Made by a program: the position numbers and the translations under genes. The notes under the pieces were generated by a model, which was not told the DNA's origin, did no database searches, and was given only the letters and a program-made list of their open reading frames with translations. DNA of 45,537 nt from Frankia sp. R82 (GTDB lineage Bacteria > Actinomycetota > Actinomycetes > Frankiales > Frankiaceae), in contig NZ_JAMQQG010000013.1 in assembly GCF_023716925.1 (NCBI RefSeq), forward strand, positions 1 to 45,537. Reading direction: 5' to 3'. Positions 1 through 45,537 of this stretch are shown here, piece after piece. Each line of letters starts with the position of its first letter. Within the stretch, counting starts at the first letter, position 1.

Positions 1-460
1 GCGACCACCTATATTTAAACTTGCCTTGCTTGGTCGGAAGGTTATGTTTTTTATAAGAGACTGGGGTGAGGGTGACCACCGACCCCCCCGCCGCGACGGG
101 CACCGGATCGGTGGCCGACCCGCCACGGCGCACGGTCGTCCGCCGCGTCGCGCCGGCACCCCCACCACCGCGGCCCCGGCCGCACCCGGCGCCTGACGTC
201 CGGCCATCGCCTGACCTCTGACGCCTGACCGCACCACTTCGGCGCCGCCGCCTGGACACTCGTCCGGGCGGCGGTGCCTGGCCGTTTCCGGCCGTTCGCA
301 CCATGCTGCACAGGAGCTTTCCGACCTGCGTGAACAATGCCCCGGCGGGGTGACGGTTCGGATCTGTGGTGTGACCAGAACCACCTCCCGTCCTGGGGTG
401 GGCCGCCCCCTGGATACCGTTTTGGGGACAGGTGCCGACACCACTGGAAGGAGCGTGCGC
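1..460. other. Gene-free stretch with AT-rich first 60 bp
   Basis: No convincing coding frame is seen here. The first 60 bases are strikingly AT-rich (tracts such as TATATTTAAA and GTTTTTTATAA) in a window that is otherwise very GC-rich. The rest is GC-rich with loose GCCTGAC repeats around 189-230. It could hold a promoter for a gene left of the window or the edge of foreign DNA; the sequence does not decide. Confidence 0.4.
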
Positions 461-628
461 GTGGAGCAGCAGCAGATCTCCCCGCTGACCGCGGGTCTGC
501 CCGGGTCGACCCCGCAGGAGCCCGTCATCGACGGAGCTGTGGCGGTGGAGGCCAACAGCATCCGGACCGCCTTCGAGTCCCTTGCGAACCCGAAGCGGCT
601 GCGGTTGGGAGCGTCCCGCTCCCTGTGA
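461..628 (+). CDS. Small hypothetical protein (55 aa)
   Basis: I do not recognise this protein. A GTG at 461 is preceded by a good Shine-Dalgarno match, GGAAGGAG at 446-453, with a 7-nt spacer; a second in-frame GTG at 455 sits too close to it. The product starts MEQQQISPLT, has no membrane segment or signal peptide, and ends in a basic stretch (ANPKRLRLGASRSL). That stretch loosely recalls the start of an ArsR helix-turn-helix, but no recognition helix follows in any frame. It may be a real small protein or a gene remnant. It stands alone, 144 bp before the hydrolase gene. Confidence 0.35.
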   Translation: MEQQQISPLTAGLPGSTPQEPVIDGAVAVEANSIRTAFESLANPKRLRLGASRSL

Positions 629-760
629 TCCTGACGGGGGCGCAGATCCTGGCGGGATCAGCGCCGTATCCCGATCGGATCGCGGTTGGGTGAAGGTCGG
701 CCGCCACCCACGCGGCCGACCGCACGACCCGCTTCGCACGCGCGTGCACGCTGGGCGTCC

Positions 761-766
761 TACCGT
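761..766 (+). promoter_or_regulatory. Candidate -10 element of a leaderless transcript (hydrolase gene)
   Basis: TACCGT fits TANNNT and lies exactly 6 nt before the ATG at 773. There is no properly spaced Shine-Dalgarno sequence, only AGAGG directly touching the ATG. Transcription would start at or near the start codon. Inferred from spacing only. Confidence 0.4.
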
Positions 767-772
767 CAGAGG

Positions 773-1786
773 ATGACCAGGACCACGCCCGTGCCACTGG
801 CCGACACCGGCCTGCTCGCCGCCCACGCGCCGCTGCGACCGGACGCCGCCGGACCGGCCGAGGACGGATACCAGGCCTATCGGGCGCAGCTCGGCGGACC
901 GGTGTATGTCGTTGACTTCGGCGGCCCGGCGGCGGGCCCCGTGCTGGTGTGCGTGCACGGGCTCGGCGGTTCGTACCACAACTGGCTACGGCTGGCGCCG
1001 CTGCTGACCCCCACCTACCGGGTGCTGGCGCTCGATCTCGCCGGGCATGGGCGCACCCCGGCCGTCGGGCGGCGCGCCGACGTCGCGGGCAACCAGCGTC
1101 TGCTTGACCGGTTCCTCACCGAGGTGCTCACCGGGCCGGCCGTCCTGGTCGGCAACTCGATGGGTGGCATGATCAGTCTGCACCAGGCGGGGCTCTCGCC
1201 GGACACGGTCGCCGGGCTCGTCCTGATCGATCCGGCCCTGCCGCTGCCCCGCGGGGCCTGTCCCGCGCCGACGACGCTCGCACTGTTCGCCACCCTGTTC
1301 GTCCCATGGCTGGGCACCAGCGCCCTGGCCCGCCGCCGGGCCCGGCTGACCCCGCTCGCTCTCGTCGAGGAGAGCCTGGTGCGGCTGTGCGGCGATCCGA
1401 CCCGGATCCCGGCGGACACCCGCGCGATGATGGAACGTGCCCAGCAGGAACGCGGGCTGACCGCGGGGGCCGACGCGGCGTTCGTCACCGCGGCCCGCTC
1501 GGTGGTCACCGCGATGGCCCGCCGGACCCCGTTGACCGGCTATCTGCGCACCACGACCACACCGACGCTGCTGCTGCACGGCACCGCCGACCGGCTGGTC
1601 CCGGTCGCGGTGGCCCGTGCGGCGGCGGTGCGGCGACCCGACTGGCGGGTGGAGATCCTCGACGGCATCGGGCACGTCCCCATGCTCGAGGATCCGGACC
1701 GTACCGCCGCCGCGATCCTCGACTGGCTCGAGCACGAGGGACGCCCGGCCGCGCCGGCCGCACAGAGCCAGGCGGTGGAGCGCTGA
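773..1786 (+). CDS. Alpha/beta hydrolase fold protein
   Basis: This 337-residue protein is an alpha/beta-hydrolase of unknown substrate. The oxyanion region reads CVHGLGGSYHNW, the nucleophile elbow is GNSMGG with Ser129, the acid is Asp273 in LHGTADRLVP, and the base is His301 in GIGHVPML, so the catalytic triad is complete. No signal peptide or membrane segment is seen, which suggests a cytoplasmic enzyme. The ATG at 773 fits the usual N-terminus of the family; longer in-frame starts would add an arginine/proline-rich stretch with no family look. The next gene starts inside its stop codon region, so the two are probably co-translated. Esterase, lipase or C-C hydrolase roles are all possible. 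Confidence 0.85.
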   Translation: MTRTTPVPLADTGLLAAHAPLRPDAAGPAEDGYQAYRAQLGGPVYVVDFGGPAAGPVLVCVHGLGGSYHNWLRLAPLLTPTYRVLALDLAGHGRTPAVGRRADVAGNQRLLDRFLTEVLTGPAVLVGNSMGGMISLHQAGLSPDTVAGLVLIDPALPLPRGACPAPTTLALFATLFVPWLGTSALARRRARLTPLALVEESLVRLCGDPTRIPADTRAMMERAQQERGLTAGADAAFVTAARSVVTAMARRTPLTGYLRTTTTPTLLLHGTADRLVPVAVARAAAVRRPDWRVEILDGIGHVPMLEDPDRTAAAILDWLEHEGRPAAPAAQSQAVER

Positions 1787-3456
1787 ACCCGTCCGCCGAG
1801 CCGGGGTCGGCGCTGCGGGCGGCGCTGCGCGGCGCCGCCGGGCATGCCGACGCCTGGCTCGCCACCCTGGCCAGCCGTCCGGTGCGCCCCGCGGACACCG
1901 CCGCGGACGTGCTCGCCCGCCTGGACGAACCGCTCCCGGAGGCACCCCACGACCCGGTGGCGGTCATCGACGCCCTGGTCGAGGCGGTCGGCGACGGCCT
2001 GACCGCCACCGGGTCGCCACGGTTCTTCGGCTATGTCGTCGGTGGCACCCTGCCGGCCGCGCTCGCCGCCGACCTGCTGGCCGTCGTCTGGGACCAGAAC
2101 GCCGCCCTCGCCTCGCTCTCGCCCGCGGCCAGCGCCGTCGAGCAGGTCGCCGGACGGTGGGTGACGCAGGCCCTCGGGCTGCCCGCCACGGCCTCCGTCG
2201 GGTTCACCACCGGGACGCAGATGGCCCACGTGACGGCGCTGGCCGCCGCCCGCCACCGGGTGCTCGCCAACGTCGGCTGGGACGTCGGCGCCGACGGTCT
2301 CGCCGGGGCCCCACCGGTGCGGGTGCTCGCCGGCGCCGACCGGCACACCACCGTGGACGCCGCGCTGCGCCTGCTCGGCTTCGGCAGCCGCGGGATCATC
2401 ACCGTCGCTGGCGACGGCCGGGGCCGGATGCGGCCGGACGCCCTGCGGGCCGCCCTGACCGCCACCGCCACCACCGCGGGTGACCGCCGGGTTCCGACGA
2501 TCGTCATCGCCCAGGTCGGGGAGATCAACACCGGCGCCGCCGATCCGCTCGAGCAGATCTGCGCGCTCGCTCGTGCGCACGGCGCCTGGGTCCACGTCGA
2601 CGGGGCGTTCGGGTTGTGGGCGGCGGTGTCCGGCACGGCACGCCGGCGCGCGCTGGTCGCGGGCGCCGGGGACGCCGACTCGTGGGCGACCGACGGCCAC
2701 AAGTGGCTCAACGTGCCCTACGACTGCGGAATCGCGATCGTCGCCGACCGGGCGGCACATCGCCGGGCGATGGTGGCACCGGCCGACTACTTCCCGTCCG
2801 ACGGCGCCGGCGCCCTCGACCCGGTCGACTGGACCCCGGAGTTCAGCCGCCGGGCCCGGACTTTCGCCGTCTACGCGGCGTTGCGCTCGCTGGGCCGCAC
2901 CGGCCTGCGCGAGCTGGTCGACCGCTGCTGCGACCTCGCCGAGCACGCCGCGGGTCGACTCGCCGTCCTACCCGGGGTGCGCGTGCTCAACGCGGTGGCG
3001 CCGTCCGCCGGTTCTGGCCTGGCCGTCCCGCTCAACCAGGTGCTGCTGCACGTCGAACCCCTGGCCGACGCCCGGGCGGCGCCAGACCTCGGCCCGGCGA
3101 CGGCCGGCGGCGAGGCGCAGCGCGTGGCCGACCGACTGACCCGCGAGGTCACCGCGACGGTGACGGCCGGTGGGGAGGCCTACCTGACCGGCACCGTGTG
3201 GCGGGGCCGGGCGGCGATGCGCCTGTCGGTGAGCAACTGGTCGACCACCCGGGCTGAGGTGGACCGGGCCGTGGACGTGATCGCCGCCGCGGTCGAGGCC
3301 GCCCGCCGCGTCCAGGTCCCGCCCCTCGACGTCCCGGCAACCGACGCCCCGGCAACCGGTGTCCCGGCAACCGGTGTCCCGGCAACCGGTGTCCCGACGA
3401 TCACCCAGGCGGCCGGGGTGGCTGCACCGCGTGGCGTGCGCTCGCACGGTCGGTAG
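1783..3456 (+). CDS. PLP-dependent decarboxylase/aminotransferase-fold protein (group II decarboxylase type)
   Basis: This is a fold-type I PLP enzyme of the aromatic-amino-acid/glutamate decarboxylase superfamily, about 557 residues. Family landmarks are FGYVVGGTLPAALAADLL, WDQNAAL, the HVDGAFG aspartate that contacts the PLP nitrogen, and the Schiff-base lysine in TDGHKWLN (Lys307 in this numbering). Substrate cannot be told from sequence. The start is uncertain. Conserved family sequence begins before the first in-frame GTG (1882), and no ATG or GTG lies upstream in frame, so CTG at 1783 is chosen. It overlaps the hydrolase stop as CTGA and follows GGAG at 1777-1780. The C-terminal 45 residues are a low-complexity tail built on a 15-bp tandem repeat, not part of the fold. 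Confidence 0.75.
   Translation: MNPSAEPGSALRAALRGAAGHADAWLATLASRPVRPADTAADVLARLDEPLPEAPHDPVAVIDALVEAVGDGLTATGSPRFFGYVVGGTLPAALAADLLAVVWDQNAALASLSPAASAVEQVAGRWVTQALGLPATASVGFTTGTQMAHVTALAAARHRVLANVGWDVGADGLAGAPPVRVLAGADRHTTVDAALRLLGFGSRGIITVAGDGRGRMRPDALRAALTATATTAGDRRVPTIVIAQVGEINTGAADPLEQICALARAHGAWVHVDGAFGLWAAVSGTARRRALVAGAGDADSWATDGHKWLNVPYDCGIAIVADRAAHRRAMVAPADYFPSDGAGALDPVDWTPEFSRRARTFAVYAALRSLGRTGLRELVDRCCDLAEHAAGRLAVLPGVRVLNAVAPSAGSGLAVPLNQVLLHVEPLADARAAPDLGPATAGGEAQRVADRLTREVTATVTAGGEAYLTGTVWRGRAAMRLSVSNWSTTRAEVDRAVDVIAAAVEAARRVQVPPLDVPATDAPATGVPATGVPATGVPTITQAAGVAAPRGVRSHGR
3331..3390 (+). repeat. Four 15-bp tandem repeats (GTCCCGGCAACCGGT-type)
   Basis: Four head-to-tail copies, the last two identical, lie in frame in the 3' end of the PLP-enzyme gene and encode a repeated V-P-A-T-G/D tail. 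The repeat keeps the reading frame. Confidence 0.9.
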
Positions 3457-3625
3457 CTCGGTGTGGGACACGGCCCCCGGTGCGGTCCGGGGGTACCCGC
3501 GGCCGACTAGGCTGCCGGGACAAGTCCCGTAGATGCGGCCGATCCCCCGCGGCGCACCCGCCCGGTGCCCGCCCCTGGTGCCCGGTGCCGGGCCGGTCGG
3601 CCGCCCTGGCCGGCATGCCGCGCGC

Positions 3626-3632
3626 GGAAGGA
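3626..3632 (+). promoter_or_regulatory. Ribosome binding site that fixes the TTG start of dnaE
   Basis: GGAAGGA lies 7 nt before TTG at 3640. The frame is open for 75 nt further upstream, but the alanine/arginine/proline stretch there is not conserved DnaE sequence. The protein from TTG begins (M)[14 protein letters not shown], the usual start of this family. Confidence 0.7.
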
Positions 3633-3639
3633 TCCGACG

Positions 3640-7173
<3,534 letters not shown>

Positions 7174-7304
7174 CCCCGCCACACCGCCGTCTTATTCCCA
7201 TAGGTGGGGCCACTGTGATGCGACACCTGCCACCGTGTGCCCGCGGCCGATGAGGGGGACGATTCTCCCAGATGACCAGGAACGACGGTGTCCCGGGAGA
7301 CTCT

Positions 7305-7349
7305 GACCAGCGGATCACGGACCAGCGGATCACGCACCGGCGGATCACG
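7305..7349. repeat. Three 15-bp tandem repeats between dnaE and the next gene
   Basis: The unit GACCAGCGGATCACG occurs twice exactly and once with two changes. It lies in the 247-bp gap, about 70 bp before the methyltransferase start. No convincing protein covers it, so it could be a leader or operator region or simply a slippage product. Confidence 0.8.
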
Positions 7350-7420
7350 CGCCGTGCCGCCGAGCCGACCCCGGCGGTGTCGCGTCCGGCTGGACGGAAC
7401 ACGGGAGCTGGAGGGTGCGT

Positions 7421-8995
7421 GTGACGACCGACCGCGAACCGGCAGGTGCCCCACTTACCAGCCGGGGACGACAGCCAGACCGGAAGCCACGGTTGGACAC
7501 GGAACCGCCGCCGGGGGGCACGGAACTGCCGGGGGGCACCGAACCGCCGGGGGACGTGGAACCGCCGCATGGCCAGGACTGGCCGCCGCAGGTCGCCGAC
7601 GCGGCCCGGACGCTGCTCGAAGCACTGCTCGGCGCCAAGCCGGCGGTGCAGGTGCGCCTGTGGGACGGCTCGACGCTGGGCCCGGACACCTCGACCCGGA
7701 TCGTGGTGCACTCCCCCGAGGCGCTGCGCCGGGTGTTGTTCCGTCCCGGCGAACTGGGGCTGGCCCGGGCGTTCGTCGCCGGTGAGCTGGACGTCGAGGG
7801 GGACATCTTCGCGGCGCTGGTCGTGCGCGAGGCCATCGACACCGCGGCAGCACGGCTGCGCGAGGACGTGACGACGACGGCGCCGGCCGCGCTCGCCCTG
7901 GTGCGCGCGCTCGGTGCCCGCCCGCCGGTGCTGCCGCCCGAGGAGGCCCGGCTGCGCGGGCGCCGGCACAGCACCCGCCGCGACGCGGCCGCGATCTCCC
8001 ACCACTATGACGTGTCGAACGACTTCTACCGGCTCGTGCTCGGCCCGACGATGGTCTACTCCTGCGCGGTGTGGGAGACCCCCGACCACGAACTCGACAC
8101 CGCCCTTGATGCCGCCCAGACCGCCAAGCTCGAGCTGATCTGCCGCAAGCTGGGCCTGCGCCCCGGCGAGCGGCTGCTTGACGTCGGCTGCGGCTGGGGC
8201 AGCCTGCTGCTGCACGCCGCCCGCCACCACGGGGTGCACGGGACGGGCGTGACGATCTCGGTGGAGCAGGCGGAGCTGGCCCGCCGCCGGATCGCCGAGG
8301 CCGGCCTGGCCGACTCCATCGAAATCCGACTGCAGGACTACCGGGAGATTTCCGACGGCCCGTTCGACGCGGTCAGCTCGATCGGCATGGTCGAGCACGT
8401 CGGCCGCGCCCTGCTGCCGACCTACTTCGCCAGCCTGTACGGTCTGCTACGCCCGGGTGGGCGGCTGCTCAACCACGGCATCTCGGTCCCCGGTGATCCG
8501 GCGGGCGCCCACCGGCGCCGGCCCCACCTCGGCCCGGTTCCGCTGCCGGCGACCCCCGACTTCCTGCGCCGCTACGTCTTCCCGGACGGCGAGCTGCACG
8601 AGATCGGTCTGATGACGACGCTCGCCCAGGCCGCCGGGTTCGAGGTGCGCCATGTCGAGAACCTGCGCGAGCACTACGGCCTGACCCTGCGCGCCTGGGT
8701 GCGCCGGCTGGAGGAACACTGGGACGCCGCCTGCGCCCTGGTCGGCCCCGGTCGGGCCCGGGTGTGGCGGCTGTACATGGCCGGCTCGGCGTTGAGCTTC
8801 GAGTCCGGACAGTCCCAGATCCACCAGACCCTCGCCGTGCGCCCCGACCACGGCCGGTCCGGCCTACCCCTGCGCCCCCGCTACGACCCCCCCGCCCCCG
8901 CCGCGCCCACGCCCGCGCCGCCGGCATCCACATCGCCACCGGCATCCACATCGACACCGACACCGCCGGCAGCACCAGCGACCGACAGAACGTAA
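7421..8995 (+). CDS. Cyclopropane-fatty-acyl-phospholipid synthase family methyltransferase
   Basis: A SAM-dependent enzyme of the Cfa/mycolic-acid cyclopropane synthase family, 524 residues, acting on unsaturated acyl chains of membrane lipids. Seen are the N-terminal lipid-binding region (residues about 60-175), the family signature HHYDVSNDFYRLVLG, the SAM motif LDVGCGWGSLLLHAA, the GMVEHVG motif, and the C-terminal FESGQSQIHQ motif. The first 50 residues and the last 40 (Pro/Thr/Ser-rich) are low complexity. Start: GTG 7421 lies 6 nt after GGAGG (7410-7414); GTG 7415 would touch the same site. The product could be a cyclopropane synthase or a related methyl-transferring enzyme. Confidence 0.9.
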   Translation: MTTDREPAGAPLTSRGRQPDRKPRLDTEPPPGGTELPGGTEPPGDVEPPHGQDWPPQVADAARTLLEALLGAKPAVQVRLWDGSTLGPDTSTRIVVHSPEALRRVLFRPGELGLARAFVAGELDVEGDIFAALVVREAIDTAAARLREDVTTTAPAALALVRALGARPPVLPPEEARLRGRRHSTRRDAAAISHHYDVSNDFYRLVLGPTMVYSCAVWETPDHELDTALDAAQTAKLELICRKLGLRPGERLLDVGCGWGSLLLHAARHHGVHGTGVTISVEQAELARRRIAEAGLADSIEIRLQDYREISDGPFDAVSSIGMVEHVGRALLPTYFASLYGLLRPGGRLLNHGISVPGDPAGAHRRRPHLGPVPLPATPDFLRRYVFPDGELHEIGLMTTLAQAAGFEVRHVENLREHYGLTLRAWVRRLEEHWDAACALVGPGRARVWRLYMAGSALSFESGQSQIHQTLAVRPDHGRSGLPLRPRYDPPAPAAPTPAPPASTSPPASTSTPTPPAAPATDRT

Positions 8996-9372
8996 CGTCA
9001 CGTTTTGGAGCGACCACCCACCACATCGGGCTCCACGCTCGGTGACGAATGGACGTCCCGACACCTGACCGCCAGGCGGCCGCAGGCCCGGTGAACAAGG
9101 ATGATCATCGCCGATGGGTCCTTCTGCCGGGACGAAAAGGACAAAATTGCGCGATCAACCCTGTAGAAGAACCCCCTTGATCGACATGCCCGAGCGCGTA
9201 GGCGGGCATAGCGACTAAAGCAGTCAGGTAACGGCGAGTAACCGCACTGACGCCACAGTCGGGCGGGCAGGTCCGAAGCCCGCACAGTCCGGGGGCGCAC
9301 GGCGATACGAGAACCCGCGCAGCACGGGAACGCGGAACGGGGCGGGGTGAGAAAGCGGGGTGCTCGGGCGGA
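8996..9372. other. Convergent intergenic region with a near-palindrome over the upstream stop
   Basis: No protein is supported here. AACGTAACGTCACGTT at 8989-9004 is a near-palindrome (2 of 16 positions unpaired) that overlaps the TAA stop of the methyltransferase gene. GATGATCATC (9100-9109) is a short perfect palindrome. Bases 9140-9260 are less GC-rich, with possible stems such as GTCAG...CTGAC. These may serve as terminators for the two convergent genes; no U-tract is obvious. Confidence 0.35.
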
Positions 9373-10401
9373 TCAGTGCAGGGTGGGGAAGGTGCGGTCG
9401 GCCTTTTCGCCGGTCTCCAGGAGGTTGGCGGCGCGGCCGACGATGAGCGGGTCGGGGGTGCCGACAATGTCGGCGTCCTTGCCGGTGTAGTCCAGACGGT
9501 GCAGGACATGACGCATGACCTCGAGGCGGGCGCGCTTCTTGTCGTTGCTCTTCACGACCGTCCAGGGTGCTTCGGACGTGTCGGTGTAGAAGAACATCGC
9601 CTCTTTGGCGTCGGTGTAGTCGTCCCAGCGGTCGAGGGAGGCGAGGTCCATCGGACTGAGTTTCCACTGCCGGACCGGGTCGATCTGGCGGACGATGAAC
9701 CGGGTCTGCTGTTCCCTACGGGACACCGAGAACCACAGTTTGATGACGGTAATGCCACTGCGGGTCCACATCCGTTCGAGTTCCGGGGCCTGCCGCAGGA
9801 ACTCGCGGTACTCCCCGGGCGAACAGAATCCCATCACGCGTTCCACCCCGGCCCGGTTGTACCAGGAGCGGTCGAACAGGACGATCTCGCCGGCGGCCGG
9901 CAGGTGCTGGACGTAACGCTGGAAATACCAGGAGTCGTGCTCTCGTGGGGAGGGCTTCTCCAGGGCGACGATCCGGGCGCCGCGGGGGTTGAGATGCTCG
10001 GTGAACCGCTTGATCGTCCCACCCTTGCCGGCGGCGTCGCGACCCTCGAAGACGAGCAGCAGGCGCTGTCCGGTCTCCTTGACCCAGTACTGCAGCTTGA
10101 GCAGCTCGATCTGCAGCAGTCGCTTGGCCTGCTCGTAGTCGGCGCGCGCCAGCCGCTCCTCGTACGGGTAGTTCTCCCGCCAGGTGTCGACCGGCGTACC
10201 GTCCGGACGCAGCAGGGTCGCCTCGTCGTCGTCCTCGTCGCGCACACGCAGGCCGGCGAGTCGCTCCGCCTGGGCACCGATCTGCTCGGCCAGGCCCGCG
10301 GCGCCGAGCCAGCCGCGGAGCCCGTTGCCCCCGACGCCGTGCGTCAGGGGGGCGACCTGGTCGTCGGCACCCTTGGGGATCACCCGTTCGACCTCGGCCA
10401 C
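9373..10401 (-). CDS. ppk2: Polyphosphate kinase 2 (PPK2, class I)
   Basis: This enzyme transfers phosphate between polyphosphate and nucleotides (family knowledge), linking polyphosphate stores to GTP/ATP pools. The protein is 342 residues. Seen are Walker A FEGRDAAGKGGTIKRF, Walker B FDRSWYNRAGVERVMGF, and the lid region SRREQQTRFIVRQIDPVRQW, with the single-domain length of class I. The start is GTG 10401, 5 nt after a GAGGGAGG Shine-Dalgarno; an ATG 51 nt upstream lacks a ribosome site. It is divergent from the first Ser/Thr kinase gene, with 438 bp between, and stands alone. Confidence 0.93.
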   Translation of the reverse strand: MAEVERVIPKGADDQVAPLTHGVGGNGLRGWLGAAGLAEQIGAQAERLAGLRVRDEDDDEATLLRPDGTPVDTWRENYPYEERLARADYEQAKRLLQIELLKLQYWVKETGQRLLLVFEGRDAAGKGGTIKRFTEHLNPRGARIVALEKPSPREHDSWYFQRYVQHLPAAGEIVLFDRSWYNRAGVERVMGFCSPGEYREFLRQAPELERMWTRSGITVIKLWFSVSRREQQTRFIVRQIDPVRQWKLSPMDLASLDRWDDYTDAKEAMFFYTDTSEAPWTVVKSNDKKRARLEVMRHVLHRLDYTGKDADIVGTPDPLIVGRAANLLETGEKADRTFPTLH

Positions 10402-10839
10402 ACTGGCCTCCCTCTCGTGCGTTGGCACGTCCGTGCAAGCCGTCCGGCCCACCGTACGGACCTGGTCAGACCGTCAGTTGACGGGCCGGCAAACGCCGGG
10501 TGACGCGACGGTGGGCCACAGCCAGGGACGCCCTCGACCACCACGGACGCCGCCACCACGACTCGCGCCGACACCCCACCACCTGTCGGGAACCCGACAG
10601 GGCGCTCCAGCCGCAGGGGGTTGAGCGTGCGGCTGCGACGGGTTACTGCGATCATCCATCGGGATAACCCGCACGGGTTCGCGGCACACACCAGAAAGTC
10701 ACGAGATGTGCCAATTTTATTCACGGATTGTGATTGATGCCCGCGTGGCTGCGGGCATCAGTGGCGCTACGACACAATTCTCCGGGTCCGACCGTCGCAT
10801 CGCCGCCCGCCGCCGGGCGCCCACAGGAGAGGAACAGGT
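10402..10839. other. Divergent promoter region between ppk2 and kinase 1
   Basis: No gene is seen. Bases 10703-10740 are AT-rich (for example CCAATTTTATTCACGG) and are the likely promoter area for the kinase on the plus strand. AGGAGAGG at 10825-10832 is the kinase ribosome site. A perfect palindrome is listed separately. Confidence 0.5.
10582..10601. promoter_or_regulatory. Perfect 20-bp palindrome, candidate operator
   Basis: CCTGTCGGGAACCCGACAGG has 9-bp perfect arms around AA. It lies about 180 bp upstream of ppk2 and 240 bp upstream of the kinase gene. A 2-nt loop is too small for a good terminator hairpin, so an operator for a dimeric regulator is more likely. The regulator is unknown. 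Confidence 0.5.
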
Positions 10840-12702
10840 GTGCTGACCCCCCTGACGTCGGACGATCCACAGCGGATCGGCCCCTTCCGGCTGGCGAACC
10901 GCATCGGAGCCGGCGGGATGGGCGTGGTCTACCTCGGGTTCGGCGCGGACGGCAGCCCGGTCGCGGTGAAGGTTCCGTCCGGGGGGCTTGCCAACGACCC
11001 GGAGTTCCGGGCGCGTTTTCGCCAGGAGGTCGCGGCCGCCCGGCGGGTCCGCGGCAGCACCGTCGCGACCGTGCTCGACGCCGATCTCAGCGGCGAACGT
11101 CCGTGGATGGCGACCGAGTACGTCGAGGGACGCAGTCTCGCCGATGCGGTGGCGACCCGCGGGCCGCTCGACGCTCACCTGGTGCAGGGACTCGCGATCG
11201 GTCTCGCCGACGCGCTGGTGGCCATCCATGCGGCCGGTGTCGTGCACCGCGATCTCAAGCCCGCGAACATCCTGCTGGCCTGGGACGGCCCGAAGGTCAT
11301 CGACTTCGGCATCGCCCGGGCGTCGGACAGCACCAGCCACACCCGCACCGGCATGCTCATCGGCACGCTGGTCTGGATGGCCCCCGAGCAGCTGCGTGGC
11401 GAACGGGCGGACGCCGCGGCCGACATCTTCGCCTGGGGTGCGTGCGTGGCGTTCGCGGCGGCCGGGCGACCGCCGTTTCGCGGTGAGCGGGCCGAGGCCG
11501 TCGGCATGCAGATCCTCACGGCCGAGCCGGATCTGGGCGGTCTGCCCGCCGGCCTGGTCGGACCCGTGCGGGACGCGTTGGCAAAGGAGCCCGCGGCCCG
11601 CCCGAGCGCCGCGGACCTGCTGGCCCGGTTGCTGGGTCGGAACCTGCGCTCCGCCGCCGCCTCGGACGAGGCGAGCGAAACCGCGCTGGCCCAGATCTGG
11701 TCGCTACCGCCGACTCCGCCGCAGGGTCCGTCCTCGGCCACCTTCACCTCCCGGGACGGCCGCCCGCCCAGCGTCCCTCGTCCCGGCACCACCCGCTATG
11801 ACCAGGGCGGCCAGGCAGGCCAGGGCCCAGCTGTATACGGCGCCGCCAGCCGCGGTCCGGACGGCTACGGTTCGGACGGCTACCGCTCGGACGGCTACCG
11901 CTCGGACGGCTACGGTTCGGACGGCTACCGCTCGGACGGCTACGGTCCGGACGGCTACGGTTCGGACGGTCGCAGCACTGCCGGCTACGGCGGGCAGGGC
12001 GGTGGGCGGGCGGACGGCGGCGGACGGTCCGGGGGTTCGTCCGACCGGCGTGGTGCGATCATCGTCGGGGTGCTGGCGGCGGTGCTGCTGCTCGGCGGCG
12101 GGATCGCGGCGGCGGTGGCCCTGAGCGGCGACCACAACAACAGCGGCGAACCGTCCGGCGCCGGGTCGAGCAGTATCACCGCGACGGCGGGCACCGGCCC
12201 GGTATCGACCGCGCCAGGCGCACCGGCCACCGCCCCGAGCGCGACGACCCCCGCAACCGTCCCCGTCTCCACCACCCCGAGCCAGACGCCGACCACAACC
12301 CCGTCGCCGTCACCCACCGTGCTGTCCGAGGCCTCGGTCACGTCGATCATCCGCAGCAAGGGCTTCGAGCCGGACCTGAGCACCTATCAGGAGGACCGTC
12401 CACTCAACGTGGTGATCGGCACCGGCAGTGCCGTCGGGGGCAACCCGCAGCAGCTCGCCTTCGTCTTCGCCGACGGCCAGTACCGCGGCACCGACACCTC
12501 GGCGCCGAGCGCCCACATCGCCCTCGCCCGACAGCCCACCAATCACCGGGTCACCTTGCGTTATGACACGTTCAATCCGCAGGATCAGCCCGGCGCGCCC
12601 TCCGGGCATGCCGACGTGCGCTTCCAGTGGACCGGCACGGCCTTCACCGCGCTCGACACGATCCCGCCGAACGACCCGAATGCCACCGGCAGCCGCCGCT
12701 AG
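10840..12702 (+). CDS. Transmembrane Ser/Thr protein kinase with LppP/LprE-like outer domain
   Basis: A 620-residue receptor-type kinase. Residues about 12-265 form the kinase domain: GAGGMGVVYLG loop, Lys in VAVKVP, catalytic HRDLKPANILL, DFG in VIDFGIARA and APEQL, so it should be active. Residues 338-377 are a Y-G/R-S-D-G repeat. One membrane segment lies at about 404-428 (VGVLAAVLLLGGGIAAAVAL). A Ser/Thr/Pro stalk follows, then a folded outer domain (about 500-615: QLAFVFADGQYRGTDTS, HADVRFQWTG) that resembles LppP/LprE lipoproteins. No PASTA repeats. Start: GTG 10840 with AGGAGAGG 7 nt upstream. A close paralogue follows. Confidence 0.9.
   Translation: MLTPLTSDDPQRIGPFRLANRIGAGGMGVVYLGFGADGSPVAVKVPSGGLANDPEFRARFRQEVAAARRVRGSTVATVLDADLSGERPWMATEYVEGRSLADAVATRGPLDAHLVQGLAIGLADALVAIHAAGVVHRDLKPANILLAWDGPKVIDFGIARASDSTSHTRTGMLIGTLVWMAPEQLRGERADAAADIFAWGACVAFAAAGRPPFRGERAEAVGMQILTAEPDLGGLPAGLVGPVRDALAKEPAARPSAADLLARLLGRNLRSAAASDEASETALAQIWSLPPTPPQGPSSATFTSRDGRPPSVPRPGTTRYDQGGQAGQGPAVYGAASRGPDGYGSDGYRSDGYRSDGYGSDGYRSDGYGPDGYGSDGRSTAGYGGQGGGRADGGGRSGGSSDRRGAIIVGVLAAVLLLGGGIAAAVALSGDHNNSGEPSGAGSSSITATAGTGPVSTAPGAPATAPSATTPATVPVSTTPSQTPTTTPSPSPTVLSEASVTSIIRSKGFEPDLSTYQEDRPLNVVIGTGSAVGGNPQQLAFVFADGQYRGTDTSAPSAHIALARQPTNHRVTLRYDTFNPQDQPGAPSGHADVRFQWTGTAFTALDTIPPNDPNATGSRR
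11851..11970 (+). repeat. Eight 15-bp tandem repeats in kinase 1
   Basis: Eight in-frame units of the type TACGGTTCGGACGGC / TACCGCTCGGACGGC encode YGSDG/YRSDG repeats in the cytoplasmic linker between kinase domain and membrane segment. The tyrosines and serines could be phosphorylation sites; that is inference. Confidence 0.92.
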
Positions 12703-13027
12703 CCCTCCGCGGTTGAACGATGGTCCCGAGTGATCACGAGGCGGCCGATGGCCATGGATGGTCGCAGGCCGGCCCTGGGTGGGCGGCGACGCACCCACCT
12801 CGAGCGGCTGGCCCCAACCTGTCGGACGCACGCGCTAACGTCTGGAGGCAGCATGGACGGCACTGCCGGATCATGCCGTCACGGCGGTCGGGCCGTCCTA
12901 CAGAACGTGATCAGTACGTGATCGGAGGAGCGACCATTTCGGCGCAGGTCGGGCGGTCCGCATCGGGCGGCCGGCTACCACGGCAGCGCGGCGCGGGATG
13001 GGTCCGTCCCGGTGGCGGGTCGGCTCC
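12703..13027. other. Gap between tandem kinases with a strong Shine-Dalgarno lacking a normal start
   Basis: No standard gene is seen. GGAGGAG at 12924-12930 is one of the best ribosome sites in the window, yet only ATT (12936) follows at the right spacing. That frame would give about 32 residues and end in TGA at 13032-13034, overlapping the GTG start (13028) of kinase 2, which itself has no ribosome site. A coupled leader peptide or a lost start codon are both possible. Confidence 0.35.
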
Positions 13028-14812
13028 GTGCTGACGCCACTGGTCGACGGCGACCCGCGGCGGGTCGGTCCGTTCACCATCCACAACCGCATCGGCGCCG
13101 GCGGCATGGGAACGGTCTATCTGGGGTTCAACGCCGAGGGTCGGGCGGCGGCGGTGAAGGTTCCCGACGCCCGGTTCGCCGGCGACCCGGAGTTCCGGGA
13201 GCGGTTTCGCCGTGAGGTTGCGGCAGCCCGGCGGGTCCACGGGCGGGCGGTCGCCGCCGTGCTCGACGCCGATCCGGATGCCTCCTCCCCCTGGCTTGCC
13301 ACCGAGTACGTCGAGGGCACCAGCCTCGCCGACGCGGTGCTGCGCCACGGCCGGATGGAGGAACGCCTGCTGCACGGGTTCAGTGTGGGGCTCGCCGACG
13401 CACTGATCGCCATCCACGCCGTCGGTGTCGTGCATCGCGACCTCAAACCGTCGAACATCCTGCTGGCCTGGGACGGCCCGAAGGTCATCGACTTCGGCAT
13501 CGCCCGGGCCGCCGGCACCCCCAGCCACACCCGCACCGGGATTCTGATCGGCACCCTGGCGTGGATGGCCCCCGAGCAGCTGCGCGGGGAGCGGGCCGGC
13601 CCGGCCGCCGACATCTTCGCCTGGGGTGCCTGCGTGACCTACGCGGCGACCGGGCATCCGCCGTTCGCCTCGGAGGAGGCGGATGTCCTCAACCGGATGC
13701 GTGACCAGCGACCGCCCGACATCGCCGGGGTACCGGAGGCGCTGGTCGAGCTGGTCCGGGCCGCGCTGACGCGCCACCCGCAGGACCGCCCGAGCGCGGC
13801 CGACCTGGTCCGTGGCCTGGTCGCCGATCCGCAGGTGCGTACGCCCGCGGACGCCGACCGCGCCGCGGCGCTGGCACTCACCCCGTGGCAGGCCCGACCG
13901 CCCCTGAGCTCGCCCGACGACCGCCCCCCGGCGCTCGACCCCGACCGGCCCGACCAGCCGACCCACCCCCTGGCACTGCGGCCCACCCCGCCGCCGGACG
14001 ACGACCACTCGGCCGGCACGGTGCCGGTGCCACGGCGGCCTGGCCAGACCGATCCGCGCCTGAGCGCCGCCACCCAGCTGGCCATCGGTGCTCCGCGCCA
14101 GGTCGTCGACGGAAGCGACCGCGGGGCCGGTGGCAGCCAGGGCCCTGGCGGGGTTGGCGGGCACGGCGGCGGGAGCGAGCGTGGGCTCGACATCGGCCCG
14201 GGTGGCATCGCGGCCGGCGGGCACGGGGTTGGCGGGCACGGGGACGGTGCTGGTCGGCGGTCGGGCGGGTCCGCTGGAGTGCCCGGCGGCGGTGGGCGTC
14301 TCGAGGTGATGTTCGGCTGGCTGCCGGCGCCCTGGCGTCGGGCCGCGCCGTTGGCCAGCGTCGCGCTGCTGATCGTGCTGCTGGCCGGTGTCGTCGTCGC
14401 GTTTGCCGCCAGTGGCGGTGGCGATCCACAGGTGGAGCCGACACCACCGCCGGCCCAGGGCGGTCTGGCGCCGGGCCCGGGGGGTGGCCTCACCCCGGAC
14501 GGCGCCGATCCTCGCCGTGGCGATGGTCCGCATCGGGGCCCGTCGGTGCCGGCAGGCGGTCGCCCGTCCGCACCGGTCGGCACGACGGCGTCCTCGGGTG
14601 CCGGCCCGTCGGCGACCGCTGGGGTCACGACGACGCCCAGCCCGTCGGTCCCTTCGAGTCCGTCTCCATCCGTCACGACCGGGCCGACGTCCGGCGCGTC
14701 CCCCACCACCAGGCCGACGCCGTCCACGGAGCCCACGGTCGGTGCCTCTCCGTCGAGCTGCCCCACCGGTAACCCGAACGGCGCGGCCGGCAGTACCCCG
14801 CCGGCCTGCTGA
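13028..14812 (+). CDS. Transmembrane Ser/Thr protein kinase (paralogue of kinase 1)
   Basis: A 594-residue kinase closely matching its upstream neighbour over the kinase domain (residues about 12-265: GAGGMGTVYLG, AVKVP, HRDLKPSNILLAWDG, VIDFGIARA, MAPEQLRGERA). A long Pro/Gly-rich linker leads to one membrane segment (about 440-458) and a short Thr/Ser/Pro-rich tail with two cysteines near the end (SSCPTG, PPAC). Unlike kinase 1 it has no folded outer domain, so the two genes probably arose by duplication followed by loss or swap of the sensor. GTG 13028 is chosen because the first residues then align with kinase 1 (VLTPL.DGDP versus MLTPL.SDDP). An ATG at 12998 is an alternative with no ribosome site. 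Confidence 0.87.
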   Translation: MLTPLVDGDPRRVGPFTIHNRIGAGGMGTVYLGFNAEGRAAAVKVPDARFAGDPEFRERFRREVAAARRVHGRAVAAVLDADPDASSPWLATEYVEGTSLADAVLRHGRMEERLLHGFSVGLADALIAIHAVGVVHRDLKPSNILLAWDGPKVIDFGIARAAGTPSHTRTGILIGTLAWMAPEQLRGERAGPAADIFAWGACVTYAATGHPPFASEEADVLNRMRDQRPPDIAGVPEALVELVRAALTRHPQDRPSAADLVRGLVADPQVRTPADADRAAALALTPWQARPPLSSPDDRPPALDPDRPDQPTHPLALRPTPPPDDDHSAGTVPVPRRPGQTDPRLSAATQLAIGAPRQVVDGSDRGAGGSQGPGGVGGHGGGSERGLDIGPGGIAAGGHGVGGHGDGAGRRSGGSAGVPGGGGRLEVMFGWLPAPWRRAAPLASVALLIVLLAGVVVAFAASGGGDPQVEPTPPPAQGGLAPGPGGGLTPDGADPRRGDGPHRGPSVPAGGRPSAPVGTTASSGAGPSATAGVTTTPSPSVPSSPSPSVTTGPTSGASPTTRPTPSTEPTVGASPSSCPTGNPNGAAGSTPPAC

Positions 14813-15122
14813 CGTCCACGCCGCCAGGCCCGGATGGCGGCACCGCCGGCAGACCCTGGCGTCGTCGGACTTCAGGTCGCTTCTCGTGGATCTTCGATCA
14901 CCCTCGCCATCCACGAACTGTCGTTGCGAAGCCACCAGGTGGGTACACGGCAGCGCTCTCGCTGCCGTGCTCGATTCTGCTGGCCTATTCGGGCAACACG
15001 GCGTCAGGCAACACGGTGCCGTCCAGCGACCATGGCCACGGTCTGTGACGCCGCTGTCGAGCGGTCGCTGGGTGTGCCCTGATCCGCGAGAAACTGCCCA
15101 GCGCCGTCAGGTCGGCGAAGGG
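14813..15122. other. Convergent gap between kinases 2 and 3
   Basis: No gene is supported. It contains a strong hairpin (14946-14969, listed separately) and imperfect direct repeats around GGCAACACGG at about 14993-15020. Confidence 0.45.
14946..14969. terminator. Strong hairpin between convergent kinase genes
   Basis: CACGGCAGCG and CGCTGCCGTG form a perfect 10-bp stem around a 4-nt loop (CTCT). No U-tract follows, as is common in high-GC actinobacteria. Because it lies between converging genes it could stop transcription from both sides. Confidence 0.6.
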
Positions 15123-17525
15123 TCAGGCCATAAAGATCATGTTGTGGTCGCGGTCGGCGGGCAGCAGTCCGAGCCAGCCGGGTCGGGTCGGGCAGGACGT
15201 GTCCGAGGCCGCGGCGTCGCAGGTCGACGTTGCTCCGGGAGCGATGGACGACGTCGCGGACGTCTCGGACGTTGCGGAGATGGTCGACCTGATCGTCGGA
15301 GAGGCTGTCACGCGCCCGGTGGCGCGCACCGTGGGACGAGCCGTCGTGGGTTCGGGCGAGGGTTCCGTGGTCGGTGACGGGGGGTCCGGATCCGGCGAGC
15401 GGGTCGGTGACGAGGGGGCGTGGGTGGGTGCCGCAGGTGTGGTCGGTTCCGGCGCGGCCGGCGTGGACGCCGCCCCCGGGGCCGGTGGCGGGGCGGCCGG
15501 ACCCGGTCGACCACCGGTTCCGCCGGGAACAGTGCTGGATCCGCGGGACGCCGGCCGCCCGCCGCCCTGCGGGTCAGCGCCGGGAACGTCGGTGCCGCCC
15601 TGACCACCAGCACTGCCCGGCACGGCGGGTAGGCCTCCGGGTCCGGTCCCCGGCGCCATCGGGGTGGCGCCGGACGACGTGCCGCTGGGCTGCGACGTCG
15701 GCTCGGGAGACCGCGGTGAGCCACCGCCACCACCACCGCCACCACCGCCACCGACGGCGACGATCGCGGCGAGGATCACCAGGGCCGCCGCGACCGCGGC
15801 GATCACGACCCACCGGCCACCCGAGCCCAGGCGGGACCGGCCGGCCGGCGCCCGATGCCCGCCGCCCCCGGTCGCCGATGATCGTCGATCCGCCGGCCCG
15901 GACATCCGACCCGGCCCGGACATCCCACGCGGCCCGGCCGTCCCGCGCCCCGACCCGGCGCGCACCGTCGGGTCAGCCGCGGCTGCGGCGACGGCCGGGC
16001 CACGCGCCGCGGCGGGTAGCGAGGAGGCGATGACCGTCTGTTCGGAATCGGGCCGCGCGCCGGCGGACGAACCTGCCGCGGCAGCAGCGGTGTTCACGCT
16101 TCCCCGCCGCGACGAAGCGTCCGACGAGCGCGCTCGCGGCTCGGAGGTCCGACCCGCCGGCGGCGGAACCAGCTCGGTGTGTTCGGTGGGCGCGGTGTCC
16201 ACCCCGGGTATCGGCACCGAGAGCGGCACCGACAGCGGCACCGACGGTGCCGGGGCAATCGGCGGTGCCGACGGTGGCGTCGAGGTCGACGGTGGCTGCA
16301 CCGTCGACGGCGGCAGCGATCCTGACGGTGGCAGGGACGCCGAAGACGGCAGGGATGCCGACGGTGGCAGCGATGTTGGTGTGGTGATCGGTTCCTCGGA
16401 CCCGGCCAGGTCCTCGCCGCCCCCGGTTGCCGCCGTGCCCGCCGGTGACCGGGCCAGTGCCGAGATGCGCACCGGCGTGGTCACCGGTTCGTCGGGCCCG
16501 GCCCCCGCCGATGCCACCGGTCCGGCCACCCCGACGGCCTCGGCTCCGGTGATCGGCGCCGGCAACGGGGTCAGCAGCGCGGCCGCGGCCTCACCGGAGG
16601 CGCCCGGGCGGGCGGGCACGCGGATGGCGATCCCGGGACGGAACCGGGTCTGCCCGGGCACGGGAATCGAGTGGATCCGACTCGAGGCTGGTGGCGTGTC
16701 CAGGCTGAGGCCGGCGGCCATACCCGTAAGCCCCGGCAGCAGCGCCTGCAGCCGGTCGATGTCGGGCCGTTCCCGCGGATCCTTGGCGAGCATGGCGGCC
16801 AGCACCGTCCACAGCTCGTCGGGAATGCCCGGCGGCCGGCCCGGGGCCAGATCGGCATGGGCCCGCAGAATGGACAGCATTTCCCGGCCGGCGAACGGCG
16901 CGACGCCGCACAGCATCTCGTAGAGCATGGTGCCGGCGGCGTAGACGTCCGCCGCGGGCCCGACAACTCCGCCGTCGACGCTTTCCGGCGCCATGTAGAG
17001 GGGGGTGCCGAGCATCCCTCCCGGCACGGTCAGACGGGTTGCCGAGGCGCACAGACCGGCGATGCCGAAGTCGGAGACCTTCGGCCGGGACATCCCGTCG
17101 CGGCGGTCGAGCAGCACGTTCTCCGGTTTGAGATCACGATGGACGATGCCCAGGCGGTGGGCGGTCGCGAGCCCGGTGAGAATGTCGACGATCAGACTGA
17201 CCGCCTCGGCGGGTGGGAGTGTGCGCCGACGGTACAGCTCCTGGCGCAGGTCCGAACCCTCGACGTACTCCATCACGATGGCCAGATCACCGCGTTCGGC
17301 GACCAGGTCGTGGATGGCCACCACGAACGGCGACTGGACCCGGATCAGGATGGCCCGTTCCCGCATGAACCGGGAAACCACGCCGGGGTCGGCGGTGAAA
17401 TGCGGCAGCAGCAGTTTGAAGGCCAGGACATTGCCCGCCTCGTCGTGACCGCGCCACACTTCACCCATGCCGCCCCGGCCGACCCGCGACAGCAGGGTGT
17501 AGGAACTTCCCAGCCTTCTAACCAC
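15123..17525 (-). CDS. Transmembrane Ser/Thr protein kinase, long Pro/Ser-rich linker
   Basis: An 800-residue kinase from a different subfamily than its neighbours. The kinase domain (about 8-265) has GRGGMGEVWRG, Lys in LAFKLLLP, HRDLKPENVLL, DFG in VSDFGIAGL and MAPESV. A roughly 300-residue Pro/Ser/Thr-rich linker carries S-L-P-P-S repeats. One membrane segment lies at about 570-590 (VVIAAVAAALVILAAIVAV) and runs straight into a stretch of 11 glycines. The outer part is again Pro/Thr-rich and ends with two cysteines. No PASTA or other folded sensor is seen. GTG 17525 puts the start right before the kinase fold; no good ribosome site is visible. It is convergent with the two tandem kinases. 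Confidence 0.88.
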   Translation of the reverse strand: MVRRLGSSYTLLSRVGRGGMGEVWRGHDEAGNVLAFKLLLPHFTADPGVVSRFMRERAILIRVQSPFVVAIHDLVAERGDLAIVMEYVEGSDLRQELYRRRTLPPAEAVSLIVDILTGLATAHRLGIVHRDLKPENVLLDRRDGMSRPKVSDFGIAGLCASATRLTVPGGMLGTPLYMAPESVDGGVVGPAADVYAAGTMLYEMLCGVAPFAGREMLSILRAHADLAPGRPPGIPDELWTVLAAMLAKDPRERPDIDRLQALLPGLTGMAAGLSLDTPPASSRIHSIPVPGQTRFRPGIAIRVPARPGASGEAAAALLTPLPAPITGAEAVGVAGPVASAGAGPDEPVTTPVRISALARSPAGTAATGGGEDLAGSEEPITTPTSLPPSASLPSSASLPPSGSLPPSTVQPPSTSTPPSAPPIAPAPSVPLSVPLSVPIPGVDTAPTEHTELVPPPAGRTSEPRARSSDASSRRGSVNTAAAAAGSSAGARPDSEQTVIASSLPAAARGPAVAAAAADPTVRAGSGRGTAGPRGMSGPGRMSGPADRRSSATGGGGHRAPAGRSRLGSGGRWVVIAAVAAALVILAAIVAVGGGGGGGGGGGSPRSPEPTSQPSGTSSGATPMAPGTGPGGLPAVPGSAGGQGGTDVPGADPQGGGRPASRGSSTVPGGTGGRPGPAAPPPAPGAASTPAAPEPTTPAAPTHAPSSPTRSPDPDPPSPTTEPSPEPTTARPTVRATGRVTASPTIRSTISATSETSATSSIAPGATSTCDAAASDTSCPTRPGWLGLLPADRDHNMIFMA

Positions 17526-18009
17526 TGCGTGCCATCACCACTTCGCTGCGCAGTTCCACGTCGATCCGCCGGCGTCTCCCCATGCGTCGCGCACGTCGTC
17601 CCTCCCGCGTCGGCGTCGGCGTCGGCAGTCGACCTGCCCCTTTTTCTCCCTGTGCCGCGGGCACGAACCGGTACCCGACAGTCGCTGGTGCGGTCCCTGG
17701 TCAGGATGCCGGACGTCCCTGGGCGCACGGTCCGGCGTCGATATGGGTTTCATCACCGGGGGTGAACGGTTCGGTGCGGGTCACCCCGCCCGGGGACCGG
17801 GAGCCGATCACCACCCGCGGCCCGGGCACCTCAGGCAGGTCAGGCGTCCAGGGCTGGCACCGCCACGGACGCATGGCCCGCCGGTGCCCGGGCGCCCGCA
17901 GCGACCCCGAGTCACCTGGACGGCCCGAACGGACAGCCCACAAACGGGCCCCCGGCCTCGGGCACATCCGTTCAGGGTCGGCCGGGCCGGGGCCGTCCGG
18001 GCGGTGCGG
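17526..18009. other. Gap upstream of kinase 3 and downstream of the oxidoreductase
   Basis: I see no gene here. A pyrimidine run, CCCCTTTTTCTCCCTG, lies near 17637-17652 (a purine run on the transcribed minus side). No clear operator or terminator could be assigned. Confidence 0.35.
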
Positions 18010-18918
18010 TCAGGCCATGGATGGGCGCAGGTCGGCGGCCAGGCGCAGGGTCCGGGCCTGTTCCTCGGCGTCGCCGAGCAGCCCGACCAGCAGCTCGGTC
18101 GCGCCGGCGTCCCGGTAGCGACGCACCGCCCGCGCGACGGTGGCCTCGTCGCCGGCCACCACCGTCTCGTGCACGCCGGCCAGGCCCTCGCGTTCGAGGG
18201 TCGCCCGGTAGGCGGGCAGGCTGCCGGCGAAGCCGAGCCGCTCGGCCACCGAGGCGCGGATCCGGTCCGGGTCGCTGGTCACGCACAGTCCGACCGCGCT
18301 GACCACCCGCGGCTTGGGGCGTCCCGCCGCGTCGGCCGCCTTGGTGATCGTCGGCACGATGTGGTCGGCAACCGTTCCGGGCCCCGTCCACACCGTCACC
18401 GTGCCGTCCGCGAGCTCGCCGGCGACGGTCAGCATCGTGGGCCCCAGCGCCGCCAGCAGCAGCGACGGCGTCTGGATGGCGGGCAGGTCGAGCTGGCCGA
18501 CCGCGGTGAGGGTCTGCCCGCGCACCTCGACCGGCTCGCCGCGCAGCAGCGGGCGCAGCGCGGTGAGGTACTCGCGGATGTGCCGCACGGGACGGTCGTA
18601 GCTGTGGCCGAACACTCCCTCGATGACGACCTGATGGCTGGGCCCGACGCCCAGGGTGAGCGGACGCGAGCTCACCGCCTGGGCGGTCATGGCCTGCCCG
18701 GCGAGGGCGACGGGATGGCGCGGGTAGGTGGCGACGACGGCGGTACCCAGCTCGATGTCGGGCACCGCGGCCGCGCCGATCGCCACCAGCGTGAGCGCGT
18801 CCCAGCCGATCAGCTGACTGAGATGGACGCTGTCCAGACGGGCGTCGGCCGCCGCCCGGACCCGCTCGACGACGTCCTGCGGGCCGGCCGCGTTGGCAAG
18901 GTAGATCCCGATCTTCAC
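18010..18918 (-). CDS. LLM-class (F420-dependent type) oxidoreductase
   Basis: A 302-residue TIM-barrel flavin/F420 oxidoreductase of the luciferase-like monooxygenase superfamily. It begins (M)KIGIYLANAAGPQDVVERVR. Typical segments are the LGTAVVATYPRHPVALA strand-helix, the LGVGPSHQVVIEGVFG stretch that lines the cofactor pocket, and LLLAALGPTMLTVAGELADG. The substrate is unknown; F420 use is inferred from the subfamily look and an actinobacterial host. GTG 18918 is chosen because GGAG lies about 6 nt upstream and the protein then starts at the first barrel strand. It lies 99 bp beyond the end of bluB on the same strand, so read-through from bluB is possible. Confidence 0.85.
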   Translation of the reverse strand: MKIGIYLANAAGPQDVVERVRAAADARLDSVHLSQLIGWDALTLVAIGAAAVPDIELGTAVVATYPRHPVALAGQAMTAQAVSSRPLTLGVGPSHQVVIEGVFGHSYDRPVRHIREYLTALRPLLRGEPVEVRGQTLTAVGQLDLPAIQTPSLLLAALGPTMLTVAGELADGTVTVWTGPGTVADHIVPTITKAADAAGRPKPRVVSAVGLCVTSDPDRIRASVAERLGFAGSLPAYRATLEREGLAGVHETVVAGDEATVARAVRRYRDAGATELLVGLLGDAEEQARTLRLAADLRPSMA

Positions 18919-19017
18919 TATGACTCCAGGTGCATGGGGCGTGACATGGTGCGGCAAGCTGCCGCGACCAGCGTCGTGCTCACGGGTGGTACGTAGCGGT
19001 AGCCGACAGTGGCCTCG

Positions 19018-19728
19018 TCAGGTCCGGGCCTCGCCGCGGCTGCCCCACCGCTCGGCGTGCAGGACCTCCGCCAGGGGACGTCGCCGGGCCCAGCCGTGTC
19101 GTTCCAGGTCGGGGAGTTCCGCCAGGGCGGTCACCGGACCCACGCACAGCCAGGCGACCGGGCGGATCCCGGCCGGGATGCCGAGCAGGTCACGCACGAA
19201 CGGTTCGCGGTAGAACGACACCCAGCCGACCCCAAGTCCCTCGGCGGTCGCGGCCAGCCAGAGGTTCTGCACGGCCAGGCACACCGAGTAGAGGCCGGTG
19301 TCGGCGATCGCGTGCCGGCCGAGCACCGCCGGGGCGCCTCGGGCCGGGTCGTAGGTGACGACCAGCGACAGCGACGAGGCAAGCACCCCGTCGATGCGGA
19401 TCTGGGCGAACCGGGCGGACCGCTGCGGATCAAGCGTCGCCTCGAACACCGCCCGTTCCCGCTGCACGTGCGCGGCGAACGCGCGCCGGGTCTCGAGATC
19501 ATGAACGACGACAAAATCCCACGGCTGACTCAGCCCGACACTGGGCGCGGCATGCCCGGCCGCGAGCACGCGACGCAGGACGGGATCGGGTACGGGGGCG
19601 CCGGTGAACTCGCCACGCACGTCCCGACGGCGGTGCAGCAGGTCGTAGAGGACCTGCGCAGTGGAATCGTGCTCGGTGGAATGGTGCTGGGTGGAATGGT
19701 GCTGGGTGGAATCGTGCTGGGTGGACAC
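19018..19728 (-). CDS. bluB: 5,6-dimethylbenzimidazole synthase (BluB) with His-rich N-terminal repeat
   Basis: BluB cuts FMN to make 5,6-dimethylbenzimidazole, the lower ligand of vitamin B12. The 236-residue protein has the nitroreductase-like BluB landmarks HRRRDVRGEFTG, HAAPSVGLSQPWDFVVV, HAIADTGLYSVCLAVQNLW and GLGVGWVSFY. A cobalamin riboswitch on its leader independently supports the call. GTG 19728 has GGGAG 6 nt upstream. From there the first 25 residues are an unusual S-T-Q-H-D/H repeat coded by four 15-bp units. This may bind metal or may be a neutral slippage product. No other B12 gene is in the window. Confidence 0.93.
   Translation of the reverse strand: MSTQHDSTQHHSTQHHSTEHDSTAQVLYDLLHRRRDVRGEFTGAPVPDPVLRRVLAAGHAAPSVGLSQPWDFVVVHDLETRRAFAAHVQRERAVFEATLDPQRSARFAQIRIDGVLASSLSLVVTYDPARGAPAVLGRHAIADTGLYSVCLAVQNLWLAATAEGLGVGWVSFYREPFVRDLLGIPAGIRPVAWLCVGPVTALAELPDLERHGWARRRPLAEVLHAERWGSRGEART
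19661..19720 (-). repeat. Four 15-bp tandem repeats at the start of bluB
   Basis: Four copies of GTGGAATGGTGCTGG-type (plus-strand) units, two identical, encode STQHD/STQHH/STEHD at the N-terminus of BluB. Confidence 0.92.
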
Positions 19729-19769
19729 GCCAGGCTCCCGCTGCCGGGCCGCCGGTGAGGGCGGCGCTG

Positions 19770-19957
19770 TGGCGGGGCCGGTCTTCGGACTCCCGGATCG
19801 ACGCCGGCCGCCCGCCTTCCCAGGCCGCACGGCCCAGTGGCTGCGTGGGAGACGCGTGGACGGCTGCTCCCCGGTCACCGCGGCGGGCCCGTGCCGGACT
19901 TCCACCGGCTTCCCGATTCTTCCCGGTCACCCGGGACACCCCGCTTACGTTGCCAGG
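19770..19957 (-). promoter_or_regulatory. Cobalamin (adenosylcobalamin-type) riboswitch upstream of bluB
   Basis: Read on the minus strand, the leader carries the conserved cobalamin riboswitch blocks in order: GGGAAGCCGGTGGAAGTCCG, then CACGGGCCCGCCGCGGT (the B12 box area, plus-strand 19877-19914), then GCCACTG, GGGAAGGCG, and the closing GGAGTCCGAAGACCGGCC (plus-strand 19775-19797). The aptamer ends about 45 nt before the bluB GTG, with the ribosome site between them. This suggests translational or transcriptional repression of bluB by B12. The outer limits are approximate. Confidence 0.9.
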
Positions 19958-20164
19958 GCGGACGCTACCAACTCACCCGGCCCGATCAGTCCGGCCGTCA
20001 CCCGTCCGGGCCAGTGCCGGCGCACGGGCCGCCGGGCCGGGCCGAAATGCCGATAACCGGGTGGCGAGCCTCATTCCGCGGAGACTTTTCGCTCCGGTAT
20101 GGTTCCTTCGAGCAGCCGGACTCACCGGAGTGCGACTGGTCGGATCACGTCGGACGGGAGCAGC

Positions 20165-22516
20165 GTGACGGGCAGCCCGGGATTTCCGGCAGGCGGGCAT
20201 CCTGTGCCGGGTAACGGACCTGGCCGCCGGTCGGACCTGCCCGGACTACCCCTTCGCCCCCATGATCCGGACGAAATCGGTCCATACCGTCTGCAGCGCG
20301 TCCTCGGTGAAGGCGGGATGGGCACCGTCTACTATGCGGCGCGCGATCACGACGCCCCGGTGGCCGTCAAAGCGATCCGTGCCGAGTACGTGGCCGCGCC
20401 GGGATTCCGCGGTCGCTTTCTCCAGGAAATCAGAAGCGCCCGGCGGGTACAGCCCTTCTGCACGGCGGCGGTGCTCGACTTCGATACCGGGGCCACCCCC
20501 TATCTGGTGACCGAGTATGTCGACGGTCCAGATCTTCGCCGCCAGATCACTTCCGGCGAACCGCTGTCGGAGTTCGACACCAAACGGTTCGCGATCGGCG
20601 TGGCCTCCGCGCTGCGGGCCATCCACAACGCCGGTGTCGTGCACCGGGATCTCAAACCGGCGAACGTGCTGCTGGCCAGGTTCGGTCCCCGGGTCATCGA
20701 CTTCGGGGTGGCCGCGGCGCTGGTCGGCCCCGAGCGCACCGGCGCGGACGCCGGCGACGACCCGGACGTCCCACAGTGGCTGACCCCGGCGTACATGGCC
20801 CCGGAGCAGGCGCAGCGCGCCCGCCACCAGGGCATGTTCGATATTTCCCGACCCGCGGACGTCTTCGCCTGGGCCGGAGTGGTGCTGTACGCGGCGACCG
20901 GGCGGGCGCCGTTCGGCGAGGGCACCTTCGCGGAGCTGTTCGAGCGGGTCGTCTACGAGGAGCCGGACCTGACCGGTCTCGCCCCCGACCTCGAGGTGAT
21001 CGTCCGCCGGGCTCTGCACAAGAATCCCGACCGTCGTCCCGACGCCCGCCAGCTGATCGGCAGCCTGCTCGGCGACACCGAGCCGGAGCCGTTCGAGTCC
21101 GGCAGTTCCGGCGCCAGACGCGACTGGGAGACCACGATCATCGCGCCGCCGCGCCAGCGCGTCCCGGTCGGCCCGACCGGCACCGCCGAGCCCTCCACCG
21201 CGGTCGACCCGTCCGACACCCGGCCCAGCTCGACCCTCGTCGGCCCGCTGGTCGGCGCCGGCTCGTCGGTGGGCGCAGGTGCCGCGGATGGTCCCGGCGG
21301 CTCGGATGGTGCCGGCGGCTCCGATGGTGCCGGCGGCTCCGATGGTGCCGGCGGCTCCGATGGTGCCGGCGGCTCCGATGGTGCCGGTGGCGCGGCGGGT
21401 CGGACCGCTCCCGGACCGCGACCGCGACGTCGAGGGCGACGCGCGCTGTTCGGCCTGGCCTCGGCCGCCGCGGTGATCCTGGCCCTGGTGGCCGTGCTGG
21501 TCCCGCCGTCGCCCGTCTCCCCGTGGCATCCGGCGGCGCGGCTGGGGACCTGCACGACCGTCACCATCAACACCGGGCAGCACGGCACCCCCTACTACGC
21601 CTACGGCAAGGCGCTGAAAGCGCGCATCACCGACCGCTATCCCGGCACCGACGTGGAGGTGCTGGCCACCAACGGCACCGGCGACAACCTGCTGCGCCTG
21701 CAGGATTCCACCGGCACGACCTGCGCGATGGCTGTGGTCCAGCTCAACACCACCGTGGACGCCCGGTTCGGGGTCAACCAGTTCAGCAACGGACCGCTGC
21801 CTGACCTGCGCACGGTCGGCCCGCTCTGGTTCGATCTGCTGCACGTGCTGGTGCGGGCCGACTCGTCGATCACGACGGCGGCGCAGCTGTGCGGCCACCG
21901 GGTCTCCACCGGGCAGAACAACTCCGGCACCGAGCAGCTCGGCGACGTCCTGTTCAAGAACGTACTGAAATGTAATCCACCGACCGTGCCGAACAATCTC
22001 ACCAGCGGCCTGGCGGATCTGCAGGCACACCGGGTCGACGGCCTGGTGTGGGCTGGTGGCGCGCCGACCCCGCAGATCGTGCAGGCCCTGGGCGCCGGGC
22101 TGCGGGTGCGGCTGCTGCCGCTGGCGGACTCCCTCCCGGCGATGATGACGAACTGGGACGACGCCTACCGTTACCGGCTCGGTGACCGGTTCGTCGCCGG
22201 TCGAGTGTACGAGCCGGTGGCCGTCAGCCCCGGCGACTACGCCGGCGTGCCGGAGGTGAACACCATCGGTGCGCCCAACGGGCTGGTGGTCGACGCCGCC
22301 GCAGACCCGGCCCTGGTCGCCTTCGCCGCCCATACGCTGGTCGAGGACCGCGCCGACTTCGAGCGCGCGCTGTGGGGCGCCGACGATGACCGGCATTTCC
22401 GCTCCGTACGCGATGCCATCACGGCCAGTTCGCTGTACTGCCTGATCCCGCTCGCCCCCGCCGCCGAGCGCTACTACGCGGGCATCGACATCCGCCCCTC
22501 CTGCACCGCCCACTGA
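20165..22516 (+). CDS. Transmembrane Ser/Thr protein kinase fused to a TAXI-type solute-binding domain
   Basis: A 783-residue fusion. The kinase domain (about 38-300) has GEGGMGTVYYA, Lys in VAVKAIR, HRDLKPANVLL, DFG in VIDFGVAAA and MAPEQAQ. A linker with five GGSDGA repeats and a basic RPRRRGRR patch precedes one membrane segment (about 428-450). The outer 320 residues match TAXI family solute-binding proteins: VTINTGQHGTPYYAYGKAL, the VLATNGTGDNLLRL stretch, DLLHVLVRADSSITT, GHRVSTGQNNSGTEQL, and a terminal AAERYYAG. So this looks like a kinase switched by an external small ligand. GTG 20165 follows CGGGAG by 4 nt. It is 238 bp upstream of the peptide/hydroxylase genes, same strand. Confidence 0.88.
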   Translation: MTGSPGFPAGGHPVPGNGPGRRSDLPGLPLRPHDPDEIGPYRLQRVLGEGGMGTVYYAARDHDAPVAVKAIRAEYVAAPGFRGRFLQEIRSARRVQPFCTAAVLDFDTGATPYLVTEYVDGPDLRRQITSGEPLSEFDTKRFAIGVASALRAIHNAGVVHRDLKPANVLLARFGPRVIDFGVAAALVGPERTGADAGDDPDVPQWLTPAYMAPEQAQRARHQGMFDISRPADVFAWAGVVLYAATGRAPFGEGTFAELFERVVYEEPDLTGLAPDLEVIVRRALHKNPDRRPDARQLIGSLLGDTEPEPFESGSSGARRDWETTIIAPPRQRVPVGPTGTAEPSTAVDPSDTRPSSTLVGPLVGAGSSVGAGAADGPGGSDGAGGSDGAGGSDGAGGSDGAGGSDGAGGAAGRTAPGPRPRRRGRRALFGLASAAAVILALVAVLVPPSPVSPWHPAARLGTCTTVTINTGQHGTPYYAYGKALKARITDRYPGTDVEVLATNGTGDNLLRLQDSTGTTCAMAVVQLNTTVDARFGVNQFSNGPLPDLRTVGPLWFDLLHVLVRADSSITTAAQLCGHRVSTGQNNSGTEQLGDVLFKNVLKCNPPTVPNNLTSGLADLQAHRVDGLVWAGGAPTPQIVQALGAGLRVRLLPLADSLPAMMTNWDDAYRYRLGDRFVAGRVYEPVAVSPGDYAGVPEVNTIGAPNGLVVDAAADPALVAFAAHTLVEDRADFERALWGADDDRHFRSVRDAITASSLYCLIPLAPAAERYYAGIDIRPSCTAH
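21296..21385 (+). repeat. Five 18-bp tandem repeats in the kinase-TAXI gene
   Basis: Five nearly identical in-frame units of GGCGGCTCCGATGGTGCC encode GGSDGA in the linker before the membrane segment. Confidence 0.92.
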
Positions 22517-22692
22517 CCGTCCCCCGGCGAGGACGGCCGTTCCCGCGGACGGTACGCCGGCACGGCACCTGACCCACACGCTCACCGCGTGCCCCCTGCT
22601 CCTGCCGGTACGCGACCGACGCCTGCGTTCGCCACTCCAGGCGTGGTTGTTGTGCGACACTCAGACAGCGGCCTTGACCTTCTGCCCGACAG

Positions 22693-22721
22693 GTGACGTT
22701 TCGGCTGCCGGTTTCGGTCAC
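22693..22721. promoter_or_regulatory. Candidate control site upstream of the peptide gene
   Basis: GTGAC and GTCAC flank two direct copies of GTTTCGG spaced 13 bp apart (22698-22704, 22711-22717). A TTGACC (about 22674) lies just upstream. This is in the 238-bp gap before the 60-residue peptide gene; no clear -10 was found, so the role is only suggested. Confidence 0.25.
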
Positions 22722-22754
22722 TGAGCGGAACCGTCGGGGATGAACGGGAGCGCC

Positions 22755-22937
22755 ATGGCTGACGCCGCCCTCGGTTTGCAGCTCGCCGACGTACGCGAGC
22801 TGAGTCTCGACAAGCTCCGGGACAGCGCGGACGAGGTTCTACGGTCCGGCGTCGACCAGCTGCTGCACAACGTCGATGCGTTCAGCGCATGGTCTGCCAA
22901 CGACGACAGCGGCGGCTGCCGTAGCCGGCTGGACTGA
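22755..22937 (+). CDS. FxsA-like small peptide, candidate RiPP precursor
   Basis: A 60-residue peptide. The first 40 residues (LADVRELSLDKLRDSADEVL, then SGVDQLLHNV) look like the acidic/leucine-rich leader of FxSxx-COOH (FxsA) precursors. The tail reads AFSAWSANDDSGGCRSRLD. It does not end in F-x-S-x-x; instead it has F43, W46, an N-D-D cluster and one Cys, which could be the modified core. ATG 22755 has GGGAG 4 nt upstream; an ATG at 22740 is in frame but poorly placed. Its TGA overlaps the ATG of the HExxH gene (TGATG), so the two are translationally coupled. Seen: the coupling and the leader pattern. Inferred: that it is the substrate. Confidence 0.65.
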   Translation: MADAALGLQLADVRELSLDKLRDSADEVLRSGVDQLLHNVDAFSAWSANDDSGGCRSRLD

Positions 22938-24889
22938 TGCCGGCGGCACCGCCCGGTCGCCCGCCCGACAGTCCGCAGATCGGCCTGCACACGCTGTCCG
23001 GTACTGACGTCGACTCGCTGGCACTGGGCAGGCTCGATCACGGCGTCGTGCGGCGGCTGCTGGACGCCGAGACCAGTTATCGCCGCCTGGCCCTGCGCGC
23101 CGCGCTGGAGCTCTTGCGGGTACAGCCCGGCGCTGCGGGACCGCTGGTGCCGGTGGACGACGCGTGGGAGCTGCTCGTCGCGGCCGAGCGCCGCGACCCC
23201 GCGGCGGCCCGGGCGGTCATCGACCGGCCGTTCACCGGGGCCTGGGCCGCCCGGCTGCTGCGCCGGCTGCGCGGTCAGCCCTCCGGCGCCGAGCCGGCAG
23301 GGGTCCATGCGGAGTTACCGCTGTGGGTGGAGGTCGGTTACCTGCATGCGCTGGCGGTCGCGACCGCGGTGCGCGCCGGATGCGCCTGCACCCTGGCGGT
23401 CCCCGCCCGCCGTGGCGTCGTCCATCTGCCCTCGCTCGGCCATGCCCACCTCGCCGGGCTGGATCTCTGGGACCACGCCACGGTCGAGGTGACCGACGCG
23501 GGCGCACGCGTCGTCGGTCCCCTGGCCGCGGTACACCTCACCGTTCCCGGCCATCCGGACGGCTCCGACCGTCCATCCGATGCCGACCGTCCAGGCGACC
23601 TGCACGACGCGCCGTCGCAGCTGCACTGGCGGGCGACCCGATCACTTGCCAGTGGGGTCACCATCGAGGACGTCGACCCGTATCGCCAGGTCAGCGGCAC
23701 AGCCGGCCCGGACTGGCTACCCGCCGTGCAGATCGCCGAGTGGGAAAGCCGGCTTGCCGCGGCCCGGCGTGTGCTGCGGGCGGGGCATCCGCGGACCGCG
23801 GCGGCACTCGACGCGACGATCACCGCCATCGTGCCACGGCCGGCCGCCCAGCGCTTCCGATCATTCAGCGCCACCTCGGCGGACGCGGTCGGCAGCGTGG
23901 AGCTCTCCGTGCCGTCGGACGGGGTGGACGGCGCCGTGATGCTCTCCCACGAACTGCGCCATGCGGTGCTCGGCATCGTGACGCACCTGGGCGATCTGCT
24001 CGATCCCGCGGCAGCTGCACGACGGTACCGGGTGCCCTGGCGGGACGACCCGCGCCCCGCCAGGGGCATGCTGCAGGGGATGTACGCGTTCTTCGGCGTT
24101 GCCGACTTCTGGCACGTCCAGCGCCACCTGGCGCGAGGCAACGAAGCGATGCTCGCCCACTTCGAGTTCGCCCTGTGGCGGGGCGCAGTGTTCGACACCG
24201 GCCGCGAGCTGCTGCGGACCGGGGCGTTGACCGCGCTGGGCCGCCGCTTCGTGACCGGTGTCGTCACCACGGTGCGCAGCTGGCTCACCGAGCCGGTACC
24301 GGCCGAGGCCGGCCGCCTCGCGGAACTGGCCACCACGGATGCCCGCGCGCTGTGGCACGTGCATCATCATCTCGTCGCGAGGTCGCAGGTCGCGCGCGGC
24401 CTTGCCGCAGCGTGGCTCGCCGGCGCCCAGGTGCCGCCCGTCGAGCCGGCCGCGATCGCCTATCGCCTCGATCCCGATCCGGATGCCCGCGCATTCGACA
24501 CCCGGGCCTGCCTGGCCCGGTTGTGGCTGGCCGACCGGGATGTCTTTCGCCGCACCGAGCGGGAGGGGGCGCAGCGGGTCTATCGCGGCGCGAGCGCCGC
24601 CGACTGTGCTCTCGTACGCGGTGACCGGGACCGAGCGCGGGCGCTCTACCTGGCACAGCTGAACCGGCCCGGGCAGCACCGGCGGGCGCTGGTCGGGCTG
24701 GGCCTGGCTCTCGGCGCGGACCATCCGGCGGGCCGTGTGCTGCAGATGCGGCCCGAGCTCGTCGCGGCGGTGACCCGGGAGGTCGTCCGAAGCGACGGGC
24801 CGGCGGCGGCGCAGGGGGTAGTGCCCCATCTCGCCGCCTGGCTCGCCCCCCTCGTCGCGCCGCCGTCCCCTGCTCCACCTGACGCCTGA
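22937..24889 (+). CDS. HExxH-type peptide beta-hydroxylase (RiPP maturase)
   Basis: A 650-residue protein of the family called HEXXH motif-containing peptide modification protein, members of which are alpha-ketoglutarate/iron peptide beta-hydroxylases. The metal motif is HELRH (His338, Glu339, His342) inside VMLSHELRHAVLGIVTHLGDL, followed by RVPWRDDPRPARGMLQGMYA, the family's second signature, and a VADFW segment. The N-terminal 300 residues include SSF-less but typical family segments (RSFSATSADAVGSVELS just before the metal site). It is a stand-alone enzyme, not fused to a radical SAM domain. It overlaps the peptide gene by 1 nt and is convergent with fxsT. Its likely job is hydroxylating the linked peptide. 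Confidence 0.85.
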   Translation: MPAAPPGRPPDSPQIGLHTLSGTDVDSLALGRLDHGVVRRLLDAETSYRRLALRAALELLRVQPGAAGPLVPVDDAWELLVAAERRDPAAARAVIDRPFTGAWAARLLRRLRGQPSGAEPAGVHAELPLWVEVGYLHALAVATAVRAGCACTLAVPARRGVVHLPSLGHAHLAGLDLWDHATVEVTDAGARVVGPLAAVHLTVPGHPDGSDRPSDADRPGDLHDAPSQLHWRATRSLASGVTIEDVDPYRQVSGTAGPDWLPAVQIAEWESRLAAARRVLRAGHPRTAAALDATITAIVPRPAAQRFRSFSATSADAVGSVELSVPSDGVDGAVMLSHELRHAVLGIVTHLGDLLDPAAAARRYRVPWRDDPRPARGMLQGMYAFFGVADFWHVQRHLARGNEAMLAHFEFALWRGAVFDTGRELLRTGALTALGRRFVTGVVTTVRSWLTEPVPAEAGRLAELATTDARALWHVHHHLVARSQVARGLAAAWLAGAQVPPVEPAAIAYRLDPDPDARAFDTRACLARLWLADRDVFRRTEREGAQRVYRGASAADCALVRGDRDRARALYLAQLNRPGQHRRALVGLGLALGADHPAGRVLQMRPELVAAVTREVVRSDGPAAAQGVVPHLAAWLAPLVAPPSPAPPDA

Positions 24890-24952
24890 CCCCCCACCGT
24901 GGCACGCCCGGCCCACCGCGGCGATCGCCCGGGCAGCAGCCACCCGCCGCCC

Positions 24953-24979
24953 GATCCGACGGCCCTGGCCGGACGGATC
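24953..24979. terminator. Bidirectional hairpin between the HExxH gene and fxsT
   Basis: GATCCGACGGCC, a CT loop, and GGCCGGACGGATC form a long stem with one mismatch/bulge. It sits in the 88-bp convergent gap and overlaps the fxsT stop codon, so it can serve both genes. Confidence 0.6.
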
Positions 24980-27900
24980 AGATGGGCATCGGGTCGATGT
25001 CACAGTCCAGCCGGATCCAGGCGACCACCTGGCGCGCGGCGGGGTGGTCGCGGCCGAGCACCGCGTCTATCCGGGTCAGCGTGCTGGCCTGCCGCTCGCG
25101 TGCCTCATCGGTGCGGCCGAGGGACCGCAGGTCCATCGCCAGGTTCGCCGCCACAGCCAGCGTGGAGGGATGCTGCTCGCCGAGCACCTCGGTCGAGATC
25201 GCCAGCGTGCGTTCGTCCCGCTCGAGCGCCGCGGCGAAGCGGCCCAGCGCGTGCAGGTCGCTGGCAAGGTTCGCGGCTGCGGCGAGCGTGCTGGGATGGG
25301 CCTCATCGAGTCGTTCGACGAAGGCGGCCAGGGTCTGCTCGTCGAGGTCGAGCGCGGCGTCGGCACGACCTGCCAGCCGGTCGATGACGGCAAGGTTGAC
25401 CGCCGCGGCGAGGGTGTGCGGATGCGTCTCGCCGATTTTTTCACCGTAGCGACGCAGCGTCCGCAGGCACATCGCGCGGGCCTCGTGCAGCAGCCCAGCG
25501 TGGCGCAGATCGATGGACAGTCCCAGTGCGGCGGCGAGCGACGACGGGTGCCAGCCACCGTAACGGTTGAAGAAGCGTTGCTCGACCTCACGAGACAGGG
25601 TGAGGGCCCGCGGATGGTCGCCGGCCTTGCGATGGGCCACCGCCAGGTAGCGGCTGGCGTGCAACCGGGACGGATGCTCCGCCGAGATGTCGTACAGCCG
25701 TCGGAAACCGGCCTCGATGTTCTCCTGCGCGGCCCGGGCACCGAGGTAGTCACCGAGCTCCCGGTGGTCGAGGGTGACCCCGGTCAGGGTCGACAGACTG
25801 CTCGAGCTGTCCTCCCCGAACAGTCGCACGCTCTGGACCCAGGCCTGTTCGCCGAGCACCACGGACTCGCTGAACCGGCCGAGCAGGCGCAGGCACACCG
25901 CCACATTGTGGGCGGTGCTCAGCGTCTGCGGATCATCGGAGCCGAACGCCCTGCGGGCGCGGGCATGGGCGTCCTGGGCGATCTCGAGTGCCGCCGCGAA
26001 CTCGCCGCGCCAGCGCAGGTCGGCGCCGACGTTGCCCATGAGCTCGTTCGTCATCTCGGCGTCGGGACCGTTGATCCTGGTCGACAGCTCGTAGGTGCGC
26101 TGGTTCACCTCGGCGGCCTCGGCGTAGCGGCCGACGGCGACCAGCCCCCAGCCGAACCGCAGCCCGATCTGGAGGGTGTACGGATCCTCGTCACCGAAGC
26201 CGGCCCGCCACGCGTCGTACACCCGGCGGCCGAACTCGACACTGCCCTCGTGGTCGCCCCAGGCCCAGAGGTAGTCACACAGGTTGAGCAGCACCTGTCG
26301 GACCCGGGGATCCTCGCACCGCTCGGTGTTCGACGCGACCAGATGCGGATACAGGTCCGCGTACACCGGCCACAGCGCGGGGTTGAACGGGTCGTTCGGG
26401 TCGCTTGCCGCGAGCATCACATGCGCGCCATGGCGCATGGTCCCCTGCTGCTGCGGCGTCATCCGGTTGACCAGCACGGCCTGCACGAGCCGGTGCATTC
26501 CGATGGAGCTGTCGCGATGGTCGATGCGGGCCAGCGCGAAGCGGTGGACGTCGCGGATCGCGCGGCTGAGCTTCACCGGGTCGCGCAACGCCGCGTCCAG
26601 GGGCGGGGAGATCGTTTCGTTGAACGCCCGGGACAGCAGCTGACGGGAGATCGGCGCCGGCGCAAAGGAGGCGCATACCTGGAGAAGCTCCAGCGCCGCC
26701 GGGTTGCTTTCGGCCAGCCGGTCCAGCGACACGTTCCAGGCGGCGGTGACCGGGCGCGGGTAGTCGGCCGTCTGGGTGTCGAGCAGATCGGTCAGCTTGC
26801 TCTCGAGCAGTAGCAGATACTCGTCGGCGGACATACCGGTTTCGGCCCGCCAGGTCGCGGCGGTCTCGATCGCCAGCGGAAGGTCACCAAGGGCGGCGGC
26901 GAGCCGGTCGGCGTCGGCGTCGGTCAGCGGGCCGCCGCGGCTACGCAGCAGGTCGATGCTCTCGTCACGGCGGAACACGGCCACTTCGAGGGGGCGGCTC
27001 ACGTTTGCCCACCCGGGATCACGCGAAGTGACCAGGATCCGCCCCGTCGGGGAGGCGGGGAAGTACTCTCGCACCGACGCGGGGTCGTCGGCGTTGTCGA
27101 ACACGAGCAGCCAACGCGGGTACGGGTCCCCCAACCGCAGCGCCTCGACGACCTGCCGGACGGCGACGTTCGCCTCGGCACCGACGTCAAGGCCGAGCCG
27201 CTGGCCCAGCTCGATGAGGGCGTTGCCGATCTGGACGCTCTGCTCGGCGGGAATCCACCAGATGACGTCGAAGTCGCCCAGATGCCGGTAGACATACTCG
27301 GCGGCAAGCTGCGTCTTGCCGACCCCGCCCATCCCGTGCAGCGCCTCGGGCAGGACGGAGGTGATCCCCTCGCGCAACCGGACGTCAAGGTCGACCAGCA
27401 GATCGTGCCGACCCGTGAAGTGGGGATTGCGTGGCGGCACGTTGGCCCACACCCGCGGCAGGTGACCCGACGGCTCAGGGGTACTCGGTTCCGGAGTACT
27501 CGGTTCCGGGGCACTCGGTGCCGGCGTTTCGGTGCCGCGCACGGGTGGACCCGTCCCGCTGTCGTCCCGCCGGCTGGCGGGAATCTCCGTCGAGGACCCG
27601 ATGGCCTCGGGCATGAGTCGACCCACCCCAGCGATACTACTCATAGTGATGAGATTTTCACTCTCAGTCTCGGATTGTGGACGTGGTGTCGGGCTGCGGG
27701 TCGGGCTGGGCCCCGGCGACCGCGTGGGTGGGCGCGGGGGCGGCGGGGTGGTCGGGTCGACAGCGCGGCGCACCCGTTCGACGTCGGAGCGGGTGAGCTG
27801 GGCACGCAGGGCGCCGCGCAGGTCGGGATCGGGCTCGAACGTCGTCCGGGCGGTACCGGGCGTCAGCAGACCGAAGGCGAACACCTCGGACAGGTCCCGC

Positions 27901-28955
27901 CGGTGGGCACCGGCAATGCCGGCGACCGCACGCAGGCCACGACGTCCCAGCGCGGGGACGACCGCCAGCAGCGCGGCCAGGCGCTGGGCGGTGGGCGAGG
28001 CGTAGGCGCAGAAGGCGGCGAGCCGCTCGGCCGCCGATGACGCCAGGTCCGGTGCGGCCGGGTCTGGTGCCGGCGGTGCGCCGGGCCCGGCGATGACCGC
28101 AGCGGTCTCGAACCAGCTCAGATCCCGCGCGGCGACGAAGTGGGCCCACCGGGCGATCCACCCTGCGTCGATTTCCAGCACGGGTATCGGCACCGTCGGG
28201 AACCCGGCTGCCACGCCGGCCCCGCCCGCAGGCGCACCCACGCCGTCCGGGGCGCCCGCGCTGTCCGTCCCACCCGCACGGCTCGTCCCGGTGGAGCGTG
28301 GGGGCGCCTGCTGGCCGTAGTGCCACGAGCTCACCCGGCCCGGATCGTCGGCACCGACCCCGAGCATCCGCACCCGCGCGGCCCGCAGGTCGCTCTGCTG
28401 CCAGGTGTGCGCCGCGAGCACGTCGAGGACCGCCACCGGCCCGCCGACCGCCCAACCGCCGAGTACCCGCGCCATCCGTCCGGACCGCCAGGCCGGGCCC
28501 ATCCCGTCGGTCAGCAGCCAGGTCATCCGCCGCGCCGCGCCCCCCCGGGGACGGACGGCGTCCAGGTAGTCGACCAGGCCACGATCGGTCAAACCACGAT
28601 CGGTCGGATTGTGGTGAGTCGGATTGTGGTGAGTCGGATCGTGGTCGGGAACCAGGTAGGTGACCGCGACCCGGTGGAACGCCCGCTGTTCCCGCAGCGT
28701 CCCGGCCAGCACGGGAACCGCATCGGACCACACGGCGGAAAACGTCGGGTTCGCGTCGACCACGAGGTGGAGATCCCAGGGATCCGCCGGCAGCGGGCGC
28801 AGGGCCAGGCCCAGGGTCTCGGCGAATCCACGCTCGTCCCAGCCGGTCGACGGCAGCCCACCGCGAGGTGACTCCCGCAGGTATCGCAGCCGGGTCGGCT
28901 TGTCCGCCTGGTCGTCGGCCGGCCGGTGCAGGCCACGGGCGTCGTCCGCCGTCAT
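24978..28955 (-). CDS. fxsT: FxsT-like STAND protein: vWA-like, winged helix, NB-ARC, TPR
   Basis: A 1325-residue protein matching FxSxx-COOH system TPR protein FxsT. An N-terminal SAV_2336-type vWA-like domain (about 40-320) has WDLHLVVDANPTFSAVW, a degenerate MIDAS. A winged-helix-like part (about 330-420) and a Pro/Ser/Thr-rich linker follow. The NB-ARC ATPase (about 515-790) has P-loop GMGGVGKTQLA (Lys547), Walker B WLLVFDNADDP, ILVTSRDPGW and GDLPLAIE. About ten 42-residue kinesin-light-chain-type TPRs (HPSTLAAAANLA) fill the C-terminus. It should be an ATP-switched sensor or scaffold. ATG 28955 has GGGAG 6-7 nt upstream and overlaps the VMAP stop as ATGA, so the two are coupled. Confidence 0.88.
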   Translation of the reverse strand: MTADDARGLHRPADDQADKPTRLRYLRESPRGGLPSTGWDERGFAETLGLALRPLPADPWDLHLVVDANPTFSAVWSDAVPVLAGTLREQRAFHRVAVTYLVPDHDPTHHNPTHHNPTDRGLTDRGLVDYLDAVRPRGGAARRMTWLLTDGMGPAWRSGRMARVLGGWAVGGPVAVLDVLAAHTWQQSDLRAARVRMLGVGADDPGRVSSWHYGQQAPPRSTGTSRAGGTDSAGAPDGVGAPAGGAGVAAGFPTVPIPVLEIDAGWIARWAHFVAARDLSWFETAAVIAGPGAPPAPDPAAPDLASSAAERLAAFCAYASPTAQRLAALLAVVPALGRRGLRAVAGIAGAHRRDLSEVFAFGLLTPGTARTTFEPDPDLRGALRAQLTRSDVERVRRAVDPTTPPPPRPPTRSPGPSPTRSPTPRPQSETESENLITMSSIAGVGRLMPEAIGSSTEIPASRRDDSGTGPPVRGTETPAPSAPEPSTPEPSTPEPSGHLPRVWANVPPRNPHFTGRHDLLVDLDVRLREGITSVLPEALHGMGGVGKTQLAAEYVYRHLGDFDVIWWIPAEQSVQIGNALIELGQRLGLDVGAEANVAVRQVVEALRLGDPYPRWLLVFDNADDPASVREYFPASPTGRILVTSRDPGWANVSRPLEVAVFRRDESIDLLRSRGGPLTDADADRLAAALGDLPLAIETAATWRAETGMSADEYLLLLESKLTDLLDTQTADYPRPVTAAWNVSLDRLAESNPAALELLQVCASFAPAPISRQLLSRAFNETISPPLDAALRDPVKLSRAIRDVHRFALARIDHRDSSIGMHRLVQAVLVNRMTPQQQGTMRHGAHVMLAASDPNDPFNPALWPVYADLYPHLVASNTERCEDPRVRQVLLNLCDYLWAWGDHEGSVEFGRRVYDAWRAGFGDEDPYTLQIGLRFGWGLVAVGRYAEAAEVNQRTYELSTRINGPDAEMTNELMGNVGADLRWRGEFAAALEIAQDAHARARRAFGSDDPQTLSTAHNVAVCLRLLGRFSESVVLGEQAWVQSVRLFGEDSSSSLSTLTGVTLDHRELGDYLGARAAQENIEAGFRRLYDISAEHPSRLHASRYLAVAHRKAGDHPRALTLSREVEQRFFNRYGGWHPSSLAAALGLSIDLRHAGLLHEARAMCLRTLRRYGEKIGETHPHTLAAAVNLAVIDRLAGRADAALDLDEQTLAAFVERLDEAHPSTLAAAANLASDLHALGRFAAALERDERTLAISTEVLGEQHPSTLAVAANLAMDLRSLGRTDEARERQASTLTRIDAVLGRDHPAARQVVAWIRLDCDIDPMPI
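27481..27525 (-). repeat. Three 15-bp tandem repeats in the fxsT linker
   Basis: Units of GTACTCGGTTCCGGA-type (plus strand) encode the E-P-S-T-P repeat between the winged-helix and NB-ARC domains. Confidence 0.85.
28575..28649 (-). repeat. Five 15-bp tandem repeats in the vWA-like part of fxsT
   Basis: Two units ending in CACGATCGGT and three of CGGATTGTGGTGAGT type (plus strand) encode THHNPTHHNP and TDRGLTDRGL, an insertion in a loop of the vWA-like domain. Such loop insertion should be tolerated by the fold. Confidence 0.88.
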
Positions 28956-30469
28956 GTGATCTCCCACGACGTCGCGTCGGACCGGGCACATCCGGCGAAC
29001 TGTCCCGGATCATCCCAGAGCAGGGTTGCCGTGCGCCGGGCAGCGGCGTCGCGGGCCTTCGCCGGATCGCCGAGGGCGGCGAGGTCACCGAGCGACTCCA
29101 GGCGGGCGAGGTTCTCGATGCGGAAGCGGTGCGGCAGGTCGAGGGGACTGCCGTCGACCAGCAGGGAGATCAGGGCGGTGTCGTCAGCGGGACGGTCGGG
29201 GTCGGGCTGCTCCCAGGCAGCGACACCGATGCCCGCCGCCAGCGCACCGGTGAGCTGACGGTGGGCCGGCGATCCGGGGGTGGGCAGACCGCTGATCGCG
29301 ACCGCACTGATCCGCTGGTCGGTGTCCAGTCCATAGACGCCGACCTGGGCGGCGTCTACCGCCACCGGAGCGGCGCCGCCCGCCTGCGTGAGCGCGGCCC
29401 AGCGCTGCAACCAGCGAAACCGGGCGGCGGCAGGCCAGTGCGCACGGTCAAAGCTGCGCACCACGAGGGCGTGGTCCTGCAGCAGGAGACGGCGGGTGCC
29501 ACCGACTGTGCGGCCCCACCCGGTGACGGGCAGGGCGAGCTGCTCCACCGGTAGGACGATCTCCACGGTCAGGGTGGCAAGCGCACCGGTCGGCAGCTCA
29601 CCCGCCAGGACCTCCTCGGCCTCGTCGATCACCTGGGCAGCGATCTGTTCGAACTCCTCCGGGAGCGCCGGTCGGGCCGGACCACGGTAGGGGACGCTCT
29701 CCCCCGCCCAGCCCAGCCACCAGGCCGCGCGATGCGTGCGCGCCGACCCGAGCGGTTGGAACTGCAGGCAGACCACGCAGGTGCGCCGCGCCCCGGACCA
29801 GGTGGAGAAGACAGCGGCTTCGAGCCGGGACCGGTTCAGCTGCGGGGTGAGATCCCGCTGATAGGCCAGCGCGCGCAGCCACGCCTCGACCCGGACCGCC
29901 GTGGTGGGTGTGAGCAGATCGGCGCAGCGCAGCAGGAACATCGCGTGCGGCGCCAGGGCATCCGGGGGCGGCTCCCGCCCGGCGGCCCATACGAACAGCT
30001 GCCAGGCGTCCACGCAGTGCTCGGGCGGCTGCCCCGGGCGGCAGGCCTGGCGAAACGCTCGAGTCGCCGCCTCCGCGGGGATCGCACCCAGCTCCGTGCG
30101 CAGCACCTCCCACAACTCACCAGCCTGGTCGGCGACCTCCAGGGCGTCCCATTCATCCTGCAGGTGCCGCAGGTTACGTACCAGTACCGAGTTCGGACGC
30201 AGGTCCTCGACCGCGTCGACGAGGGTCTGCACCCCGTCGTCGAGATCGTCGACGCATCCCGTCACGAACTGGAAGCACCAGTCGCGGGGAACGTCGAGCT
30301 GCGGAAGGTACAGCCGGACGCCGGCACGCCGCTCGAAACACTCCACCAACAGGGCCCGCTGGGCCAGGTCGAGCGGAGCGGCGCGGTGGTCGAGCACGTC
30401 GACGAACCCACGCAGCAACTGCGCACGCAACAGATCACGCCGCACGGACGACGATTCGCGCTGGGTCAC
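28952..30469 (-). CDS. VMAP-like protein with N-terminal effector-associated domain 2
   Basis: About 505 residues. The N-terminal 90 residues form an EAD2-like adaptor domain (GVRLYLPQLDVPRDW, LVDAVEDLRPNS), homologous to the neighbouring EAD protein. The rest matches the vWA-MoxR-associated protein (VMAP) middle and C-terminal regions (ACRPGQPPEHCVDAWQLFVW; LTVEIVLPVEQLALPVTGWG; DGSPLDLPHRFR). VMAPs work with a vWA protein and an NTPase in conflict-type signalling; here FxsT carries both. Its stop overlaps the fxsT start (ATGA). Start choice: GTG 30469 precedes the EAD2 fold and the frame upstream loses coding-like third positions; ATG 30598 or ATG 30634 (14 nt after the EAD gene) are alternatives. 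Confidence 0.78.
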   Translation of the reverse strand: MTQRESSSVRRDLLRAQLLRGFVDVLDHRAAPLDLAQRALLVECFERRAGVRLYLPQLDVPRDWCFQFVTGCVDDLDDGVQTLVDAVEDLRPNSVLVRNLRHLQDEWDALEVADQAGELWEVLRTELGAIPAEAATRAFRQACRPGQPPEHCVDAWQLFVWAAGREPPPDALAPHAMFLLRCADLLTPTTAVRVEAWLRALAYQRDLTPQLNRSRLEAAVFSTWSGARRTCVVCLQFQPLGSARTHRAAWWLGWAGESVPYRGPARPALPEEFEQIAAQVIDEAEEVLAGELPTGALATLTVEIVLPVEQLALPVTGWGRTVGGTRRLLLQDHALVVRSFDRAHWPAAARFRWLQRWAALTQAGGAAPVAVDAAQVGVYGLDTDQRISAVAISGLPTPGSPAHRQLTGALAAGIGVAAWEQPDPDRPADDTALISLLVDGSPLDLPHRFRIENLARLESLGDLAALGDPAKARDAAARRTATLLWDDPGQFAGCARSDATSWEIT

Positions 30470-30566
30470 GGCCCCCCCGGGTGCTCGCACCAGGCTCGCC
30501 GGCAGCCGCCCCTCATCGCGCAGCTCGCCGAATCTGGTGCACAGCGTAACCCGACGGACAGATCGG

Positions 30567-30579
30567 GGAGAGTCTCTCC
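30567..30579. promoter_or_regulatory. Perfect 13-bp palindrome upstream of the VMAP gene
   Basis: GGAGAGTCTCTCC has 6-bp arms around one base. It lies between the EAD gene and the preferred VMAP start. It could be an operator, or coding if VMAP starts further upstream. Confidence 0.35.
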
Positions 30580-30648
30580 TCGACTGGCCGATCGTCATCG
30601 GACGTTCCCGTTCCTCGTCGGACACCACCCTCATGAGCAGACGCTCCG

Positions 30649-31248
30649 TCAGGAGCCGTCGGTGGCGAACACGCGGTTGCCCGGAAAGGCCCTGGCTGCG
30701 GCCGCGAGGACCCGCCGACGCCCGTCGCGGATCAGCCCGTGCCCGAGCAGCCATGACACCTGCGTCCAGAAGGCAGCCGCGTCGCCCTCGGCGACCGGGA
30801 TGCGTTCCGCCGGCAGCCCGGCCGCGACCAGCAGCTGCCGCGCGCCGACCCCGGTACCGAAGATCACCGCCAGCTCACGGAGCTCGACCGGTTCCAGCTG
30901 CCGGTGCTGCTGCATCGACGCCCGGTCATCGGGTGCCTCCTCAGCCACAACGAGCCGGGCGAGCTGGCGGGACAGCCGGGAACCGGGCTGGAGATCATCC
31001 ACCGCGCGACACAGCGCGGTGAGCCCGCCCGGCTCCTGCGCCAGCTCGTGGATGAGGGCGGCGAACCACTGGTGGGGCACGTCGTACTCGGCGAGGTACA
31101 GCTCGCACCCCGGCCCAAGGTGATCGACGACGCGGTCATGCAGCAGCCGGCGGGCGGCGGCACGTTCGAACGTGGGCGCGTCAGCCAGCGCGGCCACGAT
31201 CAGCGCACGCGCGACCCGGGGGTCGTCCGCCCCGTCCTGCGTCCGCAC
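30649..31248 (-). CDS. EAD2-EAD1 adaptor protein
   Basis: A 199-residue protein made of two effector-associated domains and no effector. Residues 10-100 are EAD2-like (CELYLAEYDVPHQWFAALIH, CRAVDDLQPGS), clearly related to the first domain of the VMAP protein next door. Residues 118-195 are EAD1-like (LEPVELRELAVIFGTG, AAFWTQVSWLLGHGLI, AAARAFPGNRVF). By family logic EADs pair with like EADs, so this should bridge VMAP (through EAD2) to some EAD1-bearing effector or kinase elsewhere in the genome. GTG 31248 is the only start near the domain; the ribosome site is weak. It is the first gene of the minus-strand operon. Confidence 0.78.
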   Translation of the reverse strand: MRTQDGADDPRVARALIVAALADAPTFERAAARRLLHDRVVDHLGPGCELYLAEYDVPHQWFAALIHELAQEPGGLTALCRAVDDLQPGSRLSRQLARLVVAEEAPDDRASMQQHRQLEPVELRELAVIFGTGVGARQLLVAAGLPAERIPVAEGDAAAFWTQVSWLLGHGLIRDGRRRVLAAAARAFPGNRVFATDGS

Positions 31249-31358
31249 CTCGCCCCCGCTCCAGGCGTTCGGAAACCACCTCGCCGCGACCCCCAGCCCC
31301 CACCGGTGCCGTCGTCCGAGGCTCGACAGGCAGCCCTGCCGTCACCCGAGTTCCCCCG

Positions 31359-31370
31359 ATAATGCATTAT
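31359..31370. promoter_or_regulatory. AT-rich perfect palindrome ATAATGCATTAT, promoter/operator of the EAD-VMAP-fxsT operon
   Basis: This 12-bp perfect palindrome stands out from its GC-rich surroundings. It lies 111 bp upstream of the EAD gene, and the minus strand reads CATAATGCATTATCGG, giving plausible -10 hexamers. It could be both promoter and operator. Confidence 0.45.
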
Positions 31371-31428
31371 GCGACTGATCCGCCACCCGGCGGGTCACCT
31401 TCGGGTGGGAGCCGGCCGTCGGCTGGGA

Positions 31429-31447
31429 GACCGTCGGGGTGACGGTC
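31429..31447. terminator. Hairpin at the end of the GH16 gene
   Basis: GACCGTC and GACGGTC form a perfect 7-bp stem around GGGGT, overlapping the GH16 stop. A second small hairpin, CACCTTCGGGTG, lies at about 31397-31408. Together they could end transcription before the EAD operon promoter. Confidence 0.4.
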
Positions 31448-33032
31448 AGGCGCGTTGGTAGACGCGCAGGTAGTCGATGTCCATGCTGGCGGGGAACGGG
31501 GTACTCGCGTCCACCCCGCCGCCGAGGGGACCCCAGCTTCCGCCGACGCTGAAGTTGGCGATGACGTAGAACGGGGTGTTCTTCACCGCACCCGGATCGC
31601 TGACGGTGCGACCCATCTTCTTTCCATCGACATACCAGGTCAGGCCGTCGGGCTCCCAGTCCAGGCCGAAGACGTGCCAGCCGGCGGACGCGTCGGAGAT
31701 CGTCGCCTGCTGCGGGGAGCAGGGGTGACCGCATTCGCCGCCACCGCCACCCCAGTGGGCGGTGAAGTGGTACTCGGACGGATTGTTGCCGGGGATCTCG
31801 AAGACGTCCATCTCGCCGGTGTCGGGCCAGCCGGCGCCGCCGGTGGTCCCTGCGGGCAGCTGCCACATCGACGGCCAGAACCCGTTGCCGCGGGGAATGC
31901 GGACGCGGCCCTCGTAGTAGCCGTAGGTGTAGGAGAAGGGCTGGTAACCGGCCGGGGCGGGGCCGAAGGAGGCCGGCCACGGACCGGTGCTGACCATGCC
32001 GGAGTGGATCTGCCCGCCGGCGTCCCGGGTGGCGCTCAGGTGCAGCGCGCCGTCGGCCACGCGGACGTTGGCGTTGTCCGTCGCGGCGGTGTTGAAGATC
32101 TCCTTCTCGTTGTTCCACGGCAGGCACAGGGAACGGAAGCTCGGATTGCACAGCTGCCACTTCGTCCGGTCCAGCGCGGTGCCGTCGAAGTCGTCGCCGA
32201 GGACGAGCTTCCAGCCCCGACCCCCCGGGCTGACCGGCCCGACCGGCTGGGGTGCCCCACCCCCGGTGGCGGCCAGCGGCGCCCCGCTCGTCGATGGCGC
32301 GACGGGCGTGGACGCCGCCGGGGACGCCTCGGAGCTGGCGGCGGTGGCGGCGGGCGTCGCACCCGGAGCCAACGACGGAGCCGACGGCGAGGCCGGGGAG
32401 GACGTCGAGGGCGAGGGCATGGGCGACGACGGAGTGGGTGCGGAGGAGGCGGTGGACGGCGAGGTCGTGGCGTGCGGGGCGGCGGTGGGCACGGTCACCG
32501 CGAGGGTGCTCGTGGCGCTCGTCGGGCCCGAGGTGGCGGTGACGGTGACGGATCCGTCGTAGCCCGCGGGCAGCAGGAAGCCGACGATCAGGCGCCCGTC
32601 GGCGTCGGTGCGCGTCGTCGTGCTGCCCCGCAGGCCGGTGGCCGTCGCGGTCAGCTCGATCGGGGCCTGTACCGGAAAGCCGCGCGCCGCGACGAGCACG
32701 ATGTCCTGCTCGAACACCACCAGGCGGAGCCGGGGCGCCGACGCGTCCACCCCCGCGGACGGCGAGGCCGATCCCGCCGACGGCGAGCTCGACGTCTGCG
32801 TCGACACCGATGCCTCTGCCGATGTGCCCGTCGACGCGGGAACGTCCATGGGCTCTGCCGGCGGCTGTGCGGCGGGCACGGCAGCCGGGGTGGGCACGGC
32901 GGTCGCGGCGTCGGGGGATCCGGCCCCGTGGTGCGCCCGCGACGTCGCGTCGGCAGCCGGCGCCAACCCGAAGGCAAGGGTGACGGCGGCGACTACTGCG
33001 AGCATTACTGGACGACCCAGCCGTATCGCCAT
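31446..33032 (-). CDS. Secreted glycoside hydrolase family 16 (endo-beta-glucanase type)
   Basis: A 528-residue exported enzyme. An N-terminal signal peptide (basic start, VMLAVVAAVTLAFGLAPA) is followed by a Ser/Pro/Thr-rich linker, an Ig-like domain (about 100-195: VAARGFPVQAPIELTATATG, GSVTVTATSGP), a second linker, and the GH16 domain (about 290-528). The active-site motif is GEMDVFE, with nucleophile Glu407, helper Asp409 and acid/base Glu412, all present, in the bulged laminarinase arrangement. Substrate is probably a beta-1,3(-1,4)-glucan. ATG 33032 starts the signal peptide; there is no ribosome site, but TACCAT lies 6 nt upstream, fitting a leaderless transcript. It is upstream of and codirectional with the EAD operon, probably unrelated in function. 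Confidence 0.92.
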   Translation of the reverse strand: MAIRLGRPVMLAVVAAVTLAFGLAPAADATSRAHHGAGSPDAATAVPTPAAVPAAQPPAEPMDVPASTGTSAEASVSTQTSSSPSAGSASPSAGVDASAPRLRLVVFEQDIVLVAARGFPVQAPIELTATATGLRGSTTTRTDADGRLIVGFLLPAGYDGSVTVTATSGPTSATSTLAVTVPTAAPHATTSPSTASSAPTPSSPMPSPSTSSPASPSAPSLAPGATPAATAASSEASPAASTPVAPSTSGAPLAATGGGAPQPVGPVSPGGRGWKLVLGDDFDGTALDRTKWQLCNPSFRSLCLPWNNEKEIFNTAATDNANVRVADGALHLSATRDAGGQIHSGMVSTGPWPASFGPAPAGYQPFSYTYGYYEGRVRIPRGNGFWPSMWQLPAGTTGGAGWPDTGEMDVFEIPGNNPSEYHFTAHWGGGGGECGHPCSPQQATISDASAGWHVFGLDWEPDGLTWYVDGKKMGRTVSDPGAVKNTPFYVIANFSVGGSWGPLGGGVDASTPFPASMDIDYLRVYQRA

Positions 33033-33038
33033 GAGCGC

Positions 33039-33044
33039 ATGGTA
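33039..33044 (-). promoter_or_regulatory. Candidate -10 element of a leaderless GH16 transcript
   Basis: On the minus strand TACCAT lies exactly 6 nt before the ATG; no Shine-Dalgarno is present. Confidence 0.4.
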
Positions 33045-33326
33045 AACGGCAGGGCGCTCAGTGCATATGACTCGATGGCCTGTAGGATTTCTGTTGTGAA
33101 AACGCCGTTCGCCTGGTTCGTCGGCGGACGGTGGCAGTTCAACAATCCCCGCCTTGATCGAAGCGATCTGCCCGTTGTCGGCAGACCGTCCTTCTGACGC
33201 ACCCGGTCGTCCCACCCTCTTTCGCCTACCCCCGCACGTTCGCCTACCCCCACCCGGGGCCGACCTGCGGCCACCCCGGTGTGGGTGGGCCTTCGTCCAC
33301 TCCGTCCGGAGCGGGCTTTCCACTGC

Positions 33327-35111
33327 TCACCCAAGGGCCGGTTCCTCCTCCCCCGGTTCGGGGCTGACCTGGGGGTTGTCGGCGCGCAGACGCCAGCCGC
33401 CGGCCCGGTCACGTTCGCGCCAGAACGCGGCGTAACGGCCGTCCCGGGCGAGCAGCTCGGCGTGGGATCCGGATTCGACGACCCGCCCGTCGGCCAGCAC
33501 CGCGATCTGGTCGGCCCGCACGACCGTGTTCAGCCGGTGCGCGATGACCAGCACCGTCCGCTCGGCGGCGAGTTCCGCCAGGGCCTCGTGCACCGCGGCC
33601 TCGTTCTCCGGGTCGAGGGACGCGGTGGCCTCGTCGAGCAGCACGATCGGCGCGTCCCGGCACAGGGCGCGGGCGATGGCGACCCGCTGGCGTTCCCCGC
33701 CGGAGAGCAGCCGGCCGCCCTCGCCCACGCGGGCGGCCCAGCCGTTCGGCAGCCGGGCGACGACGGTGTCGACCCTGGCCCGGCGGGCGGCGTCGCGGAC
33801 CTGGGCGTCGGTGGCGTCGGGGTTGCCGAAGCGGATGTTGTCCTCGACGGTGCCGTCGAAGAGGTAGACGTCCTGGAAGACGAACGCGAGGTGGCGCAGC
33901 AGCGTGGCGCCGGGCAGCTCGCGGACGTCGACGCCGCCGACGCGCACCGATCCGGAGGCGACGTCGTGGAAGCGGGCGATGAGCCTGGTGACCGTGGTCT
34001 TGCCGCCGCCGGAGACGCCGACGAGTGCCGTGGTCCGCCCGGCGGGAATCGACAGGGTCAGCCCGCGCAGCACCTCGGGTCCGTCGGGGTAGGCGAAGTG
34101 GACGTCGACGAGGTCGACCCCGGCATGGGTGATCCGGCTGACGGCGGCGTCCGGGGGTGGTTCGGGCAGTGGGGCGACGGTGAGCAGGCCGTCGATGCGG
34201 GCGGCGGACGACTCGGTGCCCCGCAGGGCCGCGCCGAGTCCGACCAGGGCGTCCAGCGGGCGCAGCAGGCTGATGCCGAGGACGACCAGCGCGATCATCC
34301 GCTCCGGGCCGAGCGCGTCGTGGGTGGTCAGGGCGACCCCGGTGAACAGCAGGGCGGTGAACGCCAGCTGCAGGCCGAGCTCCCCCAGGTACTCACCGGG
34401 CAGTGCGGCGACGATCTGGCGGCGGGCCGAGCGGTGCTGGGCGGTCAGGGCCCGGTCCAGCTCGGCGCGCCCGGCGGCGCTCTGGCCGGCGGCGCGCAGG
34501 GTCGGCTGGGCACCGGCGAACTCGACCAGCCGGGTGCCGGCATCCGTCGTCGCGGCGTGCTCGAGGGCCTCGGCGCGGGCGGTCAGACGTCGCGCGAGGG
34601 TGAGCGCGACGAGCACCAGGGGGATGGCGGCCAGGGCGGCGAACCCGATCCGCCAGTCGTAGGCGAACAGGAACACCGCGACGGTCGCCGGGGTCAGAAT
34701 CGCCCCGAGCAGCGCCTGGGCGAGAAAGACGATGTTCGCCACCCGGGCCACGTCGGCGGTGACCAGCTGCGGGACGACCCCGGCGCCGCCGGCGTCGAAC
34801 CAGCCCAGGGGCAGGGTCAGGAGTGTGTCGCCGAGCCGGGTGTACAGATCGCGCCGCCAGGCGGTGGACAGCCGCAGTGCCCGCGAGCCCAGGTAGTAGT
34901 GCGCCCACCAGCCGACGACCGCCGCCACGGCCATCGGGATCACCCAGCGTCCGGCGGTGGCGGTGTGCCCGCGCAGCAACGCGGTCAGCAGCGGGGCGAG
35001 CACCCCGAACGCCACTCCCTCGGCGACGGCGTACCCGCCGATCGCCACCAGATAGCGGCGCAGCGGCGCCCGCTGATCCGCGGGCACCAGCCCGCGCAGC
35101 GCGCCCCTCAT
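33327..35111 (-). CDS. ABC transporter, fused membrane and ATPase domains (second half-transporter)
   Basis: A 594-residue half-transporter: six membrane segments in the first 330 residues, then the ATPase with Walker A GVSGGGKTT, signature LSGGERQRVAIARAL, Walker B IVLLDEATASLDP and the H-loop VIAHRLN. It pairs with the upstream gene, whose stop it overlaps (ATGA), to form a heterodimer. The exporter-type fold with iron-box control recalls the YbtPQ/IrtAB siderophore importers; no siderophore-reductase domain is present. ATG 35111 is chosen because of the overlap. Confidence 0.9.
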   Translation of the reverse strand: MRGALRGLVPADQRAPLRRYLVAIGGYAVAEGVAFGVLAPLLTALLRGHTATAGRWVIPMAVAAVVGWWAHYYLGSRALRLSTAWRRDLYTRLGDTLLTLPLGWFDAGGAGVVPQLVTADVARVANIVFLAQALLGAILTPATVAVFLFAYDWRIGFAALAAIPLVLVALTLARRLTARAEALEHAATTDAGTRLVEFAGAQPTLRAAGQSAAGRAELDRALTAQHRSARRQIVAALPGEYLGELGLQLAFTALLFTGVALTTHDALGPERMIALVVLGISLLRPLDALVGLGAALRGTESSAARIDGLLTVAPLPEPPPDAAVSRITHAGVDLVDVHFAYPDGPEVLRGLTLSIPAGRTTALVGVSGGGKTTVTRLIARFHDVASGSVRVGGVDVRELPGATLLRHLAFVFQDVYLFDGTVEDNIRFGNPDATDAQVRDAARRARVDTVVARLPNGWAARVGEGGRLLSGGERQRVAIARALCRDAPIVLLDEATASLDPENEAAVHEALAELAAERTVLVIAHRLNTVVRADQIAVLADGRVVESGSHAELLARDGRYAAFWRERDRAGGWRLRADNPQVSPEPGEEEPALG

Positions 35112-36883
35112 CGCCGGCCCCCCTGCTGGGCGGCCCACAGCGCGGCGTAGCGTCCGCCGGCGGCCAGCAGGTCGGCGTGGCGGCCCTGCTCGACCACCCG
35201 GCCGTTGTCGAGGACGAGAATCTGATCCACCTCGGTGATCGTGTAGAGCCGGTGGGCGATGACGAGCAGGGTGCGTCCGACGGCGAGGGCGGCCAGCGCG
35301 TCCTGGATCTGGGCCTCGGAGTCGGGATCGGCGAAGGCGGTGGCCTCGTCGAGCAGGATGATCGGGGTGTCGGCGAGCAGCGTGCGGGCGATCGCGACCC
35401 GCTGTGCCTCCCCGCCGGACAGGTGTGCGTCCACGCCGACGACCGAGTCGTAGCCGCGTGGCAGGGCGCGGATGCGCTCGTCGATCGCGGCGGCCCGGGC
35501 GGCGGCGTGTACGGCGTCGTCGCCGGCCGCCGGGACGGCGAGCGCGACGTTGTCCCGGATCGAGCGTTCCAGCAGCACCGAGTCCTGCAGCAGGAAGGCG
35601 ACGCGGCGGTAGAGCTCGTCGCGGGTGAGCTCGCGCAGGTCGACCCCGCCGAGGCGGATGGCGCCGCCGGTGACGTCGGCGAAGCGGGCCAGCAGCATCG
35701 CCAGCGTCGACTTGCCGGCACCCGACGGCCCGACCAGCGCCGTCACCGTGCCCGGGGCCAGCGTCGCGCTCACCCCGTGCAGGACGGCGTGGCCGTCCGG
35801 ATAACCGAAGTGGACGTCGTCGAGGTCGACGGTCAGCGGGGTGCCCGGGGTGCGGGCCCGGTCGGGTTCGACGGCGGGCTGCGGCGGCTCGCGCAGCAGC
35901 GCGGTGATCCGCCCGGCCGCGTCCCGGGCGGATTCACGCAGGTCCTGCGCCAGGTAGATCGGGGTGAGCTGTTCGAACAGGCCCACGCCGAGCAGGGCGA
36001 AGGCGACCAGGTCAACCGGGTCGGACCAGCCGGCGCCGACCAGCGCCACCCCGAGCCCGGTCACCACGAACACCACGGTGGACGGCGCCACCGTCGCCCG
36101 GGCCACCCCACGCGGGCGCAGGAAGATCCGCTGAGCCTGCTCGTCGGCGTCAACGTAGGCGGCGGCCGCGGCGCGAAACCGCGGGGCGTGCCCGTCGCGG
36201 GCGAAGGCCTTCAGCTCGGCGATGCCGCGCACGGTCTCCAGCACCGCCGCGCCCAGTTCGGTGCTCGCCGCGGCCATCCGCGCCCGCTGGTCGCCCGCGC
36301 GCACGGCCAGCCACATCCGGATGGCCTGGGCCAGTGCCACCAGGCCCATCGTGACCAGCGCCAACGGCCAGTCGACCCACAGCAGGTAGCCGACGACGAC
36401 CACCGGCCCGGCGATCGCCGCCGCGAGATCCGCCCGGGCGTGGGCGATCGCATGGTGCAGGGTGGCCACGTCGTCCTGCACGACCGAACGCACCTGCCCG
36501 GACACCCCACCGGCGAACCAGCTCAGCGGCAGCGCGCCGAGCTGCCCGGTGAGGCGCCGGCGCAGCAGATGGGCGAGGTCGGCGTCGGCGAGATGGCTGA
36601 GCAGGCCGGCCACGGCGTACAGCACGAGCCGGGCGAACAGCAGGCCGACGGCCAGCCAGGCAAGCCCCCACACCGGCCGGCCACCGCCGCCGCCGCCGGT
36701 ACCACCGGTGCCCCCGCCGTCCAGCAGCCGCCGGGCGATCTCCACCAACACGACCGCCGGGGTCACCGCCAGCACCGCGGCCAGCGCCTGCAGCACCGCG
36801 GCCACCGTGATCCGGGTCCGCACCGGCCGCCGCAGCGCGGCCAGCTCCTGCCCCGGACGCAGGTCCGCGACGTCTATCGCCAT
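35108..36883 (-). CDS. ABC transporter, fused membrane and ATPase domains (first half-transporter, iron-regulated)
   Basis: A 591-residue half-transporter and first gene of the pair. Membrane segments occupy the first 320 residues; a Gly-rich patch (GGTGGTGGGGGG) follows the first of them. The ATPase has Walker A GPSGAGKSTL, signature LSGGEAQRVAIARTL, Walker B IILLDEATAFADPD and the H-loop VIAHRLY. Asymmetry between the two ATPases (ATAFADPD here, ATASLDPE in the partner) is typical of heterodimers. An IdeR/DmdR1-type box lies 48 bp upstream of ATG 36883, so expression should rise in iron shortage. The likely job is ferric-siderophore import; drug or siderophore export cannot be excluded. Confidence 0.9.
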   Translation of the reverse strand: MAIDVADLRPGQELAALRRPVRTRITVAAVLQALAAVLAVTPAVVLVEIARRLLDGGGTGGTGGGGGGRPVWGLAWLAVGLLFARLVLYAVAGLLSHLADADLAHLLRRRLTGQLGALPLSWFAGGVSGQVRSVVQDDVATLHHAIAHARADLAAAIAGPVVVVGYLLWVDWPLALVTMGLVALAQAIRMWLAVRAGDQRARMAAASTELGAAVLETVRGIAELKAFARDGHAPRFRAAAAAYVDADEQAQRIFLRPRGVARATVAPSTVVFVVTGLGVALVGAGWSDPVDLVAFALLGVGLFEQLTPIYLAQDLRESARDAAGRITALLREPPQPAVEPDRARTPGTPLTVDLDDVHFGYPDGHAVLHGVSATLAPGTVTALVGPSGAGKSTLAMLLARFADVTGGAIRLGGVDLRELTRDELYRRVAFLLQDSVLLERSIRDNVALAVPAAGDDAVHAAARAAAIDERIRALPRGYDSVVGVDAHLSGGEAQRVAIARTLLADTPIILLDEATAFADPDSEAQIQDALAALAVGRTLLVIAHRLYTITEVDQILVLDNGRVVEQGRHADLLAAGGRYAALWAAQQGGRR

Positions 36884-36930
36884 CCCAAACCCTCGCCCAT
36901 GCCGTCCCCTCTCCCAAACCGGACCGATGA

Positions 36931-36949
36931 ATAGGTTAGGCTAACCTAA
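36931..36949. promoter_or_regulatory. IdeR/DmdR1-type iron box
   Basis: The site matches the known 19-bp iron-regulator consensus TTAGGTTAGGCTAACCTAA at 18 of 19 positions (only the first base differs) and is an inverted repeat. It lies 48 bp before the first ABC gene. An iron-loaded DtxR-family repressor should shut this operon off. Confidence 0.92.
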
Positions 36950-36983
36950 CTCCTAAGGTCATGGTTCGTCCGCGGAGCCGGTC

Positions 36984-37022
36984 GCCAGGCGGCCAGGCGG
37001 CCAGGCGGCCAGGCGGCCAGGA
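36984..37022. repeat. 8-bp tandem repeat (GCCAGGCG), nearly five copies
   Basis: A perfect array of GCCAGGCG units lies between the AraC gene and the iron box. Unlike most repeats in the window the period is not a multiple of three, in keeping with a noncoding place. Confidence 0.85.
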
Positions 37023-37076
37023 CGAGCCGATCGGTGGACGGCCGGCGGCGAGCCGGTCAGCGGACCGCAGCGGACG

Positions 37077-38018
37077 TCAGCGGGCGGCCGGGGCGAGGCG
37101 GTGGTCGCGGGGGCTGGTGCCACGGACGCGACGGAAGGCGGCGGACAGGGCGAAGCCGCTGCCGTAGCCGACCTTGCGGGCGACCGCGTCCACCGTTGCC
37201 GTGGGTTCGCGCAGCAGGTCGGCGGCGAGGTCGAGGCGCCAGCCGGTCAGGAACGCCATCGGCGATTCGCCGACGAGCTCGGTGAAGCGCCGGGCCAGCG
37301 TCGCCCGGGACACCCCGACCTTGGCGGCGAGACTCGCGACCGTCCACGGATGTTCCGGATGGCTCTGCAGATAGCGCAGCGCCGAGCCCACCACCGGATC
37401 GTCATGCGCCCGGTACCAGGCGGGTGCGGCCTGGCCGGCCCGGGCGAACCAGACCCGCAGCACGGCGATCAGCAACAGGTCGAGCAGCCGGTCGAGCACC
37501 GCCTCCTGCCCGGGCTCGTCCCGGGTGATCTCCTGGGCGAGCAGCCCGACCAGCGGCGAGTCCCAGCCGTCTCGGCGCACCACCACCTGCGGGGGCAGCG
37601 CGCGCAGCAGCCGCTGGCTCACCTCCCCCTCGAGCAGGTAGGTGCCGGTGAGCATGACCGTCGGGCCGGAAAGGCTGTCGCCCCAGGTACGCACGCCGAG
37701 GTCCATCGCCGCGGCGAGGCTGTTGCCGGCCAGATCGGTGCAGTGCTGGTCGGGATGGATCACGATGCTGGGCGGGGTCGCCGGATCGTCGGCGACGGTG
37801 TACGGCTCGGGTCCGCGCAGCACCACGACATCGCCGGCCGCGAGCCGGGTACGCGTCCCGTCGTCGGCGAGCACCCACGCCTCGCCGCGGACCATCGCCG
37901 CGATCGACAGCGGCGCCCGGTCCTGGATCCGCAGCGACCAGGGCGGGGTCAGGATCGAGCGCAGCAGGAACGCCCGGTTCGCCCGCGGCCCGTCCAGCAG
38001 CCCGACGATCGCGTCCAC
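37077..38018 (-). CDS. AraC family transcriptional regulator with N-terminal cupin
   Basis: A 313-residue regulator. The N-terminal cupin (about 1-180: LLDGPRANRAFLLRSI, PPWSLRI, LAAGDVVVLRGPEPY) senses an unknown signal. The C-terminal AraC DNA-binding domain (about 205-305) has two helix-turn-helix units (WTVASLAAKVGVSRATLARRF and VDAVARKVGYGSGFALSAAF) and the usual RVRGTSPRDHR end. GTG 38018 gives the family's standard start (M/V)DAIVGLLDGP; ATG 38060 is an alternative. There is no ribosome site, but TATCCT lies 7 nt upstream. It is upstream of the iron-regulated ABC pair on the same strand, and divergent from a DUF1772 gene, the more likely target. Confidence 0.9.
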   Translation of the reverse strand: MDAIVGLLDGPRANRAFLLRSILTPPWSLRIQDRAPLSIAAMVRGEAWVLADDGTRTRLAAGDVVVLRGPEPYTVADDPATPPSIVIHPDQHCTDLAGNSLAAAMDLGVRTWGDSLSGPTVMLTGTYLLEGEVSQRLLRALPPQVVVRRDGWDSPLVGLLAQEITRDEPGQEAVLDRLLDLLLIAVLRVWFARAGQAAPAWYRAHDDPVVGSALRYLQSHPEHPWTVASLAAKVGVSRATLARRFTELVGESPMAFLTGWRLDLAADLLREPTATVDAVARKVGYGSGFALSAAFRRVRGTSPRDHRLAPAAR

Positions 38019-38025
38019 AGCCGCG

Positions 38026-38031
38026 AGGATA
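38026..38031 (-). promoter_or_regulatory. Candidate -10 element of a leaderless AraC transcript
   Basis: TATCCT on the minus strand lies 7 nt before the GTG at 38018; no Shine-Dalgarno is present. Confidence 0.42.
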
Positions 38032-38190
38032 ACGCCCGATCTGGACGCCCGAACATGCATCCGAGCGTCTCGGCCATGGAGCATCCCCACGCGTTGACCT
38101 TGACTGGTCCTCATGACGAACACCACCGGGCAGTACCGCCCCACGCCCGTTGTCGGTACGCCCCGTCCTGCGGAAAGGTCGAGATCGTCG

Positions 38191-38691
38191 ATGGACCTGT
38201 TGCGCCACGCCTCGCTGGTCGGTGCCACCGTCGCCGTGGGCCTGATGGCCGGGCTGTACTTCGCCTACTCCTGCTCGGTGATGCCGGGCCTGCGCCACAC
38301 CGACGACCGGACCTTCGTCGCCACGATGCGCTCGATCAACGACGCGATTCTCAACGGCTGGTTCTTCCTCGCCTTCATCGGCGCACTGCTGCTCACTGGC
38401 CTTGCGGGGGTGGCCCAGCTCGGCAGCGGCCACCGCGCGACGCTGGGCTGGATCGCCGCCGGGTTCGTCCTGTACGGCCTGACGATCGTCACCACCGGCG
38501 CGGTCAACGTGCCACTCAACAACGACCTCTCGCACGTCGGCCAGCCCGGTGGACCCACCGACCTCGCCGCCGCACGGGCCGCGTTCGAGACGACCTGGGT
38601 CCGCTGGAACCTGGTCCGCACCGCCGGTTCCACCGCGGCCTTCGCCTGCCTGACCTGGGCCCTGGTCCTGCACGGCCGCACCCGCCCCTGA
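38191..38691 (+). CDS. DUF1772 (anthrone oxygenase-like) membrane protein
   Basis: A 166-residue membrane protein with four hydrophobic segments (near residues 5-28, 58-78, 88-108 and 142-160). The DUF1772 pattern is seen in AYSCSVMPGLRHTDDRTFVA, MRSINDAILNGWF, VNVPLNNDL and TTWVRWNLVRT. Some relatives take part in polyketide anthrone oxidation, but most have no known job. ATG 38191 gives the family's normal length; ATG 38113 would add 26 non-conserved residues. It is divergent from the AraC gene, which may control it. Confidence 0.82.
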   Translation: MDLLRHASLVGATVAVGLMAGLYFAYSCSVMPGLRHTDDRTFVATMRSINDAILNGWFFLAFIGALLLTGLAGVAQLGSGHRATLGWIAAGFVLYGLTIVTTGAVNVPLNNDLSHVGQPGGPTDLAAARAAFETTWVRWNLVRTAGSTAAFACLTWALVLHGRTRP

Positions 38692-39293
38692 ACGGTCGGC
38701 GCCGCTCTCGGTCACGCTCCCACTCCCACTCCCACTCCCGGCCCCGGTCCCGGTCACGAGTGCCGAATTGACGGTGTGACATTAGGTACTGGACGCGGCA
38801 CGAAGTGACACGAAGATCCTTGCGGCTTGGGTCGCACCTCGGCATCGAAGGCTGGTTCAAGATGTCACGCGGTCGCGCCTCCGCCTCCGGTGGACCGTCG
38901 AAGCCACGCTGGTCGCCTCGCGCCGAGGCCTTGATCACGTCTTGCCGAGGCCTGGTGAAGACACGAGGCCCCGGATCCGTCACCAAGCCTCGGCAGGATC
39001 GGCGCTGGCGCCGAACTCCTCGGCGATGTGGTCGTCCCGGGTATGCCGCTGCCCGTCGGGTCGACGGGCCCCCTCCCGTCCAGGGTTGGGATGGGCAGGT
39101 TTTCGTGGATCAAGGTGCCGGCCGGTCGGGACCCGAAGAGCGGTCGCTGGGCACGGTGATAGCCGGGCTGAACGACCACGGTCTGTGGGATGCCCCCGAA
39201 CGTGGCGGCGATACAGCCGCGACATGCACCCACGGTGCCTAATAGTGGCGGTGTGTAGATGGCAGGGGTGGTTGGGAGCCGACGAGAAACGGC
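38692..39293. other. 600-bp gap with simple repeats and an inverted-repeat element
   Basis: No intact gene is seen. Bases about 38714-38760 hold CACTCC-type hexamer repeats. The dispersed inverted-repeat element (copy 1) lies at 38932-39000. The rest, up to the truncated VOC gene, has no supported feature and may be gene debris. Confidence 0.4.
38932..39000 (+). repeat. Dispersed inverted-repeat element, copy 1
   Basis: The arms TGCCGAGGCCTGGTGA (38943-38958) and TCACCAAGCCTCGGCA (38980-38995) pair with one mismatch around a 21-nt loop. Flanking bases GATCACGTCT and GGATC also match copy 2. It could fold as a long hairpin in RNA. Confidence 0.8.
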
Positions 39294-39548
39294 CTAGCCG
39301 TGGGCGCCCGCACCTGACCAGTCGGCGAGCTGGGTGATGACGCCGTTCGGGTCGCGTACCTGGAACGCCCGCTCGCCCCATGCCTCCTCGGCCAGCGGCA
39401 TCGTGATCGGCACATCCTCGGCCTGTAGCCGGGCGAGCTCCCCCGCCAGATCATCGACCACAAAGGCGAGGATGAATCCGCTCGCGTGATCGTCACGCTG
39501 GTCGTCCGGCAGGGTTGGCAGGCCACCGCGCAGGAACACGACGCTCAT
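39294..39548 (-). pseudogene. Truncated VOC (glyoxalase-like) protein
   Basis: The 84 residues match only the C-terminal two thirds of a vicinal-oxygen-chelate protein: LPTLPDDQR, FILAFVVDDLAGELARL, VPITMPLAEEAWGERAF and VRDPNGVITQLADW. The normal first 40-45 residues, with the first metal-ligand strand, are missing. Directly upstream the DNA changes to an RCC1-type sequence in the opposite direction, so the gene was cut by a rearrangement at about 39545. It may still be translated from ATG 39548 but is unlikely to fold as a complete enzyme. Confidence 0.7.
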
Positions 39549-39549
39549 G

Positions 39550-40216
39550 CCGGCGTCGTCGCGGGGAACAACGTGTACGGGCAGCTCGGCGACGGCACCA
39601 CCACGGACGCCTCAACCCCGGTCCGCGTGGCCGGGCTGACCGGCGTCACCGCGATCAGCGGCGGCCGATGGGCCGGCTACGCGCTACGCACCGACGGCAC
39701 CGTGCGGGCCTGGGCGCGAACTGGCACGGCCAGCTCGGCGACGGCAGCCACACGAACCGGACGACCCCCGTGACCGTGGTCGGACGGTCTCGGACCCCGC
39801 TGTCCACGGTCCGCACGATCGCCGGCGGCGGGGACTTCGCCTATGCGCTGCTGGGCGACGACACCGTGGCCGCCTGGGGCCGGGGTGACCTGGGTCAGCT
39901 CGGCAACGGTTCCCCGGCGGACGGCCGGGTGGCCAGACCGGTGCCCGACCTGACCGCCGTCACGGCGACAGCCGCCGGCGGGAGGCCGGTTACGCGCTGC
40001 GCCAGGACGGTCCCCACACCGGGGGCCTATGGCAACCGCGCGATCTGGGCCTGGGGCAGCAACGCCCACGGGCAGCTCGGGATCGGTCAGCCACCCGCCC
40101 ACGGGCCAGCGAAGGTGTTCCGGCCTCGGCAGGTCCCCGGGGCGGCAAACCTACAGGACGTCGCGGCCGGCGGCTCCTCGGCGTACGCGATCGTCCAGCC
40201 CTTACCTGCAAGGTGA
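39550..40216 (+). pseudogene. RCC1-repeat protein, 5'-truncated and frameshifted
   Basis: RCC1 beta-propeller repeats are clear but split over frames: GNNVYGQLGDGTTTDASTPV and YALRTDGTVRAW in one frame, then NWHGQLGDGSHTNRTTPV, YALLGDDTVAAWGRGDLGQL and AWGSNAHGQLG in another. A one-base loss near 39718 (expected TGGGGCGCG) makes the first shift. Around 39985-40030 a GYALRQDG block sits out of frame, showing a compensating pair of shifts. The 5' end and any signal peptide are missing at the junction with the truncated VOC gene. It ends at TGA 40214, 2 bp from the convergent acyltransferase stop. Confidence 0.8.
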
Positions 40217-40218
40217 CC

Positions 40219-41700
40219 CTAGGAAGCCTGGCGCTCCTGCGTACTCCAGGCGTAGCGCCCCTGGTGCCCGTCGGACGCCAGCACGGCAACCGTGCGCGCG
40301 GCCGGAATGCCGACACCAGCACCGACACCCGCACCGGCGAGGGCAGCAGCAGTGACGGTGAAGGCAGGAGGAGCGATCACCACGGCGGCCGGGGAAACGC
40401 CGGCCGACCTGGCGGGGCGGAGCCGGGGGCCGCCAGGACGAACCCGTTCCCCGCCAGGACGAACCCGCTCCGCGCCAGGACGAACCCGCTCCGCGCCAGG
40501 ACGGACTCCGACGTCGGCGGGACGGGGCTGGACAGCTGCGGGGCGAACCCGCGGGCGGGCGTCGGCGGGGCGGTGACGCTGGATGGGGAGTTCGAGCAGG
40601 TAGTAGGAGGCCGAGGCCAGGGCCACGGAGATCAGGGCGACCAGGACGATCGCCGGCCACCGGCCGAGCGCGTCGGCGAGATCCGGGCCCCAGTGGGCGA
40701 CGACCGGGAAGTGCCACAGGTAGAAGCCGTAGGAGATCCGGCCGAGCCAGGCCAGCGGGGCGGCGGCCAGGCCGCGGAACAGCCAGCTCGAGGTGGACCC
40801 CAGCTCCAGGGCGAGCACAAGTGCACCGGCGACGAGCGCGACGACGGTGTAGCCACCGTGGGACAGCAGGGCCGGATGCGGCCCCCAGTCGGCCGGCACC
40901 TTCAGTGCCCCCACCGCCAGCAGCGCGAGCGCCACCGGGCCGACGACCGGCAGGGCGGCCCGGACCCGGTCGACACGGCGCCGCCACACCAGACCCGCGG
41001 CGCCCTCGCCGTCCACACCGGCCCGGGCCACCCGCAGCCAGGCGGCCAGCGCGCAGCCGACGAGCAGCGCGTCGGCCCGGGTGTCGAGGGCGAAGTACAT
41101 CCGCCGGCCGGTCGCACCGTGGGCGATCAGCAGGTCGCGCCACACCAGCACGGCGACCGCCCCGGCGAGCAGCGCTGCCGGCAGCCGCCGGGCGAGCTGA
41201 CCCCAGCGGCACGCGAGGACCAGCAGCAGCGGCCAGAGCAGGTAGAACTGCTCCTCCAGCGACAGCGACCAGGTGTGGCCGAGCCAGCCCGCCCCGGTGG
41301 ACTGCGACCCCACCTGGACGTAGTTGTTCACGTACAGCAGCGACGAGGCGAGGCTGCCCCGAAACGAGGAGCGTTCGGCTGCCGTGCTGATGCCCAGCAC
41401 CAGTACGGCCGTCGCGGCGACCGCGATGAGCAGCAGGAACGCGGGCAGCAGCCGGTAGGCGCGGCGCAGGTAGAACCGGGTGAACGAGACCCGTCCGGTC
41501 CGGTCCTGTTCGGCGAGCAGCTGCCCGGTGATGAGAAATCCACTGAGCACGAAGAAGACGTCGACGCCGAGATGGCCGCCGCGCAGCGAGTCCATGTGGA
41601 AGACCAGCACGGCCAGTACCGCGAGTCCCCGCACGCCGTCCAGCGCGGGGTTGCGTCCGCCGCGGCGCACCTGCGGTCGGTCGTTCCTGTGCCGCGTCAT
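40219..41700 (-). CDS. Acyltransferase family 3 (OafA/YrhL-like) membrane protein
   Basis: A 493-residue membrane O-acyltransferase with about ten membrane segments. Family motifs are NPALDGVRGLAVLAVLVFH, HLGVDVFFVLSGFLITG, FYLRRAYRLLPAF and HTWSLSLEEQFYLLWP. The conserved His/Arg residues used for acyl transfer are present. It would acylate a surface sugar, lipid or secondary metabolite. After the last membrane segment comes a 130-residue tail with V-R-P-G-A-E-R repeats (21-bp DNA units) and a low-complexity Ala/Gly/Val part, and no SGNH domain. ATG 41700 follows GGGGAG by 6 nt. Downstream it meets the RCC1 pseudogene with 2 bp between stops. Confidence 0.9.
   Translation of the reverse strand: MTRHRNDRPQVRRGGRNPALDGVRGLAVLAVLVFHMDSLRGGHLGVDVFFVLSGFLITGQLLAEQDRTGRVSFTRFYLRRAYRLLPAFLLLIAVAATAVLVLGISTAAERSSFRGSLASSLLYVNNYVQVGSQSTGAGWLGHTWSLSLEEQFYLLWPLLLVLACRWGQLARRLPAALLAGAVAVLVWRDLLIAHGATGRRMYFALDTRADALLVGCALAAWLRVARAGVDGEGAAGLVWRRRVDRVRAALPVVGPVALALLAVGALKVPADWGPHPALLSHGGYTVVALVAGALVLALELGSTSSWLFRGLAAAPLAWLGRISYGFYLWHFPVVAHWGPDLADALGRWPAIVLVALISVALASASYYLLELPIQRHRPADARPRVRPAAVQPRPADVGVRPGAERVRPGAERVRPGGERVRPGGPRLRPARSAGVSPAAVVIAPPAFTVTAAALAGAGVGAGVGIPAARTVAVLASDGHQGRYAWSTQERQAS
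40431..40493 (-). repeat. Three 21-bp tandem repeats in the acyltransferase tail
   Basis: Units of CGCCAGGACGAACCCGCTCCG (plus strand), plus a partial fourth, encode the VRPGAER/VRPGGER heptads after the membrane domain. Confidence 0.88.
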
Positions 41701-42222
41701 CCACGCTCCCCTCGTGTCTGTCGATCCGCCTGCCCTTCGTCCTGCGCTCCTGCCTATCCCGCCAACCTTTTAGTCACCTGTCAGTCCTGACCGGCCTGTG
41801 CGCGCACACCGCCACACCGAGTCCACCGAGGGGCATCCGTGCGGGAGATCCGTGCATCCCGCCGGGCCTGCGGGCACGCCGACGTCGGCCCTACCCGCGG
41901 GGCCGAGCGCCGGTCAGGGCACCCCCGCTGGTCCACCCCGAACGGGGGAGCAGTCCTCCGCCGCCGCGAACCCGGTCGCCAACCCATTTACTCTCCGCAG
42001 CCAGAACGCGCCTCACCCGCACAGACAGCAACCCACCCCTGTCACCACCACGCCCCCGTCACCACCACGCCCCGCGACCGGCCCCCAGCAAGATCGCGCT
42101 ACACGGGTCCTCGTGGGGTCATATCGGACACGAGCACCCCCACAACGACCCATGTGCACCCTCCACACCCGCGGAGCCCAAAAACAGCATCACAGAAAGT
42201 GACCATGGTTGAGGGACGGTGC

Positions 42223-42264
42223 CACGTCGCATGCGCAAGCCAGCACGTCGCATGCGCAAGCCAG
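42223..42264. repeat. Two exact 21-bp tandem repeats
   Basis: The 21-bp unit starts CACGTCGCATGCGCAAG and contains the palindrome GCATGC; two perfect head-to-tail copies lie in noncoding DNA. Confidence 0.88.
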
Positions 42265-42385
42265 CAGGGTCGTCGTGGTCGGAATGGACGGCGTTCTGGT
42301 CAACCCTCGTCTCACACGCCCGTGCGCCCGTGCGCCCGTGCCTCCGTGTCCGCCTTGGACGGCGACCATTCCGCAAAGCCACGGA

Positions 42386-42453
42386 TTCCTGCCGAGGCGG
42401 AGTGAAGATTCCGGCCCGCCGATCCTTCACCAAGCCTCGGCAAGAACGGATCA
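42386..42453 (-). repeat. Dispersed inverted-repeat element, copy 2
   Basis: On the minus strand the arms TGCCGAGGCTTGGTGAAG and CTTCACTCCGCCTCGGCA pair with three mismatches. Together with flanking GATCCGTTCT and AGGA it matches copy 1 at 38932-39000, but in the opposite direction and with a different loop. Confidence 0.8.
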
Positions 42454-42766
42454 TGGCTTTCGGTTACCCGCGACGGAGCCGTTTTCGTCGCAGGAAGTGG
42501 TGCGGGTGGCGCGGAGGGTATCGGTCGGCGGGTGTTGGGGGCGGATGGGCATGAGGGTGTTCTGGCGGGACGTCCGCCGGTCCCCAGGGCGGTCACTCTC
42601 CGACATGTCCGCGCGGAACGTGTGACATATCTACATCTCGACGAGCCAGGGCCACCGGTCGGGCCGGACCCGCGGATCGTGGGGTTGCCACGGCCGACGT
42701 ACGCGGTAGGAGGCCCGCCGGAGCACGGACAAGACCCCAACATCGGGGTGGACGGCTCCAGGGCGG

Positions 42767-43558
42767 TCAGGCTGGCAGCACGGCGACCTGGGTGCGGTGG
42801 AGGGTCGGGGTCTCCGCCTGGTCCGCGGCGGCCCGCGCCAGGTCGTCGTAGCTGAGCGTGCCGGTGGCCCGGGCCCGTTCGACCGGCGGCACGACGAGCG
42901 CAGGGCTGTTCGCCGCCACGCCGCCACCGGGTACCGGTTCGCCCGACGCCGGTTCGCCCGACGCCGGTTCGCCCGACGCCGGTTCGGCGAGCGCCAGGCC
43001 GGCGGGTGGGGTGAGGACAAGCCAGTCGAGTGCGCCGGCGTGGCGTTCCAGCGCCGGCAGGACGCGGGCGTGCGCGCGGGCGAACGGCAGCAGCGGCGGT
43101 GGGAACAGCTCGGCGTCGTCCAGCACCAGCCGACCGTCGGCCAGGGGCAGGGTGGCGAACAGTCCGATCGTCAACAGCCGGACCGGCGGGGACGGCCGCG
43201 CGGCAGCCACGACCGCGTGCACGACATGTTCGTAGTAGGCCTCGTCGAAGCCGTCGAAGGTGGGTGGCGGGGCGGTGAAGGGGGTGACCGCGACGACGAT
43301 CACGTCGGCGGTGGCCAGCACGTCGATCAGCTCGGCTTCGCGGGTGGCGTCGGCCGGCGCCAGCTCGACGCCGGCCGCACGCAGGTCGGCATGCCGATCT
43401 ACGTTCCGGACCACGCCGAGGACGGCATGGCCACGCCGGACGAACTCCGCGCTGACGGCGCGCCCCGCGCGACCACCGGCCCCGAGCACGGCCACCCGCA
43501 GCCCGTCGAAGGCAGGACTTTCCGTGGTGATGGGACTTTCCGTGGTGATGGGTTCCAT
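42767..43558 (-). CDS. NAD(P)-binding reductase-like protein (atypical SDR)
   Basis: A 263-residue protein with an N-terminal Rossmann fold: RVAVLGAGGRAGRAVSAEFV (the GxGGRxG dinucleotide loop), VLGVVRN, and DVIVVAVTPF. It belongs with NAD(P)H-binding proteins of the YwnB/NmrA-like kind. A surface loop carries E-P-A-S-G repeats (15-bp units) and the first 12 residues are a doubled ITTESP (18-bp units). It is divergent from a redox-type HxlR regulator, a common pairing, so it is probably induced by electrophiles or quinones. ATG 43558 has no ribosome site; TACCTT lies 8 nt upstream. Confidence 0.82.
   Translation of the reverse strand: MEPITTESPITTESPAFDGLRVAVLGAGGRAGRAVSAEFVRRGHAVLGVVRNVDRHADLRAAGVELAPADATREAELIDVLATADVIVVAVTPFTAPPPTFDGFDEAYYEHVVHAVVAAARPSPPVRLLTIGLFATLPLADGRLVLDDAELFPPPLLPFARAHARVLPALERHAGALDWLVLTPPAGLALAEPASGEPASGEPASGEPVPGGGVAANSPALVVPPVERARATGTLSYDDLARAAADQAETPTLHRTQVAVLPA
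42936..42980 (-). repeat. Three exact 15-bp tandem repeats in the reductase gene
   Basis: GGTTCGCCCGACGCC (plus strand) is repeated three times and encodes EPASG in frame. Confidence 0.9.
43515..43550 (-). repeat. Two exact 18-bp tandem repeats at the reductase start
   Basis: GGACTTTCCGTGGTGATG (plus strand) is doubled and encodes ITTESP twice right after the start codon. Confidence 0.9.
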
Positions 43559-43698
43559 GGCGCGCCAAGGTAGGCGACGACCTGCCGGTTACCGCAAGGT
43601 GACCGGCCACGCGGTCGGCCGCGGCATCGGCCAGAATGCCTGGCCGCGCAGGATGACTCCCCACCGCCTTGCCGATGAGTCCGGTGGAAAACGTCGGC

Positions 43699-43704
43699 TA
43701 TCGT
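43699..43704 (+). promoter_or_regulatory. Candidate -10 element of a leaderless hxlR-type transcript
   Basis: TATCGT lies exactly 6 nt before GTG 43711; no Shine-Dalgarno is present there. The divergent intergenic region also holds GGTTACCGCAAGGTGACC, an imperfect inverted repeat (about 43587-43604) that could bind the regulator. Confidence 0.42.
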
Positions 43705-43710
43705 GATCAG

Positions 43711-44082
43711 GTGCAGAGCGTGGCCAACGCCCCGACGTTCGACCCAGCGTGCCCGATGAGTGCCTTCCCCCTGCGCATCGGCGAGAAGTGGACGGCGATG
43801 ATCGTCCTGTGTCTCGAGGCCGGCCCGCGCCGGTTCACCGAGCTGCGCCAGATCCTGGTAGCGGTGAGCGCGAAGGTACTGACCGAGACGCTGCGCGCGA
43901 TGGAACGTGACGGCCTGGTGAGCCGCCACTGCCACGACGAGAACCCACCCCGGGTCGAGTACCGGCTAACCGAGCTCGGCCAGTCACTGTTGCAGCTCAT
44001 CGAGGCCGCCCGCCTGTGGTCTCGGGACAACCTCGGTGACCTGCTCGCCGCCCGCGAACGCTACGACGGCGCCAGTCTCTGA
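43711..44082 (+). CDS. HxlR family regulator, redox-sensing type
   Basis: A 123-residue winged-helix regulator. It shows the HxlR order: an N-terminal cysteine in DPACPM, RIGEKWTAMIVLCLEAGPRRF, TELRQILVAVSAKVLTETLR, LERDGL-like MERDGLVSR, and the wing RVEYRLTELGQSL. The single N-terminal Cys is the residue used for thiol sensing in YodB/QorR-like members. GTG 43711 puts the protein start 14 residues before that Cys; in-frame ATGs at 43669 and 43675 are alternatives. It is divergent from the NAD(P)-binding reductase, its probable target. Confidence 0.88.
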   Translation: MQSVANAPTFDPACPMSAFPLRIGEKWTAMIVLCLEAGPRRFTELRQILVAVSAKVLTETLRAMERDGLVSRHCHDENPPRVEYRLTELGQSLLQLIEAARLWSRDNLGDLLAARERYDGASL

Positions 44083-44097
44083 CGGCCACCGCGACCT

Positions 44098-44145
44098 GGC
44101 CACCACCTGGGTTGGCCACCACCTGGGTTGGCCACCACCGCAGTC
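44098..44145. repeat. 16-bp tandem repeat downstream of the HxlR gene
   Basis: GGCCACCACCTGGGTT is present twice exactly plus a partial third, in the 86-bp convergent gap. The period is not a multiple of three, consistent with noncoding DNA. Confidence 0.85.
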
Positions 44146-44168
44146 CGATCGTCCCGACCCGCCGTCCG

Positions 44169-44996
44169 TCAGGGCGCGAGAAAACCGAACTGGCGAAGGT
44201 GCTGCTGGGCGACGGGAGTCGTCAGAAACGACACGAACGCCCGGGCGGTGTCGGTCTGCTGCGCGCGCCGGAGCACCGCTGCGACGTACTCGGCGGGCAC
44301 CTGGTCGGCATCCGCAACGTCGACGCCGGTGACTCTGGTGCCGGCCGCCCGCACGTCGGTCCCGAACACGAGGCCCGCGTCCGCGTTGCCGGTGGCCACC
44401 TTCTCCGCGACCTCGGCGCCCCCCGGTTCCCTCGACGCCGGCCGCACTGTCACGCCGGCCTTCGCCAGTGACCGCGCCGCACAGCCGCCGACCGGAGTCG
44501 ACTCGTCCGGCAGGACGACGGTCAGACCGGGCTTCGCCAGATCGGCGAGGGTGTGGACACCCCGGGGATTACCCGCGGCGACGATGATCTGCAACCGGTT
44601 GCGGGCGAACACCGTCGCCCCGCCGGCGACCAGCCCGTCCCGCGACGCCCGGGTCATCGAGTCGGAGCCGACGGTGAGAAACACGTCGGCCGGAAAGCCC
44701 TGCCGGAGCTGCAGCTCCTGCGCCGGCGAGCGGCCGAGGTTCGGCGACACCGTGGAACCTGGATGTGCCGCGGCAAACGCCTCGTCCAGCCGCGCAAGCA
44801 CCCCGGAGAGCCCCCCGGGGCCGAGGACGACCAGCGACCCCGGCAGTGCCGACGTCGAGGCCGGCGCAGTCCCGGAGCCGGACGAAAGGTTCTCCTGCCC
44901 GGCCCCACCCGAGCCACAGCCGGCGAACGCCAGCACGAGCGCCAGGCAGGCCCCAAGCGTCGAGGCCGCTGCACGGGAGACCTTCCGGGGCGTCAT
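44169..44996 (-). CDS. modA: Molybdate ABC transporter substrate-binding lipoprotein
   Basis: A 275-residue lipoprotein that captures molybdate outside the membrane. A signal peptide ends in the lipobox LAFAGC (Cys27). A Ser/Gly-rich spacer leads to the ModA fold: LVVLGPGGLSGVLARLDEAF, FPADVFLTVGSDSMTRASRDG, FARNRLQIIVAAGNPRGVHTLADL, and VGGCAARSLAKAG, with the last part KVATGNADAGLVFGTDV. The VLGPGGL loop replaces the usual A-A-S-L ligand loop, so binding details may differ. No modB or modC lies nearby, so it is an orphan in this window. No clear ribosome site is seen before ATG 44996. It is convergent with the HxlR gene. Confidence 0.85.
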   Translation of the reverse strand: MTPRKVSRAAASTLGACLALVLAFAGCGSGGAGQENLSSGSGTAPASTSALPGSLVVLGPGGLSGVLARLDEAFAAAHPGSTVSPNLGRSPAQELQLRQGFPADVFLTVGSDSMTRASRDGLVAGGATVFARNRLQIIVAAGNPRGVHTLADLAKPGLTVVLPDESTPVGGCAARSLAKAGVTVRPASREPGGAEVAEKVATGNADAGLVFGTDVRAAGTRVTGVDVADADQVPAEYVAAVLRRAQQTDTARAFVSFLTTPVAQQHLRQFGFLAP

Positions 44997-45109
44997 CGTC
45001 CATCAGATACCAGTCCGGCAAACCCCCGGCAAGGCCCATGGTTGGTGATGTGAGCTGGGTCTTCAGCCCGGGGGGTGACGGGCGATCGCCTGGTGTGGGC
45101 GGCCGACTC

Positions 45110-45115
45110 TAGACT
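45110..45115 (+). promoter_or_regulatory. Candidate -10 element of a leaderless transcript (SARP-like gene)
   Basis: TAGACT lies 7 nt before GTG 45123 and no Shine-Dalgarno is present. Confidence 0.42.
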
Positions 45116-45122
45116 GATCGGC

Positions 45123-45537
45123 GTGGCCGTCACCCTCACCTTGCTCGCCGGGGTGCGGTGGGAGGGGATGTCGGTGGTCGGTGATCGGCCGCAGGCACTG
45201 CTGGCGGCGCTCGCGTCCGAGCCGGGGCGGCCGGTGCGGGCCGAGCGGCTGGTCGAGCTGATCTGGCGGGGCGAGCCGCTGGCCAACGCCGCCAAGGGGC
45301 TGCAGGTGGTCGTCTCCCGCACCCGGGCGACCTGCGGTGCCGCCGCCGTGCTGCACGACGGCGCGGGCTACCGGCTCAACCTCACGCCGGCCCAGGTCGA
45401 CAGCGCCCTGCTCGGTGCTCTGGTGGCCGAGGCGCACACGCTCCTTGCCGCCGATCCGCCGGCCGCCCGCGAGCGTGCCCGCCAGGCGCTGGAGCTGGGC
45501 GCGGCCCTGCCGGCGGTGCCGGCGGGCGAGCAGGGGC
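45123..45537 (+). CDS. SARP/BTAD-type transcriptional regulator, partial (runs off the window)
   Basis: An open frame from GTG 45123 continues to the window end (at least 138 residues). It begins (M)AVTLTLLAGVRWEGM, then a winged-helix of the OmpR/SARP kind: QALLAALASEPGRPV, RLVELIWRGEPLANAAKGLQ, VVVSRTRA, and GAGYRLNL. The next residues, an Ala-rich helical part, look like the start of a BTAD region. Such proteins activate pathway genes and may continue into an NB-ARC/TPR protein or an ATPase-type regulator; the end is not seen. Confidence 0.82.
   Translation, partial: MAVTLTLLAGVRWEGMSVVGDRPQALLAALASEPGRPVRAERLVELIWRGEPLANAAKGLQVVVSRTRATCGAAAVLHDGAGYRLNLTPAQVDSALLGALVAEAHTLLAADPPAARERARQALELGAALPAVPAGEQG

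Follow-up and report, generated by a model that had tools for sequence, protein, structure and literature searches.

A divergent RxD-type precursor peptide with an FxsA-like leader, probably oxidised by the neighbouring HExxH enzyme, in a VMAP locus of Frankia

Small variable proteins encoded beside a zincin-like gene were described in VMAP systems by Kaur et al. (2020; PMC7159879), whose text splits them into FxSxx, RxD, acidic and FtsH types. The HExxH protein was taken there for a metallopeptidase, and an AP-ATPase fused to a vWA protein is reported for the RxD and acidic types. As that text presents it, the RxD type combines a small, rapidly diverging protein ending in RxD, a zincin-like HExxH neighbour, a VMAP protein and a larger protein to which an AP-ATPase with TPRs is fused, and it has no radical SAM enzyme. 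The FxSxx-COOH cyclophane RiPPs, with TIGR04268 precursors and FxsB, are a second group of related systems.

The chemistry of HExxH-family enzymes has been described for other precursors. According to the text of PMC12636437, two HEXXH enzymes hydroxylate Gln and cleave oxidatively before a C-terminal ARMD; PosC and PflC are described as hydroxylating Gln, and Asn in one variant, before that motif. The first ARMD residue is critical (Gln or Val at this place is hydroxylated and Ser gives -2 Da, all without cleavage), and R, M and D are singly dispensable for PosC. The introduction of the same paper states that ChlH-type enzymes hydroxylate Asp and His. In the text on nitrilobacillins (PMC13060819), the HExxH-family enzyme PesO hydroxylates Pro before the conserved C-terminal R(V/T)DN of PesA, a motif reported for a set of clusters, roughly one in four of which has no HExxH gene. 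No tail motif was found in the text of PMC12257519, and the 'RxD motif' in the text of PMC8195603 is unrelated, being a residue pattern of Death-like domains. In the literature searched, which included few subscription papers, we found no paper linking the RxD peptides of VMAP loci to this oxidation chemistry.

We analysed a stretch of 45,537 nucleotides from Frankia sp. R82 (hereafter the window), in which a small ORF precedes a gene for an HExxH protein (Table 1). Its translation is MADAALGLQLADVRELSLDKLRDSADEVLRSGVDQLLHNVDAFSAWSANDDSGGCRSRLD, followed by the stop codon, and the 60-residue product ends in GGCRSRLD. An alternative start at position 22740 would give 65 residues; the start given in Table 1 is favoured because seven peptides of the window's clade align from M[AVP]D. 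The stop codon of the ORF overlaps the start codon of the enzyme gene in all close loci except that of the seventh clade member, L116, in which 8 bases separate TGA and ATG.

Table 1. Features of the precursor locus, in window coordinates
Feature	Position	Strand	Basis or remark
Precursor peptide gene, 60 aa, FxsA-like leader and RxD end	22755..22937	+	ORF; homologues beside HExxH genes in 73/76 loci
Leader segment, residues 11-38	22785..22868	+	TIGR04268 positions 1-28, 13.2 bits
Core and tail, residues 39-60	22869..22934	+	Mostly variable in clade; N49, G52, C55 and R58 columns recur
N49 codon, candidate oxidation site	22899..22901	+	N in 5/7, Q in 1, R in 1
C55 codon, candidate oxidation site	22917..22919	+	C in 4/7
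C-terminal R-L-D	22926..22934	+	RxD-COOH in 41/73 related loci with a precursor
TGATG stop/start overlap (precursor TGA 22935-22937, HExxH ATG at 22937)	22935..22939	+	Same overlap in 6/6 close loci, window included
Standalone alpha-ketoglutarate HExxH family protein, 650 residues	22937..24889	+	TIGR04267; predicted fold match
HELRH motif, residues 338-342	23948..23962	+	H338, E339 and H342 retained in the compared groups
SAV_2336-related N-terminus fused to NB-ARC and TPR (FxsT type)	24978..28991	-	NF040586, 846 bits; NB-ARC and TPR domains
EAD2-VMAP protein	28952..30754	-	VMAP-C, VMAP-M0, EAD2

The window shares with the RxD type, as described in the text of Kaur et al. (2020), the small diverging protein with its RxD end, the HExxH neighbour, the VMAP protein, the AP-ATPase with TPRs joined to a larger protein, and the lack of a radical SAM match. 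It differs in that no MoxR was found and in its diverged core with N49 and C55; furthermore, the fusion partner of the RxD type is a vWA protein, whereas the fused N-terminus in the window is only putatively vWA (NF041121, 155.5 bits, below the cut-off of 200). The window thus fits the RxD type as defined in the text, rather than in the sequence tables, of that paper. None of the 15 window ORFs scanned codes for a radical SAM protein, and FxsB gave no tblastn match in the window. One MoxR query (E 1e-5) detected no MoxR AAA+ gene in the window, which is therefore not classed as a complete VMAP-ternary system; the VMAP and NB-ARC/TPR genes overlap (28952-28991), so a MoxR gene could not fit in between. 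Directly upstream of the precursor, at 20099-22516 on the plus strand, lies a gene for a Ser/Thr kinase fused to an NMT1/TAXI-type domain. Of 80 loci searched, only L036 has both parts, with 77% and 73% identity.

The earlier note on this DNA had suggested, as a check, aligning the small ORFs upstream of related HExxH genes, and such homologues are present. A scan of genome contigs, run with 11 aligned enzymes, found 192 relatives, and the best 80 stretches, corresponding to 76 loci, were kept. All but three of these loci (L086, L100 and L109, without a precursor at E<1e-5) have a homologous small ORF that ends within 600 bases of the matched start of the enzyme; because contig ends truncate several loci, absences in those carry little weight. 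In the same set of best matches, tblastn (E<=1e-8) detected an FxsT-type gene (at least 400 bits) in 68, VMAP in 49, MoxR in 37 (not in L036) and FxsB in one of the 76 loci. Within the genus, an HExxH relative at E<=1e-10 is present in 12 of 13 genomes. A plasmid search with the peptide gave a single weak match, inside a TetR gene, and Pfam gave no useful match for the window peptide or three related peptides.

The R-x-D end is common in this family. In addition to the exact ends counted in Table 1, seven more precursor loci have RxD within five residues of the end. Among all 87 precursor ORFs found in 74 of the loci (best of 192 relatives), 43 have RxD as their last three residues, the middle one being F, V, I or L in 39, compared with 24 of the 18099 other ORFs of those loci. 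Among 44 representatives sharing less than 70% enzyme identity, 23 have the RxD end; when their last 20 residues were shuffled, the count averaged 0.48 and never exceeded 4 in 2000 trials. YNPSRFD, YNPQRLD, AKRVD and GERID are frequent ends. The earlier reading of the core missed the last three residues of the window peptide, R-L-D, the end common to the wider family. The FGGY stretch is kept in the Frankiaceae precursors of L040, L042 and L044, which lack an NPxRxD end. Ten Streptomyces loci (L061, L064, L066, L075, L078, L082, L089, L093, L099 and L106) harbour two HExxH-precursor cassettes on opposite strands, one with a peptide of the type often ending in ERFD and the other with GGY[NQ]PxR.

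The resemblance to the FxsA leader holds, although TIGR04268 aligns with residues 11-38 of the window peptide only, at E=0.081 and below its cut-off of 28 bits. In a search of 1896 ORFs from five sequences, a profile of 48 non-Frankiaceae ORFs retrieved the window ORF with E=4.6e-5, the next-best window ORF being at 0.024; as its seeds were chosen for RxD within five residues of the end, this is a fair test of the leader and not of the tail. The profile also matched all 11 Frankiaceae loci given (E 2.7e-13 to 0.0028; L114 only at 0.046) and the peptides of three FxsB-linked loci (1.6e-7, 1.3e-6 and 0.0017). It served as an independent check, as a leader regular expression had missed many loci and the profile used in its place was seeded partly from the loci under study. 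Thus, judged by these matches, the N-terminal half of the precursor is a diverged FxsA-type leader. The suspicion that a profile relying on the C-terminal motif misses such peptides proved correct as well: seven of eight relatives are not above 28 bits with TIGR04268 (six score 13.6-24.7 bits and one gives no match), and the only one that passes ends in FQSSI.

The window peptide itself, as had been noted, does not have an FxSxx core: it ends in CRSRLD. It shares with the FxSxx-COOH RiPPs a homologous leader and HExxH and FxsT-type neighbours, but differs in its end, its TIGR04268 score and the lack of an FxsB match in the window, and we rejected an FxSxx identity on these three grounds. FxSxx ends accompany FxsB in L112 and L113, and five further Frankiaceae loci (L124, L125, L127, L129 and L130) have FxSxx ends. 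It is very improbable that the peptide is an FxSxx-type cyclophane precursor on which an FxsB encoded at another locus acts in trans, since, homologous leaders and an fxsB gene on contig C111 of the same genome notwithstanding, it has no F-x-S-x-x end, FxsB is a rarity among the related loci and C111 has an HExxH gene and an FxsA-like peptide (23.6 bits, under the TIGR04268 cut-off) of its own. Besides the window peptide, an FxsA-like peptide is encoded in L115 of this genome (C111:26000-45900), at 14140-14640 on the minus strand, in the surroundings of FxsB, HExxH and two FxsT-like genes. Its F-M-S-R-I is internal, with APELS after it, and a strict C-terminal FxSxx rule would reject this peptide too. 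Taken together, the small ORF very probably codes for a divergent RxD-type precursor. The earlier note had suspected an unrecognised precursor family; this is right for the profile library but not for the literature, as the RxD type is in the text of Kaur et al. (2020), and the window peptide is a divergent member of that named type, not a new family.

The window pairs with L036 (99) in a quickly built tree of 83 enzymes (SH-aLRT support only), and both group with four more Frankia loci (100); L116 was added as a further clade member by 54% enzyme identity and its peptide, not by the tree. In the seven-member alignment of the peptides the core mostly varies, although N49, C55 and R58 recur in the tail. 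The R58 column has R in six of the seven peptides, and the G52 column has G in six, with S in the window. Six candidate modification sites had been named in the earlier note: N49 and C55 recur, D50 is found in two of the seven peptides, and F43, W46 and D51 occur in the window alone. Within-core shuffles reached the N49 count in 0 of 20000 trials and the C55 count in 0.1% (without L038, 0.015% for N and 0.1% for C); since relatedness is left out of account and the gaps are those set by the alignment program, they are support, not proof. With homologous ORFs present and tail residues recurring, we found neither an isolated ORF nor a tail without any conserved residue, the two outcomes that had been named as speaking against the proposal.

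The exact RxD end is confined to the window in its 10-row clade of the enzyme tree, the sister L036 ending in RLH. A family search covered 35 genomes, 25 of which have a match at E<=1e-50, and 19 loci were put to the profile. Five of these 19 have an RxD end (RRLD, SRRLD twice, RRFD and NRTD), which makes the RLD of the window more likely kept than accidental; L128 and L134 gave no profile match, and the peptide ends of L118 and L131 are identical to those of L040 and L042. From the peptide sequences, it is more likely that the closest relatives of the window have mostly lost or altered the RLD end.

Codon comparisons bear on whether the core is still a substrate. The precursors of F. tisae and F. 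torreyi differ by six synonymous and no non-synonymous changes in their first 39 codons; in the last eight, paired from the C-terminus as the tails differ by one residue, there are two synonymous and seven non-synonymous changes. When the window is compared with L036, its nearest relative, about 10 synonymous and 18 non-synonymous differences are seen in the first 38 codons (pS 0.35, pN 0.21), which suggests only mild constraint and counts against a real gene. On sequence comparison as a whole, the small ORF is nevertheless confirmed as a real gene, beyond chance. The changes in the tail and the mild constraint on the leader would both fit relaxed selection. They, together with the exact RxD missing from nine of the ten clade rows, favour a decaying precursor, in which the leader is kept to bind or stabilise the enzyme and the core is no longer a substrate. 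We consider this rather unlikely, in view of the recurrence of N49, C55 and R58, at counts that for N and C are rarely reached by the shuffles (relatedness ignored), and of the metal ligands retained in all seven clade enzymes.

The enzyme matches TIGR04267 at E=2.1e-42 (145.1 bits, above the cut-off of 40). The solved chains nearest to it are 22nu and 22ob, of which 22ob bears the title SjiH-Ni, and 8s5f, the HExxH domain of ChlH, titled alpha-ketoglutarate dependent oxygenase; the sequence matches have E values of 1.6e-75 (22nu) and 7.4e-13 (8s5f). A predicted model (mean pLDDT 77.6, pTM 0.81) matched SjiH with Z 26.7 (3.3 Å over 393) and the ChlH HExxH domain with Z 20.0 (3.8 Å over 319), matches with Z below 8 being left uninterpreted. 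The HExxH motif is aligned with those of SjiH and ChlH, and the predicted fold and the HExxH residues agree. A literature search for SjiH gave unrelated papers only among the matches listed. By profile and predicted fold, the protein belongs with the alpha-ketoglutarate HExxH oxygenases. Its reading by Kaur et al. (2020) as a metallopeptidase, which would cut the precursor and free a small C-terminal peptide, is quite unlikely. According to PMC12636437, PflC hydrolyses a truncated substrate without leader, in keeping with such an activity; however, the text also states that PflC did not hydrolyse full-length PflA without oxygen, and the nearest solved folds are those of SjiH and the ChlH oxygenase domain.

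All seven clade enzymes keep H338, E339, H342, W368, R369, D371, R373, E410 and R415, and the residues of the PWRxDPR motif are conserved. All seven deviate at positions 151, 332, 337, 341 and 469, which are 93-100% conserved in a comparison set of 41 rows (38 with an exact RxD and three with RxD near the end; L080, L090 and L094, with exact ends, are not included). Position 318 is changed in six of them, L116 keeping F. Among the 138 columns with at least 85% conservation, 24 are changed in at least three of five clade rows. These are spread along the protein, so the changes are not specific to the active site. The HEHRH motif of ChlH also carries R at the position of R341, so that this residue is not new to the family.

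For PflC/PosC with PflA/PosA, among the closest described systems, the text of PMC12636437 likewise gives an HExxH-family enzyme, the C-terminal part of a leader peptide as substrate (as proposed for the window) and, with ARMD, an R-x-D sequence. These systems differ from the window in their NHLP leader class and MNIO-nitroreductase partner, and the residue before R is Ala in PflA/PosA and Ser in the window. PesO/PesA, as described in PMC13060819, resembles the window in its HExxH-family enzyme and the R(V/T)DN end of the precursor, and differs in its MNIO and nitrile-synthetase partners and in the precursor itself. R is preceded by E, S, Q or K in 37 of the 43 RxD ends, and by A or G in none; by the logic of PMC12636437, side-chain oxidation would be likelier than cleavage. 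The R-x-D itself need not be an enzyme recognition element, as the ARMD residues are singly dispensable and R(V/T)DN is reported also for clusters without an HExxH gene.

A broader reading, which we hold to be unlikely, is that the C-terminal R-x-D is a substrate tag shared by alpha-ketoglutarate HExxH enzymes across separate families, that is, the RxD peptides of VMAP loci, the ARMD of PflA/PosA (PMC12636437) and the R(V/T)DN of PesA (PMC13060819), and that the window clade has shifted its substrate and perhaps its chemistry. The core with N49 and C55 would then have arisen together with the enzyme changes at the five positions listed above. The spread of the changed enzyme columns and the R in the ChlH motif lower the odds of this reading.

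The best explanation as a whole, and one we moderately favour, is that of an RxD-type precursor oxidised in its C-terminal part by the neighbouring HExxH enzyme; that the core is oxidised we likewise regard as probable. The lack of the exact RxD end in the rest of the clade and of a MoxR match in the window speak against it, as do the signs of relaxed selection. The precursor would belong to an RxD-type peptide-modification module beside the VMAP protein and an NB-ARC/TPR effector. Its conserved N-terminal leader would bring the peptide to the HExxH enzyme of the overlapping gene, which may oxidise C-terminal residues in an Fe/alpha-ketoglutarate reaction, most likely by beta-hydroxylation, with N49 as the first candidate site and C55 as the second. 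The R-x-D end may help docking, and the product may serve as a signal or effector that targets the NB-ARC/TPR and VMAP proteins encoded nearby or works by way of them.

Three things give these observations their worth: the enzyme is read differently, the RxD statistic is strong, and both core and enzyme of the clade are shifted from the common type. In practical terms, peptides of this kind escape the NCBIfam FxSxx model, whose cut-off is not reached by eight of the nine peptides scanned (the window peptide and eight relatives). The peptide is probably altered by the adjacent oxidising enzyme, as part of a proposed cell-defence gene set that is already in the literature. If this is true, a broad set of actinobacterial conflict-system loci, with an enzyme once taken for a peptidase, would be tied to an oxygenase family that is now being characterised, and would offer small enzyme-substrate pairs for expression and testing.
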